Below are positions 1-64,000 of a stretch of 64,000 nucleotides of DNA, piece after piece. Location: NCBI GenBank assembly GCA_025934775.1, contig JAICWO010000003.1, positions 248,001 to 312,000 of the forward strand. The letters run 5' to 3'. Source of the stretch: Gemmatimonadaceae bacterium (GTDB lineage Bacteria; Gemmatimonadota; Gemmatimonadetes; Gemmatimonadales; Gemmatimonadaceae). A model generated the notes under the pieces. It was given only the letters and a program-made list of their open reading frames with translations, did no database searches and was not told where the DNA came from. Within the stretch, counting starts at the first letter, position 1, and each line of letters opens with the position of its first letter. Both the position numbers and the translations under genes were made by a program.

Positions 1-957
1 GTCGTCGGCGGCGGCGAAGATGTCGTCGTAGCCGAGGATGACGAGCGTTCGCACCGGCGGGCTGTGGACGAGGCGCAGCTTGGCCTGCAGCACGACGACG
101 CACGTGCCCTCGGTGCCCACGAGCGCGCGTGCGACGTCGAACCCGTGCTCCGGCAGCAACTGGTGCAGGGGATAGCCCGACACGAGCCGCGGAATGCGCG
201 GGAAGCGTTGTCGAATGCGATCGCCGTAGCTGTCGCGCACGGCCGCGAGACGCGAGTAGATCTCGCCGCGGACGCCGCCCTCGCGGATGATGCGCGCGAG
301 CTCGGCCTCGCTCGTGGGGCCGGCCCACATACGCAGGCCGTCGTAAGTGAGGATTTCCAGCTCGAGCGTGTTGTCCTCGACCTTCCCGGCCATCTGCGCG
401 TGCATGCCGCACGAGTTGTTGCCGATCATGCCGCCCAGCGTGTTGCGCGCGTGCGTCGCGGGGTCTGGTCCGAACGTGAGGTGCCGCGCTTCGGCCGCGT
501 TGCGGAGATCGTCCAGCACCGTGCCCGGCTCGACGCGCGCCCACTTGTTCTCCCAGTCGATCTCGAGCACGCGATTCATGTACTTGCTCATGTCGATGAC
601 GACCGCCGCATTGCATGCGGCGCCGGCGAGGTCGGTCGCGCCGCCGCGCGATACGATCGGTGCGCCGAACTCACGGCAGGCCGCCACTGTCGCCACAACG
701 TCGTCCGCATCGCGGGGTAGCACGACGCCGATCGGGATCTGCCGATAGTTGGACGCGTCGGTCGAATACAGCGCGCGATCGCCGGCGTCGAAGCGCACTT
801 CGCCGCGCACGCGCGACCGCAGCACCGCGGCCAGGCGATTCACATCGATGCCCAGAGCGTCGCCGCTGATGGCGTCGGGTCGCGGCGCGGTCGGCGGCGG
901 CGAGTTGACGCCGCGCCCCGTGCGGCGTAAGACCGGTAGCAGTGGTTTGAGCGTCAT
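1..957 (-). CDS. FAD-linked oxidase (GlcD-type), C-terminus cut by window edge
   Basis: The 319 visible residues are the FAD-binding half of a FAD/FMN-dependent 2-hydroxyacid dehydrogenase (FAD_binding_4, PCMH fold). The FAD pyrophosphate loop SRGGATDLAG lies at about residues 103-112, followed by GPDPATHARNT (163-173) and GGMIGNNSCG (175-184). These are typical of GlcD and of the long GlcD/Fe-S fusion proteins; whether a Fe-S domain follows cannot be seen because the gene runs off the left edge. Start is the ATG at 957. It is divergent from the transketolase pair and lies near glycerate kinase, so a role in glycolate or related hydroxyacid oxidation is plausible but inferred; D-lactate is an equally possible substrate. 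Confidence 0.85.
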   Translation of the reverse strand, partial: MTLKPLLPVLRRTGRGVNSPPPTAPRPDAISGDALGIDVNRLAAVLRSRVRGEVRFDAGDRALYSTDASNYRQIPIGVVLPRDADDVVATVAACREFGAPIVSRGGATDLAGAACNAAVVIDMSKYMNRVLEIDWENKWARVEPGTVLDDLRNAAEARHLTFGPDPATHARNTLGGMIGNNSCGMHAQMAGKVEDNTLELEILTYDGLRMWAGPTSEAELARIIREGGVRGEIYSRLAAVRDSYGDRIRQRFPRIPRLVSGYPLHQLLPEHGFDVARALVGTEGTCVVVLQAKLRLVHSPPVRTLVILGYDDIFAAADD

Positions 958-1104
958 CGCGGTATAGAGTGACGTGTGACCACAAGAAGCATACCGACTA
1001 TCGCGGCGCGGCGATCGCGGACGCGCCGGCTCGCTCTCGGCGCGTAAATCGCGTGATCAGCATCCTGTCAATCACACGCGTTCAACGGCCAGCAGGCTGA
1101 TCAC

Positions 1105-1968
1105 ATGCTCCTCACGCCTCACGAGACAAAGTCTCTCGAAGAGACCGCGAACGACATTCGCGAGTCGGTCATCGAGATGCTCGTGCACGCGGGCTCCGGT
1201 CACACCGCGGGGCCGCTCGGCATGGCCGACGTGTTCACCGTGCTCTACTTCCACACGCTTCGGCATGACCCGAAGAACCCGGCGTGGGATGGACGGGACC
1301 GTCTGGTGCTCTCCAACGGGCATATCTGCCCGGTGCTGTACGCGACGATGGCGCACGCCGGATACTTCCCGCTCGAAGAGCTGAACACACTGCGGAAGTT
1401 CGGCTCGCGCTTACAGGGTCATCCGCATCGCGAGTTCCTGCCCGCGCTCGAGACGAGCTCCGGTCCGCTCGGCGAAGGTCTGTCTCAGGCGGTGGGCATG
1501 GCGATCGCCGACAGAATGGACGGCCAGGACGGCGCGCGGAAAATCTATTGCCTGATGTCCGATGGCGAGCTCGAGGAAGGCGAGACGTGGGAAGCGGCGA
1601 TGCTCGCCGGAAAGCAGGCGCTGTACAATCTCGTCGCGCTCATCGATCGCAACAACATTCAGATCGACGGATTCACGGAACAGGTGATGCCGCTCGAGCC
1701 GCTCGCCGACAAATGGCGCGCGTGGAACTGGCACATCGTGGAGATCGACGGCCACAACGTGCAGGAGATCGCGGCGGCGTTCGACGAGGCGAAGAGCATC
1801 TACGAGAAACCGACGATGATCATCGCGCACACGATTCCCGGCAAAGGTGTCGCCGAGTTCGAGCGCGATTTTCACTGGCATGGCAAACCGCCGGACGCGG
1901 AGCAGGCGCGAATGGCACTCGCCGAGCTGCGGACGCTCGGACGAAAGATCGAGAGCGAAGCGGAATAG
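1105..1968 (+). CDS. transketolase, N-terminal subunit
   Basis: This 287-residue protein is the thiamine-diphosphate-binding (pyrimidine-partner/PP) half of a split transketolase, which transfers two-carbon ketol units in the non-oxidative pentose phosphate pathway. The ThDP/metal signature is seen as SDGELEEGE followed about 25 residues later by DRNNIQIDG. GHTAGPLGMADV near the N-terminus and GPLGEGLSQAVGMA are the usual transketolase blocks. Its stop codon directly abuts the ATG of the C-terminal subunit, so the two are co-translated and should assemble as an alpha2beta2-type enzyme. Related split enzymes include DXPS-like and apulose transketolases, so the exact substrate is not certain. 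Confidence 0.93.
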   Translation: MLLTPHETKSLEETANDIRESVIEMLVHAGSGHTAGPLGMADVFTVLYFHTLRHDPKNPAWDGRDRLVLSNGHICPVLYATMAHAGYFPLEELNTLRKFGSRLQGHPHREFLPALETSSGPLGEGLSQAVGMAIADRMDGQDGARKIYCLMSDGELEEGETWEAAMLAGKQALYNLVALIDRNNIQIDGFTEQVMPLEPLADKWRAWNWHIVEIDGHNVQEIAAAFDEAKSIYEKPTMIIAHTIPGKGVAEFERDFHWHGKPPDAEQARMALAELRTLGRKIESEAE

Positions 1969-2967
1969 ATGGCCGATGCACCCTCTCGTCTCGACGAGAC
2001 GCTGAACCCAAAACTTTTCGACGACGACGTCGAAGAGATCGCCATTCGCACGGGCTTTGGCGAGGGCCTCGTCTGCGCCGGCGACGCCGACCCGCGCGTC
2101 GTCGTACTCTCCGGCGATCTCACCGAGAGCGCGCAGGCGCTCGCGTTCAAGAAGAAATTTCCCGAGCGCTTCGTCGAGCTTGGCGTCGCCGAACAGAACA
2201 TGGCGGCCGTCGCGAGCGGGATGGCCGCGATGGGCAAGATCCCGTTCATCACGTCGTACGCGATGTTCAGCCCGGGCCGGAACTGGGAGCAGATTCGCAC
2301 GACGATCGCCTACAACAACCAGCCGGTGAAGATCGCGGGCTCACACGCCGGCGTATCCGTCGGGCCGGACGGCGGAACGCATCAAGCGATTGAAGACATC
2401 GCGATCACGCGCGTCGTGCCGCGCATCATCGTCGTGTGCCCTTGCGATGCGATCGAAGCGCGCAAGGCGACTGTCGCCGCGGTGACGACGGGTACGCCGG
2501 TGTATCTCCGCCTCGCGCGCAACAAGACGCCCGTCATGACGACGGATGGCACTCCGTTCGAGATTGGCCGCGCGCGAATCGTGTGGAAGTCCGACAGTCC
2601 GAACGTGGGGTTCGTCGCGACGGGCGCGCTCCTGCACAACGCGCTGCTCGCCGCGCGCACGCTGCGCGACGAGGGCATCGAGGTCGAAGTGATGAACCTG
2701 TCGACCGTGAAGCCGCTCGACACGGACGCAATAGTCGCGCTGGCGAAAAAGGCGAAGCGCATCGTGACGATCGAAGAGCATCAGGTGTTCGCCGGGATGG
2801 GATCCGCCGTCGCGGAATGTCTCGTGGAACGCTACCCGGTGCCGATGCGCTTTGTCGGCGTTCACGATCGCTTCGGGCAATCGGGCACGCCCGAGCAGCT
2901 CGTCGACTATTACGGCATGGGATTGGACGCCATCATCGACGCCGCGCGCAAGGTCATTGCTGCTTGA
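1969..2967 (+). CDS. transketolase, C-terminal subunit
   Basis: This 332-residue protein carries the Pyr domain and the C-terminal domain of transketolase. The catalytic glutamate that activates ThDP is in GVAEQNMA (E75). GPDGGTHQAIEDIA follows in the middle and the Rossmann-like C-terminal domain ends with VGVHDRFGQSGTPEQLVDYYG, as in 1-deoxyxylulose-5-phosphate synthase and split transketolases. It begins immediately after the N-terminal subunit with no gap. Its 3' end overlaps the convergent glycerate kinase gene by 14 bases, so the two transcripts are antisense at their ends. Confidence 0.93.
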   Translation: MADAPSRLDETLNPKLFDDDVEEIAIRTGFGEGLVCAGDADPRVVVLSGDLTESAQALAFKKKFPERFVELGVAEQNMAAVASGMAAMGKIPFITSYAMFSPGRNWEQIRTTIAYNNQPVKIAGSHAGVSVGPDGGTHQAIEDIAITRVVPRIIVVCPCDAIEARKATVAAVTTGTPVYLRLARNKTPVMTTDGTPFEIGRARIVWKSDSPNVGFVATGALLHNALLAARTLRDEGIEVEVMNLSTVKPLDTDAIVALAKKAKRIVTIEEHQVFAGMGSAVAECLVERYPVPMRFVGVHDRFGQSGTPEQLVDYYGMGLDAIIDAARKVIAA

Positions 2968-4351
2968 CGAGACCGATGACGATGTCTCCCACGTTCGTTC
3001 CGGTGGAGCGCGAACGGAGCAGCGCGTGCACCGATTCGAGCGACGCGTGCGACGCGTGCTCCGCCAAGTCGCGCTCGGGGTCGCGCGACGCGTTCGCGAT
3101 CGCCCGCCAGGTGCTCGCGTCGACGACGGCGCCGGCGGCGTCGGTCGGTCCGTCGCGTCCGTCGGATCCGGCCGCGAGCAGTGCGAGGCCGCGTGCGCGC
3201 TCACCCAAACCGTCGAGTGCGCGCGCGGCCGCCAGCGCGAGCTCCTGATTCCTGCCGCCAGGCGGAGCGTTCGCATCGAGGCGTACCGTCGTTTCACCGC
3301 CCCAGATCATGCAGCCTCGCGCGGTGCGCTTGTCATGTGCGCCGGCAGATGATGCCGCGAACTGTACGAGTTCTCTAATCAACCGCTCGCCGGTGCGTGC
3401 TGCGTCGCCCTGAATCGGCGTGTCGACGACGTTGACCGGCGCGAGTCCGATCTCGTGCGCGCGCGCAGATGCGCCTTCTCGTGCGCTGCGATTGCCGAGG
3501 ATGATCTTGGACGTCACGATGCGGAACGCGGGATCGCCGGGCTTGGGCGTCTCCGGAAGCTCGCCGCGAGCCACCGCGTCGAGATGCTTCTTCAACGGTG
3601 GAGTGATGCATGACTGCACCTCGTCTTGGTCGACGAGACGCAGCAGCTCCTTCGCCGTGCGCGGATCGGGGACGCACGGACCCGATCCGATCACCGCCAG
3701 GTCATCGCCGATGACATCGGAGATGATCAAGCAGCGCACGCTCGCCGCGCCGCGCTTCGCGAGCGCTACCGCGAGTCGCCCGGCCGCCCACCGCGAGAAT
3801 CGTTTGCGAATCGCATTCGACGCGGCGATGTCGGCACCGGACGCGAGGAGACACTTGAACAGTTGCGTGACATCGTCCGCCGAGATTCCGGGGACGGGCG
3901 CGGCGACGAGGCTCGACGTCCCGCCGGACAGCAGCACGAGGACGTCGTCACCGCGCGACACACGCTCGACGAATGACGCGATGCGTTCAGCGGCGGCGAA
4001 CGATCCCTGACCGGGAACCGGGTGATCGCCGTACACGAGCTCGACGTCTCCAGTCGGCGCTTCTGCGCCGGTCGTCGTGACGATCAGCGCGCCCGGCGCT
4101 GAATGCCCTGCCGATTCGAAAAGCTCGATCGCCGCGCGACACATGTGTGCGCCGGCCTTGCCCAACGCGAGAATCCACGGCGCGCGGCGAGCGGATGATT
4201 CGTCGCTCGCCAGTGCACGCGACACTGCCCGCGCCGGATCGACGGCGTCGACGGCGGCACGATACAGATCCTCGAGTAGTCGTCGATCGTCGCCACGCTT
4301 GGCGGAAGCCGCGTTCGCCGGCACGCTATGGTGTTCAGCTCTGTGGGCCAT
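2954..4351 (-). CDS. glycerate 2-kinase (GckA/MOFRL family)
   Basis: A 465-residue kinase of the DUF4147/MOFRL family that phosphorylates D-glycerate to 2-phosphoglycerate, feeding glyoxylate or serine-cycle carbon into glycolysis. Seen: ALGKA with the conserved Lys65, the SGGTSS glycine loop at 142-147, and near the C-terminus the MOFRL-domain motif GGRNQELAL. In the family the first Lys and this Arg are catalytic. The usual KGGRLA stretch reads WAAGRLA here, a mild deviation. The ATG at 4351 is chosen because it starts the conserved region and overlaps the stop of the upstream FecR gene by 17 bases, suggesting coupling. The open frame extends further upstream but inside that gene. Confidence 0.88.
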   Translation of the reverse strand: MAHRAEHHSVPANAASAKRGDDRRLLEDLYRAAVDAVDPARAVSRALASDESSARRAPWILALGKAGAHMCRAAIELFESAGHSAPGALIVTTTGAEAPTGDVELVYGDHPVPGQGSFAAAERIASFVERVSRGDDVLVLLSGGTSSLVAAPVPGISADDVTQLFKCLLASGADIAASNAIRKRFSRWAAGRLAVALAKRGAASVRCLIISDVIGDDLAVIGSGPCVPDPRTAKELLRLVDQDEVQSCITPPLKKHLDAVARGELPETPKPGDPAFRIVTSKIILGNRSAREGASARAHEIGLAPVNVVDTPIQGDAARTGERLIRELVQFAASSAGAHDKRTARGCMIWGGETTVRLDANAPPGGRNQELALAAARALDGLGERARGLALLAAGSDGRDGPTDAAGAVVDASTWRAIANASRDPERDLAEHASHASLESVHALLRSRSTGTNVGDIVIGLVKQQ

Positions 4352-6188
4352 CTCCGCCGCCCGGGCCGCGACCATGACCTTTACCGCCGTCAGGCTTTCC
4401 GCCGCCGTGATCGCCACCCGGCGGACCGCCGCGTCCGGCCGGCGGCCCCGCGTGCGCCGGCGGCGCTCCATGCGCGACGGGCGGCGCGGGATGCGGAGCA
4501 GGCTGCGCATGCTCCGCGCGCTGCGGAGCAGGTTGGGCTCGAGGCGCAGGCACGTTCATCTGCGGCGCTACGGCATGCGGCATCGCACGCATGATGCGCG
4601 GCGCGAGCTCGCCCGACGCTTGCCCGTGCTGTGCGCCGCGCGAATTGTCGCGCGCGTTATCGCGTGCATTGTCGTGTGCATTTTCACGCGGATTGCCGTG
4701 CCCAAACGCGCCTGTCAGCAGCGTGCGCGGCGTTTCGACGATGTGCGGCGGCCTGGCTGCCGGCCTTCCACGAATCACCGCCCTAGGCATCGGCCGGGCC
4801 GCCGGGCGCCACGCGACCGGAATCGCCGCCGTGCGCGCTGGTGCAACGCGCATGAGATGCGTCCGCACGGGGCCGCCCGCGCTGAACACCGTCACGGGCA
4901 CCGCGGTCAACGCCGCCACGCGATTCGCCCATCGGCCGCCCGGCGGACCGCCGGCGCGAATCAGCGGCGCGACGTCGCGCACCTTTCGGAGATTCGTGAT
5001 GTTGATCGTTTGCACATATTCGTCGGTGTGCGGATACGGCGGGAGATACGCCTCCTCGGGACCGAGCGGGAACCACGCCTGCGCCGGCGCGGTGTTGCCG
5101 CCCACGGCGTTCGCCGCGAGCTGTGCCGCGTCGACGAACGCGACCAGCGCCGGCGCGTACACGGGCTGGGCGACGGTCGGCGCCGGCACCCACGCCCAGT
5201 TATTCGAGGATTGGCATGACGAAGTCGTGATCTGCTCCCAGCGGCCGTAGTGCGACGTCGTGTAGCCCCACGGAGCGTCGTCCACCCACGTCCAGCCCCA
5301 CGGCCGCACGTAGGTCCAGTGACCGGAGCGGTACGGGACGTACTGGCTGCTCGTCGACGTGGTCGGACACCACACCGGCGTGTTCGCCTGATCCACCGTC
5401 CACTGTCCGCTGTCGTCGAGATCTTCCCACCCCGGCACGCTCTCGCTCACGTACTGCGCCACGGGTCCGCTGCGCTGCCAACGCGCGTCGCGCAGGGCCT
5501 GCCAACGCTGGAGCGGTGTGAACACGGAGACCGGCTCGCTCACCGGCACGAGCTGCACGGGGTTGCTCCCGACGAGCCGCATGAGCTGCCCCGCGCCGAT
5601 GCTCCGCGACAGACTCGGCGCGATCAGCGAGAGCGCGCCCTGGATCACGTCGACGAGCGTCGAGTTGGTCGTCGGATCTACGGACAGCAGATACGTCCCC
5701 GCCGACGTGGGAACGAACGCGCCGTTCGGCGTGTCGATCTCGATCGAATCGGTCGGATCGTATTGATAGAGACTCGCGTCGAGCGCGCCTTGGTTGACGC
5801 CGAGCTGCGTGTAATTGTCTCCGAGCGCGCGAACCGTTGCATCGGCGTCGCGGTCGACGCGCACCGCGGCGGTGCCGAGGTCGAGCTCCGCGCGCCCGTT
5901 CGAGCCGGTCGCGAGACGATCGCCGGTGGAGAGCGTGGAGTTCACGCTGGGCGCGGTCCACGTCGATGCGCCCTGCGGCTGCAGCGTGACGTTGCCGTCC
6001 GCCGCGCTCAGCCGGAGGGGCCGCGCCGGCGGGCTTCCGCCGACGAGCCCGGCGGAGTCGAGCGCGACGGTGTCGGCCGCGAGCGAGCCGTTCGCGCTGT
6101 TCGTGGAACCGCCGCGCGAGCACGCGGCCAAGAGAACGATGACGGCGGCCGCGGCCGTACCGCGGCGAGCCGATGAGTATTGCCGCAC
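4335..6188 (-). CDS. FecR/DUF6600-domain lipoprotein with Pro/Gly-rich tail
   Basis: This 617-residue exported protein starts with a signal peptide ending in a lipobox (VIVLLAAC, Cys23), so it is probably anchored in a membrane as a lipoprotein. Residues about 60-190 resemble the FecR beta domain. The middle part (about 250-380) has the Trp/Tyr-rich pattern of DUF6600 (RSGHWTYVRPWGWTWVDD and HYGRW). The last 160 residues are low-complexity, rich in Ala, Pro, Gly and His, and include a four-fold tetrapeptide repeat. GTG at 6188 is the start, with GAGGTG about 7 bases upstream; no ATG is available. The family has no established function. It is the first gene of a pair with glycerate kinase. Confidence 0.82.
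   Translation of the reverse strand: MRQYSSARRGTAAAAVIVLLAACSRGGSTNSANGSLAADTVALDSAGLVGGSPPARPLRLSAADGNVTLQPQGASTWTAPSVNSTLSTGDRLATGSNGRAELDLGTAAVRVDRDADATVRALGDNYTQLGVNQGALDASLYQYDPTDSIEIDTPNGAFVPTSAGTYLLSVDPTTNSTLVDVIQGALSLIAPSLSRSIGAGQLMRLVGSNPVQLVPVSEPVSVFTPLQRWQALRDARWQRSGPVAQYVSESVPGWEDLDDSGQWTVDQANTPVWCPTTSTSSQYVPYRSGHWTYVRPWGWTWVDDAPWGYTTSHYGRWEQITTSSCQSSNNWAWVPAPTVAQPVYAPALVAFVDAAQLAANAVGGNTAPAQAWFPLGPEEAYLPPYPHTDEYVQTINITNLRKVRDVAPLIRAGGPPGGRWANRVAALTAVPVTVFSAGGPVRTHLMRVAPARTAAIPVAWRPAARPMPRAVIRGRPAARPPHIVETPRTLLTGAFGHGNPRENAHDNARDNARDNSRGAQHGQASGELAPRIMRAMPHAVAPQMNVPAPRAQPAPQRAEHAQPAPHPAPPVAHGAPPAHAGPPAGRGGPPGGDHGGGKPDGGKGHGRGPGGGDGPQS
4638..4685. repeat. four-copy 12-base tandem repeat inside the FecR/DUF6600 gene
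   Basis: Four consecutive 12-base units (4638-4649, 4650-4661, 4662-4673, 4674-4685) share the form GYGYGCATTNTC with substitutions. On the minus strand they encode ENAH-DNAR-DNAR-DNSR. This looks like a small in-frame minisatellite within the disordered tail of the lipoprotein. Confidence 0.8.
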
Positions 6189-6287
6189 GATGCACCTCGA
6201 TTACATCACATCACAGTCGAGGTGGCAAGGCGCACGCCCGGCGGTTCGACGGGGCGCGATTTCCGCCGGAATTGAGCGAACTCATAT

Positions 6288-6303
6288 GCAACCTATTGGT
6301 TGC
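6288..6303. promoter_or_regulatory. inverted repeat upstream of the PaiB-like gene
   Basis: A perfect 6-base inverted repeat, GCAACC-TATT-GGTTGC, lies about 77 bases before the PaiB-like start codon and upstream of a TATATT (6338-6343) that could be a -10 element. The half-site spacing of one helical turn is typical of a dimeric repressor operator. The regulator is unknown; PadR-family proteins bind similar GCAAC-type palindromes, which is only a suggestion. Confidence 0.45.
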
Positions 6304-6379
6304 GCTTCGATTGGCGGGCGGCGATGGCATGCCACGATATATTTTCGACTCCCACCCCGCCGATCCGGAGAGACCGCCG

Positions 6380-7012
6380 ATGTACGTGCCCGCCGCATTC
6401 GCCGAAACGCGCACCGATGTCATGCTCGATTTCGTCGAGCAATATCCGCTCGGCGTGCTCGTTGCCGCGACGGAGAACGGCCTCGAGGCGAGCCATGTAC
6501 CATTCGTCGTCGATCGCGCGCGCGGCGAGCGCGGAACCCTCTGCGCGCACGTGGCGAAAGCCAATGCGCACGCGCGGCTGGCGGACGACGCCGCGTGCCT
6601 CGTGATCTTCACCGGGCCGCAGGCGTACATCACGCCATCGTGGTATGCGAGCAAGCGCGAGCACGGGAAGGTCGTTCCGACATGGAACTACGTCGCGGTG
6701 CACGCCAGCGGTCGGGCTCGTCGCATGAATGACGCGGAGCTCCGCGCGCACCTCGACGCGCTCACCGATCAGGCCGAGCGCGAGCGCGCACAGCCGTGGA
6801 AAGTCAGCGACGCACCGGAGCACTTCATCGACAACACCGCGCGCGCCATCGTCGGCTTCCAAATCGAGATCGCGAAGCTCGAAGGCAAGTGGAAGCTGAG
6901 TCAGAACCGATCAGACGCCGACATGCAGGGGGTCGTCGCCGGACTCGACGAGTCCGCCGATCCGCGCGACCGGGAGATGGCGCGGCTCGTGGAATCTTTT
7001 CGTTCACGCTGA
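6380..7012 (+). CDS. PaiB-family FMN-binding protein
   Basis: A 210-residue protein matching the PaiB family (FMN-binding split barrel, PF04299) along its length: it opens with MYVPAAFAETR, then shows PLGVLVAATENGLEASHVPF, and WYASKREHGKVVPTWNYVAVH, the most conserved block. PaiB in Bacillus was described as a negative regulator of sporulation and protease genes, but the fold is that of a flavin-binding oxidoreductase and the real activity is unsettled. The ATG at 6380 is chosen over upstream in-frame starts because it begins the conserved N-terminus, gives the normal family length and has GGAGAG about 9 bases upstream. It is a single gene, preceded by a palindrome. Confidence 0.9.
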   Translation: MYVPAAFAETRTDVMLDFVEQYPLGVLVAATENGLEASHVPFVVDRARGERGTLCAHVAKANAHARLADDAACLVIFTGPQAYITPSWYASKREHGKVVPTWNYVAVHASGRARRMNDAELRAHLDALTDQAERERAQPWKVSDAPEHFIDNTARAIVGFQIEIAKLEGKWKLSQNRSDADMQGVVAGLDESADPRDREMARLVESFRSR

Positions 7013-7079
7013 TCCGGGTGCACTTCGGTCGGAACGCGTTTTGCGGCCGTTTGTACCGCCTTGACTCCGGAGAATCGTG

Positions 7080-7403
7080 ATGTCGCAATTGACGACAGCC
7101 GGCAGGTTGTTGAAGGACCTCGAGCGTGAGTCACGCGGGCTGCGCGATACCGTGACGAACGTCGCGGGTGTGCACGCCACGCGCGCCGATCGCGCGATGC
7201 GTGGCGAAGATCGATTATCGCTCGCCGAGCAGCTCCGCCTGTCGGAGGCGACGATCGTCGTCGCGCCGAAATTCGCGCGCCAGGCGATGCGCCTGCGCGG
7301 TCAGACGCTCGCGGCGCGAAGCTACGAGCTCGGCGAGCACGTGGTCACGCATCGTGATCCGCCCGTCGAACCATGGGAGCGTTCCAGCGCGTTGCGCGGA
7401 TGA
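7080..7403 (+). CDS. small protein of unknown function
   Basis: A 107-residue, mostly helical, charged protein with no signal peptide or membrane segment and no motif I recognise. The ATG at 7080 has GGAG about 8 bases upstream (a GTG sits just before it). It follows the PaiB-like gene after 67 bases on the same strand and is followed by a strong hairpin, so it is a real transcription-unit end. Codon choice is like its neighbours. Confidence 0.6.
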   Translation: MSQLTTAGRLLKDLERESRGLRDTVTNVAGVHATRADRAMRGEDRLSLAEQLRLSEATIVVAPKFARQAMRLRGQTLAARSYELGEHVVTHRDPPVEPWERSSALRG

Positions 7404-7438
7404 GCTGACTTGAACTGACGTACCCGATGGGTAGTAGA

Positions 7439-7472
7439 AAGCGCGCGTCGTAGCAGTGCACGACGCGCGCTT
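7439..7472. terminator. bidirectional hairpin between convergent genes
   Basis: A perfect 13-base-pair stem (7439-7451 with 7460-7472) with an 8-base loop sits between the ends of the + strand gene at 7403 and the - strand gene at 7488. The T-tract is short, so efficiency on each strand is uncertain. Confidence 0.7.
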
Positions 7473-7487
7473 CATTGTTTGACCGCC

Positions 7488-7811
7488 TCAGTAGCCGCTC
7501 TTCTTGTGCTTCTTCGTGCTCTTCTTCTTCGTCGTCATCGTGGTGTCGGCTTTCTGTGTGGTATCCGTTCGATTCGTGTCCATCGTACCGCCCGGCGGAA
7601 GCGCGCCAGCCGTGTCGGTGGGCAGCGCACCCGCGGCACCCGGCATCGTGCCCGGCGCGGCACCCGGTGCACCCGGAGCGATCTGACCGGCGGCGCTCGC
7701 GCCGTTCACGCCGCTCGTGTCGTTCGCGTTGTTCGGTCCGTTGCGGCACGCGCCGAGCGCGAGCAGTGAGAAAGCGGAAAACGTGAGCACACCAAGTGAC
7801 GATCGCGTCAT
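7488..7811 (-). CDS. small Ala/Gly/Pro-rich lipoprotein
   Basis: A 107-residue exported lipoprotein: signal peptide with lipobox LLALGAC (Cys22), then a disordered Asn/Ala/Gly/Pro-rich body, and a very basic tail with repeated Lys (TTKKKSTKKHKK). A strong GGAGG precedes the ATG at 7811. No enzymatic domain is visible. The lysine-rich end could contact peptidoglycan, DNA or acidic polysaccharide; that is speculation. Confidence 0.75.
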   Translation of the reverse strand: MTRSSLGVLTFSAFSLLALGACRNGPNNANDTSGVNGASAAGQIAPGAPGAAPGTMPGAAGALPTDTAGALPPGGTMDTNRTDTTQKADTTMTTKKKSTKKHKKSGY

Positions 7812-7878
7812 GACAGCCTCCGGCTGACGTTGAGTGCGTCGCCGCGTCGCAAGCACGGTGCCCGCGTCTTCGGTCGAG

Positions 7879-8301
7879 CTAGGCTCTTGGACGAATCGCC
7901 ATCGTGCAGCGGGACACGCACACCGCGCGACCGGACTCGTCGACGATGCGAATGTCCCACACCTGTGTCGTGCGTCCTCGATGGATCGGCGTACCCGTCG
8001 CGGTGAGCGTGCCGTCCGTCTTCGCGCGCAGGTGATTCGCGTTGATCTCGAGGCCCATCGCGACGAAATGCTCCCGGTCGATCGACGCCGCCGCGCCGAG
8101 CGATGCGACGGTTTCGGCGAGCGCGACCGATGCGCCGCCGTGCAGGATTCCAAAGGGCTGCCGCGTCCGCTCGTCCACTGGCATCGTCGCCACAACGCGC
8201 GTCGCGGTCAGCTCGACGAGCTCGATGCCGAGCAGGTCGCCGAGCCCGCGCGTGGCGAGCGCTCGCAGCTCGGCGGCGAGTGTCTCCGCGCCATCACTCA
8301 T
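7879..8301 (-). CDS. PaaI-family hotdog thioesterase
   Basis: A 140-residue single hotdog domain of the PaaI/YdiI acyl-CoA thioesterase group. The signature FGILHGGASVALAE spans residues about 50-63, with Glu63 as the probable catalytic acid. Products of this family hydrolyse aryl- or acyl-CoA esters such as hydroxybenzoyl-, phenylacetyl- or dihydroxynaphthoyl-CoA; the substrate cannot be read from sequence. Its ATG at 8301 lies inside the end of rpiB (8-base overlap), so it is translated as the third gene of the beta-lactamase-like/rpiB/thioesterase operon. Confidence 0.85.
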   Translation of the reverse strand: MSDGAETLAAELRALATRGLGDLLGIELVELTATRVVATMPVDERTRQPFGILHGGASVALAETVASLGAAASIDREHFVAMGLEINANHLRAKTDGTLTATGTPIHRGRTTQVWDIRIVDESGRAVCVSRCTMAIRPRA

Positions 8302-8770
8302 GCGGTGCGCTGTTCGGCGGCTCGTGATCGCGCTCGAACTGCTCCACCTTGGCCAGCCGCCGGCGATGCCGCTCCGCACCCGAGAACTCCGCGCGCAGAA
8401 ACGCGTTCACCAGCTCGACCGCGAGCGCCGGACCGAGCACGCGCGCACCGAGCGCGAGCACGTTCATCGCATCGTCCTCCACGCCCTGTCGCGCCGAGAA
8501 CGTGTCGTGGCAGAGCGCGCAGCGAATGCCGTCGAACTTGTTGGCCGCGACGGATGCGCCGACCCCGCTGCCGCAGAGCAGAACGCCGCGTGCGGCTCGG
8601 CCAGCAAGGATCGCGCGAGCGACCGCGGCCGCGAAATCAGGGTAGTCGTCGCCCGGCGCGACCGTGTACGCGCCGCAGTCGAGCACCTCGTGTCCCGCGG
8701 CGGCGATCGTCTCGACGACCGAGTCTTTCAGCGCGAACCCCGCGTGGTCGGTACCGACGGCGATGATCAT
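8294..8770 (-). CDS. rpiB: RpiB/LacAB-family sugar-phosphate isomerase
   Basis: A 158-residue member of the RpiB/LacA/LacB family, which interconverts ribose 5-phosphate and ribulose 5-phosphate. It has the N-terminal GTDHAG (Asp8, His9), the catalytic-base Cys66 in LLCGSGVG, and the NVLALGAR block near residue 103. The family motif GVEHDD-MN reads GVEDDAMN, placing Asp99 where the ring-opening His is expected (see findings). It overlaps the upstream beta-lactamase-like gene by 4 bases and the downstream thioesterase by 8, so it is the middle gene of a tightly coupled operon. Confidence 0.88.
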   Translation of the reverse strand: MIIAVGTDHAGFALKDSVVETIAAAGHEVLDCGAYTVAPGDDYPDFAAAVARAILAGRAARGVLLCGSGVGASVAANKFDGIRCALCHDTFSARQGVEDDAMNVLALGARVLGPALAVELVNAFLRAEFSGAERHRRRLAKVEQFERDHEPPNSAPHE

Positions 8771-9693
8771 TGCGTTTTCGCCCCGCTCGGCACCGCATGC
8801 TCGTAGACGAGGCGCGAGATGTCGGCGATCAGTTGGCGCGCGACGCTCTGGTCCTTGATGTCACGCGTGAGAACGACGAGCACGTAAGGCTTCCTTCCGT
8901 TGGGGTACACGATGGCGGCGTCGTGCAGCACGCCAGTGATGAAGCCTGTCTTGTGCGCGACTCGCGTGCCGGGCGGCAGTCCCGCGGGAATCTCGCCGTT
9001 GAATTCTTGCCGGAGCAGGATGTCGCGCATCTCGTCGCAGCTCGCGCGCGAGGCCGCGCGGCCGGTTTCGATCGCTTCGAGCAACAACTGAAGATCGCGC
9101 GCCGTGGTCGTATTGTTCTGGCCCGCGTCGAACGCCTTGATGTCCTCCACGCCGCGCAGCACGCGGATGTTGCGCGCGCCGAGCGCGTGGGCGGTCGCGT
9201 TGGCCCGATCAGCGCCGACGAGCTCTATGAGCGCATTCGTCGCGAGATTGCTCGACCGTGTGATCATGTGATCGATCAGCTCTCGGACGGGCACGCGCGA
9301 GCCAACGAGTGCGTACGCGGCGCTGTCGGAGTCGTCGCCCGGATCGAGGGCGTACGGCGAGTGGTCCACGATCGACGCGAACCGGTTGACGAGCAGGATG
9401 CCCTGGTCGAGCGACAACCCGCCGGCGTCGATCCGGCGAAACAGCTCGATCATGACCGGGACCTTCATGGTGCTCGCGGCGTGAAAGCTGTCGTCCGCGT
9501 TCACGAACAGCGTGTCGCCGGTGGCCAGCTCGTGGTATGCTATCCCGGCAATGGCGCCGGGCACCTGGGCAACGCGACGCTCGATCCGCGCCCGGAGGCT
9601 GTCCAGGCCGGGGCCTGGGCTCCGCCGGGTCGGCGGCTGGGGGGCTGAAAGGAGGACCACGGCCGCCGCCAAGACGGGAATTAGAGTCGGCAT
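8767..9693 (-). CDS. class A beta-lactamase-related serine hydrolase
   Basis: A 308-residue exported protein with an N-terminal signal peptide, of the penicillin-binding/beta-lactamase2 fold. Active-site motifs are present: SxxK as STMK (Ser74, Lys77), SSN at 147-149 in place of SDN, and KTG at 248-250. The omega-loop region reads GVEDIKAFDAGQNN, which is the pattern of beta-lactamase-related hydrolases rather than the ExxLN of true class A enzymes. It could be a carbapenem-insensitive relative, a DD-peptidase or a weak beta-lactamase. It opens the operon with rpiB and a thioesterase. Confidence 0.83.
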   Translation of the reverse strand: MPTLIPVLAAAVVLLSAPQPPTRRSPGPGLDSLRARIERRVAQVPGAIAGIAYHELATGDTLFVNADDSFHAASTMKVPVMIELFRRIDAGGLSLDQGILLVNRFASIVDHSPYALDPGDDSDSAAYALVGSRVPVRELIDHMITRSSNLATNALIELVGADRANATAHALGARNIRVLRGVEDIKAFDAGQNNTTTARDLQLLLEAIETGRAASRASCDEMRDILLRQEFNGEIPAGLPPGTRVAHKTGFITGVLHDAAIVYPNGRKPYVLVVLTRDIKDQSVARQLIADISRLVYEHAVPSGAKTQ

Positions 9694-9816
9694 GAGCCGA
9701 ATTATGGAAACGCGTGATGCACGTTACAAGCACTTTCGTGTTGCGTTGTTCATTATCCGCTCGTTTATCGGCGGGGCGATGGAGCTCCTGGTATTGGCCT
9801 GGGCTAGAGGCTCACC

Positions 9817-10278
9817 ATGTCGCTATCGTTGAAACAGCAGCGTCCCTCCGGGGCAACCGCGGTGATTCCACTCAATCCGCGCCGTGAACGGCTCCGGTTC
9901 GCCGACTTCAGCTTCACTCGCACTCCGTCCGGCCAATGCTCGGCGGAGGTTTCGCTCGAGTGGGACAGTGTCATCTACGTTGGCCGGGCGATCGGACAGT
10001 CTAGCCCATTGGGCGACTTCCGGGTCGCGGCCGAAGCGGCGCTGCGCGCGCTGGAGGACTTCGCGAAAGATGCGATGCACTTCGAGCTCCTTGGCGTGAA
10101 GCACGTCCGCGCGTTCGATGCCAACCTGCTCATCGTGTCGGTCGCGGTGCGGGAGGACTCGCAGCTCACGCGGCTGGTCGGCTGCTACCTCGCCGACAAC
10201 GACACGCGCCGCGGTGCGGCGATGGCGGTGCTGAACGCGACGAATCGCGTGCTCGGGAATCACATCGCGACGCGCTAA
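9817..10278 (+). CDS. conserved-looking protein of unknown function
   Basis: A 153-residue soluble protein with alternating beta and alpha segments; the second half (from about residue 40) reads as a compact alpha/beta domain with a conserved-looking core around DSVIYVGRAIG and LVGCYLADND. It resembles uncharacterised small proteins of actinobacteria in overall pattern, from memory only. AGAGG lies upstream of the ATG. It is divergent from the beta-lactamase-like gene and stands alone. Confidence 0.7.
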   Translation: MSLSLKQQRPSGATAVIPLNPRRERLRFADFSFTRTPSGQCSAEVSLEWDSVIYVGRAIGQSSPLGDFRVAAEAALRALEDFAKDAMHFELLGVKHVRAFDANLLIVSVAVREDSQLTRLVGCYLADNDTRRGAAMAVLNATNRVLGNHIATR

Positions 10279-10396
10279 CGAGCCGCGCGCGCGGGGTGTA
10301 GCGCTCGCGGGTCGTCGCTAAGTTGGGCTGGGAAACGTGGGACAGGTCGCCGCCCGCCGTGCGAGGGGGCGGCGATCGTCGTTTAGGGGAGATGCA

Positions 10397-12010
10397 ATGG
10401 CGCGAATGAAATTCGGAGTTCCGGCACTTTCGATCGCGATGGTGGTCGCCGCGTGCGCGCACGCGCCCCCGCTCGTCGTCACCGCGGCACCGGCCCCGAT
10501 CGCCACCGCCGGCGATGACGCGCAAATTGTCCCGCAAGGCGTTCCTGTTTCTCAATCCGCCGCGACCTCGCCGACGGCGGTCCCGCTGGCCAGTCCCGCG
10601 GCATCGTCTGCGAAACCTGCCCCATCGGATTCGACCGCCCCCAAGGCACTCCCCGACTCATTGAACGTGAGCGCGGACGAGGTGGCGCGTCGTGCCGTCG
10701 AATTGTTCGGCGACAGCGCCAAGAGCGACGCGTCGCCCGCGGATTCCGCCGAAGCGCCGTCGTGGGACATCGACGTCCATTCATACGAGTCGCGCGCGCG
10801 CGTGGCGCACTACGTCCAGTTGTTCTCCACCAGGGCGAAAGAGACGGTCGAAGCGCAGCTCGAGCGCGGCACACGGTACGAACCGATGATCCGCGCCCGA
10901 ATGCGCGAGGGCGGACTGCCGGAAGACATGTACTACCTCGCGATGATCGAGAGCGGCTTCAATCCGAACGCCTATTCACGCGCCGCGGCGGTTGGCATGT
11001 GGCAGTTCATGTCCTCGACGGCGCGCGACATGGGACTGCGGGTCGACTGGTGGATCGACGAGCGCCGCGATCCGGTCAAGTCGACGCGGGCGGCGGTGCG
11101 GCTCCTCGAGGGGATGCGCGAGCAGTTCGGCTCCTTGTACCTCGCTGCCGCCGCATACGACGGCGGACCGGGGCGAATCGCGCGAGGGCTCACCAAGTAC
11201 GCCGACGATCTCGATGGCACGACGGGCGACGACCTCTTTTTCGCACTCGCGGAGAAGGACTATTTGCGCCCCGAGACGCGGGAGTATGTCCCGCAGTTGA
11301 TCGCCGCGGCCCTGATCGGAAAGGAGCCCGAGCGCTACGGGCTCAGAATCGATCCGCGGCCGCCGTTCACGTACGACACGGTGCGCGTCGCGCCGGCGAC
11401 GCCGCTCGCCGCCATCGCGCGCGCGACCGACACCAGCGTCGCGGCGCTTCAGGATCTGAATCCGCAGATCCTGCGCGGTGTCACACCGCCGCACGATTCG
11501 ATCGTCGTCCGAATTCCACAGGGGCAGGCCGACAGCTTCGCGGTGCGCCTGGCGGACCTGTCGGCGAGCGAGCGCGAGGGACTGCGTCGCGTGGAATCCA
11601 AGAAGGGTGAGAGCGTGGCGACCATCGCGAGGCATGCCGGCATCACCACGCGCCAGCTCGACACGTACAACCCCAAGCTCGAGCGGCTGAAGAGCGGGAA
11701 TCTCGTCTCCGGCCAGATCGTGCTCGTGCCGTCCAAGGCGGTCGTCGATGCGGCCGTCGCGGTGCCCGACCCCGCGATCGAGCGCTACTCGTCGGCGAAG
11801 TCGACGCACGTCGTTCGCTCGGGCGAGACGCTGAGCGGGATCGCCAAGAAGTACCACACGACCGTGAGCTCACTGATGCGGCTCAATGGACTGCGGCGGG
11901 CGCTCATCTTCCCCGGCCAGTCGCTCGTGGTCTCAGGAAGGGCGAGACCGTCCAGGTCCAAATCCCACAAAAAGAAAACGAGCGCCGCGAAGAAGCACGG
12001 CGCTCGTTGA
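10397..12010 (+). CDS. MltD-like lytic transglycosylase lipoprotein with LysM
   Basis: A 537-residue envelope enzyme that cleaves the MurNAc-GlcNAc bond of peptidoglycan. It begins with a lipoprotein signal (SIAMVVAAC, Cys20), then a disordered Ala/Pro/Ser region to about 120, an SLT catalytic domain with the catalytic glutamate in MIESGFNPNAYS (Glu185) and GMWQFM, LysM-like segments after about 330, and a clear LysM near 480-525 (HVVRSGETLSGIAKKY). The C-terminus is basic. The ATG at 10397 is chosen for its GGGGAG and for the signal peptide. The 3' end overlaps a terminator hairpin used by the convergent gene. Confidence 0.93.
   Translation: MARMKFGVPALSIAMVVAACAHAPPLVVTAAPAPIATAGDDAQIVPQGVPVSQSAATSPTAVPLASPAASSAKPAPSDSTAPKALPDSLNVSADEVARRAVELFGDSAKSDASPADSAEAPSWDIDVHSYESRARVAHYVQLFSTRAKETVEAQLERGTRYEPMIRARMREGGLPEDMYYLAMIESGFNPNAYSRAAAVGMWQFMSSTARDMGLRVDWWIDERRDPVKSTRAAVRLLEGMREQFGSLYLAAAAYDGGPGRIARGLTKYADDLDGTTGDDLFFALAEKDYLRPETREYVPQLIAAALIGKEPERYGLRIDPRPPFTYDTVRVAPATPLAAIARATDTSVAALQDLNPQILRGVTPPHDSIVVRIPQGQADSFAVRLADLSASEREGLRRVESKKGESVATIARHAGITTRQLDTYNPKLERLKSGNLVSGQIVLVPSKAVVDAAVAVPDPAIERYSSAKSTHVVRSGETLSGIAKKYHTTVSSLMRLNGLRRALIFPGQSLVVSGRARPSRSKSHKKKTSAAKKHGAR
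11977..12008 (-). terminator. rho-independent terminator of the minus-strand transglycosylase, inside the convergent CDS
   Basis: An 11-base-pair perfect stem (11977-11987 with 11998-12008) is followed, when read on the minus strand, by TTTTCTTTTTG. It is therefore a good terminator for the gene that ends at 12038. On the plus strand there is no T-tract, and the hairpin lies in the last codons of the MltD-like gene. Confidence 0.8.
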
Positions 12011-12037
12011 TACTCCAGCTGATTGCGGGGCAGGGGC

Positions 12038-12736
12038 TTAGTTGATCGTACCCTTACCCTTGTAGCCTCTCAACACATCCTTGTCGTAGCCGTTCCCGGG
12101 ATTGACTCCCGCGTGGAGATCGGCGCTCACGGCATCCTCGCCCCGGTTGTACGCCAGCAGCGCAAGCCGGACGTTGCCCTTGTACAGGTCGATGAGCGTC
12201 CGCAGGTACCGGAAGCCCACCCGCAGATTGGTCTCCGCGTTGAAGAGCTGATCGCGCGTCACGCCTTTCTGATACTGCCGCGCGGTGCTCGGCATGAGCT
12301 GCGTGAGGCCAACCGCGCCGACCTTGCTGATGGCGTGCGTGTTGAAATCACTCTCGAGCCGCACGAGCCGGAACGCGAGCTCGGGATCGATGTCCTCGCG
12401 GAACGACGCGTCTATCACGTTGCTGGCCAGACCGGCGGGGATGCCGTACTGCGTGGAGTACTGAATGATCTTGCTTGCCCGTTCGTACTGCGCCTTCAAG
12501 AGACTCAACTCGCCCTTGGTGGACGCGAGCTGATTGCGCAGTTCCCGAGTGTGCCCGAGCGAGAACAATCCGCTCTCGGCGACCACGGGTTCGGCGTTCG
12601 CCGGGGTGGTTTTGCGGCCTGCGATCACGAAGTAGTATGCGGCGATCGCACCAGCGGCGAAGAGCGTCCGGGTTATCCGTCTGCGTCTTCGCGCCGCGTC
12701 ACCACGGTGGACGTACGTCCCACGTAGGTTGCGCAT
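12038..12736 (-). CDS. membrane-anchored SLT lytic transglycosylase
   Basis: A 232-residue protein with a basic N-terminus, one membrane segment (FAAGAIAAYYFVIAG, about residues 26-40), a short coiled-coil-like stretch, and a C-terminal SLT domain. The catalytic glutamate is in FRLVRLESDFN, followed by SKVGAVGLTQLMPSTA and YLRTLIDLYKGN, the usual Slt70-like blocks. It should act in the periplasm tethered to the inner membrane. The ATG at 12736 is preferred to an upstream one because it gives a normal positive-inside N-terminus. It converges on the other transglycosylase gene, separated by 27 bases. Confidence 0.88.
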   Translation of the reverse strand: MRNLRGTYVHRGDAARRRRRITRTLFAAGAIAAYYFVIAGRKTTPANAEPVVAESGLFSLGHTRELRNQLASTKGELSLLKAQYERASKIIQYSTQYGIPAGLASNVIDASFREDIDPELAFRLVRLESDFNTHAISKVGAVGLTQLMPSTARQYQKGVTRDQLFNAETNLRVGFRYLRTLIDLYKGNVRLALLAYNRGEDAVSADLHAGVNPGNGYDKDVLRGYKGKGTIN

Positions 12737-12793
12737 AAGTATTTTGATGGCAACGAGTTGACTACAGTACTGCTTCGTACTGCCACGCACACG

Positions 12794-13294
12794 TTAAAGG
12801 GCAGAGCCCGTGCCATCAACTCTTGAATAATCGCCGTGCACTCCACCTGACTTCTCGGCCAACGATATATCGGAGATCGTCATCGCGCGGTCGATCGCCT
12901 TGGCCATGTCATAAACCGTGAGCAGTGCGACGCTCACCGCGGTGAGTGCCTCCATCTCCACCCCGGTCTTGCCGCTCGTGCGCACCGTGGCCGCCGCACG
13001 CACGCCTGGAAGCTCCGGGTCGGCGGCCAGCTCCACCTGAATGTGGGTGAGCGCGAGCGGATGACAGAGCGGAATGAGGTCCGACGTCCGCTTCGCCGCC
13101 ATGATCCCGGCGATTCGCGCCGTGGCGATGACGTCGCCCTTCTTGATCTGGGCCGTGACGATGGCATCGAGCGTCGCCTTGGCCATCCGGATCCGGCCCG
13201 TGGCCCGCGCTCGGCGCTCCGTCTCCGGTTTGTCCGAAACATCGACCATGCGTGCCTCGCCGGAATCCGAGACATGGGAGAGCTGGCCCGTCAT
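12794..13294 (-). CDS. moaC: cyclic pyranopterin monophosphate synthase MoaC
   Basis: A 166-residue MoaC, which converts the MoaA product into cyclic pyranopterin monophosphate in molybdenum cofactor synthesis. Diagnostic blocks are MVDVSDK near the N-terminus, [11 protein letters not shown], the [16 protein letters not shown] stretch and [15 protein letters not shown] near the C-terminus (conserved Lys). The ATG at 13294 overlaps the holB stop by four bases (ATGA), so it is translated from the holB message. No other moa gene is in the window. Confidence 0.96.
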
Positions 13295-14361
13295 CGCACG
13301 AGCGGTGCGAGCGTTCGGAGGAGCGACGCGGTGACGAGCTGCGGGTTTACGTTTCCGTTCGACAGCTCCTTGGCTCGTTCGACGGCGTCCATGGCGCGAG
13401 CTGCGCCGAGCGCCTCCGCTTCGTTCCCCCGTATCGCCGCCAATCGCGCCCGTTGGTGGAGGAGCGCCGTGAGGGCGTCGAGCGTGTCGCTGAATTTGCC
13501 GCGGGCTCCCCTCATCCCCTGGCCGAGGGAGATGCGGAGCCGCGGCGCGCGATCGAGGGAGGCGGCCGCTTCGAGCAGCCGTTCCGCCATGGCGAGTGCG
13601 GATTGAGAAGCTTCTCGCCCGACGAGTCGCCCCGGCGCGCCGCCGGCCAGCGCGATCAGGTCGTCGATTTTCTTGTCGCCGAAGTCCAGGCGACCGGCCA
13701 CCGTGTCGTTCTCGAGGAACGCGCGCACGTCGCTCGGCGCCATTGGCGCGACGCGCACGGACACGATGCGCGAGCGGATCGTGGGCAGCAGCGCGCCTGG
13801 CTCGCTCGAGGTGAGAATGATCGTCGTGTCGGCCGGCGGCTCCTCGAGCAATTTGAGGAACGCGTTGGCGGCGACCTCGGCGCCTTCCTGTGCGACCATG
13901 CGGTCCGCGTCGCCGATCACGAAGACTTTGCGTGACGCGATCGCCGGCGAGATCGCCGCACTCTGTACGATCGCGCGCACCGTGGCGATGTGAATGCCTT
14001 CTTCGCCGCCGGATGCCTCGTACACCCCTCCGTTCGACAGCCGCTCGGCGATTGCCTCCGCCATGTCCTCGCGGACCTCGGAGATGTCCGGGTTGCCGTC
14101 CTTGAGGCGGGGGCGCGGAAAGTACCAGTGCAGGTCCGGATGCCGTGCCTCGGAGGTCATGCGGCATGATTTGCAGGCGCCGCACGGGGCCTGGTCCGGC
14201 TTCTCGCAGAGGAGCAGCCGCGCGAGCCAGAGCGCGATCTGCTGCTTGCCGACGCCGCGCGGTCCTTGGAGGAGGAGACTCGCCGGCAGCGTACCGCGGT
14301 CTACCGCTTCGCGGAGACGCGCGCGGAGTACGTCGTGGCCGAAGATCGGGAGAAGTGGCAC
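13291..14361 (-). CDS. holB: DNA polymerase III subunit delta' (clamp loader)
   Basis: A 356-residue AAA+ clamp-loader subunit. It has GPRGVGKQQ as the Walker A region, a four-Cys zinc module in [16 protein letters not shown], a Walker-B-like stretch [10 protein letters not shown], and [16 protein letters not shown], which is the hallmark of HolB/DnaX-like clamp loaders. It differs from DnaX in having no long C-terminal tau region. It stands first in a two-gene unit with moaC. It acts in loading the beta clamp at the replication fork. Confidence 0.9.
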
Positions 14362-14406
14362 GCGCTCAAGATAGAGCGACGAGCGGGGCCGGAGCCAGCC
14401 GCCAGG

Positions 14407-14916
14407 TCAGAGCCGGCGGCGGAGGAAATCGAGCGTGCCGCGATAGAGCGCCGCCAGCTCCTCGTCGAACACGCAGGCGACGATGCGATCGAACTCCTTC
14501 TCGTGCTCGAGCATCGCGGTGAGCGCGATCATCGTCGCTTCGCGTTTCGGAAAGCGATATGCGCCGGTCGAGATGGCGGGGAAGGCAATCGAGCGAATGT
14601 CGCCGGACTCCGTCGCTCGCAGGAAAGACTTGTGATATGTCTTGGCGAGGAGCTGATCCTCCATCCGCGTGCCGCCGTACCAGATCGGACCGACGGCATG
14701 GATCACGTGCTTCGCGGGCAGGTTGTACCCGCGCGTGATCACGGCGTCACCGGTGGGGCATCCCGGAAAGCGCTTCAACTCCTGAAGAAGCCCTGGACCG
14801 GCGGCGCGGTGAATCGCGCCGTCCACGCCGCCGCCGCCGCGCAGCGCGCCGTTGGCGGCATTGACGATTGCGTCCACGTGCAGCGTGGTGATGTCGCCCT
14901 GGATGATCTCGATCAC
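14407..14916 (-). CDS. macro-domain protein (O-acetyl-ADP-ribose deacetylase-like)
   Basis: A 169-residue single macro domain close to the YmdB/MacroD type. It shows [19 protein letters not shown] with the conserved Asn, [14 protein letters not shown] (ligand loop), and [12 protein letters not shown] (second phosphate loop). MacroD-type proteins remove ADP-ribose from acidic residues and hydrolyse O-acetyl-ADP-ribose. It lies 45 bases downstream of holB on the other side of its start, so it is read toward it, but it probably has its own promoter, divergent from the P1 peptidase gene. Confidence 0.92.
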
Positions 14917-15031
14917 GATGTCGATCGGGCGCTCGCTTGCCGAGCCCCTCGGAGAGAGCTAGTTAGGGAGTGTTCGGGCGAGATCGCGGCCCGGCGACGA
15001 CGATGAGACCACACTTTCCGACGATGAATCT

Positions 15032-16177
15032 ATGCGGCTCAATATCAGTTTCGGCATCACGGTCGCGGCCATGAGCATCGCGGCGACCGCGGCACATGCG
15101 CAGCGCGCCCTCGCCCGCGATCTCGGCGTCAAGCCGGGCGTGTTCGCTCCGGGAAAGTTGAACGCGATCACCGACGTCGCCGGCGTGCGTGTGGGGCAGA
15201 CCACCGTGATCGAGGGCGACTCGGTGCGCACCGGCGTGACGGCGATTCTGCCGCACGGCGGAAACGTGTTTCAGGATCGCGTGCCCGCGGCGCTCCACGT
15301 GGGCAACGGCTTCGGCAAGATCACGGGCGCGACGCAGCTCCACGAGCTGGGCGAGCTGGAGACGCCGATCCTGCTCACCTGCACGCTGTGCGTGTGGAAG
15401 GCGGCGGACGCGATGGTCGGTTGGATGCTCGAGCAGCCGGGGATGCAGAACGTGCGATCGATCAACCCGGTGGTCGGCGAGACGAATGATGGAACGCTCA
15501 ATGACATTCGCGCGCGGCCAATCACGGCGGAGCAGGTTCGCGCCGCGCTGACGTCTGCGAATACGGGACCGGTCGCGGAGGGCAGCGTGGGCGCCGGCAC
15601 GGGCACGATCGCGTTCGGCTGGAAAGGCGGCATCGGCACGTCGTCGCGTGTGCTCCCGCAGTCGCTCGGCGGGTGGACGGTGGGCGTGCTCGTTCAGACG
15701 AACTTTGGCGGCATCTTCCAGGTGCTCGGCGCGCCGGTGGGGAAGGAGCTCGGGCAGTACGCGTTCAAACGCGAGGCGCAGTCGCCCGGCGAGCGCGGCG
15801 ATGGCTCGTGCATGATCGTCGTGGCCACCGATGCGCCCCTCTCCGATCGCAATCTCGAGCGAGTGGCCGCGCGCGCGATCATGGGCCTGGCGCGTACGGG
15901 ATCGTCGGCGTCGAACGGATCGGGCGATTACGCGCTCGCGTTCTCGACCAGCGAGAAGGTGCGCCGCCCGTACAGCGCGACACATCTCACGACCGAAGAG
16001 CTGGCCAACGAGCAGATGTCCGGAGTGTTCGAAGCCGTGGTCGAAGCGACGGAGGAGGCGATCTACAACTCGATGTTCGAGGCGACGACGACGACCGCGA
16101 ACGGCCACACGATCGAGGCGATCCCGCTGGATAAGGTCAAAGCCGTGCTGGCCAAGTACAACGTGGGGAATCGCTAG
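15032..16177 (+). CDS. secreted P1-family aminopeptidase (DmpA-like)
   Basis: A 381-residue protein with a cleavable signal peptide (to about AHAQ, residue 24). It belongs to the P1/DmpA Ntn-hydrolase family, which self-cleaves before a serine that becomes the nucleophile. The cleavage site is seen as GDGSCMIVVATDAPL at about residue 257-271, together with LNAITDVAGVRVG, HVGNGFGKITG and GSVGAGTG. Members act as D- or L-aminopeptidases or beta-peptidyl aminopeptidases. A signal peptide implies a periplasmic or extracellular role. It is a single gene. Confidence 0.9.
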   Translation: MRLNISFGITVAAMSIAATAAHAQRALARDLGVKPGVFAPGKLNAITDVAGVRVGQTTVIEGDSVRTGVTAILPHGGNVFQDRVPAALHVGNGFGKITGATQLHELGELETPILLTCTLCVWKAADAMVGWMLEQPGMQNVRSINPVVGETNDGTLNDIRARPITAEQVRAALTSANTGPVAEGSVGAGTGTIAFGWKGGIGTSSRVLPQSLGGWTVGVLVQTNFGGIFQVLGAPVGKELGQYAFKREAQSPGERGDGSCMIVVATDAPLSDRNLERVAARAIMGLARTGSSASNGSGDYALAFSTSEKVRRPYSATHLTTEELANEQMSGVFEAVVEATEEAIYNSMFEATTTTANGHTIEAIPLDKVKAVLAKYNVGNR

Positions 16178-16224
16178 GCACAAATCGTGAGGGTTTGGTA
16201 GGACGACCTTCACGAGAGGCACTC

Positions 16225-16608
16225 ATGGGCGGCAAGCGATCTGACCAATACAACATCGACCCGTCCGAGGCGGGCGCGACCGATTACAAGTGGCGCCGCG
16301 AAGGCCGCAGCGCTGGCGAGCATCTGTCAGACGAAGAGAAGCAGCACCTGAAGTCGAATCCGCACGATCAGCCGATGATCCCGGAGTCCGGCGTGAATCC
16401 GGCCGTGCGCGAGCTACGCGAGCGGAAGCACGCGCGGCAGCAGGATGAAGCGCAGGACGAAGGCACCCCCAACGAACGCGAGCGTGACGTTCGAGCTGGC
16501 GAGCCGGGCACTCGTGCGGACGAGCACGGCGAGATGACCGACGATGAGCGGATCGACGAAGCGTCGCGGGAGAGCTTCCCGGCAAGCGATCCGCCGCAGC
16601 AGCCGTAA
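16225..16608 (+). CDS. small hydrophilic protein with SFPASDPP tail
   Basis: A 127-residue, very polar and probably disordered protein rich in Glu, Arg and Asp. The C-terminus DEASRESFPASDPPQQP matches a short motif seen at the ends of many small uncharacterised bacterial proteins. The ATG at 16225 has GAGAGG upstream. No domain or membrane segment is visible. Composition suggests a stress or desiccation-type hydrophilin, which is inference only. Confidence 0.72.
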   Translation: MGGKRSDQYNIDPSEAGATDYKWRREGRSAGEHLSDEEKQHLKSNPHDQPMIPESGVNPAVRELRERKHARQQDEAQDEGTPNERERDVRAGEPGTRADEHGEMTDDERIDEASRESFPASDPPQQP

Positions 16609-16734
16609 GGGAATCGAGTCGGACGGGCGCGAGCTCGGCGACAGGTCGCGCACGCCGGCGCGTATGGGGACGCGTATAGAAACTTTATCGTACAAAGTAC
16701 TTGCCGATTTTTGCGCCGGCGGCTAGCATTCGGC

Positions 16735-17358
16735 ATGGCTCCCGTCACTCCACTCCGCCGCGCCCGTTCCGGTCACACCGATTCGCCCGAGATTCACGCG
16801 CGGGCGATGGACAACCTGCGGTTCATCCGCGGGATGATGGAGCGCGCGGGCACCTTCACCGCGCTGTCGGGGTGGGGCCAGGTCGTCATCGGACTGACGG
16901 CCATCGGCGCGGCGCTCGTCGCCGCGCGGCAGACGCTGCCGAGCGCCTGGGTGGCGACGTGGCTCGCCGAAGGCGGGATCGCGGCCGGGATCTCGGTGGC
17001 GTCGATGGCGATCAAGTCGCACACCGCGAACATGCCGCTGCTCACCGGGCCAATGAGAAAACTCATATTGAGCTTCTCTCCGCCGATGCTCGTGGGCGCC
17101 GTGCTGACGGCCGTCTTCGTCGACCACCAGCTCTTTGCGTTCCTGCCCGGCGTGTGGATGCTGCTCTACGGCGCCGCCGTGATCACGGCCGGCAGCTTCT
17201 CCGTGGGCAGCGTGCCGGTGATGGGCGCGGGATTCATGCTCGTCGGCGCCGCGGCGTTCCTCGCACCAGTATCGTGGACGACGCCGCTGATGATCGTTGC
17301 ATTCGGCGGTCTGCACATCGTGTTCGGCGTCTGGATCGCACGGAGGCACGGTGGCTAA
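16735..17358 (+). CDS. multi-pass membrane protein, unknown function
   Basis: A 207-residue inner-membrane protein with about five to six hydrophobic segments between residues 40 and 200 and a short soluble N-terminus. The start ATG at 16735 is close to the beginning of a conserved-looking helix (DNLRFIRGMMERAG). Its stop codon overlaps the GTG start of the winged-helix regulator, so the two form a translationally coupled pair, probably a membrane sensor or effector and its regulator. Confidence 0.75.
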   Translation: MAPVTPLRRARSGHTDSPEIHARAMDNLRFIRGMMERAGTFTALSGWGQVVIGLTAIGAALVAARQTLPSAWVATWLAEGGIAAGISVASMAIKSHTANMPLLTGPMRKLILSFSPPMLVGAVLTAVFVDHQLFAFLPGVWMLLYGAAVITAGSFSVGSVPVMGAGFMLVGAAAFLAPVSWTTPLMIVAFGGLHIVFGVWIARRHGG

Positions 17359-17734
17359 GCCGCAGCGCCGCCGCCGGCCCGAGCCCGCCGATGCGCCGGA
17401 AGCGCTCGCACCCATCAGCGGCCGCGCACCCAGCGAGGGGCCGCTCGCGCTCGACCGGCTCATTCACGAACGCCTGCGCCTTGGCATCCTGAGCGCGCTC
17501 GCCGTGAACGAGTCCTTGACGTTCAACGATCTCAAGCGGCTGTTGCAGACGACGGACGGCAACCTGAGCGTGCACGCGCGCAAGCTCGAGGAAGCCGAGT
17601 ACATCGCCTGCACGAAATCATTCGAAGGACGGGTTCCGCGCACCGAGTACGCGATCACGCCGGTCGGCCGGCGCGCGCTCGAGCGGTACCTCGATCACAT
17701 GGAAGCGCTCATCCGCGCGACGCGCGAGCACTGA
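17351..17734 (+). CDS. winged-helix transcriptional regulator
   Basis: A 127-residue protein whose residues about 35-120 form a winged helix of the HTH_34/MarR-ArsR-like type: LRLGILSALAVNESLTFNDL, then a recognition helix with TDGNLSVHARKLEEAEY and the wing RVPRTEYAITPVGR. It starts at a GTG (17351) with GGAGG ahead, overlapping the stop of the membrane-protein gene. The usual pattern for this pairing is a repressor of the adjacent membrane protein, but no operator can be assigned. Confidence 0.85.
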   Translation: MAKPQRRRRPEPADAPEALAPISGRAPSEGPLALDRLIHERLRLGILSALAVNESLTFNDLKRLLQTTDGNLSVHARKLEEAEYIACTKSFEGRVPRTEYAITPVGRRALERYLDHMEALIRATREH

Positions 17735-17764
17735 CCTCGCGCCAATGCACACGTGTCATCTCAC

Positions 17765-18496
17765 ATGAAACGAACAACCGCGGTCCCGTCGCCGTACAAC
17801 GGCATGCACGTCGGGATCATCATGGACGGCAACGGCCGCTGGGCCAACGCGCGGGCGATGCCGCGCACGGCGGGCCACCGCGCGGGCGTGCGAACGGTGC
17901 GCAAGATCATCGAAGCCGCGACCCGCGCCGGTGTCGGCACGATGACGCTGTACGCGTTCTCGTCGGACAACTGGAGCCGGCCCACGCCGGAGGTGAGCGC
18001 GCTCATGCGACTGCTGCGCCGCTCGCTGCAAGTCGAGTCCAAGCGCTGCCTCGAGAACGGCGTGCGGCTGACGGTCGTCGGACGCCGGGACCGGCTGCCG
18101 TCGCCGCTGCTGCGCGTGATCCAGGAAGCCGAGGCGGTCACGGCGCACGGCCGGAATCTCCACCTCCGCGTGGCGATCGACTATTCGGCGCGCGAATCGA
18201 TCATGCGCGCGGCGTCGCTCGCCGGCGCGGACGCGACGAACCGCGAGCGCTTCGCCGCGCTGCTCGCACAGGCGAATCACGACCCGTTCCCGATCCGCGA
18301 CGTCGACCTGCTCATCCGCACCGGCGGCGAACAGCGGCTCTCCGACTTCCTGCTCTGGGAGTGCGCGTACGCCGAGTTCTACTTCACGCGCCGCATGTGG
18401 CCAGAGTTCACCGAAGAGGAATTTCTAAAGGCGCTCGTGGACTTCGAGGCGAGAGAGCGGAGGTTCGGAGGGGTTCCGGCGGCGGCGGCATCGTAG
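17765..18496 (+). CDS. uppS: isoprenyl transferase (undecaprenyl diphosphate synthase)
   Basis: A 243-residue cis-prenyltransferase that elongates farnesyl diphosphate with isopentenyl diphosphate to make the lipid carrier for peptidoglycan. It has HVGIIMDGNGRWA (catalytic Asp), TLYAFSSDNWSRP, and the C-terminal RTGGEQRLSDFLLWECAYAE block. Start is the ATG at 17765; an in-frame GTG at 17753 is possible. It is isolated from cdsA, dxr and rseP, with which it is usually clustered, and follows the regulator by a short gap. Its 3' side abuts the heptad palindrome. Confidence 0.94.
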   Translation: MKRTTAVPSPYNGMHVGIIMDGNGRWANARAMPRTAGHRAGVRTVRKIIEAATRAGVGTMTLYAFSSDNWSRPTPEVSALMRLLRRSLQVESKRCLENGVRLTVVGRRDRLPSPLLRVIQEAEAVTAHGRNLHLRVAIDYSARESIMRAASLAGADATNRERFAALLAQANHDPFPIRDVDLLIRTGGEQRLSDFLLWECAYAEFYFTRRMWPEFTEEEFLKALVDFEARERRFGGVPAAAAS

Positions 18497-18528
18497 CTGG
18501 AGGCGCGTAACGGCGAGCTCCGTCTTGG

Positions 18529-18626
18529 CGGTCGCTGTCGTCGTGCGCTTTCCGTTGGCCGTTATCCGTTCATCCGTACGCGATAACGGAAGACGGAGAA
18601 CGGTCGACGCAAAACGACAGCGACCG
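18529..18626. repeat. 98-base heptad palindrome (element E1)
   Basis: The stretch is a near-palindrome centred at 18577/18578 (CGTACG). Each half is 49 bases and 35 of the 49 positions match their partner. The outer 13 bases of each arm are perfect (CGGTCGCTGTCGT). Within the arms, TCCGT/CCGT blocks recur every 7-8 bases (18551, 18558, 18565, 18573) and ACGG blocks every 7 bases on the other side (18586, 18593, 18600). It lies between the convergent ends of uppS and the nucleotidyltransferase gene. Confidence 0.8.
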
Positions 18627-18652
18627 GCGCATCGAAGCACCGCGCGCCCAGC

Positions 18653-19459
18653 CTAGTGGATGTTCTCGATCGCCCACGTCCAGTAGACCGCATCCTCCGC
18701 GCTCATATTGCCGCGCGGGCTGAGCCGGGCGTCGTCGTAGCCGTAGCGGCCGATGTCGAGCAGGTACTGTGAGCGCGACGTGAGCGTGCCGCGGCAGACA
18801 CGGTCGTCGTTCGGAGGATTGGCCAGATCCTGTTGGAGGCGGCCGACCAGCGCGGTCATCACCCGCTCCGGGACGCGGTGCCGCTCCGATGGATAGATGA
18901 ACGTGAACAGGATCAGGTACGAGAGCAGCAGCTGCCAATGGGCGTCGAAGCGCTGCATCAGCCGATCCCAATCGAGCGACTCCGCGCACGTGCGAAGAAT
19001 GTGCGCCACGTCGGCGCCGTCGTAGCGCTCGCGCTCCATCACGAACGCTTTCTGCCAGAGCAGCTCCTCCACCGGCGCGATCTTCACCGGCATGCCGAGC
19101 ACGTCGGCCTCCGTCGCGAAGTCGAACCACGCGTCGTCCACGGCGCAGACGCCGTTGCCCGAGCTGAAGACGAGGTCGACCACATCGTCGCCATGCCGCG
19201 CCTTGGCGAGCCAGTGCGGAAAGGTGATCTCGGTGTGATAGCCCGCCTGCAGCAGCGCGTCGAGCGCCGCCTCGAGATCCGATTTGCGCACGAAGAGATC
19301 GAAGTCTTTCGTCTCGCGCACGATGCCCGTGTAGTTCAACAGCGCGTGTGAGCCGCCGACGAGAAACGGAACTCGTGCGTCGCTGAGGACGTGCAGCGTT
19401 CGCCGGTAGAAGGCGTTGGTGTCGCGTCCCGGGTTGTCGAAGGTCGACTGGTATGCCAT
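18653..19459 (-). CDS. nucleotidyltransferase-fold protein
   Basis: A 268-residue protein with an MNT-type nucleotidyltransferase core at residues about 20-110: VGGSHALLNYTGIVRETKDF then DLFVRKSD, the G-G-x-x-H and D-x-D pattern of AbiEii-like and KNTase-like enzymes. The rest is helical. Many such proteins are AMP- or nucleotide-transferring toxins or antibiotic-modifying enzymes, but no antitoxin partner is adjacent, so the target is unknown. The ATG at 19459 starts the conserved N-terminus. It is divergent from the metallophosphoesterase. Confidence 0.8.
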   Translation of the reverse strand: MAYQSTFDNPGRDTNAFYRRTLHVLSDARVPFLVGGSHALLNYTGIVRETKDFDLFVRKSDLEAALDALLQAGYHTEITFPHWLAKARHGDDVVDLVFSSGNGVCAVDDAWFDFATEADVLGMPVKIAPVEELLWQKAFVMERERYDGADVAHILRTCAESLDWDRLMQRFDAHWQLLLSYLILFTFIYPSERHRVPERVMTALVGRLQQDLANPPNDDRVCRGTLTSRSQYLLDIGRYGYDDARLSPRGNMSAEDAVYWTWAIENIH

Positions 19460-19592
19460 GGGCGAACGGTTGAGTTCCTCACCACGCCTGAAGTGCAAGA
19501 GCGGGGCTAGAGCAATCCGAGCCGATGCCGTGGCCCGGTTCTCTCATATCACCCTTCAGATTCGAGCACTTCGACCTTCATCCGATACCCAG

Positions 19593-20465
19593 ATGCCGCC
19601 GAACGTCGTTCGATTGGCCGCGCTCGCCGACATTCACTACGCCAAGAACTCGCAGGGGCAGCTCGCCTCGCTCTTTGCGCAGATTGCCGAGTCCGCCGAC
19701 GTCCTGATCCTCGCCGGCGATCTCACCGACTACGGCCAGATCGACGAGGCGCGCGTGCTGGCGAAGGATCTCGCGACCGTGAAGATCCCGATCGTGGCCG
19801 TGCTCGGAAATCACGATTTCGAGTCGGGGCAGGAGAAGGAGATCTCGCAGACGCTGCTCGACGTCGGCGTGCACATGCTCGACGGCGACGCCTGGGAGCA
19901 TCACGGGATCGGCTTCGCCGGCGTGCGCGGCTTCTGCGGCGGATTCGGGCGGGGCGCGCTCGGACCGTGGGGTGAAAAGATCATCAAGGATTTCGTGCAC
20001 GAGGCCGTGCAGGAAGCGCTCAAGCTCGAGTCGGCACTCGCTCGTCTGAAGTCCGAGCACCGGGTCGTGCTGATGCACTATTCGCCCATCCGCGCGACCG
20101 TCGAAGGCGAGTCGCCTGAGATTTTCCCCTTCCTCGGCTCGAGTCGCCTCGAGGAGCCGTTGACGCGCTTCGACGTGACCGCGGTGTTCCACGGCCATGC
20201 GCACAAGGGCGCGCCTGAGGGCGCGACCCAAACCGGGATTCCGGTGTTCAACGTCGCGCACGCCGTGCTCCAGGCGACCTATCCGGACCGGCCGCCGTTC
20301 CGGCTGTTCGAGGTGCACACCGGCGAGGCGCAGGACCACACCGTCACGTCGATCGGCGACCGCAGCCGCTGGGGCCGGCGATCGAGCGACCGCGCGGACG
20401 GCGAGCAGCAGTCGCGATCGGCGTCACCGCCGGCTACGTCAACGTCGAATTCAACCTCAACGTGA
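19593..20465 (+). CDS. calcineurin-like metallophosphoesterase
   Basis: A 290-residue phosphoesterase with the whole metal site visible: ALADIHYAKN (D-x-H), AGDLTDYG, LGNHDFE, VLMHYSPI and FHGHAHKG. The fold hydrolyses phosphodiesters or monoesters such as cAMP, nucleic acids or sugar phosphates. After about residue 245 the tail is low-complexity (Ser/Ala/Thr-rich). Its end overlaps the convergent SRPBCC gene by nine bases. It is divergent from the nucleotidyltransferase. Confidence 0.88.
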   Translation: MPPNVVRLAALADIHYAKNSQGQLASLFAQIAESADVLILAGDLTDYGQIDEARVLAKDLATVKIPIVAVLGNHDFESGQEKEISQTLLDVGVHMLDGDAWEHHGIGFAGVRGFCGGFGRGALGPWGEKIIKDFVHEAVQEALKLESALARLKSEHRVVLMHYSPIRATVEGESPEIFPFLGSSRLEEPLTRFDVTAVFHGHAHKGAPEGATQTGIPVFNVAHAVLQATYPDRPPFRLFEVHTGEAQDHTVTSIGDRSRWGRRSSDRADGEQQSRSASPPATSTSNSTST

Positions 20466-21203
20466 TTCGACGCGCTGCTTGAACGCGAGCAGCCCTTCAC
20501 GAATCTTTGAATCCGGCGCCATGTCGAACAGCCGCGTGAACGCGGCGAGCATCGCGCCGAGCCGGCCACCCGGCGGCTCGTAGTCCACGATGATGCGCAT
20601 GATCGTGCCGCCACCGTGGGTGTCGAAGTGCACCGAGCCGGCGTGCGCGACGTCGGGATTGCCGATCGTCTTCCATGCGACGAGCCGGTCGGGGATGTCG
20701 TTCACGATCTCTGAATCCCACTCCACCCGCCGGTCGCCGCGAAGCTTCGCCACCCAATGCGATCGCCCGTCGCCGAGCGACTGCACGGATTCCAGCTCGT
20801 CGATGTACGCGGGGAGATGATCGAAATCGCGCCACGCGGCGTAGACGCGAGAAGGCAGCTCATCGATGGTGATGCTTCGCTCGATCTTGATCGACTCGCG
20901 CGCGTTCACCGTCGCGGCATCGCTCACGAGCTCGCCCTTCGCACGCCGTGCGATGGTCTCATCCGCGGTGCTCACGCCCATCGCCCGATACACCGGACAC
21001 TCTCCGGTGCTGCCGCGGCGAACGAGCGCGGCGCCGAGCGCCGCGAGCGAGAGCCCGGGGAGGTCGCGGCGCTTGAGCCCGTAGAGCGCGAGCGCTCCGC
21101 CGGCGAGCAGCGACGCGATGCGTTCCTGTTTTCCGACATTGACGCGGGCATGACGCGCGCGTCCGTCATTCACACGGCGCGGGCCGACCGTTGCCAGAAC
21201 CAT
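20457..21203 (-). CDS. SRPBCC/cyclase-like protein with DUF2892 N-terminus
   Basis: A 248-residue protein with a membrane-spanning DUF2892-like start (KQERIASLLAGGALALYGL, about 25-65) and a SRPBCC (polyketide cyclase/dehydrase, START-like) domain from about 100. The latter shows the ITIDELPSRVYAAWRDFDHL and WDSEIVNDIPDRLVAWKT blocks. Such proteins bind a hydrophobic ligand or stabilise membranes; none is assigned. It resembles the gene upstream, so the two are probably paralogues. Confidence 0.82.
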   Translation of the reverse strand: MVLATVGPRRVNDGRARHARVNVGKQERIASLLAGGALALYGLKRRDLPGLSLAALGAALVRRGSTGECPVYRAMGVSTADETIARRAKGELVSDAATVNARESIKIERSITIDELPSRVYAAWRDFDHLPAYIDELESVQSLGDGRSHWVAKLRGDRRVEWDSEIVNDIPDRLVAWKTIGNPDVAHAGSVHFDTHGGGTIMRIIVDYEPPGGRLGAMLAAFTRLFDMAPDSKIREGLLAFKQRVESR

Positions 21204-21260
21204 AATCTCTCCCTCCCGTCGCCACGGACGAAGGCAAGACGTGTGCTGCGCATCGATGTC

Positions 21261-21920
21261 TCAGGCGACAGCCGACGCGTCAGGCAGCGATTCGAGGTAG
21301 AAGCGAAGATGATGCAGATCGTCGCGCACCTGCCGGCGCTGCTTCGGCGCGAGCAGTGCGTGCACCGCGTCGTTCAGCGTCGTCAACGCCGGCCGGTACG
21401 CGATCTCCACATCCAACCGCGTGCGTTTAGGACCGACCGGTGTGAATCGGATCAGCCCGCACATCTCGACTTCGGCGTTGGGCACGCTGCGCCACCCGAT
21501 CACCGATCGCGTCACGTACTTCGTGATCACGACGTCCCAGCTCTCGAGCCGGCCGGAAGGCGCGTACGCCTCCCAATGCGAGCGGCCGTCCGCATAGTCG
21601 ACGACGGAGCGGATGGATCCGATCACGCGCGGCAGATTCTCGAAATCCTTGAGAAATGCCCAGACCTCGCCAATCGGCTTCTCGACTTCGATGAATTCGT
21701 GCAGCCGCGCCGAGCGACGCCGGGTGCCCGCGTCGCTGAGCGCCGACTCCGCGACCGGAAGCACGGCATAGCCGAGCAGTGCCGCGGCCGCGAGGCGCGC
21801 GAACGTGCCGTGTCGTCGCTGTGCCGCCGCGCCAAGCGCGATTCCGCCGGCGATCGCGGCGGCAAGCGTGTCGAGTCCAGGTGGTCGAGGCGAGTCGCTC
21901 ACGCCCACGGCCCGGCGCAA
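21261..21920 (-). CDS. SRPBCC family protein, membrane-anchored
   Basis: A 219-residue protein with N-terminal hydrophobic segments (about 18-60) and a SRPBCC domain (FIEVEKPIGEVWAFLKDFEN, then WDVVITKYVTRSVIGWRS). It resembles the next gene downstream in its second half and probably arose by duplication. It is 27 bases downstream of the aminotransferase. Start could also be GTG at 21902 or 21908; the ATG at 21920 is used here. Confidence 0.78.
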   Translation of the reverse strand: MRRAVGVSDSPRPPGLDTLAAAIAGGIALGAAAQRRHGTFARLAAAALLGYAVLPVAESALSDAGTRRRSARLHEFIEVEKPIGEVWAFLKDFENLPRVIGSIRSVVDYADGRSHWEAYAPSGRLESWDVVITKYVTRSVIGWRSVPNAEVEMCGLIRFTPVGPKRTRLDVEIAYRPALTTLNDAVHALLAPKQRRQVRDDLHHLRFYLESLPDASAVA

Positions 21921-21947
21921 GCATGATGCCGTCGCGTCCGGTGGTGA

Positions 21948-23051
21948 TCACCGGGTGAGGAACGACGCGAGCTCCTCGAGCGCCACGGGCATGTCCCGTC
22001 GCCCGTAGCCGAGCCGAAAGTGATCGCCCGATGCCCCGAATTGCGACGCGGGCAAGAGCAGGACGCCCCGCTCCTCCACGAGCGAGGCGCAGAACGCGTC
22101 CACATCGCCGCCGAGATATCGCGGAAAGCACACGGTCCCGGCGCGCGGCCGCACCCAACTGAATCGATCCTGATGCCGCGCGAAGAAGCCGTCCAGGAGT
22201 TCGAGATTCTCTCTGACGATTGCACGCGAGCGCGCGAGCACCCGCTCGCGTGCGCGGAGCGCCGCGAGTGCGAGGATCTCGCTGGGCGCACTGTTGCAGA
22301 TCGTCGTGTAGTCCTTGAGCGCGGCGAGTCGCGCGCGGAGCGCCGCATCGCGCACGGCGAGCCACCCGATGCGGAGGCCGGCGAGCGCGAACGACTTGGA
22401 CATCAGACCGAGGCTCAACGCGCGCTCGGAGAGATCCGCCGCCGCGGGCAGCGTCGGTCCATCGTGCTCGAGATACCGATACACCTCGTCCGAGAACAGC
22501 CACGCGCCATGCAGCTCAGCGATGCCGACGAGTCGAGCGAGCTGCTCGGGCGAGATCTGCGCGCCGGTGGGGCTGTGCGGAAAGTTGATGACGATCACAC
22601 GCGTGTTCGGCCGCATCGCGGCGGCGGCGGCATCGACGTCGAGCGACCAGTCGCGCGGGTTCAATGCGACGAGCGTTACCTCGGCGCCGATCGACCGCGC
22701 CACCTCGTGCAGCGACTGGTACGACGGCCAGACGACGACCGCATGATCGCCGGGCTCCAGCAGCGCGTGCATCGCCAGGAACACACCTTCCTCGCCGCCG
22801 GCGAACGTGATCACGTCCTCGGGCGAGACCGCCTTGTAGAGACCGGCGATCGCTTCGCGCAGCACCGGCAAGCCGAGCGACTCGGTGTAGCCGAGCCGCA
22901 GCGAGTCCCATCGCGCGCGCGAGTCATCGTCGGCGATGTCGAGCAGCTCGTGCATTGCGAGCGGTTCGACGTCCGACGCGCAGAGCACGTGACGGACCGC
23001 GAACTCCCACCGCGCGAAATACCGCTCGAGGGTGAAGTCCGCGATCCGCAT
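21948..23051 (-). CDS. PLP-dependent aminotransferase (class I/II)
   Basis: A 367-residue fold-type-I aminotransferase. The Schiff-base lysine is in LMSKSFALAGLRIGW, preceded by NFPHSPTGAQ and SDEVYRYLEHDG, with the C-terminal Arg in FRLGYGRRD. It is closest in pattern to small capreomycidine-synthase/histidinol-phosphate-like aminotransferases; substrate unknown. It begins 3 bases from the end of sodC in what looks like one operon from purE. Confidence 0.85.
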   Translation of the reverse strand: MRIADFTLERYFARWEFAVRHVLCASDVEPLAMHELLDIADDDSRARWDSLRLGYTESLGLPVLREAIAGLYKAVSPEDVITFAGGEEGVFLAMHALLEPGDHAVVVWPSYQSLHEVARSIGAEVTLVALNPRDWSLDVDAAAAAMRPNTRVIVINFPHSPTGAQISPEQLARLVGIAELHGAWLFSDEVYRYLEHDGPTLPAAADLSERALSLGLMSKSFALAGLRIGWLAVRDAALRARLAALKDYTTICNSAPSEILALAALRARERVLARSRAIVRENLELLDGFFARHQDRFSWVRPRAGTVCFPRYLGGDVDAFCASLVEERGVLLLPASQFGASGDHFRLGYGRRDMPVALEELASFLTR

Positions 23052-23054
23052 CGG

Positions 23055-23618
23055 TCAGCGCAGCGTGATCACGCCGCAGGCAATGCGCGAGCCGGAGTTG
23101 CCCGCGGGGTCGCTCTCGAGATCGTCGCGACCGCTGTGGATCACGATCGATGCGCCGTCGCCGTCGAGGAGCGCGTTGGTGCCGGTGAGGCTCACGCCCG
23201 GGAGCAGAAACTCGAAGTGCAACTGGCCGGCGGCCGGCGTCGTGATGTTCGGCAGGTCTCCGAGGTGCGGCCCGTTGGGATTCATGAAGCCGTGCCGCTT
23301 GCCCTCGGGATTGAAGTGGCCGCCCGCCGTCGTGAACGGCGGCTCGCATTTGCCGACGGCGTGGATGTGCACGCCGTGCGCCCCCAGGCCGATGTTGGAG
23401 ACGACGGCGTCGACGAGAACGCCGGAGTACGTGTCGGTGAACGTTGCCGTGCCGACCGCGCCACCCGTGAGATCGTGCATAATGGCCGTCGCGGTCCGGC
23501 CCGGGCTCACCGCGGCCCGCGGCGCCGGAGTGGTGGGCGATGGGCTCGGAGGCATCTGCACCGTGGGCCGGGCGCAGGCAGCGGCCGCGATCGCCGCGGC
23601 GGCGAGAAACGTCTTCAT
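23055..23618 (-). CDS. sodC: Cu/Zn superoxide dismutase
   Basis: A 187-residue exported SOD converting superoxide to hydrogen peroxide and oxygen. A lipoprotein-like signal (Cys15) is followed by an Ala/Pro/Ser spacer. Copper and zinc ligands are all present: His84 and His86 (GVHIHAVGKC), His101 (GGHFNP), His109 or His118 and Asp121 in the zinc loop, and His161 (IVIHSGRDD). Cys91 and Cys181 form the usual disulfide. It is the third gene of a run starting with purE and is 10 bases downstream of purK. Confidence 0.95.
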   Translation of the reverse strand: MKTFLAAAAIAAAACARPTVQMPPSPSPTTPAPRAAVSPGRTATAIMHDLTGGAVGTATFTDTYSGVLVDAVVSNIGLGAHGVHIHAVGKCEPPFTTAGGHFNPEGKRHGFMNPNGPHLGDLPNITTPAAGQLHFEFLLPGVSLTGTNALLDGDGASIVIHSGRDDLESDPAGNSGSRIACGVITLR

Positions 23619-23628
23619 AGTTCTGATA

Positions 23629-24777
23629 TTAAGAAACGAGTGAACGGTCGGCTCCGATGGCGGCCGCGGCCGCGCGGACGCGCTGGAGTGCGTCCTCCGA
23701 CGACTCGCCGGTCGCTGAGAGGTGCCCCATCTTGCGCCCGGCGCGCGCGCCGCGCTTGCCGTACAGGTGCAGCCGCACGCCGCGGTGCGCGAGCGCGAGC
23801 TCGAAGTGCGGCGTGCCGGCGAGCCAGAGGTCGCCGAACAGATTGTAGATCGCGCCGGGACGCAACGCGCGAGCGTCACCCAGCGGCAGATCGCACACGG
23901 CGCGCACGAGCTGCTCGAACTGGCTCGTCGCGCAGACGACTTCGGTTTCGTGAAATGAATTGTGCGGGCGCGGCGCGAGCTCGTTCACGAGCAGCGTGCC
24001 GTCACGCAGCAGAAACATCTCGACCGCGAGAATGCCTTCCAGCGCGAACGCCTCGGCGATACCGCGGCCGATCTCGTCCGCCTGCCGCACGACGCGTTTC
24101 GGCAATCCGGCGGGAATCACCGACCAGGCGAGGATCTGCCGCTCGTGATGGTTGAGCGCCGGCGGAAACACGCATACGTCGCCGCTCGGCCGCCGCGCGA
24201 CCATGATCGACAGCTCCGCCTCGAGGTCGAGTGCGCGCTCGGCGACCGAATGCCGGCCGCCCATCGACTCCCACGCGGCGTCGACGTCGGCCGCGGACGA
24301 CAGTTTGACCTGGCTGCGTCCGTCGTACCCGCCGTGGCATGCCTTCATGAACGTCGATCCGAACGTCTCGACCGCCGCACGCAGCTCGTCGCGCGTGGTC
24401 GCGTGCCGGTAGTCGCCGATTGGAAATCCATTCGTCGCAAGCCAGACCTTCTGTCGTTCGCGGTCCTGCACGACTCCCAGCACGCTCGCGCCCGGGCGCA
24501 CCGGCGCATGACGGGCCGCTGCCTCGAGCGCGCTCGTGCCGATCTGTTCGATCTCGAGTGTCACCACATCACAGTGCCGTGCGAGGTCGGCCGCGGCGTC
24601 CGCGTCATCGAACTTTGCGGCGACGACGCGATCGGCAACCGCGCTCGCGGCGCACTGCGCGTCGGGATCGAGCACGTGCACACCGTAGCCCATCGAGCGC
24701 GCCGCCATCGCCGTCATCCGGCCAAGCTGTCCACCACCGAGTATGCCGATCGTGGAACCGGGCGCGATGATCGACAT
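23629..24777 (-). CDS. purK: 5-(carboxyamino)imidazole ribonucleotide synthase
   Basis: A 382-residue ATP-grasp enzyme that carboxylates AIR to N5-CAIR in purine synthesis. Seen: [11 protein letters not shown] (dinucleotide-like start), [10 protein letters not shown], the [20 protein letters not shown] stretch with metal ligands, and [16 protein letters not shown] at the C-terminus. It overlaps purE by one base (TGATG), the classical coupling of the two enzymes. Confidence 0.97.
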
Positions 24778-25307
24778 CAGAGTTTTGATGTGATGTCCGT
24801 CGCGCCGAGCACGTCATCCGTGCGCCGCTTGCGCCACGCGCGAAGCCGCGCGCGCAACTCCGGGCGGCTCGCCGAGACGATCGCGGTGGCGAGAAGCGCG
24901 GCGTTCGCGGCGCCCGGCTCACCGATCGCGAGCGTGCCAACCGGAATCCCCTTCGGCATCTGCACGATCGACAGCAGCGAATCGAGCCCGTTGAGCATCG
25001 TCGCGGGAATCGGGACGCCGAGCACGGGCAGCACCGTCTTCGCCGCGGTCATGCCGGGCAGATGCGCCGCGCCGCCCGCCGCCGCGATGATCACTTCGAT
25101 GCCGCGCGACTCCGCGCTCGCGGCGTAATCGAACATCCAATCCGGCGTGCGGTGCGCCGAGACGACCTTGGCCTCGTGCGGTACTGCGAGCTCCGCGAGG
25201 AGGTCGATTGCCGGCTGCATGTACTTCAGATCGGAGCTGCTGCCCATGATCACGCCGACCAACGGCGACGAACTCTGAGCGCGCGGCTTGGCTGTCTGTT
25301 TGGGCAT
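24777..25307 (-). CDS. purE: N5-CAIR mutase
   Basis: A 176-residue class I PurE that moves the carboxylate of N5-CAIR to C4 to give CAIR. It has [14 protein letters not shown], the VSAHRTPD block with the catalytic His, and [16 protein letters not shown]. It is preceded by a short Gln/Ser/Pro leader that is outside the core domain. It starts at 25307 and appears to lead an operon purE-purK-sodC-aminotransferase-SRPBCC-SRPBCC (25307 to 20457). Confidence 0.97.
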
Positions 25308-25375
25308 CGAGTGATGTGGACGGGCGCCGGAAATATACAGGGGCCAGGCGCCCGTCGAGCGACAGGCGGCGTCCG

Positions 25376-26647
25376 CTACTTCGTCTTGTCGACGACCACC
25401 GCGCCGCCTTTCATGACCCAGCGGACCTTGTCGATCGCGACGTTGATGTCCTGGAGTGGATCGCCGTCGACGGCGACGATGTCGGCGTAGTAGCCCGGAG
25501 CGATACGGCCAAGCCGATCGCTCATGCCCAGGATCTCGGCGCCATTCACCGTGGCCGCCGCGAGCGCTTGCGCCGGCGTCATGCCGACTTTGACGAACCA
25601 CCCGAGCTCGCGCGTGTTCTGGCCGAACATGTTGAACACCGCGTCCGATCCCATGCCGAGCTTCACGCCGGCGGCGATCGCGCGCCGCGCGGTCTCCATG
25701 TTGCGCAGCCGGAAGCTGTCGAGCCCCGCGGCCTGCGCCTCGGTGTAGTGAAAGATCGCGCGGTACTCGGCGTAGTAGCGGTTGTGGTCGATGGTCGGCA
25801 CGTAGAAGATCCCGCGCGCGGCCATGTCGTGGAGCGTGGCGTCGTCGAGGTCGATCGTATGCTCGAGCGTGGTCACGCCGGCGCGCACCGCATCGCGGCC
25901 GCCCTGCGGACCGTACGAGTGGATCGCGATGCGCTTGTTGAACGATTTGGCCGCGTCGACGGCCGCCTTCATCTCCTCGTAGGTGAACGTCTCCGTGCCC
26001 GTGACGTCCGCGCCCGTGCCCGTGGAGCCGTAGAGCTTGATGTAATCCGCGCCGGCGTCGACCTGCTGCTTCACCGCTTCTGGGATTTGTGAGATGTTGA
26101 ATACTCGACCTCTCATTGTCTTCGTGGTGTCGGTGCCCGGGCGGTAGGGCGGCCGCGCACGCTGGAGGCCGTAGCCGGCCACGAAGAGGCGCGGGCCGAT
26201 CCATCCCGCCTCGTTGATCGAGTCGCGCAGCGCGATGTCGTAGTAGCCCGACGCGCCGAGGTCGCGGCCCGTCGTCACGCCGATCGCCAGCATCTGGAGG
26301 CCGTTCGCCCGTGCGCCGGCGAGCGTCTGCGCCGGCGTCTTGCGCGGTTGGCGCCACGGATCGGTGCCCGACGTCGAGTCCCACGAATACGTGATGTGCG
26401 TGTGCACGTCGATCAGGCCGGGGATCGCTGTGTACGGCGTGAGGTCGATCACCTGCGCGCCCGACGGGTACGCGATCTCCGGCCCGGCCACGCGCGCGAT
26501 GCGATCGCCGTCGACGACCACGACGCCCTGCGGAATCGTGCGTCCGTCTTCAGTGATGACCTCGTGAAAGCGAAGCACCTTGGTCTGCGCCGCGGCGGGC
26601 ATCGCCGCGCACGCGAGCGCGAGAAGACTCGTGAGAAATTGTCGCAT
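25376..26647 (-). CDS. secreted amidohydrolase (imidazolonepropionase-like)
   Basis: A 423-residue metal-dependent hydrolase with an N-terminal signal peptide (AMPAAAQ, about residue 21). Ligands of the binuclear site are visible: HTH (His82, His84), a candidate carboxylated lysine in [10 protein letters not shown], His in RIAIHSYG and TLEHTIDL, and Asp in LGMGSDAVF. This subgroup contains Xaa-Pro dipeptidases and prolidase-like enzymes. It is divergent from the cyclophilin gene with only 19 bases between their start codons. Confidence 0.9.
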
Positions 26648-26666
26648 GCGACTAACTTACCACGCG

Positions 26667-27314
26667 ATGAAGCTCCGCGTGCTTTCGCTCGCTCTCGTGC
26701 TTGCCGGTTGCGTGCACCATTCGCCGCTGCTCGATCCCTCGGCGGCGTACTGGCAGTCGCACGCGCCGCCGGTGTATTACGCGCGCGTGGAGACGACGAA
26801 AGGGCGGTTCACGCTCGAGATCCGTCGCGACTGGGCGCCGATTGGTGCCGATCACTTCTATCTCCTCGCGCGCGCGGGCTTCTACGACGACTCGCGATTC
26901 ACGCGCGTCGTCCCGCGCTTCATCGCGCAATTCGGGATTCCGCGCGACTCGGTGCTCGCGAACCGCTGGTCGCACCGCGCGATCGCGGACGATCCCGTGC
27001 GACAGAGCAACGTGCGCGGCACGATCGCGTATGCGATGACCGGCCCGAACGCGCGCACCACGGAGCTCTACATCAATCTCGTCGACGACACGCGGCTCGA
27101 CGCGCAGGGCTTCGCGCCGATCGGACGTGTGATCGACGGAATGAACGTGGTGGACGCGTTGTACGGCGGCTACGGCGAGAACGCGGGCGGCGGCGTGCGA
27201 GCGGGGAAGCAGGGACCGCTGCTAGCCGGCGGCAATGCGTACGTGGATCGCGAGTATCCGCGGCTCGATCACCTGATCCGGATCACGATCGAGAACACCG
27301 CGTCACCGCGTTGA
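26667..27314 (+). CDS. cyclophilin-type peptidyl-prolyl isomerase, lipoprotein
   Basis: A 215-residue lipoprotein (lipobox LVLAGC, Cys16) containing a cyclophilin-like domain. It has TTKGRFTLEIRRDWAPIGADHF, FTRVVPRFIAQFG (F and R of the active site), and TELYINLVDDTRLDAQGFAP. It should assist proline isomerisation in protein folding in the periplasm. The ATG at 26667 begins the signal peptide. Its stop codon is directly followed by the end of the convergent plug-like gene. Confidence 0.9.
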   Translation: MKLRVLSLALVLAGCVHHSPLLDPSAAYWQSHAPPVYYARVETTKGRFTLEIRRDWAPIGADHFYLLARAGFYDDSRFTRVVPRFIAQFGIPRDSVLANRWSHRAIADDPVRQSNVRGTIAYAMTGPNARTTELYINLVDDTRLDAQGFAPIGRVIDGMNVVDALYGGYGENAGGGVRAGKQGPLLAGGNAYVDREYPRLDHLIRITIENTASPR

Positions 27315-28067
27315 CTATCCTCCGCACCATCGCGTCCACAGCGCGATGACAGTACAGTAGTCGCCACTCGGTCGGAACTGGACCGGAGCCGCGGCGCGAC
27401 TGTATACCTCGACTCCGGCCACGTCTTCTGCGCGAAATTCGTCGATCGAGATGTTCAATCGAATGCCATCGATGTATGTGAGAACCGGGCAGCTCAGCCC
27501 GCCTCTCGTGTCCGCCTCGGCAGAAACGACCTGAGACCCGATTGCGCGGAGACCGGGCACATGCGTCGCCAGGATCAGTGATAGCGGCACGTTGTGCGCA
27601 TTCGCGAGCATCGAGTCGGTTATGAAACGTCCAATTCCCATTCTCTTGCGAGCGTAGTAGCCCTGTAGCCGCAGTGGGACGTCATTGCGATGGCCGATGA
27701 TTCGCATTGGGCTCAGTGCCGCGGGTGTGCGAGCAAGCCGCACAAAAATCAAAGACGTGTCGTTGGTCAATTCGACAGTCAGTTCTGTCGGCGAAAATCC
27801 GAGCGCATTGATAACGAGCAGGTGGACGCCGCGATCAAGCGAGTCTGCTCGCGCTTCGCCGGCCCAGCTCGTGCGCAACGGCGTCGGTCGTCCACTGATC
27901 CGCAGGATCGCATTCGGCACAGAAGCGCCGCTTTCGGAATCCGCCACCGAGAAGCTCAGTGAAACGGTACGCCGTCCATTTTGGCCGAGGCTGGGCTGCA
28001 CGAATGTGACGAGAAGCAGCGCGGCCATCCCACCGCACGCCGCGCGGCGGACGCCACCTGCTCGCAT
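27315..28067 (-). CDS. CarboxypepD-like/TonB-plug-like exported protein
   Basis: About 250 residues with a signal peptide at its start (MRAGGVRRAACGGMAALLLV). Residues about 35-110 fit a carboxypeptidase regulatory-like (beta-sandwich) domain and the rest resembles the plug domain found next to TonB receptors (RISGRPTPLRTS, then YYARKRMGIGRFITD and LTYIDGIRLN). No beta-barrel follows, so it may be a barrel-less relative. The open frame extends upstream to 28370, and starts at 28127 or 28103 are possible. The choice of 28067 rests only on the signal peptide. Confidence 0.6.
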   Translation of the reverse strand: MRAGGVRRAACGGMAALLLVTFVQPSLGQNGRRTVSLSFSVADSESGASVPNAILRISGRPTPLRTSWAGEARADSLDRGVHLLVINALGFSPTELTVELTNDTSLIFVRLARTPAALSPMRIIGHRNDVPLRLQGYYARKRMGIGRFITDSMLANAHNVPLSLILATHVPGLRAIGSQVVSAEADTRGGLSCPVLTYIDGIRLNISIDEFRAEDVAGVEVYSRAAAPVQFRPSGDYCTVIALWTRWCGG

Positions 28068-28305
28068 CAGATTCGAAATGTCCAGCCCGCGCTCGAGGAA
28101 CATGGGACGTGTCGGCGCCGGTGTCATCGTCTGATCAACTGCTCCACGTCCGCCTGACGCCGCTCTGAGTGGGACGGCTACGAGCAAACCAGGCGTCCCT
28201 ATCAAAACGGGCCGACGTCGGGCGCGCCCGCGAGCAAGTTGAACAGGTATCTGTGAATTCTCGGATCGCGCGACACCTCTGGTGGACACCGGCGACCTGC
28301 TCGCA

Positions 28306-29289
28306 TTAACGAGCGTAGCGCACCGCCCCAACGATCGAGCTCCACGGATGCCAGCTCGGTCCCGCCGCATACGCCCGGCTCTCGCTCACCGCGCGATAGC
28401 CGAGCATCCAGCGCCCGCGGCGCAGTTCGAGTCCCATCTCACCGGCGGAGACGAACGGCTCGTGTCCAACGCGCGCGCTGGGACGGAACGTGTTGCCGTC
28501 GAGAAAGAGATCGCGCGCGACCGCGCGCTCCGACGCGCCGACGGTGAGCGCGATCGACGCCGCGTCGTCGTCCGACGGAAGCCACGGATGCGCGAGATGC
28601 CAGCCGGCTCGCGCGCGGAGCCCGAGCTCCGCGTCGGTGCGAACGTTGCCGACCGACGCGACAACGCGCGGCAGCAGGTCGAACGCGATCGGCTGCGCGT
28701 CGTCGCTCGCGAGGCGGCGCTGCTGCGCGTACCGCACGATCGCGCCCGGCTCGAAGCCGATCGCGCGGGTCCAGTCGGTGGGACGGTTGTACGCCGGCGC
28801 AACGTCGTGCGCGAGATGCTGCATTTGCTCGGCGAATGACGGCGCCCCCGTCACGCCGAGCACGATCGTGACCTCGTCCGACCGATCGACGCGCGCGCGC
28901 CGCGCGCGCTCGCTCACGTACAACCAGCCCGCGTTGGGTCGCGAGCCCGGGGCCGCGTGCGGATCGTCGAGGCTGACCGATGGCGTATAGATGTCCTGCC
29001 CGATCTCGACGCGGCCGGCGCGGCAATCGGTTGTGTGCGGCCCGCAGGGGGGAATACCTGCGAGCAGCGCGCGCGACCAGCGCGGCGCGTCGCCGCCATC
29101 GTCGCTCACGTGCACGCCGCTCGTGTACTCGTCGTCCGGGCGGTTCCACGGCTTCATCCAGAAGTCGAACGCGTCGTTGTCGATCGCGAGCGTGACGGTG
29201 TGCGGCGATGAGGCGGCGGACTGCGAGATGGCCGCCCCGAATGGAGCGGCCATGACGAAAGCGAGCGAAATGCGAAGCGCGCGTGTCAC
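28306..29289 (-). CDS. LpxR-like lipid A deacylase family protein
   Basis: A 327-residue outer-membrane protein of the LpxR/DUF2219 family. It has a signal peptide, the conserved N-terminal DNDAFDFWMKPWNRPDDEYTSG pattern in two parts (DNDAF and DDEYTSG), and alternating strands after it consistent with a 12-stranded barrel. LpxR in Salmonella removes a 3'-acyloxyacyl group from lipid A. The GTG start at 29289 overlaps the stop of the upstream lipoprotein gene by 4 bases (GTGA). Activity on lipid A here is inferred. Confidence 0.72.
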   Translation of the reverse strand: MTRALRISLAFVMAAPFGAAISQSAASSPHTVTLAIDNDAFDFWMKPWNRPDDEYTSGVHVSDDGGDAPRWSRALLAGIPPCGPHTTDCRAGRVEIGQDIYTPSVSLDDPHAAPGSRPNAGWLYVSERARRARVDRSDEVTIVLGVTGAPSFAEQMQHLAHDVAPAYNRPTDWTRAIGFEPGAIVRYAQQRRLASDDAQPIAFDLLPRVVASVGNVRTDAELGLRARAGWHLAHPWLPSDDDAASIALTVGASERAVARDLFLDGNTFRPSARVGHEPFVSAGEMGLELRRGRWMLGYRAVSESRAYAAGPSWHPWSSIVGAVRYAR

Positions 29290-30383
29290 TGATACTGGAT
29301 GTACAGCGGCTTGGGCGCGAGACGCAAGACCTCGAACGGCGTGAGAATCGGCTCGCCGCTCTTCACGTCGTTGTGATAGAAGAGCTTGAACCCTGTGAAC
29401 TCCACCGGGTGATTCACGATGTAGTCGTGATACGAGTCGAACTTGAGCCACGGCGGACCCCAGCCGTCCATGTCCATCACGACCTGCACGTGCGGCGTGG
29501 GACGGATGTTCTCCGCGTCCGGCACCATGTCCTGCCGGAAGCGGTGCACGACGAGGATCTTGGGCGGCAGGTGATATTCCGTGACGAGCTTGTCCAATGT
29601 TTGAATTGCATAATTCACATCGCTCGCCATCATCTGCCCGACTTTCGCGCTCGGCCGCACCCCCTCGCGCTTGTAGTGCATGTAGAACTCGGGATCGATG
29701 CCGAGATGCACGTCCGGGCGCTGGAGATACTTGAGGAGGAGCGGCAGCTCCTGCTGCAGCGTGCTGTGCCCCGCCTGAATGTCGATGAAGAGCAGCCCCT
29801 TGCGACTCTTCGCCCATCCGTACGCCTGCTCGATCGTCTGCGGCGTCTCGCGCCGGCGCCACATTCCGTCCGCTCCCGGCGCGCCCTGCGCGACCACCGT
29901 CACCAGGTGGATGGCCGGGATCACCGGCGTCGACGGATCGGCTTTGCGCCATTCGGCGACGGTCTTGTCGAGCATCGACAGCATCTGGTCAGGTGCGTAC
30001 TCGCCGAGCACGCCCATCTTCTTCGAGTGCGGATTGCCGTAGTAGGCGACGATCCGGTTCTCGGGAAGCAGCGAGCCCGCGAGCCGCGTCGGTCCCGACG
30101 GCCAGTGCGCCAGTTGCTTGTCGCCGGCGCGGATCGCGGCGAAGTACGACGAGCTGTCGTGCTTGTTGCGCGCCGCGCGGAGATGCGGTTTGACGCTGTC
30201 CTCGACGAGGAACGTGGGCGTCGCGCCGGGCTTGCCGGCCGCTGACGACGCGACCTCGCCCGACGACGTGTCCGCCTTGGTCCGCGCGGCCTTCGCGTCA
30301 GGCTTGGCGCCGCAGCCCGCGGCGAGCACGGCCGCCGCGGCGATGGATGAGAGAGCGAAGCGATACGACAACGACATGTGCAT
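29286..30383 (-). CDS. lipoprotein of unknown function, TIM-barrel-like
   Basis: A 365-residue lipoprotein (lipobox VLAAGC, Cys24). After a disordered linker, residues about 105-365 form an alpha/beta domain with YYGNPHSKKMGVLGEY, LLFIDIQAGHSTLQQEL, LGIDPEFYM and VVMDMDGWGPPWLK. From memory, similar uncharacterised proteins are common in actinobacteria. The strand-end acidic residues suggest a barrel hydrolase, possibly on polysaccharide; nothing more can be said. Overlap with the LpxR-like gene suggests a shared envelope role. Confidence 0.75.
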   Translation of the reverse strand: MHMSLSYRFALSSIAAAAVLAAGCGAKPDAKAARTKADTSSGEVASSAAGKPGATPTFLVEDSVKPHLRAARNKHDSSSYFAAIRAGDKQLAHWPSGPTRLAGSLLPENRIVAYYGNPHSKKMGVLGEYAPDQMLSMLDKTVAEWRKADPSTPVIPAIHLVTVVAQGAPGADGMWRRRETPQTIEQAYGWAKSRKGLLFIDIQAGHSTLQQELPLLLKYLQRPDVHLGIDPEFYMHYKREGVRPSAKVGQMMASDVNYAIQTLDKLVTEYHLPPKILVVHRFRQDMVPDAENIRPTPHVQVVMDMDGWGPPWLKFDSYHDYIVNHPVEFTGFKLFYHNDVKSGEPILTPFEVLRLAPKPLYIQYQ

Positions 30384-30440
30384 CTCGCGCTGCGATGTTA
30401 TGAGAAGTGATACACCGATGACGATGAAAGGCACCGCGCG

Positions 30441-30467
30441 TGCCACGGCGTGCCACGGCGTGCGCGG
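30441..30467. repeat. 10-base direct repeat, 2.7 copies
   Basis: TGCCACGGCG occurs at 30441-30450 and 30451-30460, followed by a partial third copy (TGCGCGG). It lies between the lipoprotein start and vapB. No function is evident. Confidence 0.55.
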
Positions 30468-30562
30468 CGTTTTTCCGACGACGGCTGTGTGCGGCGACGG
30501 CGGGAGAATGTAGTCGGGCCATGAAGCGCCCCCGAGTGTGCGAGGGAGGTGGAGCGCGACGC

Positions 30563-30601
30563 TATATTGACATGAGGCATCGTGATGCATGTTTGATGCA
30601 T
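30563..30601 (+). promoter_or_regulatory. vapBC promoter with repeated operator
   Basis: A TATATT -10-like box (30563-30568) is followed by TGAGGCAT (30573-30580), TGATGCAT (30583-30590) and TGATGCAT (30594-30601), spaced 10-11 bases apart on one DNA face. vapB starts 18 bases further. Repeats over the promoter are where a VapB-type repressor would bind for autoregulation. No -35 is clear. Confidence 0.55.
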
Positions 30602-30618
30602 ATCTCAGGACGTGACCC

Positions 30619-30816
30619 ATGCGCACCACACTCAATCTCGACGACGCCCTGCTCGACAAGGCGCATCGCCTGACGGGCATTGGCGAGCGCACCGCGCTGC
30701 TGCACGAAGCGTTGCGCGCGCTCATCGCGCGCGAGAGTGCGCGTCGTCTGGCGCGCCTGGGTGCGTCCGAGCCGAAGCTCTCCGACGTCCCGCGCCGCCG
30801 CGTCGCCGAGCCGTGA
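30619..30816 (+). CDS. vapB: VapB-type antitoxin
   Basis: A 65-residue antitoxin. MRTTLNLDDALLDKAHRLTG is a ribbon-helix-helix DNA-binding start (VapB_antitoxin family), the middle ALLHEALRALIARESARRL forms the second helix, and the flexible C-terminus should wrap the toxin. It overlaps the VapC start by 4 bases. It probably represses its own promoter, which has tandem TGATGCAT sites. Confidence 0.85.
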   Translation: MRTTLNLDDALLDKAHRLTGIGERTALLHEALRALIARESARRLARLGASEPKLSDVPRRRVAEP

Positions 30817-31190
30817 TCCTGCACGGGCGAACGCTCGTGCTCGCCGACACGTCGGTGTGGATCGATCACCTTCGGCGCGGCAATCAGGAGCTCGCTCAGC
30901 ATCTCGACGACGGGATGGTCTCGACGCATCCGTTTGTGATCGGCGAGCTCGCCTGCGGCAATATCGCGAACCGCGCGGAGATCCTCGATCTCCTGCACCA
31001 GCTTCCGCCCGCGCGCGTCGCCACCGATGTGGAAGTGCTCGCCATGGTCGAGCGCCGGCGGCTGATGGGGCGCGGCATCGGGCTCGTCCATGCGCACGTG
31101 CTCGCGGCGGCGGCGCTCACGCCGTTCACTCGCCTGTGGACGCTGGACAAGCGGCTGGCGAAGATTGCTGCGGAGCTCGATGTCGCGTAG
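30813..31190 (+). CDS. vapC: VapC PIN-domain ribonuclease toxin
   Basis: A 125-residue PIN domain with acidic residues Asp12 (LADTSVWIDHL), Glu45 (FVIGELACG) and Asp112 (LWTLDKRL). The fourth expected acid, in the motif usually read (I/V)DAHLLA, is His93 (LVHAHVLAAA). VapC toxins cleave tRNA or rRNA; here metal binding could be weaker. The start is GTG (30813), overlapping the vapB stop. A bidirectional terminator follows at 31235. Confidence 0.82.
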   Translation: MILHGRTLVLADTSVWIDHLRRGNQELAQHLDDGMVSTHPFVIGELACGNIANRAEILDLLHQLPPARVATDVEVLAMVERRRLMGRGIGLVHAHVLAAAALTPFTRLWTLDKRLAKIAAELDVA

Positions 31191-31234
31191 CGCAGTCGGC
31201 GCACGTGATCGTCTCACAACGAAAATCACAACGA

Positions 31235-31269
31235 AAAAGCCCCGATCGGCAATGCCGATCGGGGCTTTT
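31235..31269. terminator. bidirectional rho-independent terminator
   Basis: A perfect 16-base-pair stem (31235-31250 with 31254-31269), 3-base loop, with A-tract on one side and T-tract on the other. It ends vapBC on the plus strand and the tRNA-Asn transcript on the minus strand. Confidence 0.9.
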
Positions 31270-31276
31270 ATGACAG

Positions 31277-31350
31277 CTCCCGGGGAGGGACTCGAACCCC
31301 CGACCTAGTGATTAACAGTCACCCGCTCTGACCAGCTGAGCTACCCGGGA
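31277..31350 (-). tRNA. tRNA-Asn(GTT)
   Basis: 74 nucleotides folding into a clover leaf: acceptor TCCCGGG/CCCGGGA with discriminator G, D-arm GCTC-AGCTGGTCA-GAGC, anticodon loop CTGTTAA with GTT at 31314-31316, and T-arm GGGGG-TTCGAGT-CCCTC. The CCA end is not encoded. A terminator lies just downstream on its strand. Confidence 0.95.
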
Positions 31351-31429
31351 TCAGACAACGAAAAGTAGTGGCGCGCGGGGGGATGTCAACGGGCCGCGAG
31401 TGCGATACAAGGTCAACAGCGGCAGAGAC

Positions 31430-34312
31430 TTAAACCGCTTGCGGCACCCGCGAATCGGTATTGCGGCGCGCTCGTCCGCGCTCGTGCTCCGCGAAGTCGG
31501 GCAGCACCGTCCTGAGCCACTGTCCGGTGTACGACGCCTCCACGCGCGCGATCTCCTCCGGCCGCCCGCTCGCGACCACCGTGCCACCGCGATCGCCGGC
31601 CTCCGGGCCGAGGTCGATCACCCAGTCCGCGAGCTTGATCACGTCCAGGTTGTGCTCGATGAGCACCAGCGTGTGGCCGGCATCGACCAGCCGGTCGAAG
31701 ACCATTGCGAGTTTTCTAATGTCGTCGAGATGGAGGCCGGTCGTCGGCTCGTCCATCACGTACAGCTTCTTGCCGGACTTCTTGCTGCCGAGCGCGAGCT
31801 CGCGCGCCACCTTGAGGCGCTGCGCCTCGCCGCCGGACAGTGTCGTCGCCGGCTGGCCGAGTTGGAGATAGCCGAGTCCCACCTGCTGGAGCTGCCACAA
31901 CGCCTGGCCGAGCTTCTCCTCGCGCGGGAAGAAGCGGATCGCTTCGTCGATCGTGAGCTCGAGCACGTCGTGGATGCTCTTGCCGTTCACCCGCACGTCG
32001 AGCACGGCGGGCTTGAAGCGCTTGCCGCCGCAGTCGTCGCAGGGCACGTAGACGTCGGCCATGAACACCATCTCGACCTCGAGATAGCCGGCCCCTTCGC
32101 ACGTCTCGCAGCGGCCGCCGGCGACGTTGAAGCTGAACGTGCCCGCGGTATAGCGCCGCTCGCGCGAGAGCGGCGCATCGGCGAAGATCCGCCGGATCTC
32201 GTCGAACGCCTTCACGTAGGTCACGGGATTCGATCGCGGCGATTTGCCGATCGGGCTCTGGTCGATCATCACGATGTCGTCGATCGCCTCGACGCCCGTC
32301 AGCGCGTCGAACTGCCCGACGGTCTCGCCGAGGTGCTGCTTGGCGCTGTGCTCCCCGTGCAGGCGCAGCTCGAGGGCGCGGGCGAGGACGTCGTGTATGA
32401 GAGTGCTCTTTCCAGAACCTGAAACACCCGTCACCACGGTGACGGCGGCGAGCGGGATCTTGACGTCCACGCCCTTGAGGTTGTGCTCGCGCGCGCCGGT
32501 GAGCGTGATCCAGCGCGGCCCGAGGCGGCGGCGCTCCGCGGGCACGGGGATCTCGCGCGCGCCGGTGAGATACGCGCCCGTGAGCGGACTCTCGGACACC
32601 CGCCCGATCGGGCCGTTGAACACGAGCTGTCCGCCCTGCGCGCCGCTCGCCGGCCCGAGCTCCACCATGTGATCCGCCGCGCGAATCGCGTCCGGATCGT
32701 GCTCGACGACGATCACGGTATTGCCGGTGTCGCGCAGGCGGTGCAGCAGCCGGAGCAGCCGGGCCATGTCGCGCGAGTGGAGGCCGATCGACGGCTCGTC
32801 GAGCACGTACAAGGTGTCGACGAGCTGCGAGCCCAGCGAGTTGGCGAGACCGATCCGCTGCGCCTCACCGCCCGAGAGCGTGCGCGTGGCGCGGTGCATC
32901 GACAAATAATTCAGCCCCACGTCGCAGAGAAATTGGACGCGATCGCGCGCCTCCTTCAGCACGTTCGCCGCCACCTCGCGCTCGAACGGCGAGAGCTCGA
33001 GCGACTCCAGCCACGCGAGCAGCCGGTCGACGGGCAGCTCGCTCACCTCGGCGATCGTGCAGCCGCCGATCTTCACCTGGAGCGCCTCGGGCTGGAGCTT
33101 GGTGCCGTTGCACGCCGGACACTCGCGCGCCGTCTGATACTGCCGGAGAAAAACGCGGATGTACTGCTTGTATTTCTTCTCCTCCAGATCGACGAGGAAC
33201 GGGAAGATGCCTTTGTACCCGCGCACTTTCGCGTGGAGCAGCTGTTCGCGAGCGGTCTTCGGCAGCTTCTCCCACGCCGCGTCCATCGAAATGCCTTCTT
33301 TCTTCGCGAACTCGGCGAGCGCGCGGCGCTTGTTCTCGTAGCGCGGCATCGTCCACGGCGCGATCGCCCCGTCGCGGAGCGATCGCGCGGGATACGGCAC
33401 GATGAGCGATTCATCATACTCGAGCGTCGCGCCGAACCCGTTGCACCGCGTGCACGCGCCGCGCGGACTGTTGAACGAGAAGAGCTGCGGCGTCGGCGAG
33501 GGAGCTCGCGTGCCGTCGTTTGCGCACTCGTACCGCTCGGTGAATCGAAGCTGCGTCGACGCCTTCGGTGTGAGCGGTGTCTTGACGGGCGCGGTGAACA
33601 CGATCGCGCAGTCGCCGTCGCCCTCGCGAAACGCGGTGCCCACCGCGTCGGCCAGCCGCCCGCGCGCGTCGTCGCCCACGGCGAGCCGGTCGACCACGAC
33701 GAGGAGCTGTTTGGCGAAGGTGATGTCGATCGCCTCGGTCATCAGCTCGTCGAGATGCTTGACGGCACCGTCGACCACGAGCCGCACGAAGCCCTGCGCC
33801 CGCAGGTTGTCGATCGCGACCTCGTGCGTGAGCTCCGCTGACAGCACGAGCGGGAACGTCACGTAGAAGCGCGTGCCTTCGGGAAGCGCCATGATCGTAT
33901 CGGCCACCGACTGCACCGAATCTGGCTTCATCTCGCGCCCGCAGAGCGGACAGAACGTGCGGCCGATCCGTGCCCAAAGCAGACGGAGGTAGTCGTAGAT
34001 CTCGGTCGCGGTGCCGACGGTCGAGCGCGAGGTCTTGGTCGGATTCTTCTGCTCGATCGCGACGGCGGGCGAGAGGCCCTCGATCGAGTCGACGTCCGGC
34101 TTCTCCATGCGCTCGAGGAACTGCCGCGCGTACGCCGACAGCGACTCGACATACCGTCGCTGGCCCTCGGCGTAGATCGTATCGAACGCGAGGGATGATT
34201 TGCCGGAGCCGGAGGGGCCGGTGATCACCGTGAAGGCGCGGCGCGGGATCTCGAGATCGAATCCCTTCAGGTTGTGCTGCCTCGCGCCGCGGACGATGAT
34301 CGAGTCCTTCAT
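31430..34312 (-). CDS. uvrA: excinuclease ABC subunit A
   Basis: A 960-residue UvrA, the damage-scanning ATPase of nucleotide excision repair. Both ABC modules are present: Walker A GPSGSGKSS near residue 31-39 and GVSGSGKST in the second half, with LSGGEAQR signatures. Zinc modules are seen as CPLCGREM, CTRCNGFG and CETCEGAG with CDDCGG further on. Length is normal (about 940-960). It is a single gene, with tRNA-Asn downstream and a methyltransferase relic just upstream. Confidence 0.98.
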   Translation of the reverse strand: MKDSIIVRGARQHNLKGFDLEIPRRAFTVITGPSGSGKSSLAFDTIYAEGQRRYVESLSAYARQFLERMEKPDVDSIEGLSPAVAIEQKNPTKTSRSTVGTATEIYDYLRLLWARIGRTFCPLCGREMKPDSVQSVADTIMALPEGTRFYVTFPLVLSAELTHEVAIDNLRAQGFVRLVVDGAVKHLDELMTEAIDITFAKQLLVVVDRLAVGDDARGRLADAVGTAFREGDGDCAIVFTAPVKTPLTPKASTQLRFTERYECANDGTRAPSPTPQLFSFNSPRGACTRCNGFGATLEYDESLIVPYPARSLRDGAIAPWTMPRYENKRRALAEFAKKEGISMDAAWEKLPKTAREQLLHAKVRGYKGIFPFLVDLEEKKYKQYIRVFLRQYQTARECPACNGTKLQPEALQVKIGGCTIAEVSELPVDRLLAWLESLELSPFEREVAANVLKEARDRVQFLCDVGLNYLSMHRATRTLSGGEAQRIGLANSLGSQLVDTLYVLDEPSIGLHSRDMARLLRLLHRLRDTGNTVIVVEHDPDAIRAADHMVELGPASGAQGGQLVFNGPIGRVSESPLTGAYLTGAREIPVPAERRRLGPRWITLTGAREHNLKGVDVKIPLAAVTVVTGVSGSGKSTLIHDVLARALELRLHGEHSAKQHLGETVGQFDALTGVEAIDDIVMIDQSPIGKSPRSNPVTYVKAFDEIRRIFADAPLSRERRYTAGTFSFNVAGGRCETCEGAGYLEVEMVFMADVYVPCDDCGGKRFKPAVLDVRVNGKSIHDVLELTIDEAIRFFPREEKLGQALWQLQQVGLGYLQLGQPATTLSGGEAQRLKVARELALGSKKSGKKLYVMDEPTTGLHLDDIRKLAMVFDRLVDAGHTLVLIEHNLDVIKLADWVIDLGPEAGDRGGTVVASGRPEEIARVEASYTGQWLRTVLPDFAEHERGRARRNTDSRVPQAV

Positions 34313-34372
34313 CGACCGGAATCTAGCGGTCGCGAGCGACCGAAGAAATGGCGAAAGTGCGGTGCTGCGATC

Positions 34373-34600
34373 TTACGACCCGCGTTCGAGAATCGCGATC
34401 TCGATGGGCCGCGCGACCTGCTCCGCGACGCGCGGCACGCCGGCCGAGGTAGTAGACCACCTCCGCGCAAAAGACGACGTCGAATGGTCCATCGCGCAGA
34501 TCGCGAGTCGCGTCCATGCTTTGAAATTGCCATCGCGTGGAGCGCGTCACGAACCTTGTGCGGCGCCTGGTCGAGATCCATGTGCCGCGTCGGATGCGTT
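34373..34600 (-). pseudogene. frameshifted remnant of a class I methyltransferase
   Basis: One reading frame on the minus strand contains FDVVFCAEVVYYL, which is motif IV/post-IV of NodS-like SAM-dependent methyltransferases. At that point the frame loses sense (GRRAARRG), but a shift of one frame continues as AGVPRVAEQVARPIEIAILE and reaches a stop at 34373-34375. The SAM-binding motif I is absent, so what remains is only about 70 residues. It looks like a decayed end fragment beside uvrA. Confidence is limited by its shortness. Confidence 0.4.
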
Positions 34601-34866
34601 CACGCTCTTCGACGCGCGAGGCGCCCGAGTACGAGAAGGACGAGTGCGCCGAACGTCGCGATCGCGATCGAGCGCAGGTCGAATTGGCCCTGCCTCACTC
34701 CGCCCCAGCCGAGCCACGCGCCAGCGAGGCCGCCGACGAACGCGCCGATGATGCCGAGCACGATCGTGAAGATGCATCCCGCGGGATCGCGGCCCGGCAT
34801 CAGGAACTTGGCAAGCGAGCCCGCGATCAGGCCGAGGAGGATCCAGTAGAGCCAGAGCGGAGTCAA
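34600..34866 (-). CDS. GlsB/YeaQ/YmgE-family membrane protein (copy 2)
   Basis: An 88-residue protein with two to three membrane segments. The family pattern is clear: WILLGLIAGSLAKFLMPGRDPAG, then GIIGAFVGGLAGAWLGWG and a third helix VLLVLGRL with basic end. Such proteins are stress-induced in general; no biochemical activity is known. It lies next to a paralogue, separated by a heptad palindrome. Confidence 0.85.
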   Translation of the reverse strand: MTPLWLYWILLGLIAGSLAKFLMPGRDPAGCIFTIVLGIIGAFVGGLAGAWLGWGGVRQGQFDLRSIAIATFGALVLLVLGRLARRRA

Positions 34867-34871
34867 AGTTC

Positions 34872-34965
34872 GAGACTGGAGGTGAGAGGCTGGAGGTTGG
34901 AGGCCGGTGATGGCGCCGAGCTCCAGCCTCCAATCTCGAACCTCTAATCTCCAACCTCCAGTCTC
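34872..34965. repeat. heptad inverted-repeat element E2
   Basis: The left side has GAGG/GGAG units at roughly 7-base spacing (from 34872) and the right side has CTCC-type units in 7-base steps (34920-34965). The outer 12 bases are a perfect pair: GAGACTGGAGGT at 34872-34883 and ACCTCCAGTCTC at 34954-34965. Over 36 positions, 27 match. It lies exactly between the two GlsB/YeaQ paralogues. Confidence 0.75.
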
Positions 34966-34971
34966 AACCGT

Positions 34972-35241
34972 CTACAGTTCGGTCGTCGTTCTCGACCTGG
35001 TCGTCGCACGGTAGATCCAGAGCAGGATGAGCGCGCCGACGATCGCGAGGATGATGCTCCAGAGCGAGAATCCGTTCAGGCCGGTTCCGGTGATCAAGTT
35101 GCCGAGGAAGCCGCCGAGAAACGCGCCGACGATTCCGATCAGAATCGTGACGATGATGCCGCCCGGGTCCTTCCCCGGCATGATGGCTTTGGCGATCGCG
35201 CCCGCGATCAGGCCAAGCACAATCCACGCGATGATACCCAT
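34972..35241 (-). CDS. GlsB/YeaQ/YmgE-family membrane protein (copy 1)
   Basis: An 89-residue small membrane protein: MGIIAWIVLGLIAGAIAKA, MPGKDPGGIIVT, IVGAFLGGFLGNL and a final hydrophobic stretch ILLWIYRAT. This is the canonical GlsB/YmgE form. The ATG at 35241 is preferred over an upstream one because of the GGAGGCGAAG ahead of it. It is the first of a tandem pair and its upstream region carries a short heptad palindrome shared with the ABC exporter's leader. Confidence 0.88.
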   Translation of the reverse strand: MGIIAWIVLGLIAGAIAKAIMPGKDPGGIIVTILIGIVGAFLGGFLGNLITGTGLNGFSLWSIILAIVGALILLWIYRATTRSRTTTEL

Positions 35242-35331
35242 GTCTTCGCCTCCGCAAAGGGTCACTACATCGTGTGCCCCTCTCGCAACGGGTGTACCAG
35301 ACGCGACTAAACCGACAGAGATTGGAGGCGA

Positions 35332-35349
35332 GCCTCCAACCTCCTTCTA
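35332..35349. repeat. minimal heptad palindrome (element E5)
   Basis: TTGGAGGC-GA-GCCTCCAA is an 8-base perfect inverted repeat with a 2-base centre, followed by CCTCC. Its units match those in E2 (GAGG, CTCCAA). It is in the leader of the ABC exporter gene, 10 bases before the start codon, so it overlaps or replaces the ribosome-binding site. It might be a decayed or young element. Confidence 0.55.
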
Positions 35350-35358
35350 TTTTTCGTG

Positions 35359-37233
35359 ATGGCTTTCCAAGAAGAAGACGTCGTCGGCAAGGTATACGAC
35401 GCGCGTCTGGTGCGGCGGCTGGTGGTGTACGTGCGGCCCTACGGCTGGCTCGTCGCGGCGGCGCTCTGCTGCCTGATGCTCGACGGGCTGATGCAGCTCG
35501 TTGGCCCGCTCATGACGCAGCGCGTCATCGACGTCGCGCTGCCGCATCACGACGTCGGACTCGTCTGGCGATCGGCGATGCTGCTCGGCGGGTCGCTCGT
35601 GGTCGCGTTCGGCTCTCAGTATGGCGAGACGATTCTCACGAGCCTGCTTGGCCAGCGCGTGATGCGGGATCTGCGGCGGGACATCTTCGCGCACGTGCAG
35701 CGGCTGCCGGTCGTGTTCTTCGATCGCAACCCGGTGGGTCGTCTCGTCACGCGCGTGACGTCGGACGTGGAGTCGCTCAACGAGCTGTTCGCGTCGGGTG
35801 TGGTGGCCGGCTTGGGCGACATCTTCACGCTGCTCGCGATCAGCATTCTGATGGTCGTCACCGATTGGCGACTCGCGCTCGCGTCATTCGGCGTGATCCC
35901 GTTCGTGTACTGGGCGTCGCACGTCTTTCGCGCCAAGGTGCGCGACTCCTATCGCGACATCCGGGCGAAGCTCGCGCGCATCAACGCGTTCTTGCAGGAG
36001 CGCATCACCGGCATGCGCATCGTGCAGCTGTTCGGCCGCGAGCCCACCGAAGCGAAGGGCTTCGATGAGTTGAATCGGGGCCACCTGCAGGCGAACCTCG
36101 ATTCGATCATGTACTACGCGCTGTACTTCCCCACGATCGAGGTGCTGACGTCGATCGCGCTCGCGAGCCTCATCGTGGCGGGAGCGCATCGCGTCGAGAT
36201 TGGATCGCTCACGGTGGGAACGGTCGCGGCCTTCTTGCAGCTCGTGCGTCGCTTCTTCCAGCCGCTGCAGGATCTCTCGGACAAGTTCAACACGCTGCAG
36301 CAGGCGATGGCGGCGAGCGAGCGGGTGTTTCGGTTGCTGGATACGCCCGTAGCGGAGAATGGAGAGAGGAGAGTGGAGAGCGGAAACGGCGTCTCCACCC
36401 TCCACTCTCCTCTCTCCACTCTCCCATCTCGTGGCGTTACGGTCGAATTTCGCGACGTCTGGTTTGCATACGACCTCGGCCATATCGCACGTGGCGGCGG
36501 CCCGGCTGCGTCACCGGAGTGGGTATTGAAGGGCGTGAGCTTTAAAGTCGAGCCGGGCCGGACGTTGGCGCTGGTGGGGCACACCGGGGCGGGGAAGACG
36601 ACGATCATCAATTTGCTGCTGCGCTTCTATGATCCGCAGCGCGGGACGATACTCGTTGATGGCGTGGACATTCGCGACATGCCGGTCTCGGCGCTGCGTG
36701 CGCTGATCGGCTACGTGCAACAAGACATCTTCCTCTTTGCCGGCGACGTGTTGACGAACATTCGGCTGTCCAGCCCGATCGGCGAAGACGACGTCGCGGT
36801 CGCCGCGACGCGCGTCGGCGCGGACCGGATCATCCGCCGGCTGCCGCACGGCTACGCGCAGGAGCTGGGCGAGCGCGGCGCGTCGATCAGTGTGGGCGAG
36901 CGCCAGCTCCTGTCGTTCGCGCGGGCGATCGCCGCCGACCCGGCGCTGCTCGTGCTCGACGAAGCGACGAGCGCGGTGGACAGCGAGATCGAGGCGGAGA
37001 TTCAGCGCGCGCTCGAGGTGTTGATGCGCGATCGCACGACGATCGCGATCGCGCATCGGTTGAGCACGATCGTCGACGCGGACGAGATTCTCGTGCTGCA
37101 TCGCGGGCAGGTGCGCGAGCGGGGCACGCATCGCGAGTTGATGGCAAAGCGCGGTTTGTACGAACGCTTGTACAGGCTGCAGGCCGGTGCGGTGCGCGAG
37201 GCGCTTCGCCCCGCGTTGGAGGCGGGCGCGTGA
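35359..37233 (+). CDS. ABC exporter, fused permease and ATPase (half-transporter)
   Basis: A 624-residue ABC exporter half. Residues about 20-310 form the six-helix membrane domain; the ATPase follows with Walker A GHTGAGKTT, signature ISVGERQLLSFARA (in place of LSGGQ, as in TmrA/YheH-type proteins), Walker B LLVLDEATSAVD and the H-loop AIAHRLSTIVDADEI. It should act as a dimer on lipids, drugs or peptides. The linker (about residues 332-358) is encoded by a heptad palindrome and differs in composition (Ser, Glu, Leu, Pro) from the rest. The ATG at 35359 is the start. Confidence 0.93.
   Translation: MAFQEEDVVGKVYDARLVRRLVVYVRPYGWLVAAALCCLMLDGLMQLVGPLMTQRVIDVALPHHDVGLVWRSAMLLGGSLVVAFGSQYGETILTSLLGQRVMRDLRRDIFAHVQRLPVVFFDRNPVGRLVTRVTSDVESLNELFASGVVAGLGDIFTLLAISILMVVTDWRLALASFGVIPFVYWASHVFRAKVRDSYRDIRAKLARINAFLQERITGMRIVQLFGREPTEAKGFDELNRGHLQANLDSIMYYALYFPTIEVLTSIALASLIVAGAHRVEIGSLTVGTVAAFLQLVRRFFQPLQDLSDKFNTLQQAMAASERVFRLLDTPVAENGERRVESGNGVSTLHSPLSTLPSRGVTVEFRDVWFAYDLGHIARGGGPAASPEWVLKGVSFKVEPGRTLALVGHTGAGKTTIINLLLRFYDPQRGTILVDGVDIRDMPVSALRALIGYVQQDIFLFAGDVLTNIRLSSPIGEDDVAVAATRVGADRIIRRLPHGYAQELGERGASISVGERQLLSFARAIAADPALLVLDEATSAVDSEIEAEIQRALEVLMRDRTTIAIAHRLSTIVDADEILVLHRGQVRERGTHRELMAKRGLYERLYRLQAGAVREALRPALEAGA
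36354..36430. repeat. heptad palindrome within the ABC exporter gene (element E3)
   Basis: 77 bases. Left side: five heptads (GGAGAAT, GGAGAGA, GGAGAGT, GGAGAGC, GGAAACG); after GCG the right side has TCTCCAC, CCTCCAC, TCTCCTC, TCTCCAC, TCTCCCA and TCTC. Bases 36360-36388 pair with 36390-36418 at 26 of 29 positions, leaving a 1-base loop; 36360-36376 and 36402-36418 are a perfect 17-base pair. It is read in frame as part of the protein. Confidence 0.9.
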
Positions 37234-37359
37234 CGCTTGCCAGCGGCCCAGTTGCGGGGGTAGTTTCTGCCGGAGTAGCTCCGATCCCCGACGCCGGCGC
37301 CGCGAGCGTGGCCTGCGCCGCATTTCCCACGTCCGGACCGAGGCGCTGAGCGCACCGAC

Positions 37360-38631
37360 ATGCCGGTCATCAAGGTCAACGATCAGCAGTATTCACTGCG
37401 GCCCGGCCAGAATCGGCTGGGCGGCGGTGCCGACGCCGACGTGACCGTCGCCGACGACGCGGCGCTGGGTGTGCAGGCGATCGTCGACGTGGCGGGCGAT
37501 GCGCAGGCGGTGATTCGCCGTGCGCGCGACGGGGCGGCGGTCCGCGTGAACGGCGTGCTGCTCGTGGATCCGACGCCGTTGATGCACGGCGACAAGGTCG
37601 AGATTGGCGGACGCGAGCTGCTCTATGCCGACGACAGCAAGGCCGGCGCGACACAGTACGTGTCGTCCGACGACATCGCCGCGCTCGCGCAGAAGCGCTC
37701 CGGGCCCGCGCGCGCCACCGCGGCGACCGGCGGCCGGCTCGTCTCGCTCGTCGACGGCAAGGAGTACACGATTCCGGCGGGCGGGATCAGCATCGGGCGC
37801 GATGCGGGATCGGGCGTCGTCGTCGCGCAGAACGAAGTGTCGCGCAAGCACGCCGAGGTCGCGCCGGTGGAGCACGGATATGAGATCCGTGATTTCAGTG
37901 CGAACGGCGTGTTCGTGAATGGCGCGCGCGTGGACAAGGCACAGATTCTCTCGCGCGCCGACGTGATCCGAATCGGCGGCGAGGAGTTCCGGTTCTACGC
38001 CGACGTGCCGCAAAGCGCGAAGGCCGCCGCGCCGGCGGTGCCGCCGCCCGTGGTCGCCTCGCCGGTGGTGGACGCCCCCGCGCCGGTGGCCACCGCCGCG
38101 CCGGATTCGCGTCCCGTGCTCGCGGTTCTCGAGATCACGAACGAGGGCCCGACCAAGGGCCAGACGTACGAGATCGCCGTACCGCTCGCGCACGTGGGGC
38201 GCGGCGCGCACAACGACGTCGTGATTCGCGACGACAGCGTCTCCGATACGCACGCCAAGCTGCAGCGGCGCGACGACGGCTGGTATCTCGTCGACGTGGG
38301 CTCGACGAACGGCACGTACGTCGCGGGCCAGCGTCTGACGGCGGAGCGGCGGCTCGAGGGTGCGCCCGACGTGCGCTTTGGCGGAGTGAAGGCGATCTTT
38401 CGCGCACGCGATGCGCACGCGGACGCCGGCTCCGGCACGCGCGCGATCGCGAGCGTCGATCGCTCCAAGCTGCGCGAGACCGTCGCCGTCAGATCGGCAT
38501 CCCCCGCGCAGGCCAAAGCGGCGGCGGCGAGCACCGCTCCGCCGGCTCGCAGCGGGCTCCCCGCGTGGCTGTGGATCGTCGTGGCGCTCGCCGTGATCGG
38601 CGCCGCCGCATTCTTCTTGATGAATCGCTAA
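37360..38631 (+). CDS. membrane-anchored protein with FHA domains
   Basis: A 423-residue protein with a degenerate FHA-like start (about 1-90), a clear FHA domain at about 125-210 (ISIGRDAGSGVVVAQNEVSRKHAE) and another at about 255-350 (HVGRGAHNDVVIRDDSVSDTHAKL, then DVGSTNGTYVAGQRL). FHA domains bind phosphothreonine peptides. A proline/alanine linker joins them and one C-terminal membrane helix (about 400-420) anchors it. It overlaps the PP2C phosphatase by one base (TAATG), so the two work in one Ser/Thr phosphorylation pathway. Confidence 0.88.
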   Translation: MPVIKVNDQQYSLRPGQNRLGGGADADVTVADDAALGVQAIVDVAGDAQAVIRRARDGAAVRVNGVLLVDPTPLMHGDKVEIGGRELLYADDSKAGATQYVSSDDIAALAQKRSGPARATAATGGRLVSLVDGKEYTIPAGGISIGRDAGSGVVVAQNEVSRKHAEVAPVEHGYEIRDFSANGVFVNGARVDKAQILSRADVIRIGGEEFRFYADVPQSAKAAAPAVPPPVVASPVVDAPAPVATAAPDSRPVLAVLEITNEGPTKGQTYEIAVPLAHVGRGAHNDVVIRDDSVSDTHAKLQRRDDGWYLVDVGSTNGTYVAGQRLTAERRLEGAPDVRFGGVKAIFRARDAHADAGSGTRAIASVDRSKLRETVAVRSASPAQAKAAAASTAPPARSGLPAWLWIVVALAVIGAAAFFLMNR

Positions 38632-39419
38632 TGGTGCGCCTGCTTCACGCGGCCCGGACTGATGTCGGCATGATCCGGTCGGGCAACGAAGACAACTTCG
38701 CCGTGAACGCGACCGGCGATCGCGGCCTGTTCATCGTGGCCGACGGCATGGGGGGTCATGCAGCCGGCGAGGTGGCGAGCGAGATGGCGGTGCAGATCGT
38801 CGAGCTCGAGCTCGCGAAGCTCCGCGACCTCGACGATCCGTCGGCGGCGCAGAAGGTGACCGACGCGCTGCGCAAAGCGAACCGCAACATCCACGACCGC
38901 ACGATCACCGAAGTCGACAAGCAGGGGATGGGGACGACCGCGTCGGTGCTGATCGTCTCCAAGCTGCGGTATCTGATCGGACAGGTGGGCGACTCGCGCG
39001 TGTATCTCCTGCGCGACGGCGCGCTGCACCAGCTCACGAAGGATCACTCGTACGTTCAGGAACAGGTGGACGCCGGCTTCCTCACGCCGGAGCAGGCGCG
39101 CTATCACCCGTACAGCAACGTGATCACGCGCTGCGTGGGGGCGAGCCCCGACGTGGAGCCCGACGTGTATCAGGGCGAGGTGCACGTGGGCGACGTGTTT
39201 CTCGTCGCGAGCGACGGCTTGACGGGCATGGTCGACGACCGCCGCCTTCAGATGCTGCTCATGTCGCGCGCCGAGCCGGAGCGGAAGGTGCACGCGCTGA
39301 TCTCGGAGGCGAACGGCCGCGGCGGATTGGACAACATCACCGCGATCGTCGTGCAGATCGTGCCGGATGAGGATCCGGCGTCGAACGCGCGAACGCAGGA
39401 GATGCCGGTCCAGCGCTGA
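38631..39419 (+). CDS. PP2C-type Ser/Thr phosphatase
   Basis: A 262-residue PPM phosphatase removing phosphate from Ser or Thr. All PP2C motifs are visible: SGNEDNFAV (Asp), ADGMGGHAAGE, TTASVLIV, QVGDSRVYLL, ASDGLTGMVDD and LDNITAIVV. It is most similar in layout to bacterial Stp/PrpC that reset PASTA or Hanks-type kinases; no such kinase is in the window. It is coupled to the FHA-domain gene. Confidence 0.94.
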   Translation: MVRLLHAARTDVGMIRSGNEDNFAVNATGDRGLFIVADGMGGHAAGEVASEMAVQIVELELAKLRDLDDPSAAQKVTDALRKANRNIHDRTITEVDKQGMGTTASVLIVSKLRYLIGQVGDSRVYLLRDGALHQLTKDHSYVQEQVDAGFLTPEQARYHPYSNVITRCVGASPDVEPDVYQGEVHVGDVFLVASDGLTGMVDDRRLQMLLMSRAEPERKVHALISEANGRGGLDNITAIVVQIVPDEDPASNARTQEMPVQR

Positions 39420-39439
39420 GCTGCGGGAGCGGCGGCATT

Positions 39440-39553
39440 TTACCACGGAGGACGCGGGGAGCGCGGAGGTGGTGACGATGCGACACCTCCTGAATCGCGC
39501 CCCGTGTCGTTCGCTTTGCGGACCCGCCGCATCCTCCGCGTCCTCCGCGGTTA
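39440..39553. repeat. inverted repeat built from 9-base units (element E6)
   Basis: Left: CACGGAGGA, CGCGGGGAG, CGCGGAGGT (39444-39470). Right: CCTCCGCGT, CCTCCGCGG (39533-39550). Over 30 positions (39440-39469 with 39524-39553) 23 match. An inner 7-base pair (GGAGGTG at 39465-39471 and CACCTCC at 39484-39490) allows an alternative hairpin. It occupies the gap between the phosphatase and the S9 peptidase. Confidence 0.7.
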
Positions 39554-39665
39554 GGCCGTTTCCAGCGCCGGTCTTCCGGGACGCGTATCCAGGATACAAT
39601 CTCTGGCGACTGTTTTCTCCCGTCAGACCGTCGTCCCGTTCCGCCCCGCCCCTAGAGGAGCGCTC

Positions 39666-42350
39666 ATGCCGTTCTCATTCCGAAACGCCGCGGCCGCCGG
39701 TGTCAGCCTCGTGCTGGCCACCATCGCCGCGACGCCGCTCGCCGCGCACGCACAGCAAGAGCCGCAGCGCGTGAACCACGCGAACTGGGAGCTCGCCAAC
39801 AAGTTCGCCCCCACCGCGCTGCGTCCCATCATCTACACGAGCGCGGTGAATCCGCGATGGCTCGGCCAGAGCGACTCGCTGTGCTACGACTGGAAGGATC
39901 GCACCGGGTCGACGTTCTATCTCGTCGTGCCGACGACGAAGACCAAGCACCCGCTGTTCGATCAGAGCAAGCTCGCGGCGCAGCTCTCGGATCTGAGCCA
40001 CCACGCGTACGACCCGACGGCGCTTCCATTCACGTCGATCACGTTCTCGAAAGATCACAAGTCCTTCACGTTCACGGCCGACAGCTCGCGCTGGGAGTGG
40101 ACGTTCGCGACGGAGGCCCTGTCGCGACTCGGTCCGGCGACACCAGCGGGTGGACGCGGCGGGCGCGGGGCGGGGGCAAACGGCGGCGCACCGGCGACGC
40201 CGCCCGACACGGCGAACGTGTGCGGCGGAACGGGCGGTGGACGCGGCGCGGCGGGCGGCGGCGGCGGGCAGTTCGGCGGTGGACGCGGCGGCGACTTCCG
40301 CAATTATTCGCCGGACAGCAGCATGTTCGCGTTCGCGCGCGACAACAACCTGTTCCTCGTGCACGTCGCGGCGAAGGACACGGTGCAGCTCTCGCACGAC
40401 GGGGTGAAGGACGACGGCTTCGGCGCGCGCGACACGACGCTCGAGCGCCAGCAGCAGGAGCTGCAACGCCAACAACAGCAGCAGGACGACACGACCGGCA
40501 CGCAGAACGCGCGCGTGAACCGCGATCCGCGCGTTCGCGCGAACGTGGTCTGGGCGCCGGACTCGAAGGGCTTCGCCGTGATCCGCAACGACTCACGCGG
40601 CGTCGGCAAGCTGTACCTCGTCAACAATCTCCATCAGCCGCGGCCCGAGCTCATGGAGTACACGTACGCCATGCCGGGCGAAGATTCGGTCACGAAGGAA
40701 GACCTGTACGTCTGGCACGCGGGCGAGACGAAGCTCACGCCGGTGTCGATCAAGAAGTGGAAAGACCAGCGCCTGTTCGATCTGCACTGGAACGGCAAAG
40801 GGTCCGATCATCTGCGGCTCGTGCGGCGCGATCGGACGCAGCGGCATTTCGAGTTGATCGACATCGCGCTGCCGGCACAGACGACGACGCAGCTCTTGCA
40901 GGAGGACATCGACAACAACTCCAGCGAGCGGCAGAACGTGCGCTACGTGAAAGCGGGCGGCGATTTCATCTGGTGGTCCGAGCGCTCGGGCTGGGGACAC
41001 TACTATCTCTACGACAACGCCGGCCATCTCAAGCACGCGCTGACGAGCGGGGCGTGGCGCGCCGAACGAATCGTCGAGCTGGATTCAGTGAAGGGCGTGA
41101 TGTACTTCGACGCGGTCGGCCGTGAGCCGGGCGAGAACCCGTACTACACGCACCTCTACCGCGTCAATCTCGATGGCACCGGGCTCGCGCTGCTCGATGC
41201 GGGCGACGCGACGCACGACGCGAAACTCTCGCCGAACAAGCGGTGGATCGTCGACAACTCCTCGCGGATCGACCTCGTGCCGAGGGCGGTGCTCCGCGAC
41301 GCGGCCGGCAAGCAGGTGATGGACCTCGAGACGATGGATGTCTCGCGCCTGCGAGAGCTCGGCTGGCGGCCGCCGGAGACGTTCCAGACGAAAGCCGCCG
41401 ACGGCGTGACGGACATCTACGGCAACATGTGGAAGCCGTTCGACTTCGACTCGACGAAGAAATACCCGATCATCGCGAACGTGTATCCGGGACCGCAGAC
41501 GGAATCCGTGAACTTCACGTTCTCGCCGAACGCGGTGCCGCAGCAGCTCGCGCAGCTCGGGTTCATCGTGATTCAGATCGGCAACCGCGGCGGCAGCCCG
41601 CAGCGCTCGCAGGCGTATCAGGGCTGGGGCTACTTGAACCTCCGCGACTACGCGCTCGCGGACAAGAAGGCGGGCATCGAGCAGCTCGCCGCGCGGCACA
41701 AGTGGATCGACATCGACCGGGTGGGGATCTACGGCCACTCGGGCGGCGGCTTCCTGACCGCGGCCGCGATGCTCCTGCCGCCCTACAACGAGTTCTTCAA
41801 GGTCGGCGTGAGTGAATCAGGAAATCATGATAACAATATTTATAACCAGAACTGGAGCGAGCAGTATCACGGGCTGCACATCGTCGCCAAAACCGGGGCG
41901 GGGCGCGGCACGGGTGTGCGGCAGGCCGGCGCGCCGGCGGAGTCGGAGGACGGAAACGGGAACGGGAACGGCGGCAATGGACGCGCCGCGCGCGGCGGGG
42001 CGAACAGCGCCGCGGCCGTGGCCAGCCGGATGGTGGACGGCTCGATTCCCGACGCGGACACGCTCGACACGTTCCAGATACACGTGCCGACGACGGTGGA
42101 CCTGGCGAAGAATCTGAAGGGCAATCTGCTGCTCGAGACGGGCGACATGGACAACAACGTCCACCCGGCGAACACGATTCGCCTGGTGAACGCGCTCATC
42201 AAGGCGAACAAGCGGTTCGACTTCATGATGCTCCCCGGCAAGCCGCACGGGTACGGCGACGACGTGCCGTATACGAACCATCTCATGTTCGAGTACTTCG
42301 CGGAGCATCTGCTCGGGGATTACTACCGGCAGGACGCGATCATCAAGTAG
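39666..42350 (+). CDS. secreted S9 family (dipeptidyl peptidase IV-like) peptidase
   Basis: An 894-residue exported prolyl peptidase with a signal peptide (to about AHAQ). The N-terminal propeller runs to about 600 and the alpha/beta hydrolase domain carries the nucleophile in YGHSGGGFLTAA, Asp in ETGDMDNNVHP and His in PGKPHGYGDD. It has three low-complexity insertions: Gly/Arg/Ala-rich (about 160-215), Gln-rich (about 260-275) and a Gly/Asn/Ala-rich loop just before the catalytic Asp (about 750-790). It probably cuts Xaa-Pro dipeptides off oligopeptides outside the cytoplasm. Confidence 0.92.
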   Translation: MPFSFRNAAAAGVSLVLATIAATPLAAHAQQEPQRVNHANWELANKFAPTALRPIIYTSAVNPRWLGQSDSLCYDWKDRTGSTFYLVVPTTKTKHPLFDQSKLAAQLSDLSHHAYDPTALPFTSITFSKDHKSFTFTADSSRWEWTFATEALSRLGPATPAGGRGGRGAGANGGAPATPPDTANVCGGTGGGRGAAGGGGGQFGGGRGGDFRNYSPDSSMFAFARDNNLFLVHVAAKDTVQLSHDGVKDDGFGARDTTLERQQQELQRQQQQQDDTTGTQNARVNRDPRVRANVVWAPDSKGFAVIRNDSRGVGKLYLVNNLHQPRPELMEYTYAMPGEDSVTKEDLYVWHAGETKLTPVSIKKWKDQRLFDLHWNGKGSDHLRLVRRDRTQRHFELIDIALPAQTTTQLLQEDIDNNSSERQNVRYVKAGGDFIWWSERSGWGHYYLYDNAGHLKHALTSGAWRAERIVELDSVKGVMYFDAVGREPGENPYYTHLYRVNLDGTGLALLDAGDATHDAKLSPNKRWIVDNSSRIDLVPRAVLRDAAGKQVMDLETMDVSRLRELGWRPPETFQTKAADGVTDIYGNMWKPFDFDSTKKYPIIANVYPGPQTESVNFTFSPNAVPQQLAQLGFIVIQIGNRGGSPQRSQAYQGWGYLNLRDYALADKKAGIEQLAARHKWIDIDRVGIYGHSGGGFLTAAAMLLPPYNEFFKVGVSESGNHDNNIYNQNWSEQYHGLHIVAKTGAGRGTGVRQAGAPAESEDGNGNGNGGNGRAARGGANSAAAVASRMVDGSIPDADTLDTFQIHVPTTVDLAKNLKGNLLLETGDMDNNVHPANTIRLVNALIKANKRFDFMMLPGKPHGYGDDVPYTNHLMFEYFAEHLLGDYYRQDAIIK

Positions 42351-42369
42351 GGGCTCGGGACGTAAGGTC

Positions 42370-42402
42370 GACGAACGCCCGCGCTTCGCGCGGGCGTTCG
42401 TC
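42370..42402. terminator. hairpin between convergent genes
   Basis: A perfect 15-base-pair stem (42370-42384 with 42388-42402) with a TTC loop, very GC-rich. It sits between the S9 peptidase and the HD-domain gene. There is no T-tract, so it may act as a bidirectional RNA end-stabiliser. Confidence 0.75.
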
Positions 42403-42422
42403 TATCCGACCACCACCACGCA

Positions 42423-43700
42423 CTAGCCCAACAGCCCCGCCCCTCGCTCCAACCTCGATCGAACATCCGCAGCCGACATGTGCGCGATCGCCAGTACGCC
42501 CGCCGGATCGAGCGCACGGCGCTCTGCCGTATACACGCGCAGCCAGCGCGCCGAGCGATAGAACTCTTCTGAGATTTTTGGAAGGTTGATCGCACCCTCC
42601 CAACCCGCCGCCGTCAGCCGGCGCACTTCGCCCTCGGGGCGTTGGACGAGCATGTCGAGTCCGAGCATCTGCGTCTTGGCGGGGTAATCGAGCAGCAGCT
42701 CGCCGGGAGCGAGCCCGATCTCGGCCGCGAGCGCATCCTCCGCCGCGACGGTCAACGCGCGATCGTCGGCGATCCATTCGCCCGCATCGGGCGCAAGATC
42801 GGCCGCGGGGCACTCGAAGGCGCGCTTGTACAGCCGCCGCCCGCGCAGGGCATCGAGCAGGGGACTCGGTGCCCGCTGCGTGAGGTCGTGCAGAATCCCT
42901 TCGTCCGTAAAGGCCGCGAGCCGCCGCGCGTCGAGAGCGCCGGCATCGAGCGCGTCGCTCACGACGCGCTTGTACATCGCCGTCGCGCTGCGCACCGCGT
43001 GATGCCAATACACGTTGCGATACATCTGGTACTTCGCGAAGAGAAGCGACTCGAGCGCGGAGAGGCCCTTCTCGATCATCCCGACGCGAGGCAGCGCCGC
43101 GTCGGGCTCGCGCACGATCGTGAGCGCGTTGATCAGCCGGTCGACGTCGATCTCGCCGTAGCTCACGCCGCACATGAACGCGTCGCGTCGCAGGTAGTCC
43201 AGTTTGTCGAGATCGATCGAGCCGGAGATCAATCCTTGCAGCGGGCTGTCGCTCTCGCCGCGAATGAGCGAGACGATGCGCTCGGGCGCCTGCGCCCCCA
43301 GCTCGCGCCGCAGGATCACGCCGACTTCACCCTCACAGATCAGCGGCCGCGCCACGGCCTCGTGATGCAGCGCGCCAATCTCCTCGAGCGCATGGGAGAA
43401 CGGATAATGCCCGATGTCGTGGAGCAGCGCCGCGACGCGAATGAGCGTACACTCGTCGCGGCCGATCGCGGCGAAGTCGTCATGGTCCTCGAACAGGGCG
43501 AGCGTGCGCCGGGCGAGGTGGTACGTGCCGAGGGCGTGCTCGAAGCGCGAGTGCGTGGCGCCCGGATACACGAGAAAGGCGAGGCCGAGCTGGCGAACGT
43601 AGCGCAGCCGCTGGAACGCCGGTGTATCGATGAGCTCGAAGCTCAGCGGGTCGAGCCGGATGTTATTCCAGAGCGGGTCGCGAATGATTTCGACGGCCAT
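42423..43700 (-). CDS. HD-domain phosphohydrolase (dNTPase-like)
   Basis: A 425-residue HD superfamily enzyme. The metal site is seen as THSRFEHALG (His), ALLHDIGHYPFSHALE (HD) and SGSIDLDKLDYLRRD (Asp). The layout (HD core then a helical tail and YWHHAVRSATAMYKRV) is that of the SAMHD1/YpgQ-type dNTP triphosphohydrolases, which lower the dNTP pool. Substrate is not proven. Its start codon is 91 bases from the start of the divergent coiled-coil gene. Confidence 0.88.
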   Translation of the reverse strand: MAVEIIRDPLWNNIRLDPLSFELIDTPAFQRLRYVRQLGLAFLVYPGATHSRFEHALGTYHLARRTLALFEDHDDFAAIGRDECTLIRVAALLHDIGHYPFSHALEEIGALHHEAVARPLICEGEVGVILRRELGAQAPERIVSLIRGESDSPLQGLISGSIDLDKLDYLRRDAFMCGVSYGEIDVDRLINALTIVREPDAALPRVGMIEKGLSALESLLFAKYQMYRNVYWHHAVRSATAMYKRVVSDALDAGALDARRLAAFTDEGILHDLTQRAPSPLLDALRGRRLYKRAFECPAADLAPDAGEWIADDRALTVAAEDALAAEIGLAPGELLLDYPAKTQMLGLDMLVQRPEGEVRRLTAAGWEGAINLPKISEEFYRSARWLRVYTAERRALDPAGVLAIAHMSAADVRSRLERGAGLLG

Positions 43701-43791
43701 GGGGCGTATGATAGTGGCGAACGGGCGCGAACGCCCGCATCATGAGAGCGCAGCCGGAAACATCCCGCCACTTCACTCCGTACAGAAGCGC

Positions 43792-44550
43792 ATGCGCGCA
43801 CCCACCCCACCTCAGGCCCAGACCGCGCCGAGCGCTCCCGGAGCGGCGCTACCGGCTTCGCCCGGCATCCCCGCGCCGTCCGCGGATTTTCTCGCGCTGC
43901 AGGCACAAGCGGCCGACCTGTCAACGCAGCTCGCGGGACTCAGGATCCAGCAGCGGGCGATTTCTCGACAGATCGACCGCGCCACGGGCGGCGAACGAGA
44001 GGCGCTGATTCAGCAGCGGACCCCGGTCGACGTGCAGGTCGCCCAGAAGGAGGTGCAGCTCGACAACGTACGCGCGCAGATCGCCGCGCGCTCCCACGTG
44101 CCGATGGATCGCGTCACGACGTCGGGGCAGGTCGTGATCATGCCGCCGCGATACCGCGATCGCTCTCCAGACCCGGGTATGATCATCGGCATGACGTTCA
44201 CGCTGTTGCTCGTCGTGGTCATTCCGATGTCCATCGCGTACGCGAGGCGTATCTGGCGGGGCACGCCCAAGCCGACGGTGGCGCAACGGGACGACCTCTC
44301 GCCGCGGTTCGACCGTCTCGAGCAGGCGGTCGACGCGATCGCGATCGAGATCGAGCGCATCTCCGAAGGGCAGCGTTTCATGACGAAGGTCATGGCCGAG
44401 CGGCCGGTGGAGCGCCCGGAGCGCTCCGGATTGGACGGCGGGTCGGCGCGTGCGGAATCGGCACCGATCCTGGCGCTGGGTGCCGGTCCAGCGGAGCCAA
44501 TCGCAACGCCCAAACGCCAGTCGGTTCGCCAGTCGATCACCCCGCATTAA
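43792..44550 (+). CDS. coiled-coil membrane protein of unknown function
   Basis: A 252-residue protein: proline/alanine-rich start, a coiled-coil (about residues 42-95: LSTQLAGLRIQQRAISRQ and similar heptad-like Leu/Ile), one membrane helix (MIIGMTFTLLLVVVIPMSI), and a second coiled-coil (DRLEQAVDAIAIEIERIS). It could be a scaffold or sensor. The start could be 43711 rather than 43792, which would add 27 residues. Confidence 0.7.
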   Translation: MRAPTPPQAQTAPSAPGAALPASPGIPAPSADFLALQAQAADLSTQLAGLRIQQRAISRQIDRATGGEREALIQQRTPVDVQVAQKEVQLDNVRAQIAARSHVPMDRVTTSGQVVIMPPRYRDRSPDPGMIIGMTFTLLLVVVIPMSIAYARRIWRGTPKPTVAQRDDLSPRFDRLEQAVDAIAIEIERISEGQRFMTKVMAERPVERPERSGLDGGSARAESAPILALGAGPAEPIATPKRQSVRQSITPH

Positions 44551-44626
44551 GAGCCTCCGCGGCGCGGAACCGCGGTCGGTCACTCCGGATTGCATCGTCG
44601 GCATTCGCCGATCACCCGGAGGACAC

Positions 44627-45820
44627 TTGAAGATCAGAATATCCTCGCTGCGCGTCTGCGCGGCGATCGCGCTCGTCGTCGCCGCGTCGTGCGGCGGTTC
44701 GTCCGATTCGACCAGCACGCCCCCGCCGCCGCCGCCCCCGCCGCCCGACGTCGGCAGTGTGTCGGTCAGCCCCGCGACGGTGAGCCTCGCCGTCGGCGCC
44801 ACGAGTCAACTCACGGCGTCGGCCGTCGATACGCACGGCAATGCGCTCACGTCGCCCGCGCCCGTGTGGTCGACCAGCGATGCGAACAAAGTGACGGTGA
44901 GCTCGAGCGGTCTCGTACAGGCGGTCGCGCCGGGAACGGCGACGGTGACCGCGACGGTCACGACGGCGGGCGCGACGAAGAGCGCGAGCGCGGCGGTGAC
45001 GGTCGCCGCGCCGGTGGTGGCGGCGTCCATCTCCGTATCGCCATCGGCGAGCGACACGATCTACGCGTTCGGCGACTCGCGCGCATTCGCCGCGACGGTG
45101 CGCGACTCCTCCGGCGCGGTGCTCTCGACGGCGGCGATCACGTGGAGCATCGACAAGTCGAGCGTCGCGACGCTTTCCTCATCGAGCGGTGCGTCCACGA
45201 GCGCGCTCGCCGGGGGCAACGGGACGGCAGTGCTGACGGCGCGGTCCGGCAACGTCAGCGCGACGGCGAGCGTCTTCGTGCGGCAGCGCGCGGCGAAGCT
45301 GGTTCTCTCGCCGGCGACGATCACGCTGGCTCCCGGCGCGACGTCTCAGGTGAGCGCCGCGGCGCAGGACGCGCGCGGCAACACGGTCGGCGGTCTCGCC
45401 GCTCCGTCGTACAGCTCGAGCGACACGACGAAAGTCAAAGTCTCCTCATCGGGCGTCGTCTCCGCCGTCGCGGCGGGGACGGCGACGGTGAGCGTTTCGC
45501 AGAGCACGCCCGACGGTGCGCTCACGGGGAGCGTGGCCGTGACCGTCGCGTCGGCGCCGGCGTTCCCCACGAGCGCGGCGGTCACGGTCGAAGACTTCGA
45601 CTTCGCGTCGGATTCGGTCGACATCGCCGCGGGCGGCACGGTGACCTGGACGTGGAAGGGCACGCAGCCGCACAGCGTCACGCCCACGACGCCGGGCACG
45701 GGCTTCGGGAGTCAGACGCTCACGACCGGCACATACTCATTCAAGTTCAATACATCCGGGAAATACGACTACTTCTGCTCCGTGCATCCGTACATGACGG
45801 CGACGGTGGTGGTCCACTAG
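44627..45820 (+). CDS. lipoprotein with Ig-like repeats and cupredoxin domain
   Basis: A 397-residue exported protein read from TTG (44627), with GGAGGA 3 bases before it. A signal with LVVAASC lipobox is followed by a run of prolines, then about three BIG2-like Ig repeats (GSVSVSPATVSLAVGATSQL, SISVSPSASDTIYAFGDS, LVLSPATITLAPGATSQV). The last 110 residues are a plastocyanin-like cupredoxin with type I copper ligands: His in QPHSVTP, Cys in YDYFCSVHPYM, His and Met in the same motif. It may carry electrons or copper at the cell surface. Confidence 0.85.
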   Translation: MKIRISSLRVCAAIALVVAASCGGSSDSTSTPPPPPPPPPDVGSVSVSPATVSLAVGATSQLTASAVDTHGNALTSPAPVWSTSDANKVTVSSSGLVQAVAPGTATVTATVTTAGATKSASAAVTVAAPVVAASISVSPSASDTIYAFGDSRAFAATVRDSSGAVLSTAAITWSIDKSSVATLSSSSGASTSALAGGNGTAVLTARSGNVSATASVFVRQRAAKLVLSPATITLAPGATSQVSAAAQDARGNTVGGLAAPSYSSSDTTKVKVSSSGVVSAVAAGTATVSVSQSTPDGALTGSVAVTVASAPAFPTSAAVTVEDFDFASDSVDIAAGGTVTWTWKGTQPHSVTPTTPGTGFGSQTLTTGTYSFKFNTSGKYDYFCSVHPYMTATVVVH

Positions 45821-45850
45821 CCGCGGAGCGCGCTCGACGCGGCGTACACG

Positions 45851-45886
45851 AACGGGCCGGGATTCAACAAAGAATCCCGGCCCGTT
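45851..45886. terminator. hairpin between convergent genes
   Basis: A perfect 15-base-pair stem (45851-45865 with 45872-45886), 6-base loop, between the cupredoxin gene and pckA. T-tract is missing on both strands. Confidence 0.72.
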
Positions 45887-45912
45887 GCGCATCGACTGTC
45901 GGATCTCGCGAT

Positions 45913-47532
45913 CTACCGCGGCCCCGCCGTGCGCACGTTCTCGCTCACGGAGTTCTCGAACTTCGCGAAGTTCTCGCGGAACATGGAAGCGAGCTTCTTG
46001 GCCTGCGCGTCGTACGCCGACTTGTCCGTCCAGGTGTTCCGCGGATTGAGCACCTCCGCGGGGATGCCGGGGACCTGCGTCGGGAACGAGAGGCCGAAGA
46101 CCGGATCGGTCGCCAACGGCGCCGAATGGAGATCGCCATGGAGCAGCGACCGAACCATGGTACGCGTGTACGAAAGCTTCATCCGCGAGCCATGGCCGTA
46201 CGCGCCGCCCGTCCAGCCGGTATTCACGAGCCATACGTCGGACCCGTGCTCGTCGATCAACGTGCCGAGCATCTCCGCGTACTTGGCGGCGGGCCAGACG
46301 AGGAACACCGCGCCGAAGCACGCCGAGAACGTGGCCTGCGGCTCCTTCACGCCGCGCTCGGTGCCGGCGACTTTCGCGGTGTAGCCTGAGAGGAAGTAGT
46401 AGAGCGCCTGATCGCGCGTGAGCTTCGCGATCGGCGGCAGCACGCCGAACGCGTCGGCGGTGAGGAGCACGACGTTCTTGGGATGCCCGCCGCGTCCAGA
46501 CGGCACGTGGTTCGGGATGTAGTGCAGCGGATACGACGCGCGGGTGTTCTCGGTGATCGACTGATCCTCGAACCGCACTTTGCGCGTCAACTCGTCGAGC
46601 ACCACGTTCTCGAGAATCGTCCCGAACATCTGCGTCGTGCGATAGATGTCGGGCTCGCCTTCTGGGCTGAGGTTGATGCACTTCGCGTAGCAGCCGCCCT
46701 CGTAATTGAAGACGCCTTCGGGCGCCCAGCCATGCTCGTCGTCGCCGATGAGCGAGCGGCTCGGATCGGCGGAGAGCGTCGTCTTGCCCGTCCCCGAGAG
46801 GCCGAAGAAGAGCGCCGTGTCGCCGTCCGGGCCGATGTTCGCCGAGCAGTGCATCGAGAGCACGCCCTGCTTGGGCATGTAGTAGTTCATCACCGTGAAC
46901 ATCGCCTTCTTGAGCTCACCGGCGTAGCGCGTGCCGCCGATGAGGATCATCCGCTTGGCGAGATTGAGAATGATGAACGTGCTGCTGCGCGTGCCGTGCT
47001 TTGCGGGGTCGGACTCGAACTCGGGCGCGTGGAGGACGGTGAAGTTCGGATCGAACGTGGGGAGCTCGGTGGCCTCCGGGCGGATGAACATGTTCCGCAC
47101 GAACGACATGTGCCACGCGCTCGGGCTCACGTAGCGCACCGAGAGGCGGTACTTGGGGTCGGCGCCGCAGTAGAGATCCTGCACGTAGAGCGACTCGCGG
47201 TCGTTCAGGTACGCGCGAACGTCGGCGAGCAGCGCCTCGAAGTGGGCTTCGGAGATCGGCTGGTTGACCTTGCCCCAGTCGACGTCCGCCTCCGATGATG
47301 AATCTTTAACGAGAAATTTATCATTCGGCGACCGGCCGGTGTGCGGCGACGTGACGGCGCAGAACGGCCCCATGTCGGCGAGCAGCCCTTCCTTGTTCTG
47401 GACGGCGTCCTGAATCAGCACGGGCGCGACGCAGTTCCAGCGCACGTCGCCTTTGGGGGCGAGTCCCTGCGCGCTGAGCCCGACCTTGCCCTTGAATTCC
47501 ATATCATCCTGCGGCTTCGTCTGAGTCGCCAT
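45913..47532 (-). CDS. pckA: ATP-dependent phosphoenolpyruvate carboxykinase
   Basis: A 539-residue PckA: oxaloacetate + ATP to phosphoenolpyruvate + CO2 + ADP, the first gluconeogenic step. Kinase-1a loop GLSGTGKTTLSADP, RLSVRYVS, the DIYRTTQMFGTILENV block and metal ligands in GWTGGAYGHGSRM are visible. It starts at 47532 with a GAGGA site, and its upstream neighbour maeB ends 9 bases before, so they form one unit controlling the PEP/pyruvate/C4 node. Confidence 0.98.
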   Translation of the reverse strand: MATQTKPQDDMEFKGKVGLSAQGLAPKGDVRWNCVAPVLIQDAVQNKEGLLADMGPFCAVTSPHTGRSPNDKFLVKDSSSEADVDWGKVNQPISEAHFEALLADVRAYLNDRESLYVQDLYCGADPKYRLSVRYVSPSAWHMSFVRNMFIRPEATELPTFDPNFTVLHAPEFESDPAKHGTRSSTFIILNLAKRMILIGGTRYAGELKKAMFTVMNYYMPKQGVLSMHCSANIGPDGDTALFFGLSGTGKTTLSADPSRSLIGDDEHGWAPEGVFNYEGGCYAKCINLSPEGEPDIYRTTQMFGTILENVVLDELTRKVRFEDQSITENTRASYPLHYIPNHVPSGRGGHPKNVVLLTADAFGVLPPIAKLTRDQALYYFLSGYTAKVAGTERGVKEPQATFSACFGAVFLVWPAAKYAEMLGTLIDEHGSDVWLVNTGWTGGAYGHGSRMKLSYTRTMVRSLLHGDLHSAPLATDPVFGLSFPTQVPGIPAEVLNPRNTWTDKSAYDAQAKKLASMFRENFAKFENSVSENVRTAGPR

Positions 47533-47541
47533 GTTGCGTCC

Positions 47542-49854
47542 TCACAGCCTCGAAAAAATGGTCGGGGCGGGCCCGCTCGCGGCACGGCTCGCGGGCTCCG
47601 CCGGGTTGGACCGCTCCTGTGCGTCGACTACCGCAACCGCGGCCATGTTTACGATGTCCTGAACGTCGGCGCCGCGCTCCAGCACGTGCACCGGCCGGCT
47701 CATGCCCACCAGAATGGGGCCGATCGCCGTGGCACCACCAAGGTGATTTAGCAACTTGTACGCAATGTTGCCCGCGCTCAAGTTGGGAAAGATTAGCACG
47801 TTCGCGGCTTCCTTGAGCGTGCTGAACGGATAGTCGCGCTCGATGATCTCGGGATCGAACGCGGTGTCCGCCTGCATTTCACCATCCACGACCAGTGACG
47901 GGTCGCGTTGCCGCAAAAGCTGCACGGCCCGGGCCATTTTCTCGGCCTCGGGATGCCGCACGGAGCCAAAATTCGAGAACGACAACATCGCGATGCGGGG
48001 CTCCATCCCCATCGTCCGCGTGATCCGCGCCGCCGCGTACGCGATCTGCGCGAGCTGCTCCGCCGTTGGATCGATGTTCACCGTCGTGTCGGCGCAGAAG
48101 ATCACGTGCTTCTCGAACACCAGCATGTACATGCCGCTCACGAGCCCCGCACGCGGATGCGCGCCAATCACTTCGAGCGCGGGCCGGATCGTCTCGGGAT
48201 AGTGCAGGTTCACCCCGGACACCAGCGCGTCCGCGTCGCCGCGGCCCACCATGCACGAACCGAAATAATTGCTGTTGAACAGGCGGCGGCGCGCTTCGTC
48301 CATGCTCATGCCCTTGCGCTGCCGCCGCGCCCACATGTGCTGCGCGTACTCGTCGCGCTTGGGCGAGCTGGCCGGATCCTCGATCGCGATGCCGTCGAGC
48401 AGCACGTTCATCGCCTTCGCCTTCGCTTCGATCGTCTCGCGCTGGCCGAGCAGAATCGGATCGGCGATGCCGTCCTCCACGCAGATGCGCGCCGCACGAA
48501 TGATCTTCGGCTCCTCGCCCTCGGGAAACACCACCCGCTTCGGGTTGCTGATCGCGCGATTGATCAGGCCGCGCATCACGCCGCGCGCCCGGCCGAGTCG
48601 CGACTCGAGCCGCTCGCGATACTCGTCGAGATCCACGAACTCGTTCGCGGCGCCGGACGCCACCGCCGCCCACGCGACCGCGGGCGCCACCCAGAGCAGT
48701 ACGCGCGGATCGAACGGGAAGGGGATCAGATACTCGGCGCCGAATTGCACTTCCTGCAGGCCGTACAGATTCGCGACCGACTCCGGCACGTCTTCCTTGG
48801 CGAGGAGCGCGAGCGCCCGCGTCGCCGCCATCTTCATCTCTTCGTTGATCTCCGTCGCCCGAACGTCCAGGGCGCCGCGGAAGATGAACGGAAAGCCGAG
48901 GACGTTGTTGACCTGATTCGGATAGTCGCTGCGGCCGGTGGCGATGATCGCGTCGTCGCGGACGGACTTCACCGCATCGGGGAGAATCTCCGGGACGGGG
49001 TTGGCGAGCGCGAAGATGATCGGCTTCGGGGCCATCTTCGCCACCATGTCGGCCGTCACCGCTCCGGCGACCGAAAGGCCGACGAAGACGTCGGCTCCGA
49101 CCAGTGCGTCGGCGATCGTGCGCGCCTTCGTGTCCGACTTGAAGCGCGCCTTGTACGGATCCATGTCGTCAGCGCGGCCGGCGTAGATCACGCCGGCCCG
49201 GTCGCACATGATGATGTGCTCACGCTTGACGCCGAGCCGCACGTAGTGCTCGGCGGTCGAGATCGCCGCGGCGCCCGCGCCCGAAAAGACGACCTTCAGC
49301 GTCTCGAGGCGCTTGCCCACGATCTCGGCCGCGTTGAGCAGCGCGGCACCGGAGATGATCGCGGTGCCGTGCTGGTCGTCGTGGAAGACGGGGATCTTGA
49401 GCGTCTTTCGGAGCGTCTCCTCGATGTAGAAGCAGTCGGGCGCCTTGATGTCCTCGAGATTGATCCCGCCCACCGTCGGCTCGAGGAGCTGGCAGAACTT
49501 GATCACGTCGTCGGGCAACTCGGAGCCGACTTCGAGATCGAAGACGTCGAGATCCGCGAACTGTTTGAAGAGATTGGCCTTTCCTTCCATCACGGGCTTG
49601 CCCGCGACGGCGCCAATGTTGCCTAGACCAAGCACAGCGGTTCCGTTCGTCACCACCGCGATCAGGTTACCCTTCGCGGTGTAGGTGTACGCGAGATCCG
49701 GGTCCTGCTTGATCTCCAGGCATGGCTCGGCGACGCCCGGCGAGTAGGCGAGCGACAGGTCACGCTGATTGGTCAGCGGCTTGGTCGGTACCACGGCGAT
49801 CTTGCCGGGCCGACCTTTGGCATGATAGTCGAGGGCGTCTTGGCGTTTATTCAT
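47542..49854 (-). CDS. maeB: NADP-type malic enzyme with phosphotransacetylase-like domain
   Basis: A 770-residue protein. Residues 1-430 form a malic enzyme (malate to pyruvate + CO2, NAD(P)H); Lys/Tyr/Asp motifs are seen in [40 protein letters not shown] and [14 protein letters not shown]. Residues about 440-770 are a phosphate acetyltransferase-like domain ([34 protein letters not shown]), found on MaeB-type enzymes where it usually regulates by acetyl-CoA. The ATG at 49854 is used instead of 49890 because it begins the conserved MNKRQDAL. Confidence 0.95.
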
Positions 49855-49945
49855 GTCCAGAGATGAACAATAGCCGAATCGGCCGTCCAAGTCAGTCGCC
49901 GGAGAGCGCTTGGGGTCCTACCGAACAGAATCCGCAAATACCAAC

Positions 49946-50203
49946 ATGACTCCCGCCGAGTCCGAGCAGCGCACGCCGAACGCGGCGGCGCCGGTTCGGC
50001 GCGCGCTTCACCTCGTCATCGTTCTCGTCGTGCTCGAGGCGGCCGCGTACGTGATCGGCCGCATGGCGCCGGCGATGGCGGGGCTCATGCGGCCGATCTA
50101 CGTGCTGCTGCTCGTCTCGTTCGCGTTCCCGATCTGGCACGCGTCGCGCCACCGGACGGGGCACGATCGCCGGCACAGCGAACGGCGTCACACCTCCAGG
50201 TGA
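49946..50203 (+). CDS. small membrane protein, unknown function
   Basis: An 85-residue protein with two hydrophobic segments (LVIVLVVLEAAAYVIG and YVLLLVSFAFPIW) and a basic His/Arg tail. It is divergent from maeB and its end overlaps the end of the convergent RND pump gene. No family recognised. Confidence 0.55.
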   Translation: MTPAESEQRTPNAAAPVRRALHLVIVLVVLEAAAYVIGRMAPAMAGLMRPIYVLLLVSFAFPIWHASRHRTGHDRRHSERRHTSR

Positions 50204-53200
50204 TCGCCCGGCCGCGCGACCATCAGGTACAGTACGGGCATTAAGAAAATACTAATTAATAGTCTAGAAAAGAGGCCGCCGACGATGACGATCGCGAACG
50301 GCTTCTGCGTGCTCGCGCCCACGCCGCTCGCGATCGCCGCCGGCAACAGGCCGAGCGCCGCGACGAGCGCGGTCATCATGATGGGCCGCAGGCGGAGCAG
50401 TGCGGCCTCGTGCGTCGCCCGGGCGATGTCCATGCCGCCGAGCCGGAGCTCGTTGGCGTACGAGATGTAGACCACGGCCGTCTGCACGGACACGCCGAAC
50501 AACGCGAGGAATCCGATCATCGACGACACCGAGAACGCCGTGTCCGTGATCCACATGGCCACGAGACCGCCGAGCGGCGCGGAGAGGATGACGCCGATGA
50601 CCGTGATGAGCGGGAACTTGAAGTTGCGGTACAGAATGAACAGGATCGCGAAGATCAGGATCACCGTGATCGGCACGACGACGTTCATCTGCGCGCGTGA
50701 CGCCGTGTACTCCTGGAACTCGCCGCCCCAGACGGTCCGGTAGCCGATCGGGAGCGTGACCTGCTTGTCGACGCGGGCTTGCGCATCCGCGACCGCGCTC
50801 GCGAGATCGCGGCCTTCCACCTCGTACTGCACGCCGATGTAGCGCGAATTGTCCTGACGGTAAATGAATGATGCGCCGTTGGCGACATGAATGTCCGCGA
50901 CCTCGCGCAGCGGCACCTGGCTTCCGCTCGGCGTCGCGATGAGGATGTTCCCGATCTGATTCGGATCGCTGCGGTACTGCTCCTGGAGCCGGACCACGAG
51001 ATCGAACGTCCGTTCGCCTTGTACGACTTGTGTGACCGCGGCTCCGCCCACCGCCGCGTTGATCAAGTCGTTCACGGCGTCGGAGCTCAGGCCGTACCGG
51101 GCCAGCTTGTCGCGATCGACCGTGATCGTGAGGCTCGGCTGGCCCAGCTCCTGGACGAGCACGACGTGGTCGATGCCCGGCGTGCGGCCGAGAATCTCCT
51201 TGACTTCCCGACCCTTTGCCTCGAGGACGTTCAGATCGGTACCGAAGATCTTCACGTCCGTCGAGCTCTTGAGGCCCGTGAGCGCCTCGTCGACGGCGTC
51301 CTCGGCGGGTTGAGTATAGTTGAATATGATTCCGGGATAGGCCGACAGCTTCTTCTGCATGGCCTCGATCAATTCATCCTTCGTCTTGATCGGGCCGGTC
51401 CATTGGCCGTACGGCTTGAGGCCGACGTAGAACTCGGCATTGAAGAATCCCGTCGGATCGGTGCCCGAGTCGTCGCGGCCATGCTCCGACGCCGTCACGG
51501 TGACCATCGGGAAGCTGGACAGCACGTCCCGAATTTGCGGCACGATCGCCGATGACGCCTCGAAGGAAATGGTGTACGGCATCGTCGCACGCACCCAGAT
51601 CGCGCCTTCGTCCAGCTTGGGCATGAACTCGCCGCCGCGCGTCATCGCGATCGCGACCGACGCCACGAGGATCACCGCCGAGCCGACCATCGTTGCGCCG
51701 ACGTGCCGCAGACACCAGTCGAGTCCCGACGCGTAGCGGTCGCGGGTCCATTCGAATGCCGCGTTGCGGCGCTCCACGACGCCGCGGCGCAACGCCCACG
51801 CGCACAGCACCGGAATCACCGTCAGCGTCAGGAAGAGCGAACCGATCAGCGCATAAATCGTCGTGTCGGCCATCGGCGTGAACAGCTTGGCCGATGGGCC
51901 GGTGAGCGCGTAGATCGGCAGGAAGCCGGCGACGATCACCGCGATCGCGTACACGATCGGCCGGTTCACCTCCGAGGCCGCCTCGAAGATCACCTCGCGA
52001 ATCCGGAATTCGGTGCCGTGTCGCCGCGCGAGCTGGCGGTAGATGTTCTCGACCATGACGACGGCGCCGTCGACCAGAATACCAAAGTCGATCGCGCCGA
52101 TCGACAGCAGGTTCGCGGGAATGCCTCGAACGTCGAGGCACATGAACGCGATGAGGAGCGCGAGCGGTATGGTCACGGCGACGATCAGGCCGGACCGGAT
52201 GTCGTAGAGGAAGAAGATCAGGACGATCACGACGAGCACGATGCCGCGCCCGAGGTTCTCGAGCACCGTGTGCGTCGTGAGGGCGACGAGATCGCTCCGG
52301 TCGTAGTAGGGCACGACCTTCACGTCGCGCGGCAGCACGTGGTCGTTCAGCTCCCGCGTCTTCGCTTCCACGGCTTTGAGGACCACCTGCGCCTGCTCGC
52401 CGGTGCGCATCAGTACGATGCCTTCGACCGCGTCGTTCTGCTTGTTGAACCCGAACTGGCCGAGACGCGGCGCGGCGCCGATCGCGACCGTTCCGATGTC
52501 TTTGATCCGCACCGGGATGTTGTTCTTCACCGCGGCCACGACGTTGCCGATATCCTCCAACGTGGCGACGCGTCCGAGCCCTCGCACGTAGTAGAACTGG
52601 CTGCCCTCGGAGTAGAAGCCGCCGCCGCCGTTCGAGTTGTTGGCGCTGAGGGCGCTCGAGACGTCGTCGATGCTCAAGCCGGCCGCGGCGAGCTTGGCCG
52701 GGTCGATCTGCACCTGGAACTGCATGGTCTCGCCGCCGAGCGACGCGATGTCGGCGACACCGGGCACGGCGCGATATGCTTTATCTAATACCCAATCTTG
52801 TATGACGTGCAGGTCCATCGCCGAGCGGTCCGGACTCTGAATCACGTAGCGGTACACGAGTCCGGACGGGGAGAACGGCGCCTCGATGTCCGGCGAGACG
52901 CCGTCGGGCAGGTCCGCGCCGGCGAGACGCTCGAAGACCTGCTCGCGCGCGAACCACAGGTCCGTCTTGTCGGTGAACGTCACGCGCACGCTCGACAACC
53001 CGTACAGCGAAACCGAGCGCATCACGACGAGGTTGGGCAGCCCGTTCAGCTCCGTCTCGATCGGGACGGTGATGAGCCGCTCGACCTCTTCCGCCGCGTG
53101 GCCCGGCCACGCCGCCGTGAGCTCCACGGCCGGCGGCGAGACGTCGGGGTAGGCGTCGACCGGCAAGCGGCTGAACGAGAAGAGGCCGACGCCGATGATG

Positions 53201-53340
53201 GCGAGCGCGATGATGGCGACGAGCAGCGGCTGCGAGACCGAGGCCTCGACGAGCCGCTGAATGGGGCCGCGCTGCGCGGCGACCGCGGCCGCCGCGCCCG
53301 ATGGCTCGGGCGCGTTCGGATGATTGGTTGGCTCGGTCAC
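50188..53340 (-). CDS. heavy-metal RND efflux pump (CzcA type)
   Basis: A 1,050-residue inner-membrane RND pump driven by protons. The relay motif in TM4 reads DFGILVDGAVVMVEN, as in Zn/Co/Ni/Cd pumps (HME1-like), not the AAIVMIEN type of copper CusA. The CusA copper-binding Met site (IDMLSTG) is replaced by VDEALTG. It exports divalent cations from the periplasm through the adaptor and TolC. Starts at GTG (53340), overlapping the adaptor stop (GTGA). It is the last gene of a four-gene operon. Confidence 0.93.
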   Translation of the reverse strand: MTEPTNHPNAPEPSGAAAAVAAQRGPIQRLVEASVSQPLLVAIIALAIIGVGLFSFSRLPVDAYPDVSPPAVELTAAWPGHAAEEVERLITVPIETELNGLPNLVVMRSVSLYGLSSVRVTFTDKTDLWFAREQVFERLAGADLPDGVSPDIEAPFSPSGLVYRYVIQSPDRSAMDLHVIQDWVLDKAYRAVPGVADIASLGGETMQFQVQIDPAKLAAAGLSIDDVSSALSANNSNGGGGFYSEGSQFYYVRGLGRVATLEDIGNVVAAVKNNIPVRIKDIGTVAIGAAPRLGQFGFNKQNDAVEGIVLMRTGEQAQVVLKAVEAKTRELNDHVLPRDVKVVPYYDRSDLVALTTHTVLENLGRGIVLVVIVLIFFLYDIRSGLIVAVTIPLALLIAFMCLDVRGIPANLLSIGAIDFGILVDGAVVMVENIYRQLARRHGTEFRIREVIFEAASEVNRPIVYAIAVIVAGFLPIYALTGPSAKLFTPMADTTIYALIGSLFLTLTVIPVLCAWALRRGVVERRNAAFEWTRDRYASGLDWCLRHVGATMVGSAVILVASVAIAMTRGGEFMPKLDEGAIWVRATMPYTISFEASSAIVPQIRDVLSSFPMVTVTASEHGRDDSGTDPTGFFNAEFYVGLKPYGQWTGPIKTKDELIEAMQKKLSAYPGIIFNYTQPAEDAVDEALTGLKSSTDVKIFGTDLNVLEAKGREVKEILGRTPGIDHVVLVQELGQPSLTITVDRDKLARYGLSSDAVNDLINAAVGGAAVTQVVQGERTFDLVVRLQEQYRSDPNQIGNILIATPSGSQVPLREVADIHVANGASFIYRQDNSRYIGVQYEVEGRDLASAVADAQARVDKQVTLPIGYRTVWGGEFQEYTASRAQMNVVVPITVILIFAILFILYRNFKFPLITVIGVILSAPLGGLVAMWITDTAFSVSSMIGFLALFGVSVQTAVVYISYANELRLGGMDIARATHEAALLRLRPIMMTALVAALGLLPAAIASGVGASTQKPFAIVIVGGLFSRLLISIFLMPVLYLMVARPGDHLEV

Positions 53341-54518
53341 TGGCTCTCCGCGAACTCGAGGAACAGCGAGCCGTCCGTGACCACCACGTCGCCGGCGGCC
53401 AGCCCCGACGTGACCTCATAGTTGTTGCCGACGCGCCCGCCGAGATCGATACGCCGCCGGACGTACGCGTTCGGGCCGGACACGATGAACACGAACGGCA
53501 GGTTCTCGTCGTCGCGCTGCAGCGCCGAGGCGGGAATGAGAATTCCCTGATGCGCGGCCGCGGAATGGATCTGTACCTTCGCGAACATGTCGTTGCGGAG
53601 CAGGCGCCGGTCGTTCGGCGCGAGGATGCGAACGCTGACGGCGTTCGTGCCGGAATCGGCCAGCGACGCGATGTAGTCGACCGTGCCCGTGATCGGGCGC
53701 GCGGTCCCGGCGATGTACAGGTCGGCCGACTCGCCGACCGAGACGGCGCTCAACTGATCGGCGTACACACTGGCCATGACCCACATGCTGCTCAAATCGG
53801 CGATCGTGAACGCCGGCGTGCTTCCGGCCTGCAAGAGCTGGCCGTTCGAGATGAGCTTCGCGACGATGGTGCCGGTGATCGGCGCACGGACCACGGCTTC
53901 GATCGAGACCGCTTTGTCCTGCCGAACCGCGTCGATCTGCGACTGCTCGACGCCAAGCGCGCGCATGTTCTGCACGGCGGCCTCGACGTCCGCGCCGGCC
54001 GACGCGAGGTCGGTCTGCGCCTGCTCCAGGTCCGCGCGCGCGAGCGCGTCGTTGGCGAAGAGCGCGGAATCGCGATCCGCGACTCGTTTCGCGTTCCGGT
54101 AGGTTGCCTCCGACTTGCGGTAGTCCGCGACGGCCGACGCGAAATCCGGCGACGAGACGAAGGCGAGCGGCTGGCCGGCGGTGACGTTCATGCCCACGTC
54201 GGCCAGGATGCGGACGACCGGACCCGACACCGGCGACAGGATCTGCGTCGACCGGTTGCCGTTGAACACCACCGTACCCGTCGCGTCGACGTCTGGCCGG
54301 TAGCTCATGACGCGCAGCGTGTCGAGATGGATCTTCGCGCGCTGCTGGGCGGTGAGGCTGAACGCCCGGGCCTTGGTCGTCGTGTCGCTGCCGAAGCTGA
54401 CGCTCGACTCGGGCGAGGACGACTTGGAGCAGGCCGATACGAGCGCGAGGAGCAGTGCGCCGACGATGGCCGTCGTCCGGGGCACGACGAGTTTGGTGGT
54501 CATGGAGTGCGTGATCAT
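53337..54518 (-). CDS. RND periplasmic adaptor (CzcB/CusB-like)
   Basis: A 393-residue membrane-fusion protein. A lipoprotein signal (LLALVSAC) is followed by a lipoyl-like domain (VDATGTVVFNGNRSTQILSP), an alpha-hairpin (about 120-190), and beta-barrel domains with APITGTIVAKLISNGQLL and PFVFIVSGPNAYVRRRI. It bridges the pump and TolC. Overlaps the tolC stop by four bases (ATGA). Confidence 0.92.
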   Translation of the reverse strand: MITHSMTTKLVVPRTTAIVGALLLALVSACSKSSSPESSVSFGSDTTTKARAFSLTAQQRAKIHLDTLRVMSYRPDVDATGTVVFNGNRSTQILSPVSGPVVRILADVGMNVTAGQPLAFVSSPDFASAVADYRKSEATYRNAKRVADRDSALFANDALARADLEQAQTDLASAGADVEAAVQNMRALGVEQSQIDAVRQDKAVSIEAVVRAPITGTIVAKLISNGQLLQAGSTPAFTIADLSSMWVMASVYADQLSAVSVGESADLYIAGTARPITGTVDYIASLADSGTNAVSVRILAPNDRRLLRNDMFAKVQIHSAAAHQGILIPASALQRDDENLPFVFIVSGPNAYVRRRIDLGGRVGNNYEVTSGLAAGDVVVTDGSLFLEFAESQ

Positions 54519-55801
54519 GGGTTGCTGGCTCCGGGCGTCACGGGGATGCCGAGCGCGCGATTGAGATCCGCGCGTGCAGTGGAAGCGGCGGCGATGGCGT
54601 CGGCGAGCTGGCTCTCCGCCTGGAGCAGCGCCGTGCGCGCGGTCAACACCTCGAGAGCCGACGTGCCGCCGAGAGAGTAGCTGGTGGACGACACGCGATA
54701 CTGCTCGCGCGCCGCCGGCACCAACTCGTCGCGAATGAAGATGGCCTGCTTGATCGCGGTCGCCGCGTTGGCGTACGCCGTGCGCACGTCCTGCACGACC
54801 TGCGCGCGCGTGTCGCGATACGTCGCGGCCAACTCGCGCTCGATGTGCTGCGCCTGCGCGATGTCCCCGCGCGAGTGTTGCCAATAGAGCAACGGCAACG
54901 GGAGCGCGATACCGGTCGTGAACAGCGCCGGGCCGCCCTGCGGTGCGTAATCGCGCTGCACCGCGAACGTGAAGTCGGGAAGCCAGAACTCCTTGGTGAG
55001 GCTCGTGGTCGCGCCGGCGCCGGCGCGCTGTTGTTGCAGAATCGCGAGCTCTGGCCGGTTCTCGAGAGCGGTCGTTTCGATCGTCGCCGAATCGGGGAGC
55101 GGTGCCGGCAGCGCCAGCGTGTCCGTCGGCACGATTGGCGAGCCGCGGACCCGCCCAAGCGCGCGGTTAAGCGACGCCTGCGCGGCCGTGATCTCGCCTT
55201 CATTCGCGATCAGGTCGTTGTTCGCCTGCGCCACCGCGACCTGCGCCTGGATGACATCGAGCCGCGCCGCGGATCCGGCTTGATAGCGGGTCTGCGTGCG
55301 AGACAGAAAATCGTTCGCGAGGTCGCGCGTCTCGGTCAGCACCGTGCGATGCGCCAGCGCCACGAGCAGCGAGTCGTACGACGTCGACGCCGCTTCCGCC
55401 ACCGTTTGCGTTTGCAAACGAAAGTTCTGCTCGTTCGCGCGAATGTCGGCGACGCCGATTCGGTTGTTGAGCCGGAACTTGTCCGGGAACGGGACGTCGA
55501 GGCCGAGCGACACCGGCCGCGACGCCGCGGTGCCAAAGGTGAACGGGCCGGGCGACTGGTCGTACGCGGCGGTCAGCGCGGGGTCCGGGATGGCCACGGC
55601 TTGCACGCGGCGCGCGCGTGCTTCCGCGATCTGTTCGCGCGCGACGTCGAGTTGCGCGTTGCGCGTGAGCGCTTCCGCGATGGCTTGCTGGCGCGACAGC
55701 CGGAGCACTTCGATCGTGTCCCGCGGCGCGCTGGTGCGCACCTGCGCGGACGCCGCGCCGGCCGCGATGGCCAGCGCGCACACTCCAAGAATTAGACGCA
55801 T
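54515..55801 (-). CDS. TolC-family outer membrane efflux protein
   Basis: A 428-residue outer-membrane channel with a signal peptide and the internal duplication of TolC proteins (helical coiled-coil hairpins, RQQAIAEALTRNAQLDVARE in the first repeat and AYANAATAIKQAIFIRDELV in the second). It forms the exit duct for the metal pump. It is the second gene in the operon, 45 bases after the small Cys/His protein. Confidence 0.93.
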   Translation of the reverse strand: MRLILGVCALAIAAGAASAQVRTSAPRDTIEVLRLSRQQAIAEALTRNAQLDVAREQIAEARARRVQAVAIPDPALTAAYDQSPGPFTFGTAASRPVSLGLDVPFPDKFRLNNRIGVADIRANEQNFRLQTQTVAEAASTSYDSLLVALAHRTVLTETRDLANDFLSRTQTRYQAGSAARLDVIQAQVAVAQANNDLIANEGEITAAQASLNRALGRVRGSPIVPTDTLALPAPLPDSATIETTALENRPELAILQQQRAGAGATTSLTKEFWLPDFTFAVQRDYAPQGGPALFTTGIALPLPLLYWQHSRGDIAQAQHIERELAATYRDTRAQVVQDVRTAYANAATAIKQAIFIRDELVPAAREQYRVSSTSYSLGGTSALEVLTARTALLQAESQLADAIAAASTARADLNRALGIPVTPGASNP

Positions 55802-55846
55802 TATGTCCCTAAATGGTGAGGCCGAGTGGAACGTCGAACGAGACGG

Positions 55847-56200
55847 TCAGCTCACCACGGGAGGGGCGCGGGATTTCTCTTGGAGGTGGACGTCGGCCCA
55901 GTGGACCCGGTCGATGGTGGCGACCGCGATCGCATCCACGTGCGTGTGCGCGATGCGCGCGGGCGCGGGCACCGCGGTGGCACCCGCGATCGAGCGCGCC
56001 TGGCAGGCCGCGCACGTTGCGTCGTCGTGCGTGAAGTGGCCCTTCGCGCCGCCCGACTCCACGTGCGCCGCCATGCTGCGCTCGCGATTCTCGCTCAGCG
56101 GAGCGAGCGCCACGGTGATCTGCGCCGCCAGCGCCAACATGGCGATGACGGTGAACAGCCAACCGCGTTTCGGAGCGTGCGTGGGCGGGCGGGGGATCAT
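55847..56200 (-). CDS. small exported Cys/His-containing protein at the head of the efflux operon
   Basis: A 117-residue protein with an N-terminal membrane or signal helix (LFTVIAMLALAAQITVAL), then HFTHDDATCAACQARS, a Cys-x-x-Cys with nearby His and Asp that could bind metal, and later HTHVDAIAV. It resembles DUF2946-type proteins and occupies the place CzcI has in czc operons. A role in sensing or buffering the exported metal is inferred. Confidence 0.7.
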   Translation of the reverse strand: MIPRPPTHAPKRGWLFTVIAMLALAAQITVALAPLSENRERSMAAHVESGGAKGHFTHDDATCAACQARSIAGATAVPAPARIAHTHVDAIAVATIDRVHWADVHLQEKSRAPPVVS

Positions 56201-56228
56201 GACGGGGATAAGCCTAGGGCGGTCGGCC

Positions 56229-57296
56229 TCAGGCGTCTAGATAGCTTCGCAATCGGGCCAACATGCGAGCGTCGGTCGCGGTGGGATCGGTGCCCTTGGG
56301 CGTTTCTATGACCTTTGGTACGCGCGCGAGGCGCGGATCGTTCATTATTCGCCGGAACGGCTGCTCACCCAGCGAGCCCTCGGCGATCAGTTCGTGGCGA
56401 TCGCGTTTCGAGTTGAACGGCGTCTTGGAGTCGTTCACGTGCAGCACACGGAGCCGGTCGAGCCCGAGCACGTCGTCGAATCGCGACCAGACGTCGTCGT
56501 ATGCGTTCACCAGATCGTATCCGGCCGCGTAGGCATGGCAGGTGTCGACGCAGATGGCCATGCGACCGCGGAGGGGCGCGGGGACGCGCTCGATGAGCGC
56601 GGCGAGATCCTCGAACGATGATCCAATTGCCGTCCCGCTCCCGGACGTGATCTCCATGCAGAGAATCGTCTGGCCGGGAACGCGTGCCAGCGCCTCGGCG
56701 ATCGCGTCGCCGTTCCGCGCGATGCCGGCCGCTCGTTCGTCGATGTAATTGCCCGGGTGCGATACGAGATACGTGAGTCCGAGCGCCTCGCACCGCGCGA
56801 GCTCGGCGACGAACGATTCGATCGACTGGCGCCGCAGCTTCTCGTCCGGACTGGCGAGATTGATCAAATACGAGTCGTGCGCGACGGTGGCGCGCACGCG
56901 CGTGTCGTCGAGCGCTCCGCGGAACTGCGTGCATTCATCGTCGGCGCATGCGCGCTCCGCCCACCGGTTCGCCTGCTTGGTGAAGATCTGCATCGCCGTC
57001 GCGCCAATCGCGCGGGCGCGCGCCGGCGCATGGTGGGTGCCGCCTGCGATCGAGACGTGCGCGCCGAGCAGGACGTCGTCATCCCAGAGCGGCGCGATCC
57101 AGTTCGGATCGTGCGCGCTGTCCGTCTTTGCATTGAACGCCGGCTTCCGCGTCTTGGCGACGAGCGGATTTTTTTTCACCGCCGCCTTCTTCGCGCCCGA
57201 TTTCGCGGCTGCCTTCTTCGCGGGCGTCTTCGCGGATTTTTTCGCGGTTTTCTTCGCGGACTTCTTACTACTCTCGGAATTCCGGCGACTTGCCAT
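56229..57296 (-). CDS. nfo: endonuclease IV with Lys/Ala-rich N-terminal tail
   Basis: A 355-residue AP endonuclease (TIM barrel, three zinc ions) cutting the phosphodiester 5' to abasic sites. Seen: LGAHVSIAGG, YLVSHPGNYIDE, ILCMEITSGSGTAIGSSFED, GRMAICVDTCHAYAAGYD, VLHVNDSKTPF and RRHE-like RDRHELIAEGSLG. Before it lie about 50 residues of KKSAKKTAKKSAK-type sequence, like histone H1 tails, probably giving non-specific DNA binding. It starts within the end of the zinc-ribbon gene (29-base overlap). Confidence 0.95.
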   Translation of the reverse strand: MASRRNSESSKKSAKKTAKKSAKTPAKKAAAKSGAKKAAVKKNPLVAKTRKPAFNAKTDSAHDPNWIAPLWDDDVLLGAHVSIAGGTHHAPARARAIGATAMQIFTKQANRWAERACADDECTQFRGALDDTRVRATVAHDSYLINLASPDEKLRRQSIESFVAELARCEALGLTYLVSHPGNYIDERAAGIARNGDAIAEALARVPGQTILCMEITSGSGTAIGSSFEDLAALIERVPAPLRGRMAICVDTCHAYAAGYDLVNAYDDVWSRFDDVLGLDRLRVLHVNDSKTPFNSKRDRHELIAEGSLGEQPFRRIMNDPRLARVPKVIETPKGTDPTATDARMLARLRSYLDA

Positions 57297-57483
57297 GGAA
57301 GGCCTTTCCGCAACGCGGGCAGTGAATGGGGCCGGACTCGGCGAGCGCATACCCGAAGTCCCGTCCACACGAGCACTCGGCCTCGAGCGCCTCGTGGCCA
57401 CAGCCGATGCAGTAGCGGTCATCCGGATCGTAGGATCGGAAACGGCCGCACACCGTACAGCGTTTGGTGATCGGGTGGGGCAT
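57268..57483 (-). CDS. small zinc-ribbon protein
   Basis: A 71-residue protein with two zinc-binding pairs: CTVCGRF and CIGCG form the first (about 9-30), CSCGRDF and CPRCGKAF the second (about 38-60). No other domain is present. It overlaps nfo, so it may assist DNA or RNA handling or be only a coupling partner. The ATG at 57483 is the first start before the first Cys. Confidence 0.75.
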   Translation of the reverse strand: MPHPITKRCTVCGRFRSYDPDDRYCIGCGHEALEAECSCGRDFGYALAESGPIHCPRCGKAFHGKSPEFRE

Positions 57484-57522
57484 GGCGAAAGCTAGTCGGC
57501 CGGTCGGGTATCCGTCTCGCCC

Positions 57523-57630
57523 TCTCGGTTCTCGAAACTCGCGTCTCGGAACTGGTCTGGGGTGGCGACGTCGAGATCTCGACATTGCGTGCTGAGACCA
57601 GTTTCGAGGCACGAGATCCGAGGCATGAGA
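57523..57630. repeat. heptad inverted-repeat element E4
   Basis: Arms 57523-57558 and 57595-57630 (36 bases each). CTCG recurs at 57524, 57531, 57538 and 57545, and CGAG at 57605, 57612, 57619 (then TGAG at 57626, CGAG at 57633): every 7 bases. Innermost, AACTGGTCT pairs perfectly with AGACCAGTT. The loop holds a 14-base perfect palindrome GTCGAGATCTCGAC (57570-57583). It lies between envC and the zinc-ribbon gene. Confidence 0.8.
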
Positions 57631-57674
57631 ATCGAGACCAAACTGCGACAACCGAGAGCCAGGCTGCGTGAGCC

Positions 57675-58877
57675 CTACCGCTCCCCCCTCAACCAGCTCG
57701 CCGGATCCACCGCCGCCGGCGATCCGCCGTTGCTGCCGTGCCTGATCTCGAAGTGCAGATGCGGCGGGAGATCGGGATCGGAGATTCCAACGCCGCCGAT
57801 CACCTGTCCTTTCACGACCGTCTGCTGTTCGCGCACGTCGGCGCGTTCGAGCGAACCGTAAATCGAGTAGTCGCCGCCGCCGTGGTCGATGATCACGGTG
57901 AGTCCGTACGTGCCGAGCGGACCGACGCGCACGACCTTGCCGGCGGCGACGGCGTGGACGCTCGTGTTCACGGGCGCCTTGATGCCGACACCGTTCCAGC
58001 GAATCGTCGTGTTGTTCGCCGTCTGTGCTTTGCCGAAGGTGTACACGAGCGGGCCGTCGACGGGCCAATCGAGCTTGCCGTAGTCGCTCGTCTTGATCGT
58101 GCTCCCGACGCGCGCGGTGGACGGGCGCGAACGCTCGGCGCGCCGGCGTTCCGCGTCGAGCGACGCGATCGCGGTGGTGAGCTGCGATTCGGTGGCACGG
58201 AGCCGCGCAACGCGTGTCTCGATCTGCTGCGCCTGCCGGCGGGTCGACGTGAGGCTCGATTGGCGCTCGTGCTCGAGCGTGCGGAGCCGGTCTTCTTCCT
58301 GCGCCTTGTCGGCGCGGCTCTCCTCGAGCGACTGCTGGAGCGACACGAGTTGGTCGCGCTCACGCCCCGCCTCCTCGCGGAGCTGTTCGACGCGGTTCAC
58401 GAGCGCGCGATCGTGCAGCGCGAGCAGATGCAGATACTTGTATCGCGCGACCAGCTCACCGAAGGAGTGCGCCGAGAGGAGCGCCTCGCTCGTCGCCATC
58501 GGGCCGCGCTTGTAGATGTCGATCAGCCGACCGCGGAGCGTCGTGCGCTTCTTCGCCAGCTCTGCTTCGGTGAGCGCGACCTTCGTCGCCGCGTCGTTCA
58601 CGTCGGCGGTGATCGTCGAGAGCTGGTTGTCGAGCGTCTTGACGATGCGTGCGGTCGCATCGGCGCGGCTGTTGAGGTTCGAGACTTCCTCGTTCAGATC
58701 GTGCACGCTGTTCTGGAGCTCCGCGGCGCGGCGCTCGAGCGCCTCGCGCTCGTGGCGGATCTGATCGAGCGTGTCGCGCTGCGCGCGAATCTTCGCGCTC
58801 TGATCCTGCGCGTGCAGCGGGCTCCCGATCGCGGCCAGCGCGACGAGCGACAGCAGCAACGGCCAAACGCGCTTCAT
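57675..58877 (-). CDS. EnvC-like murein hydrolase activator
   Basis: A 400-residue exported protein: signal peptide, long coiled coils (about 25-255) and a C-terminal LytM/M23 domain. The M23 site is degenerate: the HxGIDI-like block reads NGVGIKAP and lacks the zinc His/Asp, although PHLHFEIRHG is kept. This matches EnvC, which does not cut peptidoglycan but activates amidases at the septum under FtsEX control. It overlaps the ftsX stop (ATGA), in the order ftsE-ftsX-envC. Confidence 0.93.
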   Translation of the reverse strand: MKRVWPLLLSLVALAAIGSPLHAQDQSAKIRAQRDTLDQIRHEREALERRAAELQNSVHDLNEEVSNLNSRADATARIVKTLDNQLSTITADVNDAATKVALTEAELAKKRTTLRGRLIDIYKRGPMATSEALLSAHSFGELVARYKYLHLLALHDRALVNRVEQLREEAGRERDQLVSLQQSLEESRADKAQEEDRLRTLEHERQSSLTSTRRQAQQIETRVARLRATESQLTTAIASLDAERRRAERSRPSTARVGSTIKTSDYGKLDWPVDGPLVYTFGKAQTANNTTIRWNGVGIKAPVNTSVHAVAAGKVVRVGPLGTYGLTVIIDHGGGDYSIYGSLERADVREQQTVVKGQVIGGVGISDPDLPPHLHFEIRHGSNGGSPAAVDPASWLRGER

Positions 58878-59722
58878 ATCTGCCGCAGATGCCGTCCGAC
58901 CGACGCGGCGCTGCCGAGCAGGCCGATCAAGGCTCCGAAGAGAATGCCGAGGATGGCGATGCGGCGATCGAAAAAGACCGTCTCGAAGTGCAGGTACTGC
59001 TCGAGCAGGCGCATCGCGAGGTAGGTCAGCGCGAGGGCGAGCCCTCCGCCGAGGATGCCTTTGATCGATCCTTCGATCAGGAATGGCCGGCGGATGAAGC
59101 CATCCGTCGCGCCGACGAGCCGCATGATCGAGATCTCGCGGCTGCGCGCGAGTACCGCCATACGAATGGTCGCGCCAATGATGATGATCGCCACAGCCGC
59201 GAAGGCGAGCCCGAGGGCCGCACCAGCGACGCCCGCGATGTTGCGCAGCCGGTAGAGCTGCGTGATCCACTCCTCGCCGAAGCGGATGTCATCGACGAAG
59301 TCGTGGGTGCGAATGCGATCGGCGACCTTGCGGACGGTCGCCGGGTCCTGAAAGCCGGGCTTGAGCTTCACGTCGAGCGAAGCGGGGAGGAACTCGGCGT
59401 CGAACACGTCCTTGAATTCGCCGAGCTCCGAGCGCGCTTTCGCGAGCGCCTGATCCTGCGTCACGATCTCGACCTTAAGGACTTCAGGGTATTTCGAGAT
59501 CTCGTCGGCGGCGTTGGTGAGCGTCTCGATCGGCGTGCTGTCGGCGACGAACGCGCGAATCTCCACCCGCTCAGCGACCTTTTCCAGCGCGTGACGGATA
59601 TTGAGCGCAACGAGGCCGAACAACCCGAACGCGAAGAGCGAGAAGGCGATCGTCGTGATACTGAGCGCGCTGAGCAAGGGCGCGCGCCTGAAGGCCCAGA
59701 GCGCCGTGCGTAGCCCGCCCAT
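58874..59722 (-). CDS. ftsX: cell division protein FtsX
   Basis: A 282-residue permease-like protein with four membrane helices, one near residue 20-45 and three after about 165, and a large periplasmic loop between the first two. Motif PEVLKVEIVTQDQALAK and the GLAFAAVAIIIIGATIRMAV helix are typical. It transmits ATP hydrolysis by FtsE across the membrane to EnvC. It overlaps ftsE by one base. Confidence 0.95.
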   Translation of the reverse strand: MGGLRTALWAFRRAPLLSALSITTIAFSLFAFGLFGLVALNIRHALEKVAERVEIRAFVADSTPIETLTNAADEISKYPEVLKVEIVTQDQALAKARSELGEFKDVFDAEFLPASLDVKLKPGFQDPATVRKVADRIRTHDFVDDIRFGEEWITQLYRLRNIAGVAGAALGLAFAAVAIIIIGATIRMAVLARSREISIMRLVGATDGFIRRPFLIEGSIKGILGGGLALALTYLAMRLLEQYLHFETVFFDRRIAILGILFGALIGLLGSAASVGRHLRQI

Positions 59723-60423
59723 CAGTCGGTCTCCAACGCGTAGCTCGGTGCCTCGAGCGAATCGAACACGATCTCGCCATGGTTGAGCTCGATCGTGCGA
59801 TACTCGGAGCTGCGTACGAGCTCGAGATCGTGCGTCGCCATGATCACCGCAGTGCCCGAGGCGTTGATCTCGCGAAGGAGCTGGAAGATGCCGCGCGTCG
59901 CCCGCTCGTCGAGATTTCCGGTCGGTTCGTCGGCGATGAGAACGAACGGGTCGTTCACCAGCGCGCGTGCGAACGCGACGCGCTGCTGCTCGCCGCCCGA
60001 GAGCTCGCGCGGATACGCCGTTGCCTTCGACGCGAGCCCGACCTGCGTCAGCGCACGCGCGACGCGGCCCGGAATGTTCGCGCGCGGCGTGCCGATCACC
60101 TCGAGCGCGAACGCGACGTTCGCCTCGGCGGTGCGATCCTCGAGCAGGCCGAAATCCTGGAAGACGATGCCGAGGCGGCGGCGAAGCTGGGCGACTTCGC
60201 GACGCTTGATCGCGTTGGAGCTGTACCCGCTCACACGCACCTCACCGGAGGAGGGGCGCTCGTCCATGTACAGCAGCTTGAGGATGGTACTCTTGCCGGC
60301 GCCGCTCGGGCCGGTCAGAAAGACGAATTCACCCTTGGCGACGCGGAAGCTGACGTCGCGCAGCGCCGCGGCTCCCGCAGCGGCGCGCGGGTACAATTTC
60401 GAGACGTGATCGAAGCAAATCAT
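59722..60423 (-). CDS. ftsE: cell division ATPase FtsE
   Basis: A 233-residue ABC ATPase. Walker A GPSGAGKSTI, signature ELSGGEQQRVAFARAL, Walker B FVLIADEPTGNLDE and a final H-loop MATHDLELV are visible; MICFDHVSKLYPRA is the FtsE-type start. With FtsX it controls the septal amidase activator EnvC. It is 2 bases from the AI-2E transporter gene in the operon. Confidence 0.96.
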   Translation of the reverse strand: MICFDHVSKLYPRAAAGAAALRDVSFRVAKGEFVFLTGPSGAGKSTILKLLYMDERPSSGEVRVSGYSSNAIKRREVAQLRRRLGIVFQDFGLLEDRTAEANVAFALEVIGTPRANIPGRVARALTQVGLASKATAYPRELSGGEQQRVAFARALVNDPFVLIADEPTGNLDERATRGIFQLLREINASGTAVIMATHDLELVRSSEYRTIELNHGEIVFDSLEAPSYALETD

Positions 60424-60425
60424 GG

Positions 60426-61565
60426 CTAAAGTTCAGACGCACCGATCCCTCCGGCGTCACCGCCATTGTCCGCCCAGTTCCACGCGGGTTGCGACGTGAT
60501 CGTGTCGAGGATGGCCTTGAGGAGGCCAATCAGCATCGGGCCGAGCAGAATGCCCACGAGCCCGAACGTGTAGACGCCCGTGATGAGCGCCACCAGCATC
60601 CAATAAAAGTTGAGCACCTTCGATCGTTCGGCGGCGATCTTGGGCCGCAGAAACGTCGAGATGTAGATGGTGTTCACCAGCAGGCCGATCGTCACCATCG
60701 CGATCCCCTGTCCCGGCGCGTTGCGGAAAATCGCGAGCCACGCAGCGACCGGGACGTACACGCTCCACGATCCGACGATGGGGAAGAATCCAATGATGAA
60801 CGAGACGATCGCGAGCACACCGGCGAGCGGCACGTGGAACGCGAGGTTCATCACCAGGATGATCACCGACTTGACGGCCTGCGTCAGGAAGGTGGAGTAG
60901 ATCGCGCCGTACAGCACGCCGCGCACGTTGTGCTCGAGCGCCGCCGAGAGCTCGCCGTACCTCGGTGGTATTCGACTGCGGACGTACTCCTTGATGTTGT
61001 CGGCGTCGACCATGACGTAGTACGCCGTGAACATGAAGATCGTCGCCGCGATGGAGAGGCTCACGACGGCGGCGCGCAGTCCGCTCAGGATGTTCGTGCC
61101 GTAGTTGGAGGCGACGAGCACGTAGTGCCTGACCGCGTCCCGCGTGTTGGCCGCGTGCAGGAATGGCACCTGGTGCAGCGAGGAGTCGACCTTGTCGGCG
61201 ATCTGATTCTGGTTCGCGTCGACGTAGGCGGCGACGTCGGCGATCTCCTCGTAGCTGTACGCCGTGAGGGCGACGAGCGGCACGATGAGGAGGAGCAGCG
61301 TGAGCGTCGCCGAGAGAATCCGGCTCGGGAGGTGACGCAGCAGCCAGAGGTACACCGGCCGCATGTACATCGCGACGATGACGCCGAGGATCGTCGCGAT
61401 GATGACGGTGCGAACCATCCACAGGAACAAAACCAAGATGGTCACGAACAGGAGCGTCGTGACCAACATCCGGCGGAGTTCCGGGAGTGTGAGCTCGGCC
61501 AGCGTCGGAGTCGTCCGCCGCTCGAGGCGGCGCCGCTCCGGCGCGACGAGGATAGGTTCGGCCAT
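60426..61565 (-). CDS. AI-2E/PerM-family membrane protein
   Basis: A 379-residue multi-pass protein with the AI-2E_transport (PF01594) architecture: two helix pairs near the start (TTLLFVTILVLFLWMV), an extended periplasmic helix, and PLAGVLAIVSFIIGFFPIVG near the centre. Family members transport autoinducer-2 or other small solutes, or Na+/H+; substrate unknown. Position beside ftsEX in the operon is notable but no link is documented. Confidence 0.88.
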   Translation of the reverse strand: MAEPILVAPERRRLERRTTPTLAELTLPELRRMLVTTLLFVTILVLFLWMVRTVIIATILGVIVAMYMRPVYLWLLRHLPSRILSATLTLLLLIVPLVALTAYSYEEIADVAAYVDANQNQIADKVDSSLHQVPFLHAANTRDAVRHYVLVASNYGTNILSGLRAAVVSLSIAATIFMFTAYYVMVDADNIKEYVRSRIPPRYGELSAALEHNVRGVLYGAIYSTFLTQAVKSVIILVMNLAFHVPLAGVLAIVSFIIGFFPIVGSWSVYVPVAAWLAIFRNAPGQGIAMVTIGLLVNTIYISTFLRPKIAAERSKVLNFYWMLVALITGVYTFGLVGILLGPMLIGLLKAILDTITSQPAWNWADNGGDAGGIGASEL

Positions 61566-62726
61566 CTAGTGTAGAGCCTGTTCGATGTCTCCTATCAAGT
61601 CTTTAGCACTTTCAATGCCGATGCTCAGCCGTAGAAAACCGTCCGGTATTCCGGCGTGCGCGCGCTGATCGGCGGTGAGATGGGCGTGTGACGTGAAGCG
61701 AGGCTCCGAGACGAGCGAGTCGACGCCGCCCAAGCTCGGGGCGTGGCGGATGAGCTTGAGCTTGCGGAGAAACTTCTCCGCCGCGCGGCCGCCGCCGGCC
61801 AGCTCGATCGCCAGCATCCCGCCGAACCCATCCATGATCTCTTTCGCGATCTCATGGTCGGGATGGCTCTCGAGTCCGGGATAGTGAACGCGGCGGATCT
61901 CTTTGCGCGTGCTCGCCCACTCCGCGACGGCCATCGCGTTCTCGTTGTGACGCCGAACACGCACGTCGAGCGTCTTGAGTCCCCGCTCGAGCAGCCACGC
62001 GCCGAACGGATCGGGCGCCTGACCCCAGAGCATCATCTTCTGCCGGACTTCCTCGATGTATGACGAGGTCCCGCAGACCACGCCGCCGAGCACGTCGTGG
62101 TGGCCGTTGAGGTATTTCGTCGCCGAATGGATCACGACGTCGGCGCCGTACTCGAGCGGGCGGAGATTGACCGGGCTCGCGAACGTGGAGTCGACGACGA
62201 GCGCGATGCCGCACTCTTTCGTGATGTAGCTGACGGGGCGCAGATCGAGCACGCGGCACGTGGGATTGACCGGCGTCTCGATGAAGATGGCGCGCGTCTG
62301 CTTCCGAAGTTTGTGGCGCCAGATCCGCGTCTCCAGCGGATCGACCAGCGTGACCTCGATCCCGAGCGACGCGAACTCCTTGGTGAAGAGCGCCGTCGCG
62401 CCCCCGTAGATCCACGAGCTCGCGAGCAGGTGGTCGCCGGGGCGGAGCAGAGCAAGCAGTCCGCACGCCGTCGCGGCCATGCCGCTCGAGAGGAGCACGG
62501 CCGCCTCCGCACCTTCGAGCGCCGCGACGCGCCGCTGCACCAGCTCGGCGTTGGGCGCGTTCCCGTAGCGCGGGTATCGCAACCCGTCGCCGGTTCCAAC
62601 TTCTTGAATGAAGTTGACGGACTGGAACAGCGGGTGCACGACCGCGGTGTCGGCGTCGCGGCCCTCGGTTCCGGCGTGTACGGCGAGCGTCGCGAGGTCG
62701 TTGGGTGGTGTCTTGCGTGCGCTCAC
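61566..62726 (-). CDS. Cys/Met-metabolism PLP enzyme
   Basis: A 386-residue fold-type-I PLP enzyme of the cystathionine gamma-synthase / O-acylhomoserine sulfhydrylase / methionine gamma-lyase group. The Schiff-base Lys is in VIHSATKYLNGHHDVLGG, the PLP-stacking stretch is SSGMAATACGLLAL, and PRYGNAPNAELVQRRVAALEG starts the core. Family members act on homoserine esters or cystathionine; which reaction cannot be told. It abuts the AI-2E gene and lies in the same operon. Confidence 0.9.
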   Translation of the reverse strand: MSARKTPPNDLATLAVHAGTEGRDADTAVVHPLFQSVNFIQEVGTGDGLRYPRYGNAPNAELVQRRVAALEGAEAAVLLSSGMAATACGLLALLRPGDHLLASSWIYGGATALFTKEFASLGIEVTLVDPLETRIWRHKLRKQTRAIFIETPVNPTCRVLDLRPVSYITKECGIALVVDSTFASPVNLRPLEYGADVVIHSATKYLNGHHDVLGGVVCGTSSYIEEVRQKMMLWGQAPDPFGAWLLERGLKTLDVRVRRHNENAMAVAEWASTRKEIRRVHYPGLESHPDHEIAKEIMDGFGGMLAIELAGGGRAAEKFLRKLKLIRHAPSLGGVDSLVSEPRFTSHAHLTADQRAHAGIPDGFLRLSIGIESAKDLIGDIEQALH

Positions 62727-62736
62727 GTGGTCTCCT

Positions 62737-63042
62737 TCAGCCCAGTGCCGGGCGTCGGCCGCGGCTATCGAGATCGGGTTTGATCACGCGCACCGTCTCG
62801 GACGGCGCCGCGCCGAGAATGTCGCGCAACACGACGTCGCCCTCGCGCGCGCCGGGATCGATGCGCACGGTCGCGAGCTCGTGGCGGCGCGGTCCGTACA
62901 CCCAGGCGAGCTCGCCTTCGGTGAGCAGTCGCGACCGCGCGTCCCGCGGCGCCATGATCACGAGCGGACCACGGTCCTCCTCGCCGCGTTTGGTGGCGAT
63001 GAGGTACGCCACGCGCAGCGGCGCGTTGATCGTCTCGCTCAC
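62737..63042 (-). CDS. small beta-rich protein of unknown function
   Basis: A 101-residue soluble protein, start at GTG (63042), overlapping the STAS gene stop by 4 bases. Hydrophobic beta strands alternate (RVAYLIATKRGEEDRGPLVI, MAPRDARSRLLTEGELAWVY, ELATVRIDPG, VVLRDILG). No known fold is recognised. Its tight coupling with an ATPase and a STAS protein suggests it belongs to one signalling unit. Confidence 0.65.
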   Translation of the reverse strand: MSETINAPLRVAYLIATKRGEEDRGPLVIMAPRDARSRLLTEGELAWVYGPRRHELATVRIDPGAREGDVVLRDILGAAPSETVRVIKPDLDSRGRRPALG

Positions 63043-63596
63043 GCGGCGTGTCCCACGGCGACGTACTCGCCATTCACCGACATCACGAGCCGCCGCCGGC
63101 AGAGCGCGCACAGCGTCTCGCGCGCCGCGTCGACCGCGACGCCGATCTCGTTGGCGACGTCGGCCGCTTCGGCGCGGCCCAGGCGATACGTCGCGTACCA
63201 GGCGCGCCGCTCGTCGTCGGAGAGCACGCCCATCAGCTCGACGCGGTCCTCGCGCTCCACCGCGAGCGCGAGCGCGTGCCGCTCGAGGACGGCCTCGATG
63301 GCGTCGCGGTGGTCCTCGGTCACGCCGCGGAAGAGGAAGTATGCCTCGTGCGGCGGATCGTCGCTCGTGTAGCGGATGAGCAGCTTGGCGACCACCTCGT
63401 CCGCGCATGAGAAATCGATCATTGAAACATGCGAAAAATCGATCACCGTCAGCGCGCGGCGCATGTCGTCGCCGCCGAGGAGCTGTTCGATCTGGCCGCG
63501 CACGGCCGCGCCGGTCGTGCGCGTGACCAGGTTCGAGTACAGATCGCAGGCGAGCGTCTCGCGCAGCACGCTGCTCACGTCGATGTGGTGCATCAT
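63039..63596 (-). CDS. STAS-like protein with C-terminal winged helix
   Basis: A 185-residue protein. The centre (about 45-95) has VIDFSHVSMIDFSCADEVVA, which matches the anti-anti-sigma/STAS-like core, and the end (about 140-175, AADVANEIGVAVDAARETL then RRRLVMSVNGEY) reads as a winged helix. Start ATG at 63596 overlaps the ATPase stop. A STAS domain paired with a GHKL ATPase suggests a partner-switch module, perhaps controlling transcription. Confidence 0.75.
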   Translation of the reverse strand: MMHHIDVSSVLRETLACDLYSNLVTRTTGAAVRGQIEQLLGGDDMRRALTVIDFSHVSMIDFSCADEVVAKLLIRYTSDDPPHEAYFLFRGVTEDHRDAIEAVLERHALALAVEREDRVELMGVLSDDERRAWYATYRLGRAEAADVANEIGVAVDAARETLCALCRRRLVMSVNGEYVAVGHAA

Positions 63597-64000
63597 ATAT
63601 CCATCGGGCTGTCCTTCTCGTTCGCGCCTGACGGAGCCGCTTCGGGAATGATGACTTGCACCTGCGCGCCGGCGAACGGCGCGAGGTCCTCCGCGAGCGG
63701 GACGTCGTCGTCCCAGCTCGGCACGATCGAAATCCGTGCCGTGCCGCTGCGCACCGAGAGCTTGCCGTTCCAGCGTCCGACATAATTGCGCGCGCCGGCC
63801 AACCCCTGTCCGCGACTCCGGTCACGAAACCGGCTCACGCCGCGGATCACCGCTTCCTCGAGCGCGGTCGCGTCGCCCCACCGCGACGTGGGCAGATGCC
63901 CCGGCGCGCTCTCGAGCGACTTGCGAAATCCGAGACCCGCGTCGCATACCGCAATGACGACGACGCGGCGGCCGAGCCGTTTCGTCCAGCGATAGCTCTG
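63593..64000 (-). CDS. GHKL-type ATPase, N-terminus outside the window
   Basis: 136 visible residues of the C-terminal part of a histidine-kinase-like ATPase. VIAVCDAGLGF is the N2-type ATP box and RGQGLAGARNYV the G2 box, followed by a beta-rich end. The family includes anti-sigma kinases and sensor kinases. The N-terminal part lies beyond the right edge. It is coupled to the STAS gene by an ATGA overlap. Confidence 0.75.
   Translation of the reverse strand, partial: QSYRWTKRLGRRVVVIAVCDAGLGFRKSLESAPGHLPTSRWGDATALEEAVIRGVSRFRDRSRGQGLAGARNYVGRWNGKLSVRSGTARISIVPSWDDDVPLAEDLAPFAGAQVQVIIPEAAPSGANEKDSPMDI

Follow-up and report, generated by a model that had tools for sequence, protein, structure and literature searches.

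The window, a stretch of 64,000 nucleotides (G000:C6:248001-312000) from a Gemmatimonadaceae-type genome, carries at its right end three genes, all on the minus strand, encoding an ATPase, a 185-aa protein and a 101-aa protein, hereafter K, S and the small protein (Table 1). As described in the first-pass annotation, these genes are joined by 4-bp overlaps, ATGA between the ATPase and STAS genes and GTGA between the STAS and small-protein genes. The remainder of the ATPase gene, past position 64000, was recovered and runs to 64510. Upstream of K, past the window edge, lie pfkB, which overlaps K by 4 bp, then ROK, GT9, and lepA. The three genes had been placed at the head of an operon, but they are preceded by these four and are internal to a longer cluster. 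On the other side, the PLP enzyme gene starts after a 10-bp gap with a Shine-Dalgarno-like AAGGAG inside.

Table 1 Features of the K-S locus and its neighbours, in window positions unless otherwise indicated
Feature	Position	Strand	Basis or remark
K, C-terminal part	63593..64000	-	STAS + GHKL serine-kinase-like ATPase; ORF; Pfam HATPase_c
K, full gene (305 aa)	to 64510, G000:C6:311593-312510	-	extends past window edge
Glu153 and Asn157 of the K N-box	past window edge	-	K gene beyond 64000
S, STAS-wHTH, 185 aa, CapS-like	63039..63596	-	homology to plasmid CapS-like proteins; AF2 pLDDT 91.8
STAS domain of S, residues 1-120	63237..63596	-	RsbS Z 9.8; weak STAS_2/DUF4325
Ser63 codon of S, predicted phospho-acceptor (= CapS Ser54, SpoIIAA Ser58)	63408..63410	-	invariance and helix position
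Winged helix-turn-helix of S, residues 124-184	63045..63227	-	AF2 model; MarR-family Z 11.1
Small double-psi-barrel-like protein, 101 aa	62737..63042	-	PF01568 matches
Cys/Met-metabolism PLP enzyme	61566..62726	-	Pfam 3.2e-124; neighbour, outside core
AI-2E-family transporter	60426-61565		between PLP gene and ftsE
ftsE	59722-60423	-	order-level neighbour
ftsX	58874-59722	-	order-level neighbour
envC	ORF from 57675	-	order-level neighbour

Gene neighbourhood and distribution of the pair

The small protein had been presented as lacking a known family, a view that has to be given up, as Pfam Molydop_binding (PF01568) is matched by 25/25 of its members (best 1.9e-8) and a comparison with the PDB points to the C-terminal domains of DMSO/TMAO reductases (1.2e-4). 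It shares the double-psi barrel with the Molydop_binding / MopB proteins, but differs from them in being a stand-alone protein of about 100 aa, with no molybdoenzyme attached, that occurs in a single family. Of the 119 class genomes searched, all 27 that belong to f1, the window's family, have a strong match, and no stand-alone match was found in any other family. In most members, translation of the gene is coupled to that of S. The small protein is thus not a core part of the module, being limited to f1, whereas pfkB, the ATPase gene, and the STAS gene occur together across the class. Of the trio whose joint conservation had been considered, what remains is the ATPase-STAS pair, which is conserved far beyond chance.

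The genes further downstream vary. The PLP enzyme gene adjoins S or lies close to it in f1, f2, f3, and f5, and comes directly after pfkB in f8. Among 20 long family loci, the AI-2E-family transporter gene is present in the window's genus and one other genus only, which reflects either an insertion in the window's lineage or a loss elsewhere.

From the position of the trio ahead of ftsEX-envC, it had also been proposed that these genes link a signal to septal cell-wall cutting controlled by FtsEX-EnvC. S does lie upstream of ftsEX-envC at the loci of f1-f3, which belong to one order. Nevertheless, everything between lepA and nfo is co-linear in these three families, so that this adjacency is not specific and carries little information. 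In f4-f9, the pair stays behind pfkB without ftsEX-envC downstream, and the gene after S is convergent or unrelated in several of these families. We thus consider a link to wall cutting very improbable.

K was detected in 191 of 200 phylum genomes and S in 58 of 59 family genomes (49/49 of the good ones), in a sample made mostly of MAG assemblies. The nine genomes without K comprise five of f10, which belongs to another class, two of f8, and G128 and G159; the last two were not retained as losses of K, since neither assembly contains lepA either, which suggests assembly gaps. K and S are both absent from f8 (2/2) and f10 (5/5), with no strong S match in any of these seven genomes. The arrangement pfkB-K-S is syntenic in 19 of 19 loci of families f2-f9, with 4-bp overlaps in most, and S directly follows K in 30/30 family loci. 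Among 80 named loci from an independent sample, S is found after K wherever the contig continues and is missing only at contig ends. The conserved unit is therefore pfkB-K-S, which occurs class-wide behind lepA-ROK.

Family labels change 9 times on the K tree, compared with a minimum of 8 and with 27.1 for shuffled labels. The tree thus tracks the family labels, indicating vertical inheritance. The plasmid, phage, and CapK branches are very long in this tree, and we made no use of the root of the class clade or of the placement of the Nostoc and Bradyrhizobium K proteins. The contig scan for relatives covered the best 80 of 384, all from Gemmatimonadota, so the spread beyond the phylum is known from plasmids and phages only. 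A record labelled Candidatus Kuenenia stuttgartiensis (L176, CALQGY020000010.1) contains a K gene with 61% identity to that of the window and is probably mislabelled or contaminated.

The f8 locus consists of lepA, ROK, pfkB, and PLP, leaving no room for K and S (L235, 6067-9229; L236, 6140-9168), and represents a clean empty site from which the pair was either lost or never gained. Compared with the window's proteins, those of f8 show an identity of about 32% for PfkB and about 34% for ROK (about 32-35% for these two proteins together) against 66-67% for LepA, whereas in f9, where K and S are present, the corresponding values are 44-46%, 53-54%, and 62-65%. PfkB and ROK of f8 have diverged far beyond what LepA would lead us to expect, a hint of a tie between PfkB and K-S that is suggestive only. 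No other neighbour is coupled to K-S as tightly as PfkB across the class.

Folds and conserved residues of K and S

K combines a STAS domain with a SpoIIAB/RsbW-type kinase domain and is probably a serine kinase. K proteins measure about 290-325 aa and begin at the STAS domain, compared with 368 aa for CapK. Its earlier description as an ATPase of the kinase fold holds, with a GHKL fold, intact motifs, and a Pfam HATPase_c match (5.7e-5) that falls slightly short of the curated cut-off. Fold comparison, carried out with the AF2 model of a relative (L107, pLDDT 83), places the kinase domain closest to SpoIIAB (Z 14.4), UsfX (12.5), and RsbW (12.4), versus about 9 for histidine kinases. The N-terminal residues 1-93 are STAS-like and match anti-sigma antagonists (1vc1, Z 9.3; 4hyl, Z 8.8). 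Glu153 and Asn157, equivalent to Glu214 and Asn218 of CapK, are invariant in the alignment (60/60). A Foldseek search against the PDB gave no match at E≤0.001 for the model of the K relative or that of S; CapS (9z71) is not among the matches, probably owing to the end of the PDB library in April 2026, and its absence is uninformative. PADLOC gave only a match of K to a DrmA model (1e-11), which falls in the GHKL region and was set aside as a defence assignment.

In S, the STAS part resembles RsbS (Z 9.8) and the stressosome STAS domain (Z 9.6) in structure comparison. Searches of single proteins with Pfam, NCBIfam, and PADLOC did not identify a STAS domain in S, and the S members gave sub-gathering Pfam matches, the best being STAS_2 (0.0034) and DUF4325 (0.047); a look at the literature on DUF4325 found nothing useful. 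Ser63, located in the first turn of helix 62-77 of the AF2 model, is conserved in 61/61 Gemmatimonadota rows of the alignment and in 7/7 outside homologues. Asp61, Ser63, and Glu67, corresponding to Asp52, Ser54, and Glu58 of CapS, are all conserved in 61/61.

The pairing first suggested for this locus, in which an ATPase with the fold of anti-sigma kinases accompanies a protein that joins STAS and winged helix, is borne out. Such a pair might act by classical partner switching, with K as anti-sigma factor, S as the antagonist of K, and a trans-encoded sigma factor as output. The likeness to SpoIIAB/SpoIIAA, RsbW/RsbV, and UsfX/RsfB includes the kinase fold and the STAS acceptor serine, which is invariant in S, and SpoIIE domains, a candidate source of phosphatase, were detected in 14/14 genomes. 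Nevertheless, K carries an additional STAS domain at its N terminus, and S has a winged helix-turn-helix (wHTH), features that resemble CapK/CapS and not RsbW/RsbV. Moreover, no sigma-factor gene was recognised among the conserved neighbours at the examined loci, and the sequence evidence favours CapKS/VapKS. Classical partner switching is therefore improbable here.

Comparison with CapK-CapS and VapK-VapS

CapK-CapS is a DNA-damage switch that controls anti-phage operons, in which CapS is a STAS-wHTH repressor (Chambers et al., EMBO J 2026, PMC13373217). CapK, activated by ssDNA, phosphorylates Ser54 of CapS, which makes the CapS dimer come apart and lifts repression of the immune operon downstream; structures of CapS are available (PDB 9z71, 9z72, 9z73), and deletion of the N-terminal HTH of CapK had no observed effect (PMC13373217). 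An adjacent immune operon was reported for 348 of 443 CapK-CapS pairs (PMC13373217). In the VapKSC variant, S has no wHTH and holds the VapC toxin, the bound protein being released when VapS is phosphorylated (PMC13373217). The main text of that paper makes no mention of Gemmatimonadota.

When plasmids were searched with K, homologues turned up in Nostoc, Sphingobium, Janibacter, and Bradyrhizobium, and the next gene after K encodes an S homologue on the Nostoc, Janibacter, and Sphingobium plasmids. At Z=100000, these S homologues score 1.9e-14 (Janibacter, annotated DUF4325), 3.7e-11 (Nostoc), and 5e-4 (Sphingobium). The Sphingobium pair lies within a multiubiquitin/ThiF operon and resembles published capKS. 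On the Janibacter plasmid (L105, 4034-5513, with a ThiF gene near) and the Nostoc plasmid (L103, 3995-5515), an HTH-less K is followed by a STAS-wHTH S, an arrangement intermediate between CapKS and VapKS. Bradyrhizobium elkanii plasmids encode a K-like protein with no S annotated beside it on its own strand (L106, 4028-4984). In Gordonia phage Phishy (L191, 2072-2923; MW862986.1), a K-like STAS-GHKL protein annotated as a histidine kinase (K-profile E 4.6e-26) is encoded in the region bounded by tail genes on one side and by the integrase/immunity repressor on the other, with no recognised partner S adjoining it.

As reference we used the E. roggenkampii CapK-CapS pair investigated by Chambers et al., on plasmid NZ_CP109730.1 (L187; CapS, WP_001567865.1). 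The K profile matches CapK at 2.2e-6 and the S profile matches CapS at 0.0079 at Z=100000. The homology of S to CapS is thus weak when measured directly and depends on the Janibacter and Nostoc bridging members. K-S resembles CapK-CapS in its two adjacent genes, the kinase first and then the STAS-wHTH protein, in the combination of STAS and GHKL kinase, and in the acceptor Ser and kinase Glu/Asn, which are invariant here. On the other hand, K has no counterpart of the N-terminal HTH of CapK, and Trp68, the ssDNA-sensing residue of CapK, is probably changed as well, aligning with Ser10/Leu11 in K, with no aromatic, in a stretch where the alignment is weak. CapK-CapS is also immune-linked, whereas K-S is a class-core chromosomal pair behind pfkB. 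No immune operon was found beside K-S, the neighbours being lepA, GT9, ROK, pfkB, the double-psi-barrel protein, the PLP enzyme, and ftsEX.

Similarly, the likeness to VapK-VapS-VapC lies in the HTH-less K with STAS and GHKL domains, in the S proteins of some members, which have no wHTH, and in the mode of action that we favour for S, in which its STAS domain would act on a protein partner. However, most S proteins here do have a wHTH, and the gene downstream differs by family; no VapC/PIN gene was recognised after S, where a Molydop_binding-like gene, a PLP enzyme gene, or an unrelated gene is found.

The wHTH of S is real and not an artefact of alignment, a doubt raised when it was first noticed: the AF2 model of S (pLDDT 91.8) shows helices 127-139, 144-151, and 155-167 followed by a short wing, with pLDDT of about 95-98 over residues 124-180, and the domain matches MarR-family proteins (Z 11.1) and, in a PDB profile search, an ArsR regulator (1.3e-3). 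Its presence in most genera argues that it does something there. Nevertheless, the residues that CapS uses to contact DNA are largely replaced. Asn145 is retained in 1 row of the Gemmatimonadota S alignment, the position of Arg149, K/R in every reference, is mostly hydrophobic, and the Gly169-Gly170 of the wing is not retained, the wing being shortened. All references (7/7) have Lys at the position of Lys151, where here Asp (21) and Glu (15) account for 36 of 59 rows and Lys/Arg for 2/59.

The recognition helix of S has a mean net charge of -1.8 (59 rows), compared with +2 to +3 in the references and +0.7 in MarR proteins of the same genomes, the latter being a rough regex control. We downgraded this charge as proof against DNA binding, since arginines 167-169, past the helix window, partly offset it. 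Indeed, Arg168 and Arg169, where the recognition helix ends, are conserved in 51/61 and 56/61, respectively, and this pair could still contact DNA. In two genera the pair K-S is kept while the wHTH is not: it is wholly missing from genus g30 (3/3 genomes) and reduced to a remnant in genus g36 (4/4 genomes), with Ser63, K, and synteny intact in both.

These data bear on the possibility that S is a CapS-like repressor of altered specificity, whose unphosphorylated dimers would bind DNA through the wHTH and keep the pfkB operon, or else a regulon in trans, repressed until K relieves this on stress. CapS works in just this way, and no characterised homologue is closer; the fold is intact in most genera, the arginine pair is conserved, and the plasmid relatives retain most of the CapS DNA-contact pattern. 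Against this, the contact residues are now acidic or hydrophobic, and two genera have lost or gutted the wHTH with the pair retained. In addition, 3 of 54 wHTH columns are at least 90% conserved, compared with 27 of 92 STAS columns, and most genomes have no K-S intergenic space for CapS-type operators. We regard this repressor as possible, though on the unlikely side.

The suggestion that the STAS protein itself binds DNA stands for CapS (PMC13373217), but direct binding in this lineage is unsupported, because the residues used by CapS are replaced and two genera have no intact wHTH. S may still bind DNA in some other manner. Given the replaced contact residues and the immune operon absent from the neighbourhood, we place K-S outside the set of immune controllers, as a pair that works like CapK-CapS.

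A proposed phospho-switch acting on a protein partner

We consider it moderately probable that K-S is a phospho-switch of the CapK/CapS type in which S acts mainly on a protein partner, and that the class inherits it vertically as a fixed core module. The folds, the gene order, the invariant residues, the co-retention of the pair, the replacement of the contact residues, and the loss of the wHTH in two genera were all computed here. In the proposed mechanism, K, with its degenerate N-terminal STAS domain and SpoIIAB/RsbW-like kinase, would sense a signal, probably through its own STAS domain, and would phosphorylate S at Ser63, the invariant residue with which the second helix of the S STAS domain begins. 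Phosphorylated S would then switch binding partner, by analogy with CapS, whose dimer is broken, and with VapS, whose bound protein is released. A PP2C/SpoIIE phosphatase encoded elsewhere in the genome would presumably reset S. S would most likely act on a protein partner, with the wHTH as an accessory module, and the output would more likely be pfkB or a trans target than FtsEX-EnvC.

A bolder form of this switch, in which a CapKS-type module has become class-wide housekeeping and S, freed from DNA, regulates a protein of metabolism, for instance the PfkB-family sugar kinase co-transcribed with it, is speculative, and we think it unlikely. More generally, an immune-free, class-core branch in which the phospho-switch residues are fixed and those that read DNA are gone would make the kinase-STAS pair a general signalling module, and this branch would help decide which form is derived, the immune or the housekeeping one. 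K-S would also provide a signalling handle for common, little-studied soil bacteria.
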